From positions 1-43,790 of the IMG/VR virus record IMGVR_UViG_3300033145_000463: DNA of 43,790 nt; one strand, written 5' to 3'. The position numbers and the translations under genes were made by a program. This DNA is from a virus. The first letter of the stretch is position 1; each line of letters begins with the position of its first letter. This document shows positions 1 through 43,790 of the stretch, in pieces. The notes below the pieces were generated by a model, which was not told the DNA's origin, did no database searches, and saw only the letters and a list, made by a program, of their open reading frames with translations.

Positions 1-114
1 AATAGTATTGCCGCCTTTCTTAGCAGCTTCTTTTCCTATTGTTTCTTTGAGTGTTTCAAGTGATTCATCTGTAAAGATGTTTACACCCTCGACCTTTAAG
101 TCTTTTAACTCGGT
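1..114. repeat. Left copy of 114-bp terminal direct repeat
   Basis: These bases are identical to 43677-43790. The repeat lies inside a coding region that reads in frame from position 1 into 43676, so the natural molecule is circular or circularly permuted and the repeat is most simply the overlap left by assembly. A true packaged direct terminal repeat is possible but less likely because the gene would then be split at the ends of the virion DNA. Confidence 0.95.
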
Positions 115-219
115 AATCTCCAAGTCTTTTTCTTCATCCGATGTTATCGCATCGGTCAATATCTGAGCATCCAAGCCATTGTTCTTAGCTAATTGCTCGA
201 TAGTTTCTTTTTTCAACAT
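1..219 (-). CDS. Putative capsid scaffold protein, N-terminal part (gene crosses the junction)
   Basis: The start codon is at 219-217. The 73 codons here continue in frame at 43676 and end at 43035, giving a protein of about 286 residues. This part is charged and helical (MLKKETIEQL at the start). Its position between a portal-like gene and the major capsid gene, its high content of Glu, Lys and Asp, and a predicted coiled coil in the second part fit a scaffolding protein. No motif proves this; a head-maturation role is the inference from gene order. Confidence 0.7.
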   Translation of the reverse strand, partial: MLKKETIEQLAKNNGLDAQILTDAITSDEEKDLEITELKDLKVEGVNIFTDESLETLKETIGKEAAKKGGNTI

Positions 220-229
220 ATCTTCTGGT

Positions 230-601
230 TTATTTGGTTGCTTCTGCTTCTTCCTTTACCTCTTCTTTTGCTTCTTCTTTAGGTTCTTTCTTTGCTTCTT
301 CCTTCGCTTTTGGTAATTCAGCTAATTGCTTTTTTAATTCTGTAATTTCAGCGTCTTTAGCCTTAAGTTTAGCGACCGGATTATTCTTTTCAGAATCTTT
401 TTTGCGCTTCGCTTCTCCTTTTTTCCATTCGTCAGATAAGACAAACTTTGTTTTACGAACCTTAACATCATCTTTAACGTTCAGATTTCTTGCATCTTCA
501 TCTGAAATACTTACTGTACGGATAGTTTCGTCTTTTCCATACTCTAAATTACCACGCTTGACATTGCCAATGGTAACTTCATTATACAATTTCTGTTTCA
601 T
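230..601 (-). CDS. Small charged coiled-coil protein between portal and scaffold
   Basis: I choose the ATG at 601 (MKQKLYNEV) because it overlaps the portal stop by only 20 bases; an in-frame ATG at 631 would add ten residues. The first 80 residues look folded; the rest is a Lys/Glu/Ala-rich coiled coil and tail (repeats of the type KEEAKKE). It sits between portal and scaffold in the head operon, so a head-assembly or virion-accessory role is likely, but I do not recognise a family. Confidence 0.7.
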   Translation of the reverse strand: MKQKLYNEVTIGNVKRGNLEYGKDETIRTVSISDEDARNLNVKDDVKVRKTKFVLSDEWKKGEAKRKKDSEKNNPVAKLKAKDAEITELKKQLAELPKAKEEAKKEPKEEAKEEVKEEAEATK

Positions 602-2165
602 TTTTTTGGATTTTTGGTTTAACATATTCAATTAATTGGCTGTTTAGCTTCGTATCGTCACCAAACAATATTGCATCCCTTGTGATTGTTTTTAACCACT
701 CAGGAAAATAAATCTTTTTTAAATAATCTTCTTGTTCAATTTTAGCACCAAGTATCTCCTTATCCGTACTGTGCACGAAAGGCTCAATCTTTATTAGTTT
801 AATTTGATATGCCAATTCAACAGAATCATTATGAAACTCTGATTGGTAAAATTCAATAAGTAAGTAATTAAGAGTAACCTTTGAAGCACCGTCTTTTTTC
901 GCTTTTAAGTACCTTTCCCAGACTGCATCAGCTGTCTCTATATGAAATCTACGACCGTAATTAATTGAACTGCCTTTGTAATTTTCATAGTGGAACTCAC
1001 CAATAAAATCAGTAATAACACCCTCAATAAACTCCGCTGCATCACTGTATTTGTTTAACCTGTCATTAACAGGCTGTACATCAATAAACCGCCCTGTTGC
1101 TGTTTCTTGTCGCTCCTTATCAACGTTATGAGTACCCCAATGAGAATAATGTATCGCTGCTGTAAACCACTCTGCTTCTGTTCGCATTTCTTGAAGCATT
1201 TCAATCGGAGGGACAACGTAACCCGCTACATCAGGACTAACTGGTGTTTCTCCATCCGCCGGAAATTCCAATCCTAAAATCTCTGATACGTCTCGTTTTA
1301 ATTGATATCCTGTTCCTTTGCAATAATGACAATCTTCTCCTTTTAATTGTCCACTTCCTTTACATTGTTTACAGTCCCTCATGTACTCCCAATATCTCGG
1401 AAATCCAAATAAGAATTTAAATATGGTACGTATTGAAGTATCTCTAAGTAGTTCGTCGGCAAGCTCTGTTTCTGCATCAATCGGACTTATCTTTTTATCA
1501 TGTATAGGATCAATTATATCGCTATTAACAACCGCCGGAACACGCCCCCAGTGATTGGGAAATGTTTGATCTTCAATTTCTGTTATTTCTGAACCGGAAT
1601 ATTTGACCATCCTATCGAAATCATCATCAATAACCCTGTAATAGTTTCCTTCTTCTGTTTTTATAGGTTCGAATATGATATACTCATATTGGCGACCTGT
1701 CTTCTGATAGTCTAAAATACAGTTAATTGACTTAAGTGTTGGATAACATTCTGAATCTTTGACCTCCATTAAGACAATACCATTCGGGTCTGTGATATAT
1801 TTATTTAACCATTGATTTTCAATCCATTTTTGAAGCGAGCCTCCTTTATTAAGCGATCTTAATTTCACTTTAAAAGCTTTTTCATCTCTCAAATCATAAT
1901 GCCGAGAGCCTCCTTTAGCTGAAAATATTTTATCAACCGGCCTTAATAGATTGGTGAATTTTGACTTGTTAGATCGTGCAAGTTTATGTCTTAATTTTTT
2001 CTGATCTTCGTTTTCGTAGTTCTGAATGAATCCTAAGTATCCTTGAATTCCCACGCCATTAACGTGCATATTCAGTTTCTTGTGTTCTTTTTGTGCTATT
2101 AATATAGTAGCAGCATTCGAAGGATTGTCGATTAAATCCTTGATTTGGGATAGTTCTAATTTCAT
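582..2165 (-). CDS. Portal protein (with two CxxCxGxG zinc-binding motifs)
   Basis: A 527-residue protein that follows the terminase operon and precedes scaffold and capsid, as portals do. The C-terminal half, with ERQETATGRF near residue 351 and a long helical segment after it, resembles phage portal proteins that form the dodecameric DNA channel. Unusual: residues 265-286 carry two DnaJ-type zinc motifs, C265-x2-C268-x-G-x-G and C279-x2-C282-x-G-x-G. It is the first gene after a terminator (2304-2331) and a -7 box (2230-2237), so it likely opens the head operon. Portal call rests on gene order and general architecture rather than a diagnostic motif. Confidence 0.75.
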   Translation of the reverse strand: MKLELSQIKDLIDNPSNAATILIAQKEHKKLNMHVNGVGIQGYLGFIQNYENEDQKKLRHKLARSNKSKFTNLLRPVDKIFSAKGGSRHYDLRDEKAFKVKLRSLNKGGSLQKWIENQWLNKYITDPNGIVLMEVKDSECYPTLKSINCILDYQKTGRQYEYIIFEPIKTEEGNYYRVIDDDFDRMVKYSGSEITEIEDQTFPNHWGRVPAVVNSDIIDPIHDKKISPIDAETELADELLRDTSIRTIFKFLFGFPRYWEYMRDCKQCKGSGQLKGEDCHYCKGTGYQLKRDVSEILGLEFPADGETPVSPDVAGYVVPPIEMLQEMRTEAEWFTAAIHYSHWGTHNVDKERQETATGRFIDVQPVNDRLNKYSDAAEFIEGVITDFIGEFHYENYKGSSINYGRRFHIETADAVWERYLKAKKDGASKVTLNYLLIEFYQSEFHNDSVELAYQIKLIKIEPFVHSTDKEILGAKIEQEDYLKKIYFPEWLKTITRDAILFGDDTKLNSQLIEYVKPKIQKNETEIV

Positions 2166-2229
2166 GTGATCTTACGCATAAGACACTTTCTTGTCGTTTA
2201 CCTTTGCTTTTTCTTGCAATAATAATTTA

Positions 2230-2237
2230 CAAATATA
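2230..2237 (-). promoter_or_regulatory. Bacteroidota -7 box (TATATTTG) upstream of portal
   Basis: On the minus strand the bases read TATATTTG, a full match to TAnnTTTG, inside the longer string TTTACTATATTTGT that recurs at 3106 and 25463 and, without the final T, at 43022. No TTTG is found 19-20 bases upstream; that place is instead taken by the palindrome at 2256-2267, which suggests the promoter is regulated there. Confidence 0.5.
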
Positions 2238-2255
2238 GTAAACTTTTCGGAAATA

Positions 2256-2267
2256 TGTTACATAACA
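2256..2267. promoter_or_regulatory. 12-bp palindrome TGTTACATAACA (operator candidate, copy 1)
   Basis: Arms TGTTA/TAACA are perfect. One of four copies (others at 7749, 15415, 22420). Here it covers the position where the -33 element of the portal promoter is expected, unlike the other three, which lie further upstream of their promoters. Could repress or activate head gene transcription; the binding protein is unknown. Confidence 0.5.
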
Positions 2268-2303
2268 TGAAAATATATTTTGATTTGTTATTTATTTAAA
2301 ACA

Positions 2304-2331
2304 AAAAGCCCCGCATTTCTGCAAGGCTTTA
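2304..2331 (-). terminator. Intrinsic terminator after the terminase operon
   Basis: Stem AAAGCC/GGCTTT with an inner GCA/TGC pair and a short loop; on the minus strand it is followed by TTGTTTT. It lies between the end of the gene at 2371-2631 and the portal promoter, so it separates the two operons. Confidence 0.65.
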
Positions 2332-2370
2332 AGCTATTAAACTAAAACTATGACTGAGCAAAGTTAGTTA

Positions 2371-2631
2371 TTAATAACTATCTATCAAAGAAATAATCAA
2401 TATATCAATGTCTTTTTCTTCTGCTTTGATTTTGCGCTGCTTACAATCATCAAGAATACTATCCATGAACGCTTTTAAGAAGTGTTCCGGTGTTGTATCG
2501 TCTTTGATATTCGATAGCGTTAAGCACTTAGTAAATGTTTCCTTTTTTGGAAAGGGCTTACCTCCTATTACTTTTGGATTGCTTGTGTAGGTAGTTACAG
2601 TGAATTTGATTATGTATTTATTTGTTTTCAT
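2371..2631 (-). CDS. Hypothetical protein, last gene of terminase operon
   Basis: 86 residues, no family recognised. The N-terminal third is beta-rich (KYIIKFTVTTY) and the C-terminal half helical and charged. It overlaps the preceding gene by 14 bases and is followed by the terminator at 2304-2331, so it is co-transcribed with terminase and the metallopeptidase. Confidence 0.65.
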   Translation of the reverse strand: MKTNKYIIKFTVTTYTSNPKVIGGKPFPKKETFTKCLTLSNIKDDTTPEHFLKAFMDSILDDCKQRKIKAEEKDIDILIISLIDSY

Positions 2632-2800
2632 AATGCTTTTTTATTTCAGTCCATACCTTAGATAGTTTAATGTTGTACTTTTCTGCAAATTTCTGAACTT
2701 CTTTATTCAGCACTTTGATTGACTGAGACATTTTATTAACTTGATTTATACAATCATCGCTAATAATATCCTCTCTGCTTATTTGTCCTTTTTTACCCAT
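2618..2800 (-). CDS. Hypothetical small helical protein
   Basis: 60 residues, basic and helical, with no motif I recognise (starts MGKKGQISRED). It lies four bases after the metallopeptidase gene and overlaps the next gene, which supports translation as part of the terminase operon. Confidence 0.6.
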   Translation of the reverse strand: MGKKGQISREDIISDDCINQVNKMSQSIKVLNKEVQKFAEKYNIKLSKVWTEIKKHYENK

Positions 2801-2804
2801 AATT

Positions 2805-3101
2805 TCATATTAATTGATTTATAATTTGATGTAATAGTCCTGATGTTTGGGAGACAAATTTTTCATTACTTGATAAGTCTATTTCTCCAACACTATTTAA
2901 TACAGCATGGAGCAACTCGTGTATAACTGTTTCTTCTATTGCCCCTTTTTTTCTTTTCTTTCCATCTACTTCGTCTTGATAATTAATTATTGATAAGGAG
3001 TAATTGCATTCACCATAGCGCCTTGCCCTGTCCATTGCACCATTATCTTTGACAATATCCCATGTAACGCCGCCTATTTGTATTTTTTCTGGTATATTCA
3101 T
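2805..3101 (-). CDS. HExxH zinc metallopeptidase-like protein
   Basis: 98 residues with an H-E-L-L-H motif at 61-65 preceded by EETVI, the active-site helix of small zincins; the two His would bind zinc and the Glu would activate water. The N-terminal strand region (PEKIQIGGVTWDIV) is like phage proteins of the minimal metalloprotease or IrrE/SprT-like type. No secretion signal, so it acts in the cytoplasm. Its place directly after the large terminase gene suggests a late or assembly-linked role, but the substrate is unknown. A -7 box ends five bases before its ATG. Confidence 0.65.
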   Translation of the reverse strand: MNIPEKIQIGGVTWDIVKDNGAMDRARRYGECNYSLSIINYQDEVDGKKRKKGAIEETVIHELLHAVLNSVGEIDLSSNEKFVSQTSGLLHQIINQLI

Positions 3102-3105
3102 AGCA

Positions 3106-3113
3106 CAAATATA
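3106..3113 (-). promoter_or_regulatory. -7 box (TATATTTG) directly before the metallopeptidase ATG
   Basis: Full TAnnTTTG match on the minus strand, but no TTTG at the expected -33 distance. Transcripts from here would start about at the ATG (3101), so the mRNA would be leaderless. May be inactive given the missing -33 box. Confidence 0.3.
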
Positions 3114-3119
3114 GTAAAA

Positions 3120-4535
3120 TTAATAAGCTCTACGCTTTCTTTTGCCTAAAAGTTCACACATTATTGTAAGTCCATCAGGAGCGTCATCATGCTTGTTCTT
3201 ACCACCGGCCACATAACTCGTTAGATTATTCATAAACTTTTCATAGTCGCTGCCGGGATCATAGTCGTTCCTGAACCAGAAATCTCGTATAATCTCACCT
3301 GATCTCATGATAATACGGGTTTCTTTGTTTGATGTTGTTTGTTTCCATTCAATAAAACAACGGCTTTCTTCTTTGATAAGTTCTCTGAGATTAAGAGCAT
3401 ACGTTTTACCACCTGCATTAGCCTCACATCTATGCCTTACAACATTATTATCTATGATACTTTGAGCCACTTTCCCGAGTGTTATTTCAACCTTATCCTG
3501 AGTAAATACAACGTCTGTAATGTATTTTTTTGTACCAAATATCTGAGCAATAGGATTACATAAATAATCTGTACCTTCATCAGCTATGTCTGTTACCGAT
3601 ATAACGCTATCAGGCTCTTTATTTAGTTCATCTAAGGAATATCTATTAAGATCATCAATAGGAAATAATAATCCCTTTACATCTATCGGCTCTTGTTGAT
3701 AGAGGGCATCCCATACAAACTCATCTAATAAATTCTTTGTTTTAATAAAGCTTTCTGTTGAAATAGTCTCAGGACAACTCGACTCACCATCTATCAGGGC
3801 TGGTATGTCAATACCATAATCAAAATAATTAAGCTCTTTTAGCCGTCCTATCATGTCTTTCTTGCTCCATCTGGTAGCTATATGTATTTCAGGACAATTA
3901 TTCTCATGTCTTGATTTATGAGTCGAAGTGTACCAATTCCATTTATTATCTAATATAACCTCACTTAATGCTTCTTCTATATTCTTAATCGGATCATCAA
4001 GTATCGAAAGGAGATCGCATCCGAAGCCCGTTATCGACCCTCCTACGCCCGCACAGAAATAAGTAACTTGTTTAGCTGTTGATAAATTCCATCCTGTTAC
4101 TGCTGTTTTATCCTTTGACATACTAATGTCGGGGAATATATCTTTGTATTTTGGATTGTTGATTATATCCCTTGTGTCATAACTGAACTTTTCTGCCAAT
4201 CTCGCTGAATATGAATTACGCATTATCGAACCTGTGTCATAATACCCTAACATCCACGCACAAAACAAGGTGGTAATATAAGATTTTCCGGCACGAGGAA
4301 ATATAGAAATAGCAACTTTTAACGATATGCCTTTATCGTATGAGTCTTTTACTTTTTGAAATATATCGGCTATTTGGATTAAATGAGCCTTATTGTCTGA
4401 GAAATATTCCTTGTCAATGTACTGACAGAAAGACCAAAAGTCAGATTGAGCAGATTTGATCTTATTTAACCTTTTAATCTTTACTTTTATCTCTGCTCTC
4501 TTAACTTCTTTTTGTATTCTTTCTAATTCTGTCAT
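3120..4535 (-). CDS. terL: Terminase large subunit
   Basis: 471 residues, normal length for TerL. The ATPase part shows a Walker A variant FPRAGKS (79-85), Walker B LLSILDDP (175-182) and a coupling-type motif IATRWS (219-224). The nuclease part has D316 in VTDIADEG, E371 and the KHDDAPD motif (448-454), which together give the acidic cluster of the RNase H-like nuclease. It cuts and pumps DNA through the portal into the prohead. It follows the small subunit gene by 50 bases. Confidence 0.93.
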   Translation of the reverse strand: MTELERIQKEVKRAEIKVKIKRLNKIKSAQSDFWSFCQYIDKEYFSDNKAHLIQIADIFQKVKDSYDKGISLKVAISIFPRAGKSYITTLFCAWMLGYYDTGSIMRNSYSARLAEKFSYDTRDIINNPKYKDIFPDISMSKDKTAVTGWNLSTAKQVTYFCAGVGGSITGFGCDLLSILDDPIKNIEEALSEVILDNKWNWYTSTHKSRHENNCPEIHIATRWSKKDMIGRLKELNYFDYGIDIPALIDGESSCPETISTESFIKTKNLLDEFVWDALYQQEPIDVKGLLFPIDDLNRYSLDELNKEPDSVISVTDIADEGTDYLCNPIAQIFGTKKYITDVVFTQDKVEITLGKVAQSIIDNNVVRHRCEANAGGKTYALNLRELIKEESRCFIEWKQTTSNKETRIIMRSGEIIRDFWFRNDYDPGSDYEKFMNNLTSYVAGGKNKHDDAPDGLTIMCELLGKRKRRAY

Positions 4536-4585
4536 GTAAATATTACATATATTCTAAGGTGGTAGCGCAAAAACAAAAAAGATTT

Positions 4586-5044
4586 CTAACCTTTCAACTC
4601 TTTATTTAGAATATTGAGTTTTTCTTGCAGTTCTTTGATTGTCTCAGGTCTGTTAACCTTGTCGCCTTTAGTAGTAACATCAACCTTATCCCCATACTTC
4701 TCAGGATTCATTTTTGATAAAATCCATTTGCGTGTATCAACTCTTAATCTACTTCTTGCTATTACTTCATGGTCTACAACCTCTTGTCCATCCTTTAAAG
4801 TACGTCTATCACGCTTATTATCGTCTGATATATCAATTATTTCATCGAATAATATCTCTGATCGCAGATAACAGGATCGCGCGTATCGTTTTACTTTATC
4901 ATCACTTTCATCTATCCATTTATAAAACGTTCTACTTGACGGCATATTAAGACTAAGCAATATAGAGCGTAATGAGTCGCCTTGTTCAATAAGGTTTATT
5001 ATTTCATTGAATATTTTGTCTATTTGTGCTTTTGTGTATGCCAT
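4586..5044 (-). CDS. Terminase small subunit
   Basis: 152 residues. The N-terminal part reads as a helix-turn-helix of the small-terminase type (SLRSILLSLNMPSSRTFYKW, 24-43), and RKWILSKMNPEKYGDK (near 125-140) is the conserved end seen in small terminase proteins of this class. It recognises phage DNA for packaging with the large subunit downstream. The start at 5044 gives MAYTKAQID. Confidence 0.88.
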   Translation of the reverse strand: MAYTKAQIDKIFNEIINLIEQGDSLRSILLSLNMPSSRTFYKWIDESDDKVKRYARSCYLRSEILFDEIIDISDDNKRDRRTLKDGQEVVDHEVIARSRLRVDTRKWILSKMNPEKYGDKVDVTTKGDKVNRPETIKELQEKLNILNKELKG

Positions 5045-5089
5045 TATCTATCTGTTAAATCGTATGGGTTTCCTTTTTTGCTCATTTCT

Positions 5090-5359
5090 TTAATACTTAG
5101 TTCCACAATGTTGGCATTTGCCGTTTATTATTTGATTACCGGCACAGTTAATGCAGTTAGTTTTATTCTCTTTTGGAAAATATGCTGTTCTTGGTGTAAT
5201 TGCATCATTGGCTGATAGATGAAATGCACTTGTGTCTTTTAGCGACGCTCTTAGGCTTCCTATACTTCTGTTAATATCATCGATACTCATACCTGTATTC
5301 GCTATAGCTTTAGCAAGTTCTGACATTCTTTCTATTGTTGCTTCTCTGTAGTGGCTCAT
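5090..5359 (-). CDS. Small protein with C-terminal zinc ribbon
   Basis: 89 residues. The first half is helical; the last 25 residues hold C-x2-C (CINC) and C-x2-C (CQHC) ending in GTKY, a four-Cys zinc ribbon. No catalytic motif. It precedes the small terminase gene. Role unknown; DNA or protein binding is a guess from the ribbon. Confidence 0.65.
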   Translation of the reverse strand: MSHYREATIERMSELAKAIANTGMSIDDINRSIGSLRASLKDTSAFHLSANDAITPRTAYFPKENKTNCINCAGNQIINGKCQHCGTKY

Positions 5360-5441
5360 AACTTCTCTAACATGGTAATTTCTTCTTTATTTTTGTATTG
5401 TTAGTTCGTTTCCGGTTAACCATTTGTACAAATTCTGAGCT

Positions 5442-5945
5442 TTATGGACTTTTAGTTTTTCTAAGTCTAAGCGGGTTATTTTGATGAATATTTCCGATTA
5501 TAGATAATTCATTTTTTGGAATTTCAGACCTATCATAAACATCTCCTACATTTGGAACATAACGACTTTCTTCTGAGTAGTAAAATTCTTCGAGAAGTCT
5601 TTTACATGGATTGTCATTAACCCAAAATGAATTATATTCAATATAGAAACACCCATATTCATAGACTATTACTCCAATGTGTTTGTCATAACTTGAGCCA
5701 ACAGGATTGCAATGTAAGTAAAACTCAATAATATCCCCTTCATAAATCTCTGCTCCATTCTTATCCTTTAAGCCTGTGAATTGCTCAATAATATAATCAT
5801 TTAATCTTTTTATGTCTATTTCTGAGCCAATTTCACCGAATAATACAGTTTCTCCTAATAATGAAAATCCACCTAAATTCTTATACTCATAGCCAAATAG
5901 CCATTTATTTTCTTTGTTATCCCAGATTCTAAATTTATTATCCAT
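5442..5945 (-). CDS. YopX family protein
   Basis: 167 residues with the YopX family pattern: start KFRIWDNKENKW, middle QFTGLKDKNGAEIYEGDII (near 75-93) and end SIIGNIHQN. Function of the family is not known; it is frequent in phages and prophages of Bacillota and Bacteroidota. The start MDNKFRIWD matches the usual family start, so the very short distance to the promoter at 5950-5980 is real. Confidence 0.85.
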   Translation of the reverse strand: MDNKFRIWDNKENKWLFGYEYKNLGGFSLLGETVLFGEIGSEIDIKRLNDYIIEQFTGLKDKNGAEIYEGDIIEFYLHCNPVGSSYDKHIGVIVYEYGCFYIEYNSFWVNDNPCKRLLEEFYYSEESRYVPNVGDVYDRSEIPKNELSIIGNIHQNNPLRLRKTKSP

Positions 5946-5949
5946 ATTA

Positions 5950-5980
5950 CAAATTTAGTTAAAATTAATCGTTTTTCAAA
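5950..5980 (-). promoter_or_regulatory. Promoter for the YopX gene (TTTG-N19-TAAATTTG)
   Basis: On the minus strand TTTG (5977-5980) and TAAATTTG (5950-5957) are separated by 19 bases, a full match to the Bacteroidota promoter. The start of transcription would fall within a base or two of the ATG at 5945, which predicts a leaderless mRNA. Confidence 0.65.
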
Positions 5981-6114
5981 ATTAACCTATTAATCATCTC
6001 TGCCTCAACTTCATCCAATTCTTTTTGAAGTTCGCTATACTCCTCCTCTGATTTTGCCCAGTATTGAAGCCTATGAATGTTTCTTGCTTTATCTGTTAGT
6101 TGTTTGTCGGTCAT
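5965..6114 (-). CDS. Small helical hypothetical protein
   Basis: 49 residues (MTDKQLTDKARN at the start), strongly helical and acidic in the second half (EEEYSELQKELDEVEAE), likely a coiled coil. Its start overlaps the end of the gene at 6089-6244. Unknown function. Confidence 0.5.
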   Translation of the reverse strand: MTDKQLTDKARNIHRLQYWAKSEEEYSELQKELDEVEAEMINRLILKND

Positions 6115-6244
6115 TTATCTTCTTTGTCGTTAATTTTCCCTTACCATCATTGATAAACCTGTGATCTGAGGCAATATCTCCATCGTAATAAATCGTTATA
6201 CTCCAACCGCTTTTTAGTATTTTGTCAATTTCTTTCTGGGTCAT
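6089..6244 (-). CDS. Small hypothetical protein
   Basis: 51 residues (MTQKEIDKILKSGWSITIYY at the start), a short helix then a beta hairpin-like part. The 26-base overlap with the following small gene and codon use like the neighbours support it. Unknown function. Confidence 0.5.
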   Translation of the reverse strand: MTQKEIDKILKSGWSITIYYDGDIASDHRFINDGKGKLTTKKINDRQTTNR

Positions 6245-6294
6245 ATAATTTTATGTATTTTCGTTTATTCCTACCATACCACAGAAGCAATTTC

Positions 6295-6378
6295 TTATTG
6301 CTTGCATAGTCTAATCTCTTCAATTAAGAATGCGATTGTTATGATTGTAAATAGTGTTTTTATTCCAAAAATATACAT
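6295..6378 (-). CDS. Possible 27-residue membrane peptide
   Basis: An ORF of 27 residues starting MYIFGIKTLFTIITIAFLIE, one hydrophobic segment followed by charged residues. It fills an otherwise empty stretch (6245-6443) that I could not assign otherwise. It may be chance. Confidence 0.25.
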   Translation of the reverse strand: MYIFGIKTLFTIITIAFLIEEIRLCKQ

Positions 6379-6443
6379 TAATAATTTCTCCGGTATCCAT
6401 TAATTGGATCTGCCATGCGTAATAATTCCACTTTCTAAGAATT

Positions 6444-6638
6444 CTAAACGGTCTTTGCATTTATCAAGTTTTTTATTAATAACTCCTGCATATCAACCAA
6501 TTTATCAATAGCCTCGATTTCTTTAACTAATTGGAATTTTTCACGTGAGGTTATATCTTTCTTTATTAATTCCAGTACGTTAAGTAACGACACTTTAATA
6601 TTTGACGATATTACAAGATTTGTGTTTAGTTTATTCAT
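6444..6638 (-). CDS. Hypothetical helical protein
   Basis: 64 residues from the ATG at 6638 (MNKLNTNLVI). A TTG start three codons earlier is possible but would need a rare start. Entirely helical with heptad-like Leu/Ile spacing (LVKEIEAIDKLVDMQELL), probably a coiled coil. Unknown function. Confidence 0.55.
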   Translation of the reverse strand: MNKLNTNLVISSNIKVSLLNVLELIKKDITSREKFQLVKEIEAIDKLVDMQELLIKNLINAKTV

Positions 6639-6643
6639 GTCTT

Positions 6644-6796
6644 TCAAATCAAATCTACATTAAATGATTTCCTGGTCAATCTTTTATATTTGGCTTTCAG
6701 TCGCTTTTTATCCTTTGGTAGGATGTGAGGATTTAACAACGCTTGAATAGTGTATGTTATAGCCAATTTCTTTTTAAACATATCTGTAAAGTTCAT
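6644..6796 (-). CDS. Small basic hypothetical protein
   Basis: 50 residues (MNFTDMFKKKLAITYTI at the start) with a Lys/Arg-rich C-terminal half (KDKKRLKAKYKRLTRK). The start codon overlaps the stop of the previous gene at 6796, typical of coupled translation. A nucleic-acid-binding role would fit the charge but is not shown. Confidence 0.55.
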   Translation of the reverse strand: MNFTDMFKKKLAITYTIQALLNPHILPKDKKRLKAKYKRLTRKSFNVDLI

Positions 6797-7038
6797 TATT
6801 TTATCTTTTTTAACCAACCTGATGAAAACCTATATAAAACAGTACCATCATCTCCGGTAATTGCATAATTTGCTCCGTTATCTACTGCGTGTATTTCTGT
6901 TTCAAAAAATGGCACATCGTTAAAAGTACTTCTGTATTTAAGGTATATTTTACCGCTCTCTTGACGTAGGTCTTTTAAAAATAGAAAATTACCGTCATTG
7001 TCGGCTGGTATCATTGCTATTGTTTTATTATTCTCCAT
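6796..7038 (-). CDS. Hypothetical protein
   Basis: 80 residues, beta-rich, with an inner pattern of strands (IYLKYRSTF, FFETEIHAV, NYAITGDDGT). It overlaps genes on both sides by a few bases, so it belongs to a tight operon of small genes between 7.7 and 6.4 kb. No family recognised. Confidence 0.6.
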   Translation of the reverse strand: MENNKTIAMIPADNDGNFLFLKDLRQESGKIYLKYRSTFNDVPFFETEIHAVDNGANYAITGDDGTVLYRFSSGWLKKIK

Positions 7039-7294
7039 CTTCCTTAAGTCTCGCTTCCCCGAATTGAATTGCTTCTATTATCAATTCTGCCACGGCTTGC
7101 CATAGTTCAGGTTTTCTACTTTTTGCAAATAAAAAGCGGTTATCATTTTTGCTTTCTGGTATTATAGAGAATTCTCTGTTGGTGTAATCTATCTCTAATA
7201 ATACAGTAGCGTATTTTTTAGTACTGCCACCATTATTATGGTCTATGAATTCGTTACTAAACTCATAAGATTCAAATATTTTCCTTTCTTTCAT
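7028..7294 (-). CDS. Hypothetical protein
   Basis: 88 residues: beta strands in the first 60 residues (ATVLLEIDYTNREFSII) and a C-terminal helix (LWQAVAELIIEAIQFGEARL). Overlaps its neighbours on both sides. No family recognised. Confidence 0.6.
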   Translation of the reverse strand: MKERKIFESYEFSNEFIDHNNGGSTKKYATVLLEIDYTNREFSIIPESKNDNRFLFAKSRKPELWQAVAELIIEAIQFGEARLKEDGE

Positions 7295-7488
7295 AACTCA
7301 ATTTTAGTTTTAATATCCTCAAAATCAACTCTATACTTCTCAGTAACATCAATATTGTCAATGTCAAGTATCAGATCAATTTCAATCTCAACATCTTTCG
7401 GCTCATCATTACCTCCGGTTTGTCGGGAATACCCAGCTACCGTTAAATGCTCATTGTTGAATATTATGTTTTTTTCAAATTTTTCCAT
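7291..7488 (-). CDS. Hypothetical acidic protein
   Basis: 65 residues, acidic in the second half (VEIEIDLILDIDNIDV), beta-rich. Starts three bases after the preceding gene's stop and overlaps the next by four bases. Unknown function; acidic DNA-mimic-like composition is noted but not evidence of inhibition. Confidence 0.55.
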   Translation of the reverse strand: MEKFEKNIIFNNEHLTVAGYSRQTGGNDEPKDVEIEIDLILDIDNIDVTEKYRVDFEDIKTKIEL

Positions 7489-7491
7489 GTT

Positions 7492-7680
7492 TTAATATAA
7501 TTGGTCATTATGCTTAGATGCTAATATCCTTAATTCCTCTGCTTTTTCATAAAAATTTGACGAAGAATAAGCAGCAGCCTCGCTTGGCAAGTCTCTTTCC
7601 TGATTAGCTATTTTCATAGCTTCGATCTCGGCTTTAATCGACTCCATTTCAATAAGTCTTTTTACATCGTATTCGTTCAT
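7492..7680 (-). CDS. Hypothetical helical protein
   Basis: 62 residues (MNEYDVKRLIEMES), mostly helical. It is the first gene after the promoter at 7707-7738 and the palindrome at 7749-7760, so it opens the small-gene operon that continues to about 6.4 kb. Confidence 0.55.
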   Translation of the reverse strand: MNEYDVKRLIEMESIKAEIEAMKIANQERDLPSEAAAYSSSNFYEKAEELRILASKHNDQLY

Positions 7681-7706
7681 GTATAGTTTTATCTTTTAGT
7701 ATTCCA

Positions 7707-7738
7707 CAATATTACAATTTTACCTTTTACCTGTCAAA
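7707..7738 (-). promoter_or_regulatory. Promoter TTTG-N20-TAATATTG
   Basis: TTTG at 7735-7738 and TAATATTG at 7707-7714 (one mismatch to TAnnTTTG) on the minus strand with 20 bases between. The predicted start gives a leader of about 23 bases before the ATG at 7680. The palindrome at 7749-7760 lies ten bases upstream of TTTG. Confidence 0.5.
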
Positions 7739-7748
7739 TTTATTCGTA

Positions 7749-7760
7749 TGTTACTTAGCA
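7749..7760. promoter_or_regulatory. 12-bp near-palindrome TGTTACTTAGCA (copy 2)
   Basis: Shares TATGTTAC and CAGGT flanks with the copy at 15415. Ten bases separate it from the -33 element of the downstream promoter, exactly as at 22420. Two arm positions deviate from perfect symmetry. Confidence 0.45.
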
Positions 7761-7771
7761 GGTTTTATTGG

Positions 7772-8068
7772 TTATTCTCCTTGTTGGTTAATACTTTCAC
7801 TCTGTTGCCTAAAGAACATTAGTGCATCATCAAGCGTATCGCTTTGTTCTAATTCATTTACCACCTCATCGGCAGAATAAGAGACGCTTTGTATAGATAA
7901 TGTTTGCCTATTACTTGCTTCAACCCCGCTTGCTAAGTGCTTATGTACACTGTCTAATACACATTTGTAGTTATGCTCGCCGAAGTTTTCTTTTACCACA
8001 TTACAAAACTCTTTAGTAAATTCTTTTATGCTTAAATCTTCTTTTGTAATCCATTCAGTTAAATTCAT
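7772..8068 (-). CDS. Hypothetical protein
   Basis: 98 residues, no family recognised. Helical N-terminal half (LSIKEFTKEFCNVVKENFG) and a polar, Ser/Gln-rich end. It is the last gene of the replication/NAD block and is followed by an intergenic stretch with the promoter at 7707-7738. Confidence 0.6.
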   Translation of the reverse strand: MNLTEWITKEDLSIKEFTKEFCNVVKENFGEHNYKCVLDSVHKHLASGVEASNRQTLSIQSVSYSADEVVNELEQSDTLDDALMFFRQQSESINQQGE

Positions 8069-8073
8069 CTCAT

Positions 8074-8190
8074 CTATTTATTAGTTAGTATTATTTGTTT
8101 AGTGATATCTTTGCAATTATACCAAGTGCCAGGCTTTAAGTCGTTGTCTAAAAAGTTATTGAATTTGATTGCTAAGTCTTGATTTTCCAT
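8074..8190 (-). CDS. Small hypothetical protein after the NAMPT gene
   Basis: 38 residues (MENQDLAIKFNNFLDNDLK at the start; then GTWYNCKDITKQ). The ATG lies inside the end of the NAMPT-like gene, overlapping it by 19 bases, and the stop is six bases before the next gene, so translation coupling is plausible. Unknown function. Confidence 0.5.
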   Translation of the reverse strand: MENQDLAIKFNNFLDNDLKPGTWYNCKDITKQIILTNK

Positions 8191-9647
8191 AGTTTTTTAC
8201 GTATATCGCTTAAAGATGTTTCTTTGATTAATGATCCATTAAGAAATATTGTTTGTAATAATCCAGAATTTTCTTCTTTAATAGAGCATTGATCTTTGAC
8301 TTTAATAATTCCATTTTCCTTGTAAACTTGCAATAGTCCTTTTGCTGACTTTTTTATTCCATCGTCTGTAACAGGATCTTTGTAAATATCCCTACCTATT
8401 CCATTAATTTCTCCATAAGTAGCCTTCATTGCAAATCCATAAGTATCTCTGGTATTATATTGGTAAGTATAACTACCTACTCCAAATACAATATTTGAAC
8501 TTGCAAGTCCTTTTCGTTCTAATCTTTCACATATTTCATTTGCCCTTTCTAATGTAATACTATCACCATAAATTACTCCTATATGGGAATCAAGAACCTT
8601 ATATCCTTTAGAATTTCTTGTACCGCTAAATGTCTCCCATAATAATTCTACAACTCCTTTTCCTGTTGGCGATTGTGGAGCCGGATCAATTTCTGGCCTG
8701 TTAATACCACAAATTATTTCAACAGGATCGCCGCTATCTGGACGAATAACAACCTTCCCGTTTCTTGATAATATTTCATTCTTTAGTTTTGGTAAAAATC
8801 TTGTACACACCCTCCATAAATTCCATGTATCAGAAACAATGCTAACAAGTCCATTTGGATAAGTTTCTGTAATCAATCTCTTAAATGTCCCTATCTCATC
8901 ATCCATAGTGCCCATACTCATAACAGAATGTTCGGTTGCCGGAATACTCACTGCCACCATTTCCTTTGATGGATCAGCATTATAATATTCTTTAAGGTAA
9001 TAGACAGCAGGGATAGTGTCAGAACCAACAAACGAAAGAAGATGTCCTGCTCCACTTGCCATAGCCGCCTCTAATCCGCTCATTCCTCTCATAGAGAAGT
9101 CGTGAGCCTGAAAAGGAATATGATCTTTATTATCACAAGTTTTATCAGACCATTTCGTTAATATATCTTTGTATTCTTTAGCAATAGTAGATGAAGTCAT
9201 TGGCAGCCATAATTCCGTTGACATTATTGTTTCAAGAAAGTTTGTAATCCAAAAGAATTCTGGTAGTGTATTTACAATTGTAAGCATAGGAACACCAATA
9301 GGACAAACAGTACCTTCCGGTAATGCTTTTACTTTTATGGGTAAATATCCTAAGTCATGTAAATCTTCTACATGTTTAGTATTAGCTTTTTCTCCGAAAT
9401 AATTAAAATACCCTTCTTTAAAAGAATTTATAACCTCTATTTTCGGGAGGCTAAAGAAGTTTTCGTCAAAGTGTTTGGTTATTTTCTTCAAAAAAGCTTG
9501 TATTCCAAACACTACAACTCCGTTTTTTGTAGCTGCATACTTATCGCTTCTCGGCGTCCAATTAGAATACACCTTATTCGTTCTTTTTGGATATTGAAAT
9601 GGATGGCTTTGCTTATACGCATCTGATACTAATAAACTATTTATCAT
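8172..9647 (-). CDS. nadV: Nicotinamide phosphoribosyltransferase homologue (NAMPT/Namat)
   Basis: 491 residues, the full length of NAMPT. Family marks: DAYKQSHPFQYP (9-20), FSMRGM (184-189), GSDTIPAV (208-215), the catalytic-His region SIPATEHSVM with H240, VSDTWNLW (271-278) and IRPDSGDP. NAMPT joins nicotinamide to PRPP to give NMN. In the phage pathway NARP1 a homologue instead joins nicotinamide to ADP-ribose pyrophosphate, giving NAD+ directly. Its ATG overlaps the stop of the PRPP-synthetase-like gene (ATGA), and no NMN adenylyltransferase is in the window, which favours the NARP1 reading. The substrate cannot be told from sequence by eye. Confidence 0.92.
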   Translation of the reverse strand: MINSLLVSDAYKQSHPFQYPKRTNKVYSNWTPRSDKYAATKNGVVVFGIQAFLKKITKHFDENFFSLPKIEVINSFKEGYFNYFGEKANTKHVEDLHDLGYLPIKVKALPEGTVCPIGVPMLTIVNTLPEFFWITNFLETIMSTELWLPMTSSTIAKEYKDILTKWSDKTCDNKDHIPFQAHDFSMRGMSGLEAAMASGAGHLLSFVGSDTIPAVYYLKEYYNADPSKEMVAVSIPATEHSVMSMGTMDDEIGTFKRLITETYPNGLVSIVSDTWNLWRVCTRFLPKLKNEILSRNGKVVIRPDSGDPVEIICGINRPEIDPAPQSPTGKGVVELLWETFSGTRNSKGYKVLDSHIGVIYGDSITLERANEICERLERKGLASSNIVFGVGSYTYQYNTRDTYGFAMKATYGEINGIGRDIYKDPVTDDGIKKSAKGLLQVYKENGIIKVKDQCSIKEENSGLLQTIFLNGSLIKETSLSDIRKKLWKIKT

Positions 9648-10489
9648 AACTGTATTTTAAATTGATTAATATTATCTATATCTTTAAATGAATTAGTGCA
9701 AAATACTTCATTGAAGTGCTTATTAAGCTCTTCAATCCCTTTGCTGAAAATTCCATGAGTAACGAATAAATATAAGTTCCCTGCATTTTTCTTTTTCAAC
9801 TCTTTGGCTATTCCGATAAATGTGCCACCACCATCACATATATCATCAACAATTAAACAGCATTTTCCTTTAATGTCATTTGCAAAAACTTCAAATCCTG
9901 TCAATGTTCCTGTTTTCGTATCTCGAATTTTATCACATTTAATTATTTCATGAAACAGTCCTGTCTCCATTAATTTATTTGCTTTCTTATTAGCCCCTGC
10001 ATCTGGAGATATAAGAGTTATTTCAGCATTATCATATTCAGCAATATAATGATAAGCCCACTCTACATACTCATTATTTGGTATATTTTCACAATTATTT
10101 ATTAATGCAGGAGCTACGTCTGAATGAGAATCTAATGTGTAAACTTTATCAAAATTCATAGAATTAATAAGATTGGCAAATACTTTCAAGCTAAACGATT
10201 CTCCTTCTTCACATTTTCTATCCTGTCTTGCATAAGGAATATATGGCATAACCAAATCGAAAACTTTTATTCCTGCTTGCTTCAATGCGTCATATGTTAT
10301 TAGTAATTTAATAATATCATCTCCGGTTGTAATTCTGGCAGTTATTATAACCTTAACTACTTTTTTAAAGTCAATATTAGTGTTTAACTTAATATGCCAC
10401 TCGCCACCATTAAACTGAAACATATCGTATTCAATTTCAGGTTGAACAACTGGAGTAAACTGTGAATCTAAATTTAATGTACGTGTCAT
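9644..10489 (-). CDS. prs: PRPP-synthetase homologue (Prs or ADPR-pyrophosphate synthetase)
   Basis: 281 residues, shorter than bacterial Prs (about 315). Motifs: FNGGEWHIKLN (26-36), PYARQDR (85-91), TLDSHSD (118-124), SPDAGANKKA (161-170), flexible-loop DKIRD (186-190) and the PRPP-loop VDDICDGGGTF (214-224). Prs moves a pyrophosphate from ATP to ribose-5-phosphate; in NARP1 a Prs-like enzyme (Adps) does this to ADP-ribose. The LDSHSD segment departs from the usual VDLHAEQ, so substrate change is possible. Four-base overlap with the NAMPT gene shows that the pair is expressed together. Confidence 0.9.
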   Translation of the reverse strand: MTRTLNLDSQFTPVVQPEIEYDMFQFNGGEWHIKLNTNIDFKKVVKVIITARITTGDDIIKLLITYDALKQAGIKVFDLVMPYIPYARQDRKCEEGESFSLKVFANLINSMNFDKVYTLDSHSDVAPALINNCENIPNNEYVEWAYHYIAEYDNAEITLISPDAGANKKANKLMETGLFHEIIKCDKIRDTKTGTLTGFEVFANDIKGKCCLIVDDICDGGGTFIGIAKELKKKNAGNLYLFVTHGIFSKGIEELNKHFNEVFCTNSFKDIDNINQFKIQL

Positions 10490-10513
10490 AACTTCTATTA
10501 TTTAATTAAACAT

Positions 10514-11215
10514 TCATTTCTTTCCTTTGTGACTTTCCGGTAGTGTTTTTCTCCGATCTAAGCCTATAAGCTCAACATAGTTAAACATTTCGTTAAATCT
10601 GCTTACCATCTCAACTCCATACCATTGCTTACACCTATCCCAGTCGTAATTGCTTGTAATGATACATGGAATTCCGCGCCTTTGAAACTTCAGGTATTCC
10701 ATTTCTAATACTAAATTCATCACATTTATTCGCTCTCCAAAGCAAACAACCTCTTTTTGATCTTTCGTTCCCTCCCGTCCTAAATCATTATAAGTATTTA
10801 TAATCTTGTCGTTTTTTGTCAAGTCAAATTTTGTCAAGTCAGCTTTATAGCTAAAAACGATTTCCAACACTTCATTGACCTCGAAATTCTTATTATAGCT
10901 ACTGTTATTTTTCTTATACCATTGCGATATAACCTCAAAAACCATTATAGCAAGTGATTTTCCACGCCCTACATTTGACTTAATATAAAGTCCTTTTTTT
11001 AAATCAATCTTGTCTGGTATATTAAAAAACCAATGATATAACGTATTAAAAAAATCCTTATTTTCACTATCAATAACAAACTCAGGCCTTATTGCTGTAC
11101 CAATTTGTATTATTATTTCCTTGAATTTGTCCGCAGGGAAATTAAAGCGATCTGTACGAAATTTAATATTTCCGCAACTCTGTAAAGCGTATTTTATGGT
11201 TTTGTTGTCTATCAT
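10514..11215 (-). CDS. DnaC-like helicase-loader ATPase
   Basis: 233 residues. Walker A variant SNVGRGKS (80-87, first Gly replaced by Ser), Walker B-like YNDLGRE (142-148), sensor 1 ITSNYD (186-191) and a candidate Arg finger SRFNEM (205-210). This is the AAA+ layout of DnaC/DnaI loaders, which place the replicative helicase on DNA. It follows the replisome-organizer-like gene by two bases, a common pair in phages that use the host helicase. No phage helicase or polymerase is in the window, so host replication proteins are likely recruited. Confidence 0.8.
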   Translation of the reverse strand: MIDNKTIKYALQSCGNIKFRTDRFNFPADKFKEIIIQIGTAIRPEFVIDSENKDFFNTLYHWFFNIPDKIDLKKGLYIKSNVGRGKSLAIMVFEVISQWYKKNNSSYNKNFEVNEVLEIVFSYKADLTKFDLTKNDKIINTYNDLGREGTKDQKEVVCFGERINVMNLVLEMEYLKFQRRGIPCIITSNYDWDRCKQWYGVEMVSRFNEMFNYVELIGLDRRKTLPESHKGKK

Positions 11216-11217
11216 AA

Positions 11218-11922
11218 TTATTCAATGCTTTCGTCTAATGCAAGATTTTTTACAGGCTTATCAGCTCCTTTTACTTTTTCGATTACCCAGTTCAGTATCG
11301 CATGGTAATCTGATTTGTATTTCTTTCCTGAAGATGCTTTGTAATTATTCAGAGCTTCAATGAATTTTTTAGTGTTTAGTTCTCCATGTCCGGTAATTAG
11401 TTTTTCATGCTCAGATTTTTTTAAAGAAACAAATTCGCTATATTTTTCTTTTTCATCTTTACCTTTATTTTCATCTTCATTTTCAATTACATCTTCATTA
11501 TTTGCTTTAGGTTTTGCTTTAGCAAATTTTCTATTCTTTTTTTGTGTTTTTAATCCCCCCTCTTTACCTGACGATGCTCTTGATTCTGATACACTTGCAT
11601 CTTTAATCATTCTATTACAAAATAGTATATCATTATCGGTTTTTAGGATTTTTTCTTCAATAAGTTCAGATAGTCCGGTTTCAATTTCAAGCAAATCGAA
11701 CGGAAGTAGTTTAGCAAGCATTAAAGCAAAATTTTTTATTTGCTTGTCGGTTTGCTTAAACTTTTGCTTTAGCAAAATAGTTCCATAATTTTCTTCTTTG
11801 TGCATTATACACATGATATTTATCATAATTCCATGAGCGGTTGCAGAGCATAATTTCAGCTTATTATTACTAAGCCAATCCCCAACATAAAAAGGAATAT
11901 AAGGTTGGTTAGTTAGTGCCAT
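11218..11922 (-). CDS. Replisome organizer / DnaD-like replication protein
   Basis: 234 residues. The first 110 residues (PYIPFYVGDWLSNNKLKL, then AHGIMINIMCIMHKEEN) match the winged-helix start common to phage replication initiators of the DUF1376/DnaD sort. A Lys/Glu/Asn-rich linker (130-160) leads to a C-terminal helical part ending YKSDYHAILNWVIEKV, typical of the DnaD-like domain that binds helicase loaders. It starts at the last base of the GIY-YIG gene and is followed by the DnaC-like gene. Confidence 0.75.
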   Translation of the reverse strand: MALTNQPYIPFYVGDWLSNNKLKLCSATAHGIMINIMCIMHKEENYGTILLKQKFKQTDKQIKNFALMLAKLLPFDLLEIETGLSELIEEKILKTDNDILFCNRMIKDASVSESRASSGKEGGLKTQKKNRKFAKAKPKANNEDVIENEDENKGKDEKEKYSEFVSLKKSEHEKLITGHGELNTKKFIEALNNYKASSGKKYKSDYHAILNWVIEKVKGADKPVKNLALDESIE

Positions 11923-12218
11923 TACGTATGTCTTACATTTAATATTGGCTTGTGTTTTTTTATCATTTCTATTTCTTTATTTCTATAATCATCAGTAATC
12001 ATAGAGCCTGTGCAGATATATAATCCTAAATTTGATAAAGAATTATATAATTTTCTGTATAAATGATTAGGGCTCATCACTCTTTTATGAATATTTTTAC
12101 TTGATCCTATATATAATATTTCTTCTTTATAATCACTATTAAAGGCAATTACGCAATAAACCCCAGATTCAAAAGGCGGCCCTAATGGAGATATTTTAAA
12201 ATCTTCTTTATAGTCCAT
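11922..12218 (-). CDS. Free-standing GIY-YIG endonuclease
   Basis: 98 residues from the ATG at 12218 (MDYKEDFKIS). Motifs in order: GVY (19-21), YIG (36-38), R46 after the K-rich helix, metal-binding Glu in NKEIEMI (80-86) and PILNVR (91-96), which fits the GIY-YIG nuclease core. No separate DNA-binding domain, so site choice is unclear. A TTG start nine codons earlier lies in the T-rich end of the leader hairpin and is unlikely. The leader (12224-12346) is strongly structured. Confidence 0.8.
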   Translation of the reverse strand: MDYKEDFKISPLGPPFESGVYCVIAFNSDYKEEILYIGSSKNIHKRVMSPNHLYRKLYNSLSNLGLYICTGSMITDDYRNKEIEMIKKHKPILNVRHT

Positions 12219-12223
12219 AATGT

Positions 12224-12346
12224 AAAAAAAAAGAAAGTCCGTCAAGTTGGCTAAGAACTGCTACGTGCTACGCCGGTCATCAGGACTTCTATATTGTTAA
12301 TATGTGAATTTTGATTTTTAGCATCGTAGCAGTTTTTCAATTTGAC
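12224..12346 (-). promoter_or_regulatory. Structured leader with long inverted repeat and T9 tract
   Basis: On the minus strand AACTGCTACG with GCTA pairs with TAGC and CGTAGCAGTT (12319-12334 with 12256-12270), and an outer GTCAAATTG pairs with CAACTTGAC (12338-12346 with 12241-12249). The roughly 22-bp stem is followed by TTTC and nine T (12224-12232), six bases before the ATG at 12218. This is the form of an intrinsic terminator or attenuator in front of the replication/NAD operon. Confidence 0.6.
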
Positions 12347-12395
12347 CGCAATATAAACATTAATTATTCGTTTTGCAAATTATTCCGGTTATTTT

Positions 12396-12578
12396 TTAAG
12401 TATATACATATCCGCAGTCATGGCATATATCGGCTTTATCGGTAATAGTAACCTCTGTGCTTCCACAACTAACACATTCACCATGTTCTTTTAAATTCCA
12501 CGTGCCTTTTATTAGCTCATAGCTATTAGGTTGTAAGTTTGAATAATCATTTCCATCTGAATATATTATTTTTTTCAT
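12396..12578 (-). CDS. Small zinc-ribbon protein
   Basis: 60 residues. C-terminal half carries CVSCGS (36-41) and CHDCGY (52-57), a classic four-Cys zinc ribbon like those in small nucleic-acid-binding proteins. ATG overlaps the stop of the preceding gene (ATGA). Function unknown. Confidence 0.65.
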   Translation of the reverse strand: MKKIIYSDGNDYSNLQPNSYELIKGTWNLKEHGECVSCGSTEVTITDKADICHDCGYVYT

Positions 12579-12757
12579 TTCACATCCTCCTTATAAACAT
12601 AAATAACTCCCGTAATTATACAGCTTTTTAAGCCGTTTTCCTTCTCGTATTTATCCGATGCGACAACATCACAGTTGCAATCTACTGTGAATATACAGTT
12701 GTCATTGTCGGTGCATTCACCGGGCATTGCGAGTACTTCTTTATTGTCGTTTTTCAT
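12575..12757 (-). CDS. Small Cys-containing hypothetical protein
   Basis: 60 residues with five Cys (GECTD, NCIF, CNC, SCI), no family recognised. It lies four bases after the gene at 12761 and overlaps the zinc-ribbon gene. Confidence 0.55.
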   Translation of the reverse strand: MKNDNKEVLAMPGECTDNDNCIFTVDCNCDVVASDKYEKENGLKSCIITGVIYVYKEDVK

Positions 12758-12760
12758 GGC

Positions 12761-12928
12761 TTATACTTTCCTAATGTTTGATTTATGAAAATGTGTTGAC
12801 CATTTATTTGTGCCAACTAAATAATAATCTGGGTTGTCTTTATGGATACCTTCTACTATTGCTTTTTGCCATACGCATCCAATTAATACTTTTACGTTTT
12901 CGTCTTTTTCAAATCCTTCGTTTTCCAT
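12761..12928 (-). CDS. Small hypothetical protein
   Basis: 55 residues (MENEGFEKDENVKVLIGC at the start; GTNKWSTHFHKSNIRKV at the end). Beta-rich with two Trp. Codon use and spacing fit the small-gene operon; below the size usually listed. Unknown function. Confidence 0.55.
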   Translation of the reverse strand: MENEGFEKDENVKVLIGCVWQKAIVEGIHKDNPDYYLVGTNKWSTHFHKSNIRKV

Positions 12929-12936
12929 AATTTTAT

Positions 12937-13170
12937 TTAAAATGGTATTTCGGCAATATATCCGTATTTATCAAGTATTTTCAACACCTCTGCCCAGCTA
13001 ATATAGAATCTTTCTCCATTAGTAGTTATATGTTCACGACATTTCTTTTCTATTTTGTCACCAATTTGCTGCACTTCCCCATCAGGTTTGTAGCACATAT
13101 ATCCATCATCAGAGCCTTTACAGTCTTTAGACTTAAACATAGCGCAATGATCTTTACATTTTGGTTTCAT
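12937..13170 (-). CDS. Small Cys-rich hypothetical protein
   Basis: 77 residues. Cys at the N-terminal end (PKCKDHCAMFKSKDCKG), then CYK and KKCREH; five or more Cys with His suggest a metal site. C-terminal part is helical. Function unknown. Confidence 0.6.
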   Translation of the reverse strand: MKPKCKDHCAMFKSKDCKGSDDGYMCYKPDGEVQQIGDKIEKKCREHITTNGERFYISWAEVLKILDKYGYIAEIPF

Positions 13171-13184
13171 AGCTTTAAAGTTAG

Positions 13185-13490
13185 TTAATTGATCTTATTC
13201 TCGCAATTTAGAATTTCTGACCCAAATATTTCGACTAAATTTCTTTCTTTGACTAAGTCGCTTCTGATTGCCTTATTTTTGTGGAAAGCAGTATGGCAAT
13301 CATTGCATAAATATATCAGATTTATTCTATTATGTAGCATTTTATGTCCGGGTTTTTCGCTGCGAAATATCAGATGGTGAAAATGGTAAATTATCTTGTC
13401 ACTTCTTTTGCAATGCCCACAAAAGATATAACCAAATTCGTCTAACATTTCATGTTTTAACTCTGCTTTTGATTTGTCAAGTTGCGTCAT
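13185..13490 (-). CDS. HNH endonuclease-like protein (NinG-like position)
   Basis: 101 residues. CGHC (24-27), the HH of the HNH core at H38-H39, HNRINL (53-58), CNDCH (62-66) and H70 form a zinc-stabilised HNH fold. It overlaps the NinB-like gene upstream by four bases; in lambdoid phages NinB and NinG are likewise neighbours and help recombination. Cutting activity on branched DNA is inferred from that context, not shown. Confidence 0.75.
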   Translation of the reverse strand: MTQLDKSKAELKHEMLDEFGYIFCGHCKRSDKIIYHFHHLIFRSEKPGHKMLHNRINLIYLCNDCHTAFHKNKAIRSDLVKERNLVEIFGSEILNCENKIN

Positions 13491-13885
13491 ATTCTATCGG
13501 AATAAAATTCTTTGAAAGCCTCAAATTCCAAATCTTTCGGGTCAGGCAATTTAATACCAAGCTCAGAACTTGCAAAAACAATTATCTTTTCAATATAATC
13601 AGTAAACTGCTTTGTATCAAGTTCTGTTGTTGACTTTATGATATTATGATACTCTCCGCCAAACTCTATGTTTTTGGCTTGTAAATATTTTGATTTGAAA
13701 ATAAAGTGCAAGTCATCTTTATCTTGACCTGTTTCGTCTTCGATACATTTGAGGTATAAAAAATACAATCTGTTTTGTGAGAGCGTCCTAATTTCCCTAT
13801 GCTCTTTTATAGAAACCCGCTTACCTTTCAATAAAATCGGTCTGACAAAGTCTAATATCTTATGTTCTTTGTTGAATATTGGCAT
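13487..13885 (-). CDS. NinB-like recombination protein
   Basis: 132 residues. RTLSQNRLYFLYLKCIEDE (33-51) resembles the R-S-x-x-Q-N-R start of NinB/Orf-type recombination mediators, followed by a DLH motif and a helical C-terminal half. Start overlaps the previous stop and its end overlaps the HNH gene, so the three are one translation unit. Assignment is by pattern; an unrelated phage family with the same QNR motif is possible. Confidence 0.55.
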   Translation of the reverse strand: MPIFNKEHKILDFVRPILLKGKRVSIKEHREIRTLSQNRLYFLYLKCIEDETGQDKDDLHFIFKSKYLQAKNIEFGGEYHNIIKSTTELDTKQFTDYIEKIIVFASSELGIKLPDPKDLEFEAFKEFYSDRI

Positions 13886-14058
13886 TACTCACTAATTTTC
13901 TCAAATTCTGCGTTAAAATCACTCAATTCCATAACATAAATGTTCTTAAATTTCCGGTCAAAATAAATTATTCCATCACACCAATTGCCGTTAATTTTCA
14001 TCTTGCAAGTGTCCTGAAGGTTAATTTCTTCCTGTGTATATCGGTTTTTGTGTTTCAT
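13885..14058 (-). CDS. Small hypothetical protein
   Basis: 57 residues (MKHKNRYTQEEINLQDTC at the start). Its last base is the first base of the NinB-like ATG (TAATG), which supports coupled translation. Mixed alpha/beta, no motif. Confidence 0.55.
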   Translation of the reverse strand: MKHKNRYTQEEINLQDTCKMKINGNWCDGIIYFDRKFKNIYVMELSDFNAEFEKISE

Positions 14059-14558
14059 TTAACACCCTTTCGAAACAAAAGCCACTCTTTATTACTGAAA
14101 TTTAACAGCTTTTTTTCTCCGCTTTTATTCCAATCTGCCAGTAAATGCGCAACTACATAGACACTTTCCTTTGCGAAGCCAGTAACCGTATATCTATATA
14201 TTGCATCTCTGAATTTAAACCTCGTACATATTCGACGCCCGTTCAGTATAAATGGTTTTAGCTTTGCATATTTTTCATAGCTTTTTATAGCAGAATTATT
14301 TTTAACAGAAGTGGCAGTAATATAAAACTCCTCGCCGTAACCACTTCTATTCTGATTGCAGCCAAACCAATAGCCACCACTCATATTTGCTTTAATATCT
14401 TCAAAATCATTTTCGCCAAACTCCATATTAGCCATAATTGCGAGACTTACAACACTATCCATTAGTGCGTTTATTCTCGAATAAGAGTTTGTTTTCTCGT
14501 TGTCCCAGGCATATTTTATAAATTTATATGCTACCGATTCTTTATTTTTTGTTTCCAT
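14055..14558 (-). CDS. Hypothetical protein
   Basis: 167 residues, basic, no family recognised. Contains an aromatic, Gly-rich middle (GGYWFGCNQNRSGYGEEF, 61-78). It lies downstream of the 70-bp element copy A and the 28-codon ORF. No promoter is visible in 14559-14659, so it likely depends on transcripts reading through the element. Confidence 0.65.
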   Translation of the reverse strand: METKNKESVAYKFIKYAWDNEKTNSYSRINALMDSVVSLAIMANMEFGENDFEDIKANMSGGYWFGCNQNRSGYGEEFYITATSVKNNSAIKSYEKYAKLKPFILNGRRICTRFKFRDAIYRYTVTGFAKESVYVVAHLLADWNKSGEKKLLNFSNKEWLLFRKGVK

Positions 14559-14572
14559 AATTTTTGCTTATT

Positions 14573-14659
14573 CTAAATAATTCTTTGAAATATTCTTGCG
14601 ATAGTCATGCTAATTTCTTGTAAGATCATACCGAGTATTGTGCTATAAGTAATTTCCAT
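14573..14659 (-). CDS. Possible 28-residue peptide after repeat copy A
   Basis: ATG one base after the end of the 70-bp element; peptide starts MEITYSTILGMILQEISMT. It might be a leader peptide or chance. No counterpart follows the other copy of the element. Confidence 0.2.
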   Translation of the reverse strand: MEITYSTILGMILQEISMTIARIFQRII

Positions 14660-14729
14660 CTACTGCGAAAAGCCCGGCACTCGAAAGTAGTCGGACTTCT
14701 GTCTGCAAGAATTTGCAGAAACTTGCAGG
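14660..14729 (-). repeat. 70-bp structured element, copy A
   Basis: Identical over 70 bases to the reverse complement of 26383-26452. On the minus strand it starts one base after the stop codon of the methyltransferase gene. It folds as two hairpins: CTGCAAG/CTTGCAG, then a stem AAGTCCG..CGGGCTT capped by ACT-TTCG-AGT, followed by TTTTC. The second part looks like an intrinsic terminator with a UUCG loop. Confidence 0.9.
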
Positions 14730-14730
14730 G

Positions 14731-15369
14731 TTAAAATACTGATAGCCTCATTTGTGACTGGTGTATTTTCAATCTCTTTTGAGCTGCCTCAAAATATTCC
14801 AGATCTATTTCACAAGCTGTTAAATCAAAGTCTAAATTGTGGCAAGCGATACCAATTGATAAACTTCCGAAATGGGTATCGAGTATTTTGTCTCCTTCTT
14901 TTGCGTAGTTCATTAAAAGCCATTCGTATAATTTGACAGGTTTTTGAGTTGGGTGGAATTTTGATTTTTTATCCAAATATGCACTGTACCTAAAAATTCG
15001 TGAGGCCTTATCAAATGAAGTCCAAGCAAATTCACAATCTGCAAAAGATAATCCTTTCGGTATTTGTTTATCCCAAATCATATAGTGTTTACATGGTGGT
15101 AAATCAAAATAATTACCACCCCATACAATTTGATTCTTGCTAACTCGAGTCAGTTCGTTAAAATATTCATCAGTTGGCGTGTTTTTATCCCAGTCTTTTG
15201 CTTTCCATACCCTATTCTTTGCTTTAGACGCTTTTTTTGATTTACCTATACCCATATTCATATTTGCCAAATCAAGTCCATACGGAGGATCGACAATTGC
15301 CAATTCAAAATAATTATCTGGAGCATCTTTCATTAGCTCCATGCAATCTATATTGTGCAATTCTATCAT
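14731..15369 (-). CDS. DNA methyltransferase (beta class, N6-adenine or N4-cytosine)
   Basis: 212 residues. DPPYGL (27-32) is catalytic motif IV, HPTQKPVKLYEWLL (139-152) motif X, and THFGSLSIG (165-173) the SAM-binding motif I. The order IV-TRD-X-I marks the beta class. Such solitary phage enzymes often protect the genome against host restriction or set a regulatory mark; no restriction enzyme is nearby. A palindrome at 15415-15426 and a weak promoter lie upstream, and the 70-bp element follows the stop. Confidence 0.88.
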   Translation of the reverse strand: MIELHNIDCMELMKDAPDNYFELAIVDPPYGLDLANMNMGIGKSKKASKAKNRVWKAKDWDKNTPTDEYFNELTRVSKNQIVWGGNYFDLPPCKHYMIWDKQIPKGLSFADCEFAWTSFDKASRIFRYSAYLDKKSKFHPTQKPVKLYEWLLMNYAKEGDKILDTHFGSLSIGIACHNLDFDLTACEIDLEYFEAAQKRLKIHQSQMRLSVF

Positions 15370-15372
15370 TCT

Positions 15373-15404
15373 GCAATTTACTTATTAAAATGTTAAATCA
15401 ATTA
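15373..15404 (-). promoter_or_regulatory. Weak promoter candidate for methyltransferase gene
   Basis: TAAATTGC (15373-15380) sits where a -7 box should be, counting from the palindrome with the spacing seen at 7749 and 22420; the -33 place (15401-15404) reads TAAT in place of TTTG. Poor core elements with an upstream palindrome would suit an activator-dependent promoter. Transcripts would begin at the ATG (15369). Confidence 0.3.
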
Positions 15405-15414
15405 CTTGGTCGTA

Positions 15415-15426
15415 TGTTACGTAACA
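15415..15426. promoter_or_regulatory. 12-bp perfect palindrome TGTTACGTAACA (copy 3)
   Basis: Fully symmetric. It overlaps the stop codon of the DnaA-like gene and lies upstream of the methyltransferase gene. Flanks (TATGTTAC and CAGGT) match the copy at 7749. Confidence 0.55.
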
Positions 15427-15896
15427 GGTCGTTTCTTAATGCCTTTTTCATAAGCGGTTATGTCCGGTATTTTCAAAAATGATAAGAATTTATCCATTAT
15501 TCCAATATCATTTACAAGGTCTTTTATTATTTCACGGAATTCAAAATTAAATAATAAAGCATCTGTAATGGCCTTCTTTGCATGGAGCGTAGTGCAATGA
15601 TCTTTTTCATACCTACCGCCCATTACTGTTGTTGTAAATCCCATTGCAAGGCCGGAAACCATTGCTATCTGCCTAACCTGAACAATCTCTCTTTTTCTGG
15701 TTTTTGACTTGAGCTTATCTGCCGAAATTCCGTATTTATGATAGATAAGCGTTTCGAGCAAATTAATCTTTTTATTCGAATAAATAATATTGTTGTAAAG
15801 TTCTAAATAATTATCTATCTCAGATAGCTTATCTTCGTCAGTAGTGTCCTTCCTTAATAATTGAAGGGCTTCGATTAGTATGGTTATTTTGTTCAT
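15417..15896 (-). CDS. DnaA domain IV-like DNA-binding protein
   Basis: 159 residues. Residues about 54-112 follow DnaA domain IV: HKYGISADKLKSKTRKREI, then VRQIAM, and EKDHCTTLHAKKAI, which corresponds to the DnaA-box-reading signature DHTTVLHA. The AAA+ domain of DnaA is absent. It could bind the phage origin or host oriC, or act as a repressor. It starts inside the last codons of the preceding gene. I saw no cluster of DnaA boxes in the window. Confidence 0.75.
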   Translation of the reverse strand: MNKITILIEALQLLRKDTTDEDKLSEIDNYLELYNNIIYSNKKINLLETLIYHKYGISADKLKSKTRKREIVQVRQIAMVSGLAMGFTTTVMGGRYEKDHCTTLHAKKAITDALLFNFEFREIIKDLVNDIGIMDKFLSFLKIPDITAYEKGIKKRPVT

Positions 15897-16153
15897 GGTA
15901 TTTTATTAAAGTGTAATTTAAGCATCTCAATACATTTGCGCGACAAAACGTAATTAAATGGCATTTGTATTTGTTGATATATTGCTCTTTTTTTAACTAA
16001 TCTGAAAAATACACCATTATTTATGTGATAATCTTCTTTCAAATTATTACCACTAATATAAGCTCCTTTTATTTCTGAATCACAAACAAATACAGCCCCA
16101 TTAAATATATCTGTAACCACTTGTTTTTGTTTTTTTGTTAATTTCATTTCCAT
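15893..16153 (-). CDS. Hypothetical protein
   Basis: 86 residues, basic, no family recognised. It begins with a helix (LTKKQKQVVTDIF) and overlaps the DnaA-like gene by four bases. The pairing may matter for function, but nothing in the sequence shows it. Confidence 0.6.
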   Translation of the reverse strand: MEMKLTKKQKQVVTDIFNGAVFVCDSEIKGAYISGNNLKEDYHINNGVFFRLVKKRAIYQQIQMPFNYVLSRKCIEMLKLHFNKIP

Positions 16154-16176
16154 AATTTTATCAGTTTTTATAACAT

Positions 16177-16638
16177 TTAATTATCATTCATTAACTTCTC
16201 ATAATCAAAATGATTGCGCAAAGCCTTTACTATATTGACTTTCTCCCCCTCTAAGTTAAGTAATTTATTGTTACAAACAAGGGCGTATTTAGGAATGCTA
16301 ATATATTTTGTTACAAATGCTATCCCTTTTGCAGTCGGCAACCAAAGCCCCGAAGCACGTTTTTTAGTATCTTCGTTTATTACCGGTTCGATCAGATTCC
16401 AATGTTTTAAGGTATAGAAATTTGATCTTTGCTGTGTGAACTTAGAAATATGAACAGGCTGCCCTGTCTGGTTGTAGATTCTAACAAGCTTTATCAGGTC
16501 TCGACAAGCTGTTGAGATTAGTGATATTTTCCAAACTTTAGCCTTCTGAGAACATACAGGACACGTACAGCCCTTGTCTTTGTTTTGGTCGATAAAGTCT
16601 TTTGCTTCTGATACTGTGGTAAATAAATGAGTTTTCAT
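16177..16638 (-). CDS. Zinc-knuckle and winged-helix-like protein
   Basis: 153 residues. C24-x-C-x2-C (GCTCPVCSQ) is a possible zinc knuckle. The middle (RSNFYTLKHWNLIEPV, then GLWLPTAKGIAFV, 87-109) has the look of a winged helix with its wing. A DNA-binding role is inferred. Follows the gene at 16641 by two bases. Confidence 0.55.
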   Translation of the reverse strand: MKTHLFTTVSEAKDFIDQNKDKGCTCPVCSQKAKVWKISLISTACRDLIKLVRIYNQTGQPVHISKFTQQRSNFYTLKHWNLIEPVINEDTKKRASGLWLPTAKGIAFVTKYISIPKYALVCNNKLLNLEGEKVNIVKALRNHFDYEKLMNDN

Positions 16639-16640
16639 AG

Positions 16641-17069
16641 CTATAAGGTGTTAATGTCAATTGCTAATCCTTTTCCAATCAGTCCAAATACGTCAAAATG
16701 CCATTCAAATAATTGTCTTATTACACAATATGGCTTATGTGAAATATCACAATCTATGCCGTCCAAACAATCATCTTTAAACTCCTGAAATAAACCATAC
16801 ATATCGTTATCTGTTGCTATTACCTCAAAATATAAATATGACTCAGGAATAAACGTACAATTCCCATGCTTAATCTTTTTTGTTAGATCGGATAAGTTAT
16901 GTAGGATTGGATTGTGTTGAAGCTGAATGCTTTCTGTCATGTCGAATACAGATAGTTTTTTTATATTCAATGTGTATTTCATGCCGTCATTCATGCCGTC
17001 ATTCATACTCATCATTTGCAGCCCATAAGGCAAATAAGGCGCGAGATGTTTTAATTCAAGTTTTTCCAT
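16641..17069 (-). CDS. Hypothetical phage protein with in-frame MNDG duplication
   Basis: 142 residues. The start (KLELKHLAPYLPYGL) is a pattern I associate with Bacteroidota phage proteins of unknown function. A 12-base tandem duplication at about 16981-17004 gives MNDGMNDGM. The rest is beta-rich with an acidic stretch (FKDDCLDGIDCD). Confidence 0.65.
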   Translation of the reverse strand: MEKLELKHLAPYLPYGLQMMSMNDGMNDGMKYTLNIKKLSVFDMTESIQLQHNPILHNLSDLTKKIKHGNCTFIPESYLYFEVIATDNDMYGLFQEFKDDCLDGIDCDISHKPYCVIRQLFEWHFDVFGLIGKGLAIDINTL

Positions 17070-17095
17070 AGTCTTAGTTTTTATTTATAGTAACA

Positions 17096-17308
17096 TTATT
17101 TCAATTTCATCTTATAGGCTAATTTAGAACCACTATTATCTTCTTCTATATCCTCAATCAAATATTCTATAGCACTATCGCAAAAAGCACCTTCGCATTG
17201 ATATGTTCCCGTATTACTACTACAGCATATAACGTGTGCTTCGCATAATTCACACATTCGCTCTTGCTGCTCATCAGTCAAATTATCAATATCTATTTTA
17301 GCTTCCAT
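17096..17308 (-). CDS. Small Cys-rich acidic protein
   Basis: 70 residues with seven Cys (MCELCEAH, ICCSS, YQCEGAFC), enough for a metal site. The start overlaps the end of the GHKL ATPase gene by 16 bases. Function unknown. Confidence 0.6.
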   Translation of the reverse strand: MEAKIDIDNLTDEQQERMCELCEAHVICCSSNTGTYQCEGAFCDSAIEYLIEDIEEDNSGSKLAYKMKLK

Positions 17309-18300
17309 TCTTTAGATAATTTTATGATAGAATTAAACTTTATTTTTTCTTCTGCATCAAGATTTAAGCTGTCCTTTAATTCTGTAAGCACTCTTACTGG
17401 GCTTTTTCTTGTTTTAAATGTCGCAGTATATCTGAGTTTTTCAACTCTTTTTGCAACAACTGGATTTTTAGAAATCTTCTTAATTGTACTCTCATCTGTA
17501 ATTATTGTTTTTCCTGATTTCATTTGAATATCTCCATCCTCGGAATAAATAGGGCTAAATTTGCCTGACAACTCATGCGGTATGCTGCCGACACTAAATT
17601 CTCTATTATTTACGTCAGTAGCTTTAAATTGTAATTTATGGCTGCATGAGTTTATTATCTGATTAGTATAATATTCCATATCCCATGTTGAAGGAAAGTC
17701 TCTGTCTCTGCCCAAGCTCACATGATCCGGCTTGAAATTTAAAGCATATTTTAATTGCTCCAAACGACAAACATACAAGCCTCCGATATAGATATTTCCG
17801 GCTTTTTTATTTACAATATCTCCGCAATACGATGTGTGTAAAATATCTTCTTTCTGAATATACCCGTCCTTAAATACTTCAATATCTTTTGTGTCGGCCT
17901 CAAAGTATATTTCAAAATTATCACTTGTCATATCGCTAATACTTAATCCGTAACAAGTGCCAATATTATCATCTTCGTAATATGTTGGCTCTGCACGTCC
18001 GATTGACGTACTCATTCTAAACATCTTATCATTACGCTTAAATATAAGTCCTGCTAATTTTAGCCCTTCTCCATGCTGCCCTATTGATCCTTCTTTCTTT
18101 TTCGAGAATCCTATTTTTAGAAACTCCCAGCTATCAGGCTTAAAATTATTGCTTATTCTTACGCACGAATGAGAGTCGTTTATTTCATTAATCACAACAT
18201 CAAATTCACCATAATCAATAAAATTCTGATATATCTCCCTGATAGCTTGGATTACGCCCCAATTAGGAACGTAATCCTTTGACATGCCAAACTTTACCAT
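17293..18300 (-). CDS. GHKL-fold ATPase (Hsp90/MORC-like ATP-binding domain)
   Basis: 335 residues. N box R21-E22-x3-N26 (REIYQNFIDY) and the glycine lid GSIGQHGEGLKLA (71-83) mark a Bergerat-fold ATP site; the usual DxGxG box is degenerate (SNNFKPDSWE). No kinase or topoisomerase domain follows; the rest is alpha/beta without a motif I know. Its first base is the last base of the Hsp20-like gene, so the two are made together. A chaperone-like or DNA-linked role (as for MORC or phage rIIA-type proteins) is inference. Confidence 0.75.
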   Translation of the reverse strand: MVKFGMSKDYVPNWGVIQAIREIYQNFIDYGEFDVVINEINDSHSCVRISNNFKPDSWEFLKIGFSKKKEGSIGQHGEGLKLAGLIFKRNDKMFRMSTSIGRAEPTYYEDDNIGTCYGLSISDMTSDNFEIYFEADTKDIEVFKDGYIQKEDILHTSYCGDIVNKKAGNIYIGGLYVCRLEQLKYALNFKPDHVSLGRDRDFPSTWDMEYYTNQIINSCSHKLQFKATDVNNREFSVGSIPHELSGKFSPIYSEDGDIQMKSGKTIITDESTIKKISKNPVVAKRVEKLRYTATFKTRKSPVRVLTELKDSLNLDAEEKIKFNSIIKLSKEWKLK

Positions 18301-18596
18301 TACTTAACAGATATTAAGTTAACATCTTTTGAAAGCCCGAAAGTTACTTTTAAAATACCGTCATCAATAGAAGCGCTTATTTCTTCTGATCTGTATTTAG
18401 GAGAAATATCTACTTTTCCATTAATCCCAAGTTCTACACTTTCGGATAATGTGCTTTTTTCAGGAATTCCCTGAACTTCCAACACACCTTCTTTTTTATC
18501 AAAAGAAATTGTTACTTCGTCACCTGATAGTCCGGGACACATAATAAACACCTCTAATTTATCAGGCGATTCTACTAATTGCTGTTGTAATTCCAT
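18300..18596 (-). CDS. Hsp20/alpha-crystallin-like small heat-shock protein
   Basis: 98 residues. The alpha-crystallin core spans about 11-90: DKLEVFIMCPGLSGDEVTIS, then KEGVLEVQG, and the late strand DDGILKVTFGLSK (78-90), the G-x-L motif of sHSPs. The C-terminal ISV resembles the IxI/V tail that docks dimers. sHSPs hold unfolded proteins. It shares a base with the GHKL gene downstream. A 10-bp palindrome ATAACGTTAT covers its start region (18595-18604). Confidence 0.7.
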   Translation of the reverse strand: MELQQQLVESPDKLEVFIMCPGLSGDEVTISFDKKEGVLEVQGIPEKSTLSESVELGINGKVDISPKYRSEEISASIDDGILKVTFGLSKDVNLISVK

Positions 18597-18689
18597 AACG
18601 TTATAAATTTTAGTTAAACATTCTGCTAAATTATAGTATCAATTGTCGTTATACAAATTAAATCTTATGTTGTGTAGCATCAATTATAA

Positions 18690-19262
18690 TTATTTATTAG
18701 GTCTATAATCATAGCGTTTAGAATGATCTTTTAATACTGCTTGGTAAGCCTTGTGTGCTTCTATTTCTGTTTTAAACAATCCTAAATAATAAAGTGTCCT
18801 ATTAATGTTAATGTTCGCAGACCATTTTTTACTTCTAACAACGTAACTAACTCCTGTATATTTGCTTGATTTATTATATCTCCATTTGTCTTTGGATGAG
18901 TTTTCTCTAACAGTTATCTGTTGTAAATTATCAACATTATCGTTAAGTGGATTATGGTCTATATGATCTATAACCATGTCTTTAATTAATTCACCCTTAA
19001 ATGCCTGATATACTAATCTGTTAACCCTGTGTTTTACAATATCTCTAACAGGTCTTAATTCAACTGTTCTGTATATTCCATCGGTTGATCCTTTCAAAAT
19101 CCTGTCTTTTGTATATCCTCCGCTATTCCCATTATTAAGAAACTTCGATAAACTCTTAACCCTCCCTAAGTTACTAATTTTATACTTAAACTCATATCCC
19201 TGAATATGCTTCCAGATCTCGCCTTTAATGTCTTCTAATGATAAGTTTTTGTAATGCTCCAT
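18690..19262 (-). CDS. NUMOD4-HNH-AP2 homing endonuclease
   Basis: 190 residues with three modules in order: NUMOD4 (GEIWKHIQGYEFKYKISNLG, 14-33), HNH (HRVNRLVYQAF, then VIDHIDHNPLNDNVDNL, 97-113) and AP2 DNA-binding domain (KYTGVSYVVRSKKW, 134-147, to about 175). Free-standing homing endonucleases of this type spread between phage genomes. No intron is evident around it. The leader (19263-19389) is structured, as with the GIY-YIG gene. Confidence 0.92.
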   Translation of the reverse strand: MEHYKNLSLEDIKGEIWKHIQGYEFKYKISNLGRVKSLSKFLNNGNSGGYTKDRILKGSTDGIYRTVELRPVRDIVKHRVNRLVYQAFKGELIKDMVIDHIDHNPLNDNVDNLQQITVRENSSKDKWRYNKSSKYTGVSYVVRSKKWSANININRTLYYLGLFKTEIEAHKAYQAVLKDHSKRYDYRPNK

Positions 19263-19346
19263 AAAAAATGCTCAGACTTAGATTTGTTCAGCGGCGTATC
19301 AATAGAAACCGCTATGCTCCTTTCGGAAACATTAATCGTATCTGAG
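19263..19346 (-). promoter_or_regulatory. Structured leader before the HNH gene
   Basis: On the minus strand CTCAGA (19341-19346) pairs with TCTGAG (19271-19276); inside lie a GAAA-tetraloop hairpin (TCC-GAAA-GGA, 19318-19327) and a hairpin AGCGG/CCGCT (19290-19313). Six T (19263-19268) follow the outer stem and precede the ATG by one base. Could be an attenuator or other regulatory RNA. Confidence 0.45.
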
Positions 19347-19389
19347 ACTTTTTAAGATTTTCATTATGATAACTTTGATTGAACAACAG

Positions 19390-19419
19390 TAAAGATAGTA
19401 ATATAATATAGTGTAACAA
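19390..19419 (-). promoter_or_regulatory. Promoter candidate TTG-N19-TATCTTTA
   Basis: Minus strand: TTG at 19417-19419, TATCTTTA at 19390-19397 (last base differs from TAnnTTTG), 19 bases between. It would make a leader of about 120 bases that contains the structure at 19263-19346. Confidence 0.4.
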
Positions 19420-19427
19420 CATTTTTA

Positions 19428-19622
19428 TCAATCTTTTTTAAACAATTCAACATACGGATGAGTTAAAACAAATATCCTCCAGTAATCCCGGAAACGTATT
19501 TTAAAGCGTTTTAAGCGAATATTAAACCTGTTGAATGGCTTCATGAGCTTATCTATATGATAGACCAATATAGCTAAAGGAATTAGTAATATAAGCCATA
19601 TTTTGAGGGTTAGTAAGATCAT
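19428..19622 (-). CDS. Small membrane protein
   Basis: 64 residues. One N-terminal transmembrane segment (LLTLKIWLILLIPLAILVYH, 3-22) followed by a strongly basic part (FNRFNIRLKRFKIRFRDYW). The start overlaps the previous stop (ATGA). It might be a membrane-acting phage factor; function unknown. Confidence 0.6.
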   Translation of the reverse strand: MILLTLKIWLILLIPLAILVYHIDKLMKPFNRFNIRLKRFKIRFRDYWRIFVLTHPYVELFKKD

Positions 19623-19792
19623 TCTGCTTTGTAATTATCGCAATAATGTTGCTCAATGTCATTAATTGTTTCTTCTGTATCTGAACAGAAATAGGTGTTT
19701 GATGGTAGTGTATTTTCATATAAATTACACTCCACACACGTGCTGCAAGATTTGTCTTTATTCAACAACTGCTTATTTTCTTTTTTTCTCAT
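19619..19792 (-). CDS. Small Cys-rich protein
   Basis: 57 residues (MRKKENKQLLNKDKSCSTC at the start). Cys at 16, 19, 22, 36 and 51 with spacing C-x2-C-x2-C suggest a metal-binding knuckle. Overlaps the membrane-protein gene by four bases. I prefer this frame to a competing one at 19549-19737 because it joins the neighbour by ATGA. Confidence 0.6.
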   Translation of the reverse strand: MRKKENKQLLNKDKSCSTCVECNLYENTLPSNTYFCSDTEETINDIEQHYCDNYKAE

Positions 19793-19809
19793 AACAATAT
19801 TTTTTGGGG

Positions 19810-20262
19810 TTAGGTTGGTTTATTGGTTAATAATTCTTTTTGATAAGCACTTAGTATTCTAAACCCAGCTGAAATCTTAACATCCTTTGCAATTTTCATA
19901 TCCTTAAACTCTGTTTTTTTCATAATCTTTTTTATATTCACTTTTACATTGTTGAATATTTGCCAATATTGTTCTAAAACAAAATCTAACCCCATGCCAA
20001 TATCATATCTGCCATAAAATAAAAATGATCCTTTTTTGTCTGTTATTAAAAGCTCAACACTGCCACAATAATTTCGTATGCTAACTTGTGATATTCTGCT
20101 TGTAATTTCATCAGATTTTCCATGCAATATAATTGTACTTCCGCTAAATCCCAACGGAGCAATTGATGTTATCCCGTCTTTGTAAGCAAGAAATATTGCA
20201 TCTTTAAATGTCTTTTTAGTTATCTTGCTCAGGTACGCTTTCTTAATTTTTAAATTATCCAT
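19810..20262 (-). CDS. Hypothetical protein
   Basis: 150 residues, basic; beta-rich middle (GFSGSTIILHGKSDEITS; SVELLITDKKGSFLFYGR) and helical C-terminus. Sits in the operon after the exonuclease gene. No family recognised. Confidence 0.65.
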   Translation of the reverse strand: MDNLKIKKAYLSKITKKTFKDAIFLAYKDGITSIAPLGFSGSTIILHGKSDEITSRISQVSIRNYCGSVELLITDKKGSFLFYGRYDIGMGLDFVLEQYWQIFNNVKVNIKKIMKKTEFKDMKIAKDVKISAGFRILSAYQKELLTNKPT

Positions 20263-20266
20263 AATT

Positions 20267-20491
20267 TCAGTTTTTGTTGGCTAATAATTCTTTTAAAATA
20301 CAGAATAGTTTGATATTCTTTTCAATGTCCTCAATTGCGTAATCAGAAATATCGTATAAGTACTGTTGATTACTGTCAAATACTGCGATCTTTTCAATAC
20401 CGTCCGATTCTTTCGTGATACTAATTGTGTAATCTTCTCCATCCATTTTGAATGAATATTCTGTTTCTGATTTGATTAGTTTTGGTTTCAT
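20267..20491 (-). CDS. Hypothetical protein
   Basis: 74 residues: beta hairpin N-terminal half (YSFKMDGEDYTISITKES) and a C-terminal helix (IEDIEKNIKLFCILKELL). Five bases after the exonuclease gene. No family recognised. Confidence 0.6.
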   Translation of the reverse strand: MKPKLIKSETEYSFKMDGEDYTISITKESDGIEKIAVFDSNQQYLYDISDYAIEDIEKNIKLFCILKELLANKN

Positions 20492-20496
20492 AGTTT

Positions 20497-21120
20497 TTAA
20501 ATAAAATAATTAATATGAATATCCCTTACCACCTCAACATCTTGCTGGCAATAGTTATATATTTCCTGTAAGCGATCTTCTTTCCAGTAGTCATATACCT
20601 TACTACCATCAAGTTCATTTTTACAGTCAATGCCAAAGAACAAAGCCATATCTTTAAGCGAAACAAAGTCTTTATAGTCACCTAAAACAAAGGCTTTCAT
20701 AGTGTCTTTTATCCGGTCATCATAGCGATCTGTAGGTAATATTCTACTGAGCTTCTTTAAGCCAAACAACCTTGCTTTATTTACAATAAATTTCAAATCA
20801 AACAAGATATTATGACCTACATAATTATAAGAAAATAGGTCACCTCCGAGATTTACAACCATTTCGCTGAACTGTGTAATAATTTCTTTTTCTGTACCGG
20901 TTAATACAATAGGCTTTTCATCATTAACAGCATAACATAGGCATAAAATACGTCCTTTTAAAAACTGCAAAGATTCGCCTCTATATTGCTTTTCTTGTCC
21001 GCCTTGTTTTGCTGCTTCGATTTTAGCAAGGTCTTTTAACCTTGCATCAATTTTCACATCTTCCATAGCCGGCATAGTTGGCGAGGGTATTGTTTCTGCG
21101 TCTAAGTAAATAGTTTTCAT
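20497..21120 (-). CDS. DEDDy 3'-5' exonuclease (RNase H-like)
   Basis: 207 residues. Exo I YLDAET (D7, E9), Exo II VGHNILFDLKF (102-111, D108), Exo III NYCQQDVEVVRD with Y190-x3-D194, the DEDDy arrangement of DnaQ/PolB-type exonucleases. No polymerase domain. Together with the ERF gene just upstream it likely forms a recombination unit in which the exonuclease resects DNA and ERF anneals strands. Confidence 0.85.
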   Translation of the reverse strand: MKTIYLDAETIPSPTMPAMEDVKIDARLKDLAKIEAAKQGGQEKQYRGESLQFLKGRILCLCYAVNDEKPIVLTGTEKEIITQFSEMVVNLGGDLFSYNYVGHNILFDLKFIVNKARLFGLKKLSRILPTDRYDDRIKDTMKAFVLGDYKDFVSLKDMALFFGIDCKNELDGSKVYDYWKEDRLQEIYNYCQQDVEVVRDIHINYFI

Positions 21121-21122
21121 AG

Positions 21123-21236
21123 TTAATAATTTTTACGGTTAAACATTCTTTTAATTTCATTCCGCTTTTCAATCTTTTTCTCTCGGATTTCTTGACGGAT
21201 ACGAATTTCCGCAAATGTTTTTTTAGTTCTTTTCAT
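21123..21236 (-). CDS. Small basic peptide between ERF and exonuclease genes
   Basis: 37 residues (MKRTKKTFAEIRIRQEIREK at the start), one highly basic helix. It overlaps the ERF gene end by 14 bases and ends two bases before the exonuclease ATG. Nucleic-acid binding fits the charge; function unknown. Confidence 0.5.
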   Translation of the reverse strand: MKRTKKTFAEIRIRQEIREKKIEKRNEIKRMFNRKNY

Positions 21237-21798
21237 CTTCTAATAGTTTTTGAACTTCTTTTGATACTTTATAATATTTTCTAATGTCATTCATTGTTTT
21301 ATCAGTACTTAAGCCGACTAAAGCGTTAGCATATTCCGGTGTTCCTTTATTTAACCACTTCTTTTTTTTTCCTTCAGGTGTTAAATCATCTGTCTTTTTG
21401 ATTGTTTCTTTCTGTTCACCCTGTGCATCACTATCCTCGTCTGTAACAAGCCCTAATATAGCACTTAAAGCGTACCTACGATAATAAGTAATTGCAGAAC
21501 CTAACACCTGATAATCATTCATTTTAGCAAGTGTAACATTTTCTTTTATTCGCATTCTGCTTTCTAAAAATACATCTGTTTCTACTAAAAATAGCTTAGT
21601 AATAAGTATATTAACATCATTCTGTTGGTTATATTCCGTCAATTGAGTAAAAGCAAGATTATATTTTTTCATCAATGGTATTATAATTTCAAAAATAGCA
21701 GGAAGGTCAGCATAGTTATAGCCATAACCCTCAGTATCTTTTAATATAACAGGAACTTCGCTTTGAAATTCTGCTAACTTTTTAATTAAATTTTTCAT
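21223..21798 (-). CDS. erf: ERF-family single-strand annealing protein
   Basis: 191 residues. The ERF core is clear: YGYNYADLPAIFEII (25-39), PLMKKYNLAFTQL (41-53) and NDYQVLGSAITYYRRYALSA (94-113) with LGLVTDEDSDAQG. ERF proteins form rings on ssDNA and anneal complementary strands in phage recombination. The C-terminal 60 residues are charged and linker-like. The gene overlaps the previous one by four bases. Confidence 0.92.
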   Translation of the reverse strand: MKNLIKKLAEFQSEVPVILKDTEGYGYNYADLPAIFEIIIPLMKKYNLAFTQLTEYNQQNDVNILITKLFLVETDVFLESRMRIKENVTLAKMNDYQVLGSAITYYRRYALSAILGLVTDEDSDAQGEQKETIKKTDDLTPEGKKKKWLNKGTPEYANALVGLSTDKTMNDIRKYYKVSKEVQKLLEDEKN

Positions 21799-22019
21799 AT
21801 TTTATATAGTTTAGTGAAATGTTCAAATGCGTAAATATACTTATCCTGACTATCGCATTGGGCCGAATCTATACAGGTATCGTTATACATTACCCGAACA
21901 CCGCCGTCAACTTTTTCAATGCAGATCTGTTTCAGTTCTTTTTCGATCAAAGAATCCAACCATATAATAGGGTCGCCTGCGATCTTTTCGATAATCTCAA
22001 TATGTTTAATTGGTATCAT
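21795..22019 (-). CDS. Hypothetical protein before ERF
   Basis: 74 residues from the ATG at 22019 (MIPIKHIEII), chosen because an ATG at 22055 would overlap the previous small gene by 50 bases. Mixed alpha/beta with a basic middle; Cys in CIEK and DTCIDSAQCD. No family recognised. Confidence 0.55.
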   Translation of the reverse strand: MIPIKHIEIIEKIAGDPIIWLDSLIEKELKQICIEKVDGGVRVMYNDTCIDSAQCDSQDKYIYAFEHFTKLYKI

Positions 22020-22140
22020 AAGTCGGTTGTATTGCTTCGTTAAAACCATTCTCATAGCCTATCCCGTAGATTGTCTTAACTATAATAAAGAGAATTCCGA
22101 TAATTACTATCCACTTAATAATATTCTTAAAGGTCCTCAT
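22006..22140 (-). CDS. Small membrane protein
   Basis: 44 residues (MRTFKNIIKWIVIIGILFII at the start): one transmembrane helix (about 6-24) then a short polar tail (GYENGFNEAIQPTYDTN), like many phage tail-anchored or N-in anchored peptides. Its start overlaps the preceding stop by four bases. Confidence 0.6.
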   Translation of the reverse strand: MRTFKNIIKWIVIIGILFIIVKTIYGIGYENGFNEAIQPTYDTN

Positions 22141-22361
22141 AATGCCCTCCTTGATACTAACGAATACCATATAGCATGTTTAATTGGATTAAGTGATAAT
22201 ATGCCCTGCAAATCGCATTCTTTAAATAGAGCATTGTTCGTATATCCTATACATCCTGCCTTTGTGAAGTCGATTTCATCAAAAGTAAATCTCTTTTTCA
22301 ATTCAAATTCACGCAATCTTTCAAGATTTTTAAAGCATATTTTTTCTTTGTAATCTTCCAT
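22137..22361 (-). CDS. Hypothetical protein, first gene of recombination operon
   Basis: 74 residues, charged N-terminal helix (DYKEKICFKNLERLREFELKK) and a C-terminal part with GCIGYTNN. It follows a good promoter (22378-22409) and a palindrome (22420-22431), so it starts the operon with ERF and the exonuclease. Confidence 0.6.
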   Translation of the reverse strand: MEDYKEKICFKNLERLREFELKKRFTFDEIDFTKAGCIGYTNNALFKECDLQGILSLNPIKHAIWYSLVSRRAL

Positions 22362-22377
22362 GACAATAATTTGACAA

Positions 22378-22409
22378 CAAAAATATATTAACGGAATCAG
22401 GAAAACAAA
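22378..22409 (-). promoter_or_regulatory. Promoter of the recombination operon (TTTG-N20-TATTTTTG)
   Basis: Minus strand TTTG (22406-22409), 20 bases, TATTTTTG (22378-22385), both full matches. Predicted leader about 13 bases before the ATG at 22361. Confidence 0.65.
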
Positions 22410-22419
22410 CTATTTGTTA

Positions 22420-22431
22420 TGTTGCGTAACA
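22420..22431. promoter_or_regulatory. 12-bp palindrome TGTTGCGTAACA between divergent promoters (copy 4)
   Basis: One arm position differs from perfect symmetry; wider arms TTATGTT/AACATAA. It is ten bases upstream of the minus promoter's TTTG and 13 bases upstream of the plus promoter's TTG, so one protein could control both the recombination operon and the pentapeptide gene. Confidence 0.55.
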
Positions 22432-22444
22432 TAAAGCCCGATAG

Positions 22445-22474
22445 TTGATTTTCTAAAAAAGGGTTGTAGGTTTG
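22445..22474 (+). promoter_or_regulatory. Promoter of the pentapeptide gene (TTG-N19-TAGGTTTG)
   Basis: TTG at 22445-22447, TAGGTTTG at 22467-22474, 19 bases between; full match to the Bacteroidota consensus on the plus strand. Leader about 15-20 bases to the ATG at 22494. Confidence 0.7.
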
Positions 22475-22493
22475 TGGAATGCTTAACTAAAAA

Positions 22494-23450
22494 ATGGAAA
22501 TTATGAAAGTATCACAAAAATTTATTGACAAAATAAGCGGAAAGCCTGAATTATTTGAAAGATATTGTGAAAGATTTAATGTTAAAAAAGATTTTTCGAG
22601 ATATAATTTTAAAAGATTAGATTTTTCATTTAAGAATTTTAATAAATTCAATTTCAGTTATAGCGATTTCAGTTATAGCGATTTCAGTTATAGCAATTTC
22701 AGTTATAGCGATTTCAGAGGTGGCGATTTCAGTTATAGCAATTTCAGAGGTAGCGATTTCAGTGGTGGCGATTTCAGAGGTAGCGATTTCAGTGGTGGCG
22801 ATTTCAGTGGTAGCGATTTCAGTGGTAGCAATTTCAGAGGTAGCGATTTCAGTGGTAGCGATTTCAGAGGTGGCGATTTCAGTGGTGGCGATTTCAGTTA
22901 TAGCGATTTCAGAGGTAGCAATTTCAGAGGTAGCAATTTCAGTTATAGCGATTTCAGAGGTGGCGATTTCAGAGGTAGCAATTTCAGAGGTAGCGATTTC
23001 AGTGGTGGCGATTTCAGAGGTAGCAATTTCAGAGGTAGCGATTTCAGTGGTGGCGATTTCAGAGGTAGCGATTTCAGTGGTAGCAAAGGTTTTATTAAAA
23101 TAATGCGATCATTATGTATGAGCAATCAATTCATGATGAATTTAATGTTTGAAAAATCTAAATGCGGATTATTTTGGATTGCTTATAAATCATTTGGAGA
23201 ATATAATACTCCTCCAAAAAGATGGAAAATTAAATTTAATTCAAAAATAAAGAATCGTATTGATGCAAATAGATTTCAGTCATGTAGTTATGGAATAAAT
23301 GTAGGTACTTTAGAATGGTGCAAGCTAAATTGCAGCAAAACTGTTTACGAGGTTTATGTTCCTTTAGATTCAGAAATTTGCGCGCCACATTATACAGATG
23401 GAAAGATAAGAGTAAATCAGGCTGTTATAAAAAGAAAGGTTAAAGTTTAA
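22494..23450 (+). CDS. Pentapeptide-repeat protein with C-terminal phage domain
   Basis: 318 residues. Residues 1-52 form a helical and F-rich lead-in; residues 53-197 are 29 uninterrupted pentapeptides of the form (D/N)-F-(S/R)-(G/Y)-(G/S), which should fold as a right-handed four-sided beta helix. Residues about 200-318 (AYKSFGEYNTPPKRWKI, SCSYGINVGTLEWC, HYTDGKIRVNQAVIKRK) resemble a domain seen after pentapeptide repeats in other phages, function unknown to me. An ATG at 22503 is an alternative start. The gene stands alone on the plus strand with its own promoter and terminator, a moron-like arrangement. DNA-mimic activity as in Qnr/MfpA is possible but unproven. Confidence 0.88.
   Translation: MEIMKVSQKFIDKISGKPELFERYCERFNVKKDFSRYNFKRLDFSFKNFNKFNFSYSDFSYSDFSYSNFSYSDFRGGDFSYSNFRGSDFSGGDFRGSDFSGGDFSGSDFSGSNFRGSDFSGSDFRGGDFSGGDFSYSDFRGSNFRGSNFSYSDFRGGDFRGSNFRGSDFSGGDFRGSNFRGSDFSGGDFRGSDFSGSKGFIKIMRSLCMSNQFMMNLMFEKSKCGLFWIAYKSFGEYNTPPKRWKIKFNSKIKNRIDANRFQSCSYGINVGTLEWCKLNCSKTVYEVYVPLDSEICAPHYTDGKIRVNQAVIKRKVKV
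22650..23084 (+). repeat. 29 tandem 15-bp units in the pentapeptide gene
   Basis: Each unit is (G/A)AT-TTC-AG(T/A)-(GGT or TAT)-(G/A)GC. All variation is at four places with two states each, and TAT occurs only with AGT before and AGC after it. Such uniformity at silent positions implies recent expansion by slippage or unequal exchange. Confidence 0.97.
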
Positions 23451-23469
23451 TTCCATTTCTTTAGCCTTT

Positions 23470-23500
23470 AGCCCGCTCAGAAATGAACGGGCTTCTTTTA
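23470..23500 (+). terminator. Terminator of the pentapeptide gene
   Basis: Stem AGCCCG/CGGGCT (23470-23475 with 23488-23493) with inner TCA/TGA and loop, followed by TCTTTTATTT on the plus strand. It also lies just after the stop of the converging spanin-like gene (23498) and may serve both strands. Confidence 0.75.
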
Positions 23501-24028
23501 TTTCAATCCGCTTAGTTTAGAGAATCCGCTATATCTGATTTTAACCCAAATAATCACAGCTAATATTATTAAGAAAAATAGAGTAATCCCAAACCACCAA
23601 TACAGAAAGGTTTTAATCGGCTTGTCCTTATAAATAACTATCGGCTCTTTTGTAGTTTTTTCGTAACGTTCTGTAATCCTATCCTTTACCTGAATTTTCA
23701 TTCGTATAGTATCAAGCAATAGAACACCTCCTACACTTAATTTATTCTGAATTACGGTTGCCCAGATTTCAATAGCTTCATTTCCATTCCAGACAGTATC
23801 AAGATTAAGCACATTATCTTTCGGTTTAAGCCACTTTTCGAGATAAACAGTATCTTTTGTTCCGGGAAGCGTTATCGTTATCAGGCTATCCCTAAAAACA
23901 ACATTAGTGCGATATACAATACTATCTTTAACATCGCAAATATCGCAAATCGTTTCTTTGTTGCGTTCAATTTGTCGGACGGTTAAGCAAGATGTTAGGA
24001 ATAAGCATAATATAATTAAATATCTCAT
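23498..24028 (-). CDS. Unimolecular-spanin-like lipoprotein with C-terminal membrane anchor
   Basis: 176 residues. N-terminal lipoprotein signal with lipobox LTSC (C14), a periplasmic part of about 120 residues rich in beta and charged helix, and a C-terminal transmembrane helix (about 141-161, WWFGITLFFLIILAVIIWV). Outer-membrane lipid anchor plus inner-membrane helix in one chain is the topology of u-spanins, which fuse the two membranes in the last step of lysis. It overlaps the DUF5675 gene by four bases. Topology only; spanins have little sequence conservation. Confidence 0.7.
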   Translation of the reverse strand: MRYLIILCLFLTSCLTVRQIERNKETICDICDVKDSIVYRTNVVFRDSLITITLPGTKDTVYLEKWLKPKDNVLNLDTVWNGNEAIEIWATVIQNKLSVGGVLLLDTIRMKIQVKDRITERYEKTTKEPIVIYKDKPIKTFLYWWFGITLFFLIILAVIIWVKIRYSGFSKLSGLK

Positions 24029-24429
24029 ATAATGGTCAAATTAAAGCTATCCGGTAATATGTCGTTCAATTCTTTCATTGTATCCTTAGAGGCTGTCACG
24101 TCTCTGTAACCGTCTTTATTTATATCAATATGAGATTTTCCGACCAATATACAACCCTCTGTTTGTGTATGGTAGTTCCCGATATGGATAAGAACATACG
24201 ACCTATCAGGAACATCTAATATATGAAAATGACAACCATATTTTTCAGAATACCTTTTCAATACCCGATATTTTCCGGTAGGGATGCAAGATTTTTTAAC
24301 CTCGTTATTCTGCCAATCTAATTCTAATGTCTTACAAGCAAAGATAACGGCATCTTCTTTCATTACCATTAAGTCGCCTAAAGTCTGCCTTTCGTCCTGC
24401 TCAAAGCGGTTTATACGTACGGATAACAT
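24025..24429 (-). CDS. DUF5675 family protein, lysis-cassette member
   Basis: 134 residues matching the DUF5675 pattern: TLGDLMV (17-23), FACKTLELDWQNN (30-42), SCIPTGKYRV (47-56), and LIHIGNYHTQTEGCILVG (80-97). The H82-x-G-N ... G-C93-I arrangement recalls the His/Cys of YkuD L,D-transpeptidases, so peptidoglycan processing is a fair hypothesis. It lies between a holin-like and a spanin-like gene; no other endolysin is recognised in the window. Confidence 0.8.
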   Translation of the reverse strand: MLSVRINRFEQDERQTLGDLMVMKEDAVIFACKTLELDWQNNEVKKSCIPTGKYRVLKRYSEKYGCHFHILDVPDRSYVLIHIGNYHTQTEGCILVGKSHIDINKDGYRDVTASKDTMKELNDILPDSFNLTII

Positions 24430-24647
24430 CAGGATTTTCCTTTCTTGACAGCCTTAATAGTTTTATGCGATAATCCAAGTCCGGTCATAATTCCGAAAAT
24501 CCAATACAGGATAGTAATTATATCGACAGGAACTTTATCCATAAAGCTCAAATCTAAGCCTAAAAATGCAAGCCCCAATGATCCTATGATAGTTTTCTTA
24601 CCTGAAAACCACGTTAAAATCTTTTGTAAAAATTGTAAGAATTTCAT
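24429..24647 (-). CDS. Holin-like membrane protein
   Basis: 72 residues with two hydrophobic segments (about 19-34, TIIGSLGLAFLGL; about 42-60, IITILYWIFGIMTGLGL) and a basic C-terminus (KTIKAVKKGKS), the class II holin layout. Position next to DUF5675 and a spanin-like gene supports the call. Confidence 0.7.
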   Translation of the reverse strand: MKFLQFLQKILTWFSGKKTIIGSLGLAFLGLDLSFMDKVPVDIITILYWIFGIMTGLGLSHKTIKAVKKGKS

Positions 24648-24904
24648 GATATATAGTTTTTAATGAATTCACTGATTAATTTAGCTGTTTTCTTTGGATA
24701 TTCAGAAGATGCCAATATGTCTTCTATTTTATTCTTTAATTCATTTGGATTATGTACATCTACGTCCAATAATTCAAGTCCAAATAAATTTAGTTTTAGT
24801 ATTTCCTGTTTAATAATATATTCTGCTAATTTATTATCTTTAATCTCTTGTATTTTAAGGCACTTTACAAGTGCGCTTGTTGTTTTATCCAAATTCTTAT
24901 TCAT
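24644..24904 (-). CDS. Hypothetical helical protein
   Basis: 86 residues, helical throughout (NKLAEYIIKQEILKLNLFGL), no membrane segment. Overlaps the holin-like gene by four bases. No family recognised. Confidence 0.6.
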   Translation of the reverse strand: MNKNLDKTTSALVKCLKIQEIKDNKLAEYIIKQEILKLNLFGLELLDVDVHNPNELKNKIEDILASSEYPKKTAKLISEFIKNYIS

Positions 24905-24915
24905 AATATTACGGT

Positions 24916-25179
24916 TTATAATTTACAAATTTCAATAGCTTCTGATTTATTACGCTCAAAGAACAATTCTGCATTATGCTTACATCTGTTATTGATTAAG
25001 TTCAACGCTCCATCTGTAAACATTCCATCAAATTCAGAACAAGAATAAGCAAACAATTTGCCGTCTTTTTTAAAAAGAAGGGTTGTCAACATTCCTATTT
25101 TGTTCTCCTTAAGAATCGGCGCGTATATTACATTCGCATCCTTTAATCTGAATTCTTTTGATTGGTTTTTGTGTTTCAT
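24916..25179 (-). CDS. Hypothetical protein
   Basis: 87 residues, mixed alpha/beta with AYSCSEFDGMFTDGALNL in the middle. Unknown family. Eleven bases separate it from the next gene in the same operon. Confidence 0.6.
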   Translation of the reverse strand: MKHKNQSKEFRLKDANVIYAPILKENKIGMLTTLLFKKDGKLFAYSCSEFDGMFTDGALNLINNRCKHNAELFFERNKSEAIEICKL

Positions 25180-25185
25180 AATAAA

Positions 25186-25233
25186 TTATTTATTTAAGTA
25201 TTTCAATGCTTCGTCAATTTCAGTTTTTGCCAT
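25186..25233 (-). CDS. Possible 15-residue peptide
   Basis: An ORF of 15 residues (MAKTEIDEALKYLNK) lies between the two neighbouring genes in phase with the operon. Too short to be sure; may be chance. Confidence 0.15.
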   Translation of the reverse strand: MAKTEIDEALKYLNK

Positions 25234-25249
25234 AATTTAACTGTAAACA

Positions 25250-25438
25250 CTAAGTGTATATAGTCAATTCGATTGCACCGCTATCAATATTACCATTCTC
25301 GTCCTCATACTTATAACGCATGCTTTTCGTTTCCTTGTCTTTAGATACGATCTTAAACTTATCCGTATTAATTAAGCTATCTTTTAATAGCTCTTTAACA
25401 TATTCAACTGTCTTTTCAATGAATTTTTCTCTGGTCAT
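25250..25438 (-). CDS. Small hypothetical protein
   Basis: 62 residues (MTREKFIEKTVEYVKELL), a helix followed by beta strands with a DENGNIDSG turn. First gene after a minus-strand -7 box (25463-25470), divergent from the plus cassette. Confidence 0.55.
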   Translation of the reverse strand: MTREKFIEKTVEYVKELLKDSLINTDKFKIVSKDKETKSMRYKYEDENGNIDSGAIELTIYT

Positions 25439-25462
25439 GGTATAAATATTAGTTTATTGGTG

Positions 25463-25470
25463 CAAATATA
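25463..25470 (-). promoter_or_regulatory. -7 box TATATTTG, minus side of divergent region
   Basis: Full match to TAnnTTTG inside TACTATATTTGC; no clear TTTG 19-20 bases upstream. Leader of about 20 bases to the ATG at 25438. Confidence 0.45.
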
Positions 25471-25504
25471 GTATTTTTCTGTTAAAGAACATAAAAATAA
25501 TCGT

Positions 25505-25518
25505 CAAAACATGTTTTG
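25505..25518. promoter_or_regulatory. 14-bp perfect palindrome CAAAACATGTTTTG
   Basis: Perfectly symmetric and placed between the minus -7 box (25463) and the plus -7 box (25547) of the divergent region. A good candidate operator for a dimeric regulator controlling both directions. Confidence 0.5.
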
Positions 25519-25546
25519 CAGCATAAATTTATCGGTAATAGTGTCG

Positions 25547-25554
25547 TATATTTG
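25547..25554 (+). promoter_or_regulatory. -7 box TATATTTG of the plus cassette
   Basis: Full TAnnTTTG match. The nearest TTTG upstream (25515-25518, in the palindrome) is 28 bases away, too far for a standard -33 element, so activation or a weak -33 may apply. Confidence 0.5.
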
Positions 25555-25570
25555 TAGTGTTATTAATCAA

Positions 25571-25584
25571 TTAAAAATTTGCAA
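25571..25584 (+). repeat. 14-base leader repeat, copy 1
   Basis: TTAAAAATTTGCAA ends one base before the ATG at 25586; the same 14 bases are at 25806-25819, two bases before the next ATG. Likely a translation-start context or a site for a regulator acting on both genes. Confidence 0.6.
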
Positions 25585-25585
25585 G

Positions 25586-25804
25586 ATGGAAAATCTAACA
25601 ATCAAAAGAGAAACAGAAAAAGCAGTCTTGATAGCAGCTAATTTAGTTTGCGAAACAACAGACCAATCAGTAAGCTCAGATTTCTGGTGTCCAAAAAGCC
25701 TTATTAATAATAATATTATTGCAGACTGGTTTCTTGGAAAAAAAAGAGAAGAGCTATCATCTTACCATTCATATTCAGGATATTTAACTTTAGAATTAAT
25801 TTAA
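25586..25804 (+). CDS. Hypothetical protein, first gene of plus cassette
   Basis: 72 residues from the ATG at 25586 (MENLTIKRETEKAVLIAA); an upstream in-frame ATG at 25511 lies in the operator and before the promoter and is rejected. Small alpha/beta protein with Trp and His (DFWCPKSLI; SSYHSYSGYL). Unknown family. A 14-base leader string TTAAAAATTTGCAA precedes its ATG by one base. Confidence 0.6.
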   Translation: MENLTIKRETEKAVLIAANLVCETTDQSVSSDFWCPKSLINNNIIADWFLGKKREELSSYHSYSGYLTLELI

Positions 25805-25805
25805 C

Positions 25806-25819
25806 TTAAAAATTTGCAA
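25806..25819 (+). repeat. 14-base leader repeat, copy 2
   Basis: Exact copy of 25571-25584, lying one base after the stop of the first cassette gene and two bases before the ATG of the second. The same distance to both starts argues for a function in translation. Confidence 0.6.
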
Positions 25820-25821
25820 CT

Positions 25822-26382
25822 ATGAAAACTTCAAAAAGGTATTACAAAAACATCAATCAAGAACTATCTACTGCCACTGTAAAATCAGGTAGAAAAAGGA
25901 CGTTTAATGTTAATTTTACAAATATCATTAATGGCTTTGCTATTGATAATGGCAAAGACGTTGATTTTTATAATAATTTAATGGAATTTATTTGTACAAA
26001 AAGATTTAGCGGTAAGTATTTTGATGGAATTTTTGGAAAAGAGATTACTAAAAAAACTTTCAAGGCGTGGGACAAAAAATGTGATAAAATTAAGGCTCAA
26101 ATCATAATTAAAAACTTAAAAACAAGATCCTTAAATGCTGTCAAAATGATTGTCTTAGATTTTAATCATCAAGTCAAAATTAATAAAGAAACCAAGCAAG
26201 CTGAAGAAGTTGCAAAAGAAAAAAGAGACATAATAACTTCAATGGTAAAAGAATTATCAAACTCAAAAGATAAAACAGAATGGCAACAAAAAGCAAATCA
26301 AATTGTTGGTACTATTGGTTATGAATTTGTTAAGATTGTTGGGTGGAAAAATGTTTTGACAATTGCTAAAAATTTAAAATAA
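25822..26382 (+). CDS. Hypothetical basic protein, second gene of plus cassette
   Basis: 186 residues, very Lys-rich, mostly helical (KTFKAWDKKCDKIKAQIIIK; KTEWQQKANQIVGTIGYEFV). No motif recognised. DNA or RNA binding would fit its charge. The 70-bp element copy B starts at the base after its stop codon. Confidence 0.65.
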   Translation: MKTSKRYYKNINQELSTATVKSGRKRTFNVNFTNIINGFAIDNGKDVDFYNNLMEFICTKRFSGKYFDGIFGKEITKKTFKAWDKKCDKIKAQIIIKNLKTRSLNAVKMIVLDFNHQVKINKETKQAEEVAKEKRDIITSMVKELSNSKDKTEWQQKANQIVGTIGYEFVKIVGWKNVLTIAKNLK

Positions 26383-26452
26383 CCTGCAAGTTTCTGCAAA
26401 TTCTTGCAGACAGAAGTCCGACTACTTTCGAGTGCCGGGCTTTTCGCAGTAG
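26383..26452 (+). repeat. 70-bp structured element, copy B
   Basis: Reverse complement of 14660-14729 without a mismatch. In transcription sense both copies are in the same direction and both start directly after a TAA. The UUCG-capped hairpin and TTTT tail suggest a terminator, yet the next gene (26480) has no visible promoter of its own. Confidence 0.9.
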
Positions 26453-26479
26453 GAAGAATATAAACTAAAATTACTAAAC

Positions 26480-26851
26480 ATGACAAAAATTAGGGTTTCT
26501 GCTCACCAGTTCAAAACTAAGGAGCAGGCAGAATTAGAAATGAAGCGTATCATTTCATACAGAGTAGGCAGAGTTAAGAAAATAATGAAGCTTTTAGAAA
26601 TTCCAAAATCAGAACTTGAAGAAGCAGGAAAAGAACTTGCAAATGCAGAGAAAAACGACAATAAACTAATAGCTTTCTGTAAGAAGCAAGTCAAAACTAA
26701 ACAGCTTAATCTTAGTAGAGTTGAAAAAGTTGTCAAAAAGAAGCGAGGCAACTATCGACACAGCAATAAAGACATTTTCTGTAATTATGTTTGTATCGGC
26801 AAAAGTACTGGTGAATGGGTGTTTTCAAATGTTGCACCGAAAAAGAAATAA
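26480..26851 (+). CDS. Hypothetical basic protein, third gene of plus cassette
   Basis: 123 residues, strongly basic and helical (EAGKELANAEK; KKQVKTKQLNLSRVEKVVKK), ending with a small beta part (YVCIGKSTGEWVFSNV). No family recognised. No promoter box in 26453-26479, so it probably depends on read-through of copy B. Confidence 0.6.
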   Translation: MTKIRVSAHQFKTKEQAELEMKRIISYRVGRVKKIMKLLEIPKSELEEAGKELANAEKNDNKLIAFCKKQVKTKQLNLSRVEKVVKKKRGNYRHSNKDIFCNYVCIGKSTGEWVFSNVAPKKK

Positions 26852-26875
26852 ATGATTTAGCTAACACTAAAGTAT

Positions 26876-26905
26876 CCCGGTCATTCGTTTGGTCGGGCTT
26901 CTTTT
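26876..26905 (+). terminator. Terminator of the plus cassette
   Basis: Stem CCCGGTC/GGTCGGG (26876-26882 with 26891-26897, two G-U pairs) then CTTCTTTT on the plus strand. The stop codon of the converging gene at 26881 lies inside it. Confidence 0.75.
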
Positions 26906-27075
26906 ATGTCATCAAGTTTCTGTAAAATCTGATCTAATTTATCTTGGATATCAATATGGGTAGTGTCTTTTTCAGTTATCACAGTATCAACGGTTAATAT
27001 GCCATGTTCCCGCTTAAAGTGAATAACAGTATCAGGTACGGAAAATAAGAAAATAACTAATAGTAATATTTTCAT
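26881..27075 (-). CDS. Small exported or membrane-anchored coiled-coil protein
   Basis: 64 residues: hydrophobic N-terminus (MKILLLVIFLFSVPDTVI) that may be a signal peptide or anchor, then charged heptad-like helix (IDIQDKLDQILQKLDDIKE). Overlaps the preceding gene by four bases. With the next two genes it forms a membrane-protein trio at the end of the tail operon; a spanin- or lysis-linked role is possible. Confidence 0.55.
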   Translation of the reverse strand: MKILLLVIFLFSVPDTVIHFKREHGILTVDTVITEKDTTHIDIQDKLDQILQKLDDIKEARPNE

Positions 27076-27323
27076 TTCTCAATGCCGAGCTTATTCATGA
27101 TTAAATCCAATTTATAATTTATTAAAGGCAATATTTTTTCATGATTATCAACTTTATTTTCAATCTCAGAAATTTTGCTATCAATCATTACAATATCTTT
27201 TGTAATAGCCTCGATCTCATACTGCATACTCACTTTATTTGTAAGATATGAAGTGCCAAAAGCAACAACAATACCACCTATATAAATGATGTCTTTTATT
27301 GGAAATTTTTTATTTTCTGCCAT
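27072..27323 (-). CDS. Membrane-anchored coiled-coil protein (holin- or spanin-like)
   Basis: 83 residues: one transmembrane helix (about 11-28, IIYIGGIVVAFGTSYLT) followed by a heptad-rich periplasmic or cytoplasmic helix (EIEAITKDIVMIDSKISEIE). This is a common form for small phage holin-like or inner-membrane spanin proteins. Sequence alone does not decide. Confidence 0.6.
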   Translation of the reverse strand: MAENKKFPIKDIIYIGGIVVAFGTSYLTNKVSMQYEIEAITKDIVMIDSKISEIENKVDNHEKILPLINYKLDLIMNKLGIEK

Positions 27324-27344
27324 GTCAATTAAATATTAATAAAT

Positions 27345-27788
27345 TCATTCAATTACCTCCCTAACCCTTTTCTGGTTAACCTTCAATTTATATGTTGAAT
27401 ACTTTACTCTGTAGAATTTAAATAGTGAAATAATTATAAAGCTCGTAAAGAATAAACAACCTATTTTGATGTAAAACTGAAAATCTCCTATACAAGTATC
27501 CATAACAGATACTGAGCCAACATACAACCAACCAACACCGCGAAAAATGTTTAAAAACAGGTCGAATAATATCCAGTAAAACGTAAAGAACCAAAAAGCA
27601 ATCAAAAATACGTGCCTTGTCTTTTCGATTTTAATTTTACTTGTGATGAACGGGATAAATAATATGACCAACGACACTAAAATAGCCTGAAATGAATGCC
27701 ATGCAAATTGGTTATTTATCAACATAAAGTAATTGACCGCTGCATTTATGACAGGAAATAATATGCTGAATATTAGTAGATAAATCAT
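27345..27788 (-). CDS. Membrane protein with four helices
   Basis: 147 residues with hydrophobic segments at about 1-22, 33-50, 61-85 and 104-127 and a basic C-terminus (KVNQKRVREVIE). It follows the fibre-like genes. May act in lysis or superinfection exclusion; neither is shown. Confidence 0.65.
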   Translation of the reverse strand: MIYLLIFSILFPVINAAVNYFMLINNQFAWHSFQAILVSLVILFIPFITSKIKIEKTRHVFLIAFWFFTFYWILFDLFLNIFRGVGWLYVGSVSVMDTCIGDFQFYIKIGCLFFTSFIIISLFKFYRVKYSTYKLKVNQKRVREVIE

Positions 27789-28591
27789 TATAATTTATGT
27801 AATCTCATATTTCGGTATAATAATTGAACGTTTCCAGTTGCCGCCGTGTTTTTTGTAGCAAACCAAATTTTATCACCAACCGCAATGTCCATTATTGCAC
27901 CCGATCCCATACTTCCATAATCAGCGTTTGAAAATTTTCGTCTCGCTACTGCTTTACTTGCCGCCGTCTTGTTTTTAACTGGTGCGAATTCAAAGATATG
28001 ACCGTTAACGGCTGCTATTCCTGTGCTACTCCATGATCCTATATAAAAGCCGTCCGATCCGGTATCGCAAGTTAAGGAAGCGCCCCTATAATAAGAACCT
28101 GTAGCATCGTCAGCAACATAAACTTTGTCGATTACAAAATGCGTTGCATCTGCTGAGCTTGTAACCTCGTAAATTTCATTATAATTAGTAGTTCCTACAA
28201 TTGTAATATAGTCAAATTCTGCAAGTGAATGAGCTCCGGTAGTTGTCACTGTTGTATGAACTCCTGAGCTATCTGTAAATGCCGAAATGTCCGTGCCAGA
28301 TGTTCCGGCAGCGTATGTAAAGCCGTTTGTTTCTCCTTCGCTAACATCTATCATAACAGCATGCCAAATGTTGGCCGTTGCAATTACTATATCTGTTGTT
28401 GAATTATATGTGTACATTTCGCCATAAAAAGCAGATGTTCCGGTTATAGTTCCTGTAACTTCAAGGTCGCCACCTATTACAACATTTCCTTGATCATCTA
28501 TTTTCAAGCCGAATGTAGTAGCTCCTAAAATTACTACTAAACAAACTATTCCAATAATAAATAAAACATTGTCTTTAATTTTCTTTTTCAT
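27788..28591 (-). CDS. Fibre-like protein with N-terminal membrane segment
   Basis: 267 residues. Residues 9-28 are hydrophobic (NVLFIIGIVCLVVILGATTF), then a beta-rich, Gly/Thr-rich chain typical of fibre or adhesin domains (NVVIGGDLEVTGTITG; later SAGTSGTDIS-like strands). The C-terminal 70 residues could be a jelly-roll tip. Unlike its neighbours it lacks an A|Q cleavage site, so the segment may stay as an anchor. Role in host contact is inferred from place and composition. Confidence 0.6.
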   Translation of the reverse strand: MKKKIKDNVLFIIGIVCLVVILGATTFGLKIDDQGNVVIGGDLEVTGTITGTSAFYGEMYTYNSTTDIVIATANIWHAVMIDVSEGETNGFTYAAGTSGTDISAFTDSSGVHTTVTTTGAHSLAEFDYITIVGTTNYNEIYEVTSSADATHFVIDKVYVADDATGSYYRGASLTCDTGSDGFYIGSWSSTGIAAVNGHIFEFAPVKNKTAASKAVARRKFSNADYGSMGSGAIMDIAVGDKIWFATKNTAATGNVQLLYRNMRLHKL

Positions 28592-28602
28592 ATCAATTAT
28601 TT

Positions 28603-29484
28603 TTATTCTGAATATTTAGTTTCATAACATACTGTTTTTGACCCTCCTAATCTATTCCTTATAGTTGCGCCAGTGCCTGAATCAAAAATACATAGTGATC
28701 CGTCAGTATCGGTGTTTAAAACATCTCCGATACTCCAAGCAATAGTAACCGTACCATCTGATTGTATAGAACTCATCGCACTCTCGTTATCTCCATCTAC
28801 CCAAATTAAACATTGTTGAGTAGTAGCATCTGGTAATGCTATTGTAGCTTCATCTGCAACAACCTCACAGCTTCTTTTAATTACGACCTCACCATGTATT
28901 ATTGTACTATCAATTGTGACGTGTTTTTCAGCTACTATATTATTCTTAAAAGTACAGGCTGCACTATCTATATCTATACATTCATCATCGGCATTAAAAA
29001 TCGAGCCTGAAAAATACCCATTTAACCAATTACGGGTGACTGATCCAGAATTATAAACTCCATCAGATACCGCGTATATTGACTTTGTTTGCACATTTCC
29101 GTTTCCTATAGAAAACGCCGGTGAACCACTAATATTAAAAAATTGAATGCTTGTTCCATTTGACATAACGCGAAGATTACCTGAGGCATCAAAATATATT
29201 TTTTTATTAGCAACCATGTGAATATCGTCTGCAAAAGAACTTTTTTCTAATACAGAAATACTATCAAATGTCCCTGAACCTGTGACAGTAAAATCATCGT
29301 CAACTACTAAAGAATCTCTGATAAGTATGTAAACAGAATCGTTTGCTTTGATTATATCGACCGCTATACTATCGGCTGTCAGATGTCCGAAATTGTCTTT
29401 ATTATCAAGATTAATAGCAACATTCTGAGCCATTACAGCCATTACGATAATTAAAAAGCCTAAAAATAAAATAAGTTTTTTCAT
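28603..29484 (-). CDS. Fibre-like protein with Sec signal peptide
   Basis: 293 residues. Signal peptide MKKLILFLGFLIIVMAVMA with cleavage before Q20 (A|Q). Then repeated short beta units (ADSIAVDIIKANDSVYIL; TVTGSGTFDSIS; KIYFDASGNLRVMSNGTS) typical of long thin tail fibres, and a C-terminal domain with several Cys. A signal peptide is unexpected for a virion tail fibre. Confidence 0.7.
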   Translation of the reverse strand: MKKLILFLGFLIIVMAVMAQNVAINLDNKDNFGHLTADSIAVDIIKANDSVYILIRDSLVVDDDFTVTGSGTFDSISVLEKSSFADDIHMVANKKIYFDASGNLRVMSNGTSIQFFNISGSPAFSIGNGNVQTKSIYAVSDGVYNSGSVTRNWLNGYFSGSIFNADDECIDIDSAACTFKNNIVAEKHVTIDSTIIHGEVVIKRSCEVVADEATIALPDATTQQCLIWVDGDNESAMSSIQSDGTVTIAWSIGDVLNTDTDGSLCIFDSGTGATIRNRLGGSKTVCYETKYSE

Positions 29485-29489
29485 AATAA

Positions 29490-30473
29490 TTAATTTACTG
29501 ATCGTGAAAGTTCGAAATAATAACCATCTCTACGCTGCAGAATCATAGTATCGTCTATTGTAAATGTAAAATTACCTGCGAGTTTAAGATTTTGTCCGTC
29601 AACTATCCCATTGGCTGCTGCATTTCCTGTGAATTCTATGTATATAACTGCATAATTTGGTACTGTTATTGTCAAGCTGTCAATATCTCCTGTTGAATTA
29701 ATCACAAAATTATTGTAATTCGTCATAGTAACGGTACTATTAGGTACGTTAACCGCTAAAGTGTCTATATATGTTGTTCTAAAGCTCTCTGTTACGTTTA
29801 ATTGACCATTTATCGTGATAGAATCGGCCGTAAAATCTCCGTGTATTAAAGGGCTTGCAGTACTTGAATTATCTATGTATAATAAATCGCTTCCTGTTTC
29901 GTTATATCCTGACTGATAACCAATAAATATATTATCAGAGCCAGTACCGTTATAACCAGACGTATATCCTAAATATGTATTATTCGATCCGGTGGCGTTA
30001 TGGCCTACATCACTACCAATTAATGTATTATTCGACCCGGTTAAGGAAATACCAGAATTATATCCAATTAATGTATTATTCGATGTTGTAGTTAGCGCAT
30101 ATCCTGATTTGTAGCCAAATAAAGAATTATTATCTCCTGTTGTAACTGCATTTCCAGCCAAAGACCCCGCCCCAGTATTGTAATTTCCTGACGAAACTGT
30201 GATATTAGCAAGAGCGTTAGTTCCTAAGCTCATATTGTCATTTCTGGTTAATTTAATAACGACATTGTCATCTATTTCATACCATTTGTCTGTATTAATG
30301 ATTTCAACAGCATCAATAGTATCGAGTACAAATAAAGAGCTATCGAAAATTATATTTTCAGTTCTCGCCCTTGCGGTATCAAATACTAAATTCCAATATG
30401 TCCAATCAAATTGAGCTTTTAAGCTAAGTGTAGCCAGTAAGATAGTTATAATTAAAATAAATTTTTTCATCAT
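29490..30473 (-). CDS. Fibre-like protein with Sec signal peptide and head-type repeats
   Basis: 327 residues. Signal peptide (MMKKFILIITILLATLSLKA|Q, cleavage after residue 20). Residues about 80-200 are tandem units such as NTGAGSLAGNAVTTGDNN, LFGYKSGYALTT, LIGYNSGISLTG, GYTSGYNGTGSDN, the pattern of trimeric beta-roll fibres. C-terminal third is a beta domain. Its start overlaps the previous stop by four bases. Confidence 0.7.
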   Translation of the reverse strand: MMKKFILIITILLATLSLKAQFDWTYWNLVFDTARARTENIIFDSSLFVLDTIDAVEIINTDKWYEIDDNVVIKLTRNDNMSLGTNALANITVSSGNYNTGAGSLAGNAVTTGDNNSLFGYKSGYALTTTSNNTLIGYNSGISLTGSNNTLIGSDVGHNATGSNNTYLGYTSGYNGTGSDNIFIGYQSGYNETGSDLLYIDNSSTASPLIHGDFTADSITINGQLNVTESFRTTYIDTLAVNVPNSTVTMTNYNNFVINSTGDIDSLTITVPNYAVIYIEFTGNAAANGIVDGQNLKLAGNFTFTIDDTMILQRRDGYYFELSRSVN

Positions 30474-30859
30474 ATTTGCTTTTTAATTGTATAATGTAAC
30501 GTGCAAGTAGCCGCTGCGGTTGCTTTGAATGTTGTACTTGTGAATGTTTTTATCTGAACAGCAACCCCATTGCCGTTAGAATCAATTCCTTTTGCCTCAA
30601 CTACATACGTAGCATCATCCATCGCTGAATTAAACGTTACAGTAGCTTCAACATCAACTGTTAAAGACTCTTTTCCTGATCTTAAATTTCCGGTAGAATT
30701 TAGCATATACAGAAGTGCTGTGTTTAGCTCATCTCCGGTAATGCTACCGCCTGATGTGATGTTTGTATTGATATAATTTAACACCGTTGTATAATCTTGC
30801 TGCGCCTTTAATGTAAAGGTAGATAATGCAATGATTACGATAATTATTAACTTTTTCAT
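30470..30859 (-). CDS. Small secreted beta protein (A|Q signal peptide)
   Basis: 129 residues from the ATG at 30859 (MKKLIIIVIIALSTFTLKA|Q, then QDYTTVLNY). An ATG at 30871 adds MLEN but spoils the signal N-terminus. The mature part has a short helix region and a beta sandwich-like C-terminal half (TYVVEAKGIDSNGNG; CTLHYTIKKQI). Function unknown. Confidence 0.65.
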   Translation of the reverse strand: MKKLIIIVIIALSTFTLKAQQDYTTVLNYINTNITSGGSITGDELNTALLYMLNSTGNLRSGKESLTVDVEATVTFNSAMDDATYVVEAKGIDSNGNGVAVQIKTFTSTTFKATAAATCTLHYTIKKQI

Positions 30860-30883
30860 GTTTTCTAACATATTTTAGATTTG

Positions 30884-30915
30884 TAAAATTAATTAATTTT
30901 TAGTACTTTTGCAAA
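30884..30915 (-). promoter_or_regulatory. Promoter for the fibre operon (TTTG-N20-TAATTTTA)
   Basis: Minus strand TTTG at 30912-30915, TAATTTTA at 30884-30891 (last base off consensus), spacer 20. The same bases also hold a plus-strand promoter pattern (TTTG 30880-30883, TACTTTTG 30904-30911). Confidence 0.45.
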
Positions 30916-30923
30916 CTTTTTTA

Positions 30924-32303
30924 TTAGTAATGTTCATGATTTATAATTTCGTAAGGAATATCTATTGTAACTTGATACAAATCAACTGCTCCGTCTACTT
31001 GTTCGACTACAATAACACACGAACTAACAGCCCTATATATTGTCGCATCAATTTGACCTGTTGTATAAAACTCGCCTGTTGTTGATGACGTTACCGGACT
31101 TGTTCTGTTTGTGTAATTTTTAAGAAACATAGCATTTTCACGACTTGCAAATATTATGAATCTTACTATTTTGTAATTCAGAGAGCCTGATATGTCTATT
31201 TTTCCAATAGCCAATAAAGCATTTTTATATTCAATATCTGATGATAAAAGTTTTGGTATTAGTTTAGTATAAAATATTTTTGATTCTGAATCAAATTCAT
31301 CAGTAACATGAGAGGCTGTGTATAGGCTTATGAATGATAATCCTGCGATATTTGATTCTAAAATACTATGCTTTAAGGGATCACTAACAGGTTGCCCGCC
31401 GTCAATATAATTAGCTCCATTCGTGTCATAGAACATAAAACTAACCTTTTTCACATCTGTACCGGCCAACCTTGTTTCTGATAATGTACCGGCAATCACT
31501 TTTATATGATAGGTTTTTAAGTTTCCAATATCCTGAATAATAACATTTTCAGCAAATTCTAAGAGTTGTAAATTATGTGATTCTTTGGCTATGATCGTTA
31601 GTTCGTACCTATCATATAATATGCTTTGTATTCTTCTTTGCCTCTCAAAATTTGGTTCTGATTTTGTGCTATGAGTATCTTTTGTAAGAAATTCAGTAGT
31701 CATAAATCCCTCTCTCTTAACCCTATTCATAGATAAAGGAAAATACATTACATCATTAAAGCTGTCAGGATAGATGTTCTGCAAATCAGAACAAGTTAAC
31801 ACTAACCCCTTAAATGCAACACCAGTACCGCCAGTCTCAGATATATAAAAATCTTCGTTAAAATCATTGTTAAAATCACCGTCAACAGAATAGGTATTTA
31901 GCGGAGGTAGATAACAAAAAGGCTCTGATATAAACTCATGATCTCCAGACCCGTTGTTAACCTTGATGTAAAACTCATACATTCCAACCTTAAATTCTGC
32001 TTGTTCTGCAAGTGCCTTGTAATATACATAATCATAAGAAGTGCCACCAATTATTGTAAGTAATGAAGTTGATAAACTTTCTGTTTTTTGTATTGTTTTT
32101 GTCTTTCCTGAGATGGTTATCCTACGAAACGAAAGGGTAGTAACAGTAATCGCAGCCCCAGATTTTGGAACATTAGGAGAAATAAAAGGTAATAATTTAA
32201 GCGAATTACAAGCTTTCATGCCACTCTGATAATAATTGAAATAGCCTGTTTTCTGCCAATCTTGCAGGGCGTTTATGTCTCGTATTGTTAAAAATCCTTT
32301 CAT
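30924..32303 (-). CDS. Tail tip/baseplate-like structural protein
   Basis: 459 residues, beta-rich, no family named with confidence. It follows the large distal-tail-like gene (ATGA overlap) and precedes the fibre operon, the place of hub or tip proteins. The middle (QRRIQSILYDRYELTIIAKE) and C-terminal half have mixed alpha/beta form. Structural role inferred from gene order. Confidence 0.6.
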   Translation of the reverse strand: MKGFLTIRDINALQDWQKTGYFNYYQSGMKACNSLKLLPFISPNVPKSGAAITVTTLSFRRITISGKTKTIQKTESLSTSLLTIIGGTSYDYVYYKALAEQAEFKVGMYEFYIKVNNGSGDHEFISEPFCYLPPLNTYSVDGDFNNDFNEDFYISETGGTGVAFKGLVLTCSDLQNIYPDSFNDVMYFPLSMNRVKREGFMTTEFLTKDTHSTKSEPNFERQRRIQSILYDRYELTIIAKESHNLQLLEFAENVIIQDIGNLKTYHIKVIAGTLSETRLAGTDVKKVSFMFYDTNGANYIDGGQPVSDPLKHSILESNIAGLSFISLYTASHVTDEFDSESKIFYTKLIPKLLSSDIEYKNALLAIGKIDISGSLNYKIVRFIIFASRENAMFLKNYTNRTSPVTSSTTGEFYTTGQIDATIYRAVSSCVIVVEQVDGAVDLYQVTIDIPYEIINHEHY

Positions 32304-34552
32304 CTTTTCCTTCCTATAAATGTTGCATGTTCGTTATTTAACGGTACTTTTAAGCTAACCGGGATCAAGTCGCCTGCCTCTGTTCTTACTAATTCATCAA
32401 AAGGCACTTTAGTTTGATCTTTTATCGGGCATCTTATTTCGATTAATTCTTTATCGAATTGTAATTGATTATTCGCAAAGGTAATATCTTCCTCGTTTAT
32501 TCTACCTTCTTTGACAGGCATTTCGTGCTGTAGATAATTTTCATCACACCCAGATACTGATATTAAAGCGTTTGCAGTATTTTGCCCTGATAATGCCCCT
32601 TCTGTCTCAAGTGTTCTGTATTTTACTTGTACAACTGTTAATATTGCTGTAAAGTTAGTTGCTTCTCCCGTATTATTTTTAAGTCTAATTACCTCACTTG
32701 TTTGAGTTAATTGAACATAAAATATATTATCACCACCTATTAAGTTAAAATCCTGACCATAAAAATTAAGATATGGCATTACTCCGTTATTTAAAGCCAT
32801 GTTAATATTCACCCTTACTAATGCGCCTTTTGCAACATCTAATACATTTGATAGCGTAGTAGCTCCAAGCCCTCCGCCTGTTAATATTGCTGTTATTGTT
32901 GTTGTTGGATGATCATAATTAAAGGTAGTATAACCGCTATTAAGCATTTCAGTAATTTTATTACTTCCAGTTGTTGTAGTAGTAGCAAACATAACAAGTT
33001 GATTGGCTGAATTAACCGGATAGCTTCCCGGGACATTCTGAACACCCCATACGTCTGTAAATATTTTGCTTAATTGGAATTCTTTCGTTTTATCAAATAC
33101 ACCATCTAATTTTGGGAATAACATATCTACTCCCTGATGATCTATTTCAAAGGCTGTTACAACTCTTTTTAGTCGGTTATATTTATCATCTGTAATTATT
33201 CTATATTTCTTGACATTCGCTGACCATGCCCCGCCTTGAAAAGTAGTCAAATCTTGCTCAGGATTACTACCCTGAGAAAAGGTGTTAAATACTTCTGTGA
33301 TATGCTTTAAAAAGAACTTGCTACTTGTGATTTTCCAATATATTTTAAATTGAGTTTTGATAAATTCAAATATTTCTGCTAAATTCAGATTACAAATAGT
33401 TGCGGGAGTGTCTTTTTCGTCCCCTTCTGATAAATCAATATCTGAAATACCCGCTAATGTTAAGTATCTCAAAGGATATTCTGGTCCTACTTCTTTAGTT
33501 TTAAGATAATAAAACGAATCAGTTGCTTGTACTGTCTCATCATAAGGACTTGTACTGTGTTGCAATAAAGGCTGCGTATCCTCAAAAGTCAATGAACTAT
33601 CGGCAAATCCTATTAAAAACTTCAACACATCTGTCAATAGTCTATTGCGGGTATATTCAACTGAATCATCATAACTTGAAATATCTAAAGTCCAATAAGC
33701 ATAATTGATAGTAACGCCTGTAACAATGAAATTAGCAAAATCAGTAGAATCTATTGCAGAATATGGAACTTTAGCATATTTATGATAATCCTTACCATTT
33801 ATAACAACAGATTCATTTAAATCAATATATCCATCTGGCGGGTTTTTTTCTCCTCCAATGTCTAATGTATAAATTATTTGTCTTTTCCATGTAGTAATAA
33901 CCTTGAATATATGAGTATAAATGACAGGTATCATAGTATCATCCTCAGAGCAACCTTGCCTGTCATAATTACTTTGGTATTCTATCCATCCCTTTGCGCT
34001 TGGAAAAGCATCTATACAGCTTGTTGCACGAGTTTGAGTATTAAAGAAACCCGCATCTAACATATTAACAACATTTGCAGCGCACGAATCTTGTTCTGTT
34101 GGGTATGAAAATGTTTTTTCACAAGACACTTGTTCAATAACCGCCTTTTTATCAACTGTGTTCAGAACTCTCGGGACTGTTTGCAATATATTTTGTGCAT
34201 TGTCTAAATTACGCAATATCTCTGCATAAGCATCAATAGCCTCTATTCTGCCTTTGATTATAGAAGGCCCTTCGTCTAATGTTTGAATAAAATAATAACC
34301 CTCAAATGTCTCAGTAGTCTCAAATATTTTTATTCCAAACTTATAATTATATTGGTCAAATAAGGTCTTAATTGCATTAAATACGTCAGGTTTAAATTGA
34401 GGACTACCGGAAAATTCATCTATCCAATATATTTCATCTTCAATAGCCTTTCTGGTTATGTCCAGATCATCAATATTCAGTAAATATGGAGTTACATCAA
34501 CCCAACCACCATCAATGACAGGTGTATCAATATTACCGATATTTAACTTCAT
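32300..34552 (-). CDS. Large distal-tail/baseplate protein
   Basis: About 750 residues. I prefer the ATG at 34552 (MKLNIGNIDTPVI), just downstream of the tape-measure stop; ATGs at 34564 and 34570 are possible. The N-terminal 100 residues (GGWVDVTPYLLNIDDLDITR) look like a distal-tail Dit/Tal-type start. Four Cys near residues 145-185 may form a small metal site. It follows the tape-measure gene as hub proteins do. No peptidase motif seen. Confidence 0.65.
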   Translation of the reverse strand: MKLNIGNIDTPVIDGGWVDVTPYLLNIDDLDITRKAIEDEIYWIDEFSGSPQFKPDVFNAIKTLFDQYNYKFGIKIFETTETFEGYYFIQTLDEGPSIIKGRIEAIDAYAEILRNLDNAQNILQTVPRVLNTVDKKAVIEQVSCEKTFSYPTEQDSCAANVVNMLDAGFFNTQTRATSCIDAFPSAKGWIEYQSNYDRQGCSEDDTMIPVIYTHIFKVITTWKRQIIYTLDIGGEKNPPDGYIDLNESVVINGKDYHKYAKVPYSAIDSTDFANFIVTGVTINYAYWTLDISSYDDSVEYTRNRLLTDVLKFLIGFADSSLTFEDTQPLLQHSTSPYDETVQATDSFYYLKTKEVGPEYPLRYLTLAGISDIDLSEGDEKDTPATICNLNLAEIFEFIKTQFKIYWKITSSKFFLKHITEVFNTFSQGSNPEQDLTTFQGGAWSANVKKYRIITDDKYNRLKRVVTAFEIDHQGVDMLFPKLDGVFDKTKEFQLSKIFTDVWGVQNVPGSYPVNSANQLVMFATTTTTGSNKITEMLNSGYTTFNYDHPTTTITAILTGGGLGATTLSNVLDVAKGALVRVNINMALNNGVMPYLNFYGQDFNLIGGDNIFYVQLTQTSEVIRLKNNTGEATNFTAILTVVQVKYRTLETEGALSGQNTANALISVSGCDENYLQHEMPVKEGRINEEDITFANNQLQFDKELIEIRCPIKDQTKVPFDELVRTEAGDLIPVSLKVPLNNEHATFIGRKR

Positions 34553-34556
34553 TATC

Positions 34557-37157
34557 TTAGACATATACACTCTTTTTATTAGGGCTTATAAACATATCTT
34601 CTCCATTCTTTCCTTTTAAATGATAAGGCATATTCTTTAATTGTTCTGTATGGTCATTAAGGTCTTTTCTCATACCTTTCATTTCATCGACTTGTAATTG
34701 TAGTAAACGTTCGCTATAAGCCATTTGAACGGTATTTATCATAAATCTATTATCTGCTTTGTTTATATCAAAATCATCTGTATTCATTTGATTGGTAATG
34801 TCTCTAAACATATCACCATATTTTGATGAAGCTGTACGATTAAGTATTCCAATATCTTCACCACCTTCAACTTCTACATAATCACTTAAAGGCTCACCGC
34901 CTGAACTATGTCGTTTTCCTGATGCTCTTACAACACCATCCTTAATTACTCCACCCGTCTCTAATGATTGAGCCTGTGATTTCTGGGTAGTATAAGCAGC
35001 TAACATTGACACAACCCCTATACTTGCAGCGATAACGCCCCATACACCCGCTTTACTTTCGGCTGCGTAGATTTGTGATATTGCAGTTACTAAGTTGCCT
35101 ATTTGTTCAATCAATTGTAATGCTTGTTGTTGTTTGACTGCTTTTTCACGGTCTTTTATATTTTCGTCTCTTAATGCTTTTTCAGCTTCTACCTTATCTT
35201 TAAGCACTTGAATATCCGCAGCTGCTCCCGACTGAACAAGTGTCATTTCTCTGCCTATTCGCCTTTCAAGTCCTTCGATATTTTTATCGTTACGAGATAT
35301 TGCGAATTCCTCTTCTTTTATTTTTGCTGCATTAATAGTTTTAAAATAATCGAATGTGATCTTGACAACTTCACGCATAGCAGCCTCAGATGCTTGTTTT
35401 TTAGCCAATCGTTCAGCTTCTTTTTTATTAATCTCATCAAAACGTGCCATTTCCTCCTCATGGTATTCTTTGGAAAGCTCATTAGATATCCTTCGTGCAT
35501 CATTAAGCCTGTTCTTTTTATCCTCAATTTCTTTTAATGTCTCATATTCGAGTCCTAACACTTCAAGTTCATCCTCATCTGTTTCGAGTAATAATTTCTT
35601 TAAATCTATTGTTTCTTTAATGACCTCATTGCTTTCTATCCTTACTTTCTTTGCATCATTTAGCTTTTTTTGCTCTTTTGCTAATTCTGTTGTTTCTTTT
35701 ACGAGTAAAACGGCAGATTCTTTAGATAAATGATTTGACTTTGCCATTGCAGCAATAGTTTTCTTTAATACATCCACCTTAATCTTACCTTCTTTATTAA
35801 AGAGCATTTCCTCTTCAATCAATTTTTCTATAACTTTTACAGATAATTCATTTGCCTGGATTATTGCCTTTGCATTCTTAATTGCCTGAACAGGATTAAA
35901 AATATCATCTATTTTTATAGTTCCTTTTTCAAGATTGTCAATAAATAAATTAAATTGATCGTTTGTTTTAGATAATGCCTCTGTCATGCCCCCTGCACCA
36001 ACCAACATAGCTATCAATCTACCATGCGCTTCCTGTGTGTCTCCCAGAGCGTTTTGGAGCTGTACTAAACTCCCAGTTCCAACCTCTGCGGCTGCTTCTG
36101 CTTGTCCTTCGAATGCTGCTGCAAGATTACCAACAGCACTTTCTAACCGCTCATTACTACCAACTGCACCTGTTATCTCAATACCGTATCTTGATAATGC
36201 GTTCGTTGAACTACCTAAAGACTTAGCAACCAACTTAAAAGCATCATTTGCGTTAATACCTTGTGCTTCTGCAAAGTCAAGTATTGCCGGAGTTACCTTT
36301 TTTATCTCTCTTTCAGTCAAACCCATTTGAGCTAAAAATGCCTGTCCTTGTATAATTGCCTCGTCTCCAAACTTAGTTTTAGCCTGTAATGCGCTTGCTT
36401 GTCTTAATAACGCCGTGCTTACTCCTCCTAGAGCAACTTCTAAGCTCTTTTGTGCTTTTATTTGTTGGTCATAAGATTTCATTGCAGCACCAAGCACCCT
36501 GCCAACTGCCTTAAATGCAGCAACCACAGCAACTACTTTCATTGCCATCATTGAAAATCCTTGTCTTAATTTTCCTAAGGCACTACCATAATTCCCGATG
36601 TTCATTTTCTGCTTAGTCATTGCATCGGACATTTTACGGGTCTTTACTGTATTCCGGTCGATAACCCTGTTTAACTTGTCAATCTTTGCACGTCCTTTAT
36701 CTGTTGCTGCGCTAACTGCGTTTCTTCGTTGTCTTAAAATAGCGTTAGCAGCATTGAGTTGATTTATAGAGCCTTTTTCAGCTTGTTGAAACCTTGTTAA
36801 TTTTCTTGATGCTTGCGATTGTTTTTGTGTCGCTGTCTGTACTTGCTGTAATGATTGCGCTTCTTTTGTTTGTGAAGTAACTAACTTAGCTGTACTCGAT
36901 TGTAATTTCTTTTGTAGCTTTATTTCTTCTTTCTGTACGGCTGTTAATTGCTTAGTGGTTTTTACAACCTTTTTTTGATTCTCCTGTAGTTTCTTATACC
37001 CCCCATCGTCTGATAATTTAATTGCCTTGCTTGTTTTGGCTAACTCCAACAAAGATGTTTGAAGCTTGCCAACTTCTTTAGAAAGTCCGTTAACTTGCTT
37101 TTGCAGTTTCTTAACACCGCCCTCGAATATATCAGTATCTTTTATTTTCTTAGCCAT
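34557..37157 (-). CDS. Tail tape-measure protein
   Basis: 866 residues. Long coiled coil in the first 200 residues (KKLQKQVNGLSKEVGKLQTS), an Ala/Gly-rich hydrophobic part (SMMAMKVVAVVAAFKAVGRV near 197-216; GVIAASIGVVSMLAAYTTQ near 703-721) and more charged helices between, the usual tape-measure composition. Length would set a tail of roughly 130 nm at 0.15 nm per residue. No sheath or T4-type baseplate gene is present, so a siphovirus is inferred. Confidence 0.88.
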   Translation of the reverse strand: MAKKIKDTDIFEGGVKKLQKQVNGLSKEVGKLQTSLLELAKTSKAIKLSDDGGYKKLQENQKKVVKTTKQLTAVQKEEIKLQKKLQSSTAKLVTSQTKEAQSLQQVQTATQKQSQASRKLTRFQQAEKGSINQLNAANAILRQRRNAVSAATDKGRAKIDKLNRVIDRNTVKTRKMSDAMTKQKMNIGNYGSALGKLRQGFSMMAMKVVAVVAAFKAVGRVLGAAMKSYDQQIKAQKSLEVALGGVSTALLRQASALQAKTKFGDEAIIQGQAFLAQMGLTEREIKKVTPAILDFAEAQGINANDAFKLVAKSLGSSTNALSRYGIEITGAVGSNERLESAVGNLAAAFEGQAEAAAEVGTGSLVQLQNALGDTQEAHGRLIAMLVGAGGMTEALSKTNDQFNLFIDNLEKGTIKIDDIFNPVQAIKNAKAIIQANELSVKVIEKLIEEEMLFNKEGKIKVDVLKKTIAAMAKSNHLSKESAVLLVKETTELAKEQKKLNDAKKVRIESNEVIKETIDLKKLLLETDEDELEVLGLEYETLKEIEDKKNRLNDARRISNELSKEYHEEEMARFDEINKKEAERLAKKQASEAAMREVVKITFDYFKTINAAKIKEEEFAISRNDKNIEGLERRIGREMTLVQSGAAADIQVLKDKVEAEKALRDENIKDREKAVKQQQALQLIEQIGNLVTAISQIYAAESKAGVWGVIAASIGVVSMLAAYTTQKSQAQSLETGGVIKDGVVRASGKRHSSGGEPLSDYVEVEGGEDIGILNRTASSKYGDMFRDITNQMNTDDFDINKADNRFMINTVQMAYSERLLQLQVDEMKGMRKDLNDHTEQLKNMPYHLKGKNGEDMFISPNKKSVYV

Positions 37158-37281
37158 CTACTTGCTCAAATTTATATCCGAATAATAATTTAATCCTCCA
37201 TTTGATTCTGATAATCCAAAATCCTAAAGGCATTATCTTACTTGCCTTTTTTAAAAGAAATATAAATAAATTAATTTTCAT
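37150..37281 (-). CDS. Small basic hydrophobic protein before the tape measure
   Basis: 43 residues (MKINLFIFLLKKASKIM at the start), overlapping the tape-measure start by eight bases and the previous stop by 11 bases. May be real by its position between coupled genes, function unknown. Confidence 0.4.
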   Translation of the reverse strand: MKINLFIFLLKKASKIMPLGFWIIRIKWRIKLLFGYKFEQVDG

Positions 37282-37969
37282 TGCTTTTGCTTTCGTTATA
37301 CATATTAATCCATGTAAACCACTCTTTTACAGGACAAGTATAAACATTAATTTTTTCATGGAATTTTGATTGTATCATTAATCTTTGCTTTGTTAATGAT
37401 ATTGGTTTGCTATCGCTTTTTTGCATTTCAGAAAGTTCACGGGCAAATATTCTTAACCTTGTTATTTTGCTTCTATTTCTGTTTAATTCATTATCAATAG
37501 CTTCTTTATAGTGATCTGTACGAATTAACTTCATGCTCTTAACACCTAACTCACGTAATTGATCGAAAGATTCCATGTAATCAGATGACCGGAATTCACC
37601 TAATTGCATGGATATTAGTAAAGAATTGATTAAAATGAATTGTGTTTGAAGATAATCCTTTGATTTTTCTTTGTAAATTATGAGTTGCTGAAATTCATCA
37701 AGTCCAAATTCATCAATTTTCTGGTAAGTTATTTCTTCGTAAATAGGTGCGAGCTGCTCAATATCCAAATCAGGTAGATTGTCGTATTTTTTAAGTATAA
37801 GAAGGCAACGAAGATCGCCGGTATTTAGAATCCTGTCATAATTCCAAATAGGCAAAGTATCAATACTATCATAAACCTTTTCCGATGTAGAAAATTTTTC
37901 TTCCTGTTCTTCGCTGCCTCTCTTTGTCCATAAGATCGAAACAGCGTTTACAATCCGTTTTAACAACAT
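37271..37969 (-). CDS. Tail-region protein (possible tail-assembly chaperone)
   Basis: 232 residues, helical and charged. TLPIWNYDRILNTGDLRCLL (38-57) is a pattern I associate with Bacteroidota phage proteins between tail tube and tape measure. By position it may be the tail-assembly chaperone. Its first 100 bases overlap a second ORF (37869-38033) in another frame. Confidence 0.65.
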   Translation of the reverse strand: MLLKRIVNAVSILWTKRGSEEQEEKFSTSEKVYDSIDTLPIWNYDRILNTGDLRCLLILKKYDNLPDLDIEQLAPIYEEITYQKIDEFGLDEFQQLIIYKEKSKDYLQTQFILINSLLISMQLGEFRSSDYMESFDQLRELGVKSMKLIRTDHYKEAIDNELNRNRSKITRLRIFARELSEMQKSDSKPISLTKQRLMIQSKFHEKINVYTCPVKEWFTWINMYNESKSNEN

Positions 37970-38033
37970 AATACTGCTCCTTATACTTTTTTGTGAACTT
38001 ATCCGCTAACCTCTTAGCCTGATCTAATGTCAT
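37869..38033 (-). CDS. Overlapping small ORF in tail region
   Basis: 54 residues (MTLDQAKRLADKFTKKYKEQ at the start, then YYVVKTDCKRCFDLMDKE). It overlaps the 232-residue gene by 101 bases in another frame and the previous gene by 20. Phage tail chaperones often have overlapping frames, but here joining the two would need a +1 shift, and no slippery site stands out. Confidence 0.45.
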   Translation of the reverse strand: MTLDQAKRLADKFTKKYKEQYYVVKTDCKRCFDLMDKERQRRTGRKIFYIGKGL

Positions 38034-38433
38034 CTTGTAGCCTTTCAATTATCTCAGGAATAATGAAGCCAATACTTTCGTCTGTTAGTCCGAATATCTC
38101 CTCGCCCCACTCCTGTTCTAACTTTTTTGCCTTATCATCTTTGCTGTAAAGCTGAAAAAATCCTTTACGATATTGGACGAAAAAGCCTCTATGAAAAGCC
38201 CCCGTATCTCTTAATGTTATCCTGTCAATCGGTTGTCCTTCTGATTTTTTATGCGCTATTGTTCTTTGAGCATAAGGCATCGGTAGTGGTTGCCCGTCGC
38301 TATCAATGCCTTTTTTAAAGAGTTGCATTTCAGTATTGAGGTCGATGATCTGCTCCTCCATCTTCTTAAGTATCTTTTGATAGATTTGCTCTATATTGAT
38401 ACCCTCAAACCGTTTGACAAGATCCTCCAACAT
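38014..38433 (-). CDS. Tail-completion/virion-morphogenesis-like protein
   Basis: 139 residues. LFKKGIDSDGQPLPMPYAQR (38-57) and ITLRDTGAFHRGFFV (72-86) resemble phage morphogenesis proteins of the HK97 gp10 / Mu G sort, which help join head and tail. It starts at the last base of the tail-tube gene. Confidence 0.6.
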   Translation of the reverse strand: MLEDLVKRFEGINIEQIYQKILKKMEEQIIDLNTEMQLFKKGIDSDGQPLPMPYAQRTIAHKKSEGQPIDRITLRDTGAFHRGFFVQYRKGFFQLYSKDDKAKKLEQEWGEEIFGLTDESIGFIIPEIIERLQDDIRSG

Positions 38434-39347
38434 TAAGCTGGCACTACAACGTCACCACAAGTAATATCATAACCATCATGTGCAAGCTCTAAAGTATAAG
38501 TTTTTCCCGCCGTCAATAATGCCGTTTCATCAGCTATATATATGCCTTGATCCTGATCGGTTGTGTCCCACTTGTCAGTACTCGCCAAAGTATAAGCTGT
38601 AAATGGTGTTGCCTGGTCTCTGAATGCTACATCTCCCCATACAATGCCTGTAATTGGGTCACCATGACGGTCAGTTATTGCTATTACCTGACACCCTGTT
38701 ATTGCAGGACTTGATACCGTCCCAGTAGCATCAATAAGAGAATAAAAATCAGAATCAGAATGAACATTACCATCGGCAACTGTTACTGATATAAGATCGT
38801 TCATATCATCAGGATTCTCAATAGTAAATGATATCTCAACCATACTTGGAGCTTCACGTGTTTGAAGTTGGAAGTCAGGAACTTTAATATTCCCTATTTT
38901 CAAAGGATATAAATCTGTTCCGTCATCTTTTCCCCAAATACGAGAATCATTATCAGCAAGATAAACAGCAATACTTCTGTTTTCCAACACCTTAAATTCT
39001 TTAAGATACTGAGCAACAACGTCAATCATTTTATATTTTATAAAGTAAGTACCGTCTGCTAATTTCTTATAAAAACCGCCTTCATTATACTCAGCTGCTT
39101 CGTCTTGTTCAGACATAGCGCCAAATATAATATTAGTCGGAACAACTTTTTCAAGAAAGTCCGATCCGAAAGCCGGCTTGTCAAAAAGAGTTTGCCAATT
39201 AGCAATCGCAGCTGCATCCGCTTGACTGATATAGTTTTCTGTACCATCTTCTTTGATTTGAGCAACGAACATAAATCGTCTTATCTCAGACATTACCAGA
39301 GGACAGTCCCCGCTTCCGGGATTTGGTAAATTTGAATCACAACCCAT
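38433..39347 (-). CDS. Major tail (tube) protein
   Basis: 304 residues. N-terminal part (CDSNLPNPGSGDC, then KEDGTENYI) and a beta-rich middle (SMVEISFTIENPDDMNDLI) with an Ig-like C-terminal domain (residues about 205-304, GKTYTLELAHDGYDI) fit a tail-tube subunit with a surface Ig module. Gene order (before the gp10-like and tape-measure genes) supports it. Confidence 0.65.
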   Translation of the reverse strand: MGCDSNLPNPGSGDCPLVMSEIRRFMFVAQIKEDGTENYISQADAAAIANWQTLFDKPAFGSDFLEKVVPTNIIFGAMSEQDEAAEYNEGGFYKKLADGTYFIKYKMIDVVAQYLKEFKVLENRSIAVYLADNDSRIWGKDDGTDLYPLKIGNIKVPDFQLQTREAPSMVEISFTIENPDDMNDLISVTVADGNVHSDSDFYSLIDATGTVSSPAITGCQVIAITDRHGDPITGIVWGDVAFRDQATPFTAYTLASTDKWDTTDQDQGIYIADETALLTAGKTYTLELAHDGYDITCGDVVVPA

Positions 39348-39349
39348 AA

Positions 39350-39523
39350 TTATTTAATTTTTATTCTGGTTAATTTTTTGTAAACTTTTTTAATCAATGT
39401 CTTTGAAGGCTTTTTAATTTTGCCATTCTCAACATCTTGATCGATTTGTAAGCAAAACCAATCGTAATCATTAGCCTTGACTTTATTAATATTCCAATTT
39501 TCGTGCGTTAGTTTTTTCAGCAT
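39350..39523 (-). CDS. Small basic hypothetical protein
   Basis: 57 residues (MLKKLTHENWNINKVKANDY at the start), basic C-terminus (KKPSKTLIKKVYKKLTRIK). It fills the space between the tail-terminator-like and tail-tube genes, overlapping the former by seven bases. Unknown function. Confidence 0.55.
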   Translation of the reverse strand: MLKKLTHENWNINKVKANDYDWFCLQIDQDVENGKIKKPSKTLIKKVYKKLTRIKIK

Positions 39524-40008
39524 GATGTATAGTTATTATAAATTAATTCACAAGTAAATTCCATAACAAAACGAGGTTGCATATCTCCCGCATTACCCAT
39601 ACCTACTACCTTAAACCCGTAAGGCTCTTTCTTTAAAATATTGACAATATCCTGTCTAATTTCTTCATCTCCTCTGTGTGTAACAGCTGATAGTTTAGAT
39701 AAGTCCCCCCAAAATACTATGCGTATAATTGCGGTATTCATATCATCAGCATTAATATCATCAACAACAAAATAAGAACCTACCTTATAAGTATCATCAA
39801 ACTTAACCTCTTTATACTCATTGCCTCCGATATTGACTTCTGGAATAATCTCATCACCTCGCTCATTCTCATAAACACGGCCATAAGAAGCGTAGGTATT
39901 TGCATTTATATTCCAAGTAGTTGGTAGATTTGTATTAAACCAACATTGAAGCTGCTGAATAGCAACATCAACACCAACTGGACTTGATTTTTTATGCAGT
40001 TCGCTCAT
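39517..40008 (-). CDS. Tail-terminator-like protein
   Basis: 163 residues, mixed alpha/beta. RIVFWGDLSKLSAVTHRG and DEEIRQDIVNILKKEPYGF fit the small alpha/beta proteins that cap the tail at the head end. It overlaps the previous gene by four bases. Assignment from place and fold impression only. Confidence 0.5.
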   Translation of the reverse strand: MSELHKKSSPVGVDVAIQQLQCWFNTNLPTTWNINANTYASYGRVYENERGDEIIPEVNIGGNEYKEVKFDDTYKVGSYFVVDDINADDMNTAIIRIVFWGDLSKLSAVTHRGDEEIRQDIVNILKKEPYGFKVVGMGNAGDMQPRFVMEFTCELIYNNYTSC

Positions 40009-40418
40009 CGTGTATATGCCACCCTTAGATCACCTGTTGTTACTGATACTAAAGTCAATTTCCAACACACATACTTAAAGTTCCATTTGTCGGCTCTAAA
40101 TGCTATTCTCGACTTCGTTATTCCATTTACTGTTTCTGTGTATGTAGAGGTGTTTAACGTAAAAGGATTACGAGTATCATCAATAGCTGTCATTGTACTA
40201 TCGTTAGTCGAATAGCCAAAGCTCAATGTAGCATCATCGGCATCAAAATTAGTAAAATCAAACGTTACCGAGCTGCCTTTTTCAGTTCTGAAACCATAAA
40301 ATATAGTCGTATCTGTTGTTATTGTACTGACATCAATCGTATATACATAAGGGGCTCCACTCTGAGCAAATACCCCAAACGATAACAAGGCAAATAATAT
40401 AATTAGTAAATTTTTCAT
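40005..40418 (-). CDS. Small secreted beta protein (A|Q signal peptide) in head-tail operon
   Basis: 137 residues. Signal peptide MKNLLIILFALLSFGVFA|Q, then beta strands (YVYTIDVSTITTDTTIFYGF; SVTFDFTNFDADDATL) in the style of a jelly roll or Ig-like domain. Start overlaps the upstream gene by four bases. Unexpected among virion genes. Confidence 0.65.
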   Translation of the reverse strand: MKNLLIILFALLSFGVFAQSGAPYVYTIDVSTITTDTTIFYGFRTEKGSSVTFDFTNFDADDATLSFGYSTNDSTMTAIDDTRNPFTLNTSTYTETVNGITKSRIAFRADKWNFKYVCWKLTLVSVTTGDLRVAYTR

Positions 40419-41473
40419 CTTGACGTAAATTGTTGAATTTTCGGTTTACTTGTGAAATTCTTTGTTAAATCCTTTATCTCTTTACCAAGCCTATTATATA
40501 GACCCTTAGAAATAGGAAAATTAGTGTTATAAGCATTTCCATTAAGTTCAAAAAAGACTTGTTCTTTGGTTATCCTTTCGAATAGATTACTCCTATCAGA
40601 ATTATAAATCATACTTAGCACGTCAGCACATAGCTGTAATTGAATCGCAGTAGCGAAATCGCTTTTATTGTCTAAGATAGCTGAAGTATAGTCCCGATGT
40701 GAAGATACATCGAAGTTTAGGCCGTATGTCTTATCGGTATATTCCATATCTTCCAAATCCCATAGCGTAGCAGAATTATGTCCGGTAACTTTAAATGGTG
40801 TGAACGATGCGCAATTCATCACGTTTTGTTTCCCCGCGTTATTGTATTCACGATTTAAAGCCTTTGGTGTTAACCCATCTGTCAGGTATCCGACATAAAA
40901 TTTACCACCTACATAAGTTTTTGAAAAATAAAGAATCCAATCAGTTAACGCACTCACAGTATCATCATTTTCTACTGTTGTCAGCTCATATGTCTTTAAT
41001 GGACTGCTTTTTGATGAGTGAAATAAATAAACATCGAACGTATCAACGGCATCAAAACTTGAAATCAATGACTTAATTTGAACAGTAATATCTTTACACC
41101 TACTTGTTTGAATCTCATAACCGACAAAATCGGTAGCGTTATCCAAAGCATTTGTATTGATATTCTCGTTATCAAATAATAGTCTTGATTCTATCAAATC
41201 AGAGCCAACTTTAAAAACGGCATTCATCACTTTTAAAATAGCTGCTTTTTGCAAATTGTCTAAATAAGTGTTAAAGTTAGCGTCTGAAATAGACGAATCG
41301 GAAACACAATATTTGACATGCTTAACAGTATTCATTGGATGACCGTCCTGAAAAATCAGTCCTGATCCTGATACAAGATTATCAGCATCTAATATATCCC
41401 AGCCTATTTCGGTAGGCTGTCGCCAGCCTACCGATTTGTACAGACCTGTTATTATTTCACTTGCTTGGTACAC
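40415..41473 (-). CDS. Structural protein of head-tail region
   Basis: 352 residues, mixed alpha/beta, no motif recognised. The C-terminal 100 residues are helical (ATAIQLQLCADVLSMIYNSD). It lies between two signal-peptide genes, overlapping both by one to four bases, and after the capsid gene; a head-completion or minor capsid role is inferred from order. Confidence 0.6.
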   Translation of the reverse strand: MYQASEIITGLYKSVGWRQPTEIGWDILDADNLVSGSGLIFQDGHPMNTVKHVKYCVSDSSISDANFNTYLDNLQKAAILKVMNAVFKVGSDLIESRLLFDNENINTNALDNATDFVGYEIQTSRCKDITVQIKSLISSFDAVDTFDVYLFHSSKSSPLKTYELTTVENDDTVSALTDWILYFSKTYVGGKFYVGYLTDGLTPKALNREYNNAGKQNVMNCASFTPFKVTGHNSATLWDLEDMEYTDKTYGLNFDVSSHRDYTSAILDNKSDFATAIQLQLCADVLSMIYNSDRSNLFERITKEQVFFELNGNAYNTNFPISKGLYNRLGKEIKDLTKNFTSKPKIQQFTSR

Positions 41474-41895
41474 TATTTAATCGTTTTTGTCATTATTGGT
41501 TTGATTAAATAAGAACCAGTAACCTTTGTTGATTCCGTCCCACTACCGGTAAATAATACCCTGTAATAAAGATCGGGAGTTACGACTGTATTCCAAACAA
41601 AAGTAGTTCCGTCATCAACAGTCATTGAATCGGCTGTTGATGCGAAAGTTAGTATTGTAGCGAAATTCGTACCATCAATACTTGATTGCAATACACCGCT
41701 ACCAGCTGCTGTACCTGATAATTCGGTTGAAAGAACATGAACGCTTAGAGTATAATTTCCTAAGATTTTGCCCGTAGTTAGCGTGGCCGTCCCTGCATTA
41801 GTAATCGTGTCATTTGTGAACGTGACTACTTTTTGTGCTTTTACTGTAAATGCAAAACACGCAATTAAACTAATTATTAAAAATAACTTTTTCAT
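41473..41895 (-). CDS. Small secreted beta protein (A|Q signal peptide) after the capsid gene
   Basis: 140 residues. Signal peptide MKKLFLIISLIACFAFTVKA|Q (cleavage after residue 20), then a Thr/Ser/Gly-rich beta domain (ATLTTGKILGNYTLSVHV; LYYRVLFTGSGTEST). Three bases after the capsid stop. Fold and place would suit a capsid decoration protein, but the export signal argues for the periplasm or outside. Confidence 0.65.
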   Translation of the reverse strand: MKKLFLIISLIACFAFTVKAQKVVTFTNDTITNAGTATLTTGKILGNYTLSVHVLSTELSGTAAGSGVLQSSIDGTNFATILTFASTADSMTVDDGTTFVWNTVVTPDLYYRVLFTGSGTESTKVTGSYLIKPIMTKTIK

Positions 41896-41897
41896 AA

Positions 41898-42914
41898 TTA
41901 CGATCTTAAAGCATGTTTAAATACAGTTGCAGCATTAGAAGTAGTAAGCGGAGCATTAACAAACGCAAAATCAAGCGTTAATTCATACTCAAATACAACG
42001 TCCTGAGTTTCCCCAACTGAGCCGGATGTATCTGTTCCAACTTCACGGACATGTACAGCGCATTCAATTCCAAGTCCAAATGGATCCATCATAGAAGTAT
42101 ATGTGTAATCCTTTGTGTCTTTTCCAACTTTATTTAAGCTCGGAATTCTGTGTACAAGTGCCGATGTTCCTTTCGGAATAGCATAACCAAGACCAATCTG
42201 CTCATCACCCGGAGTAATTGAAGGGCTCTCAAACATGTTAAGTCCCGCAAATTGCCATCCAAGATTTACGGCATTGCTCCCGCCTTGATTAGCTTTCTGC
42301 ATTGCAAGAGCGTAAAGAGTTGGATCAGCGATAAAATCGAGATTTGTGTAATTGTTCTCTCTCATCATAGATGAGATATACTGAAATACAAAATCTTGAT
42401 TCGCATTATCAATCTCCCATACGTAGTTAGAATCATCCCAAGTGCCGCGCTCCCCATCGGTTGCATCGTTTACTTGTGATTTGTTTGTGTTCAGCGATGT
42501 AGCTGCTAACGCTTCAATAGTGTCGAATAGGTGAATGAACGCACCCATTATTCTACCTTTAAGCATTTGAGCCTCGCCGATGTAGTTTCTGTCAGCTGCT
42601 TTTAATGATGATTTGAATTCCTGTCCCCTGATTGCAAAACTCAAAGTAACTTTTTGAGAATCTCCAAAAGCAGAAGCAGCATGATCGTGCGCTCTTGCTG
42701 TGATAGCATCAGAAGCCGATAAAGCAAGACAATAACTTTCTACTGTCATGCTATCAGACTTATAAATACTATCCAATTCAGGAAGTAATACAGGTGCATT
42801 GCCTGTCAAGACACGTATAATTGAGTAATCTTTGTGTCTATATTCGGGTTTTGCCATGTCATCATTCAACATAGACTGAGCAGTAACCAATAAGGAATCT
42901 GCATAATTTGCCAT
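41898..42914 (-). CDS. Major capsid protein (HK97-fold candidate)
   Basis: 338 residues. Start MANYADSLLVTAQSMLNDDM, then a mixed chain with the features of HK97-type capsid proteins: E-rich strand (FAIRGQEFKSSLKAADRNY), a spine-helix region (RIMGAFIHLFDTIEALAATS) and a C-terminal beta part (FEYELTLDFAFVNAPLTTS). Gene order after the scaffold and its own strong promoter (43022-43052) support the call. Confidence 0.78.
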   Translation of the reverse strand: MANYADSLLVTAQSMLNDDMAKPEYRHKDYSIIRVLTGNAPVLLPELDSIYKSDSMTVESYCLALSASDAITARAHDHAASAFGDSQKVTLSFAIRGQEFKSSLKAADRNYIGEAQMLKGRIMGAFIHLFDTIEALAATSLNTNKSQVNDATDGERGTWDDSNYVWEIDNANQDFVFQYISSMMRENNYTNLDFIADPTLYALAMQKANQGGSNAVNLGWQFAGLNMFESPSITPGDEQIGLGYAIPKGTSALVHRIPSLNKVGKDTKDYTYTSMMDPFGLGIECAVHVREVGTDTSGSVGETQDVVFEYELTLDFAFVNAPLTTSNAATVFKHALRS

Positions 42915-42994
42915 TTTGAATAGATTTAAAAAATTAATAAATAGATTTAAGCCCGTTCTGGCAAATACTTGTAGTTGATCTACTACGGAAAGGA

Positions 42995-43012
42995 GGGAGT
43001 TTTTACACTCCC
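42995..43012 (-). promoter_or_regulatory. 5' hairpin of capsid mRNA
   Basis: Stem GGGAGT/ACTCCC with a six-base loop. It lies within about the first 25 bases of the transcript from the promoter at 43022-43052; such a 5' stem may protect the capsid mRNA from decay. There is no U run on the minus strand, so it is not a good terminator in that direction. Confidence 0.5.
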
Positions 43013-43021
43013 TTTAATTTG

Positions 43022-43052
43022 CAAATATAGTAAATTATTTGCTCATATCAAA
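43022..43052 (-). promoter_or_regulatory. Capsid promoter (TTTG-N19-TATATTTG)
   Basis: Minus strand TTTG (43049-43052), 19 bases, TATATTTG (43022-43029), full match to the Bacteroidota consensus. It overlaps the last codons of the scaffold gene and gives the capsid gene its own supply of mRNA. Confidence 0.7.
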
Positions 43053-43790
43053 ATTTTCATTGTCTTTTCTTATTTTACTTAATAAAGCAGCTCTGTCACT
43101 TATCTTGATATCCTCCTCATCACAATACTTCACAAACTCTGAATTCGTTGTAATATGTGATAGCTCAGTAGCACCTTCGCCACCTTCATTTCCCCCTCCT
43201 CTACCGTCTTTTTTGACTACAATACCCTGCTCTGTCATAAAATTTGCCATATCAATTTTTACATCAACAGGTTTTTCTGTTTTATCTCGTAGCTCTTTGC
43301 CGTCGATCTTAATTATTAACTCATTCTCATCATTGTAAGCAAGATCACGAGACATACGATAGACCTGTGTTAATGATTGCTTATTCCATCCCTGTGGTAA
43401 TTCATCAGGCATAACAGCTTTTATCCTATCATTGATCTTTGCAGATGTTTTATGAGCATTAAACGAGTTTGATAACTCTACTTTATCTTGCTCTAACGTG
43501 CCGATAGTACCTTGTAATTTTTCAACAGTCGTTTTTAGATCGTCAATTTTCTGGTTGGGCTCAATTTTTGCATCTGTCAAAGTTTTGTCGTTTGATGCTT
43601 TTAATAGGTTTTCAATAGTTTTGCCTTCGAATGACAACCCGCCGGCATCACGAAGTCTTTTGACTTCCATTTCAACAATAGTATTGCCGCCTTTCTTAGC
43701 AGCTTCTTTTCCTATTGTTTCTTTGAGTGTTTCAAGTGATTCATCTGTAAAGATGTTTACACCCTCGACCTTTAAGTCTTTTAACTCGGT
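43035..43790 (-). CDS. Putative capsid scaffold protein, C-terminal part
   Basis: Continuation of the gene that starts at 219; bases 43677-43790 duplicate 1-114. The stop is at 43035. Residues about 75-286: coiled coil (KIDDLKTTVEKLQGTIGTLE), a middle with DELPQGWNKQSLTQVYRMS, a Gly-rich linker (KKDGRGGGNEGGEG) and a short C-terminal helical domain, which is common in scaffolds that bind capsid subunits through their end. Read alone, this part would seem to start at an internal Met (43670). Confidence 0.7.
   Translation of the reverse strand, partial: TELKDLKVEGVNIFTDESLETLKETIGKEAAKKGGNTIVEMEVKRLRDAGGLSFEGKTIENLLKASNDKTLTDAKIEPNQKIDDLKTTVEKLQGTIGTLEQDKVELSNSFNAHKTSAKINDRIKAVMPDELPQGWNKQSLTQVYRMSRDLAYNDENELIIKIDGKELRDKTEKPVDVKIDMANFMTEQGIVVKKDGRGGGNEGGEGATELSHITTNSEFVKYCDEEDIKISDRAALLSKIRKDNENFDMSK
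43677..43790. repeat. Right copy of 114-bp terminal direct repeat
   Basis: Exact copy of 1-114. Base 43676 is the last unique base; the scaffold gene reads in frame across the join, which supports circular closure. Confidence 0.95.

Follow-up and report, generated by a model that had tools for sequence, protein, structure and literature searches.

NARP1 is a known phage pathway, encoded by a pair of Prs-like and NAMPT-like genes, that restores NAD+ from the fragments left by bacterial suicide defences. The reactions of the two products, the ADP-ribose pyrophosphate synthetase Adps and the nicotinamide ADP-ribose transferase Namat, have been demonstrated (PMC12774641; PMC13232231), and the pairs characterised so far rescue cells whose NAD+ an NADase has depleted (PMC12774641). 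For the Namat of the Bacillus phage SPbetaL1, crystal structures with nicotinamide and NAD+ (PDB 9w5w, 9w5x) define a clamp that grips the adenine of ADP-ribose pyrophosphate; its helix follows the pattern GSX(T/S)X(Q/N)X(N/V)TRD, in which positions 3 and 7 are aromatic, and the third residue of its loop is Arg, or else Lys or Tyr with a stacking residue directly after it (PMC12774641). The structure and selectivity of Adps are described in the same work as still to be resolved (PMC12774641). NadV/NAMPT enzymes, such as those of V09 and Matisse and the H. ducreyi NadV (HdNadV), share the fold and the catalytic His/Asp/Arg core with Namat but form NMN and have no clamp aromatics, reading GGGLLQ at this site or, in the case of HdNadV, GAQTYQRNTRD.

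We analysed the 43.8-kb genome of an uncultivated phage, IMG/VR virus record IMGVR_UViG_3300033145_000463 (hereafter the window, meaning the whole record of 43,790 nucleotides). It carries an exact 114-bp direct terminal repeat, indicating that the phage genome is probably complete and that the absence of a gene from it is meaningful. Few Shine-Dalgarno-like 4-mers (upstream of only 4 of the 58 ORFs of at least 80 aa), a GC content of 33% and the nearest cellular homologues of the pair described below together point to Bacteroidota as the probable host phylum. Megablast of the first 24 kb against deposited phages returned 0 matches. The terminase has relatives at a single distant locus, so synteny was of no use as evidence. 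Most genes lie on the minus strand; among the few on the plus strand is one for a 318-aa pentapeptide-repeat protein (window:22494-23450).

A first-pass annotation had placed a pair of Prs and NAMPT homologues with a four-base overlap at 8172-10489 and read it as NARP1, and we found the ORFs exactly there (Table 1). The two genes are adjacent on the same strand and overlap as those of the SPbetaL1 NARP1 operon do. We conclude that the pair is a clear new case of the known NARP1 pathway and not a new kind of system, and it is very probably the NARP1 operon of a phage, itself probably infecting Bacteroidota, that rebuilds NAD+ after NADase defences have acted. This reading draws on homology, gene order and overlap, catalytic residues, an intact clamp, placement in trees and the failure to find an NMN adenylyltransferase (NMNAT). 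On this reading, NARP1 is present in an uncultivated phage whose genome is complete and for which the search of deposited phages gave no close relative at the DNA level.

Table 1. Features of the predicted NARP1 locus and of the ends of the window.
Feature	Position	Strand	Basis
Gene 1 of the pair: predicted Adps, a 281-aa ADP-ribose pyrophosphate synthetase resembling Prs	9644..10489	-	Pfam, PHROG, trees, AlphaFold model
Gene 2 of the pair: predicted Namat, a 491-aa nicotinamide ADP-ribose transferase resembling NAMPT	8172..9647	-	Pfam, PHROG, trees, clamp residues, model
ATGA stop/start overlap of Adps and Namat, four bases	9644..9647	-	same -4 spacing as SPbetaL1 NARP1 operon
Adps signature HSDV, residues 122-125, starting at the catalytic His (HADQ/HAAQ in housekeeping Prs)	10115..10126	-	A->S in 62/63 Adps
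DDICDGGGTF, residues 215-224, counterpart of E. coli Prs DDMIDTGGTL (T->G, L->F)	9818..9847	-	63-Adps alignment
Selectivity-clamp loop K36-Y37, in loop TPR-SDKY	9537..9542	-	Lys at 3 and stacking residue at 4, published pattern (PMC12774641)
H240 in TEHS, equivalent to the catalytic His that is phosphorylated in the NAMPT/Namat core	8928..8930	-	aligned with SPbetaL1 H245
Selectivity-clamp helix GSYTYQYNTRD, residues 391-401, with adenine-stacking Y393 and Y397	8445..8477	-	pattern of PMC12774641
Co-directional gene, 233 aa, 24 bp ahead of Adps, P-loop-like motif KSNVGRGKS	10514..11215	-	ORF list
Direct terminal repeat, 114 bp, exact	1..114, copy 43677-43790	.	

In SPbetaL1 (Adps WIT26982, Namat WIT26983), Adps precedes Namat with a four-base overlap, as in the window, and Namat has the full catalytic core and adenine clamp. 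The SPbetaL1 pair differs in its Adps, only 37% identical to that of the window and with DDLSSFGGTF in place of DDICDGGGTF, and in its clamp loop, which has R40 where the window has K36-Y37. The pair of Escherichia phage JohannRWettstein (Bas63, MZ501086) has DDICDGGRTF and DPHSNV in Adps, GSYTYQYMTRD in Namat and a K-W loop, SDKW, that matches the SDKY pattern of the window; however, its genes lie 45 bp apart, its Namat is 593 aa long with inserts, and identity to the window is 48% for Namat and 35% for Adps. The closest relative found was another IMG/VR record (IMGVR_UViG_3300022916_000006, L107), with 71% identity in Namat and 60% in Adps, but there a gene for a 322-aa protein resembling P-loop kinases and 5'-nucleotidases (L107:5024-5992) separates the two. 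An IMG/VR scan with the single window Namat protein retrieved four relatives and one with a Namat alignment retrieved hundreds; the single window Adps protein retrieved 0.

Pfam and PHROG scores far above chance leave no doubt that the two genes are members of the Prs and NAMPT superfamilies. The Prs homologue matched Pribosyltran_N (3.5e-15), Pribosyltran (7e-9) and phrog_619, ribose-phosphate pyrophosphokinase (2e-89), and its AlphaFold model has the Prs fold (pLDDT 87.5). The NAMPT homologue matched NAPRTase (6e-45), NAMPT_N (6e-9) and phrog_448, nicotinamide phosphoribosyl transferase (1e-201). Its model (pLDDT 86.4) has as top PDB matches the Namat structures 9w5x/9w5w, with a TM-score of 0.93, compared with 0.84 for human NAMPT; HdNadV, too, has a solved structure, in complex with NMN (PDB 9ke8). 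In sequence it is 55% identical to SPbetaL1 Namat, 50% to ICP1 Namat and 48% to Bas63 Namat, against 33-36% for NMN-forming phage NAMPTs.

Of the residues mapped as catalytic or clamp-forming in the crystal of SPbetaL1 Namat with NAD+, none is missing from the window protein, and such changes as occur are conservative. The core residues F189, R192, D215, H245, R306 and D308 of SPbetaL1 are identical (F184, R187, D210, H240, R302 and D304), as are other NAD+-contacting residues (D13, Y15, T398, R399 and D400, corresponding to D9, Y11, T399, R400 and D401). In the clamp itself, the aromatic Y396 is kept as Y397, F392 is replaced by Y393 and R40 by K36 followed by Y37, so that both the helix and the loop follow the published Namat pattern. 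The clamp-less entrance of NMN-forming NAMPTs is not seen in the window; the enzymes of KVP40-like V09, Matisse, Novosphingobium and Methylosinus, the last adjoining a NadM gene, carry GGGLLQ or GGALLQ at the clamp helix site. Each sequence test that could be applied identifies the NAMPT homologue as a Namat.

Since both genes are remotely homologous to Prs and NAMPT, the pair might instead simply supply NMN, with Prs making PRPP, NAMPT making NMN and a host NMNAT adenylylating NMN to NAD+, an alternative already named in the first-pass annotation. Namat also keeps activity on PRPP in vitro, making some NMN (PMC12774641). A control for this reading is HdNadV, which yields NMN on expression in E. 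coli (PMC6095924). In our trees the window protein sits among Namats including those of SPbetaL1, Bas63 and ICP1, split from NMN-forming NAMPTs with support of 100/99-100, and forcing it to join the NAMPTs gave p-AU 0.016. HdNadV, however, branches near SPbetaL1 inside the Namat clade, whose members therefore do not all share one activity. We therefore rejected as insufficient the argument that a protein uses ADP-ribose pyrophosphate because it groups with Namat. HdNadV also retains TYQ and NTRD in its motif; a place in the clade is thus no proof that an enzyme uses ADP-ribose pyrophosphate, and nor is the TRD portion of the motif.

What HdNadV lacks is both adenine-stacking aromatics, and its loop has Glu at position 3; no Prs-like (Adps) gene is annotated on its plasmid, pNAD1 (NC_005329.1). 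We suggest from the tree that HdNadV lost the clamp secondarily, in what looks like a Namat that has naturally turned back into a NAMPT, and the comparison amounts to a natural experiment consistent with the published clamp model. Judged on sequence, the discriminating features are the two clamp aromatics and an Adps partner, and the window has both. Grouping the window Namat with HdNadV was rejected (p-AU 3.5e-5). The window Prs homologue falls outside housekeeping Prs, and no match to PF01467 (CTP_transf_like/NMNAT, nucleotidyltransferase) was found in the phage genome, although positive controls matched in 14 of 14 genomes. Among the Pfam families listed for the 72 other window ORFs there was likewise no NMNAT and no other NAD enzyme, bearing out the first-pass annotation on this point; those families are usual phage functions (terminase, ERF, YopX, methylase, HNH, tail). 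The intact clamp and the Adps partner thus disfavour plain NMN supply, which we consider very improbable, and, together with the catalytic residues and the trees, support NARP1.

The Prs homologue retains the catalytic residues common to Adps and Prs (R88, D90, R91, H122, D163, K187, R189, D215, D216 and D219) and is 35-37% identical to the Adps of SPbetaL1, Bas63 and ICP1. Trees split these Adps and the Bacteroidota chromosomal copies from housekeeping Prs with support of 100 and 100/100, the Prs outgroup comprising only E. coli and five Bacteroidota housekeeping enzymes, and the window protein fell on the Adps side. Placing it as the first (basal) Adps branch was not rejected (p-AU 0.32). 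For both proteins, then, the check for clustering with ribose-5-phosphate Prs or NMN-forming NAMPT that the first-pass annotation had proposed came out the opposite way. The window Prs homologue is predicted to use ADP-ribose on the basis of its membership in the Adps family.

In an alignment of 63 Adps with 6 Prs, three residues beside the active site set the two groups apart with few exceptions. E. coli Prs has DDMIDTGGTL, which we take, from established knowledge of Prs structures, to be the ribose-5-phosphate loop. At the Thr of this loop, present in 6/6 Prs, 58 of the 63 Adps have Gly, and the Leu after the loop (6/6 Prs) is Phe in 63/63 Adps. Including the Ser that follows the catalytic His, the signature positions are conserved in 58-63 of 63 Adps and 0 of 6 Prs. 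The first-pass annotation had noted that the LDSHSD segment departs from the ribose-5-phosphate enzyme; the departure is real, but it is a family-wide feature (HSDV/HSEV in Adps) and not peculiar to the window protein. Its other hint, that a short Prs homologue of 281 residues would suit an altered substrate, has no diagnostic value, as archaeal Prs chains in the PDB are 284-287 aa long. We accordingly set aside protein length and the single LDSHSD segment as stand-alone evidence, the one being common to archaeal Prs and the other to the whole Adps family. As a tentative proposal, the Adps-wide changes (loop Thr to Gly, post-loop Leu to Phe, post-His Ala to Ser) might constitute the switch from ribose 5-phosphate to ADP-ribose within the Prs fold. 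If so, the window enzyme would be a compact test case for Adps selectivity; the candidate signature is in any case a by-product useful to specialists.

In the proposed mechanism, Adps would move pyrophosphate from ATP onto the 1'-OH of ADP-ribose, giving ADP-ribose pyrophosphate, and Namat would then swap the pyrophosphate for nicotinamide. Because NAD+ would be made by Namat in one step, an NMN adenylyltransferase would not be needed. During infection, the phage would in this way rebuild NAD+ from ADP-ribose and nicotinamide, the products of NADase defences (TIR, Sir2, SEFIR or similar). The two reactions and their substrates are carried over from the characterised relatives; we further infer that the pair is expressed during infection and that an NADase defence is the target it counters in the host of this phage. 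That the genes are instead decayed, inactive copies retained by chance is barely credible, as both frames are open and the catalytic and clamp residues are all intact. We found no support for decay in the window, the nearest parallel being one ICP1 isolate with an interrupted Namat gene. In that case, which emerged from comparing ICP1 isolates (L013 versus L020), a stop codon near the start interrupts the gene in one isolate, whereas intact copies are found in others, so NARP1 may at times be lost.

The 233-aa gene just upstream of Adps is a neighbour of the pair, and its position does not imply membership in the pathway. Its product, which has a degenerate Walker-A-like motif, had no match in Pfam or PHROG. 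In contigs L119, L120, L136 and L141, distant homologues of this ATPase-like protein are encoded no more than a few kb from Namat, and this upstream gene alone recurs near NARP1.

Chromosomal pairs in Bacteroidota (Tenacibaculum, Winogradskyella, Flavobacterium, Pedobacter and others) resemble the window in Namat, at 57-60% identity, and in Adps, with DDICDGGGTF, but they are often split by ADP-ribose-processing genes and have an NrtR-type regulator at the head. A Namat-alignment search gave 80 Bacteroidota-dominated genome loci, each fetched as 13 kb or less. The clamp motif was present in 80/80, and an Adps gene lay within the fetched sequence in about 55 of them, usually upstream. Such a Namat gene occurred in 6 of 99 sampled genomes of the phylum, with the clamp motif in all six, and in 8 of 60 genomes of one family. 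At several loci (L061, L037, L033, L047, L058 and L099), Adps and Namat flank genes for an NrtR-Nudix regulator, PARG, a macro domain, KptA/Tpt1, DUF4291, NADAR and a metallophosphatase.

These loci look like ADP-ribose salvage islands, a setting in keeping with, and supporting, the substrate assigned to the family. A chromosomal NARP1 shown to be active is known from Paenibacillus (PMC12774641), and earlier work gives a general account of gene neighbourhoods centred on ADP-ribose (PMC9503650), so we present the islands as context and claim no discovery; the many Adps-Namat pairs in them suggest a cellular reservoir for the phage pathway. The islands, with their NrtR, PARG, macro domain, KptA/Tpt1, NADAR, DUF4291 and phosphatase genes, also raise the alternative that the window pair makes NAD+ from ADP-ribose as NARP1 does, but during infection chiefly recycles ADP-ribose from ADP-ribosylation, RNA repair or similar processes and does not mainly serve to counter NADases. 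We regard this as unlikely, given that the Pfam families listed for the window include 0 ADP-ribose-handling or ADP-ribosyltransferase families and that, as noted above, characterised pairs rescue NADase-depleted cells.

Current annotation libraries would misname both window genes. NCBIfam calls the window Namat a 'nicotinate phosphoribosyltransferase' (equivalog NF006629, above cut-off) and Adps a 'ribose-phosphate diphosphokinase'. Because NF006629 also matches the characterised SPbetaL1 Namat above cut-off, NARP1 genes are likely misnamed in general. The family phrog_12872 matches the window Prs homologue through its N-terminal part and the NAMPT homologue through its C-terminal part, which raises the possibility of naturally fused Adps-Namat proteins. 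At four loci, which include crAss-like phages, a HAD-like protein of about 130-147 aa with the motif FDFDNT is encoded between Namat and Adps (L008:5481-5912, L009:5496-5924, L005:1902-2288 and L028:5363-5806); the one that was scanned had no Pfam match. A diverged clamp motif, GA(F/Y)VYSV.VSRD, occurs in Brochothrix phage A9 (L017), next to an Adps gene, and on an L. reuteri plasmid (L216), where the adjoining gene encodes an uncharacterised protein of 283 aa.
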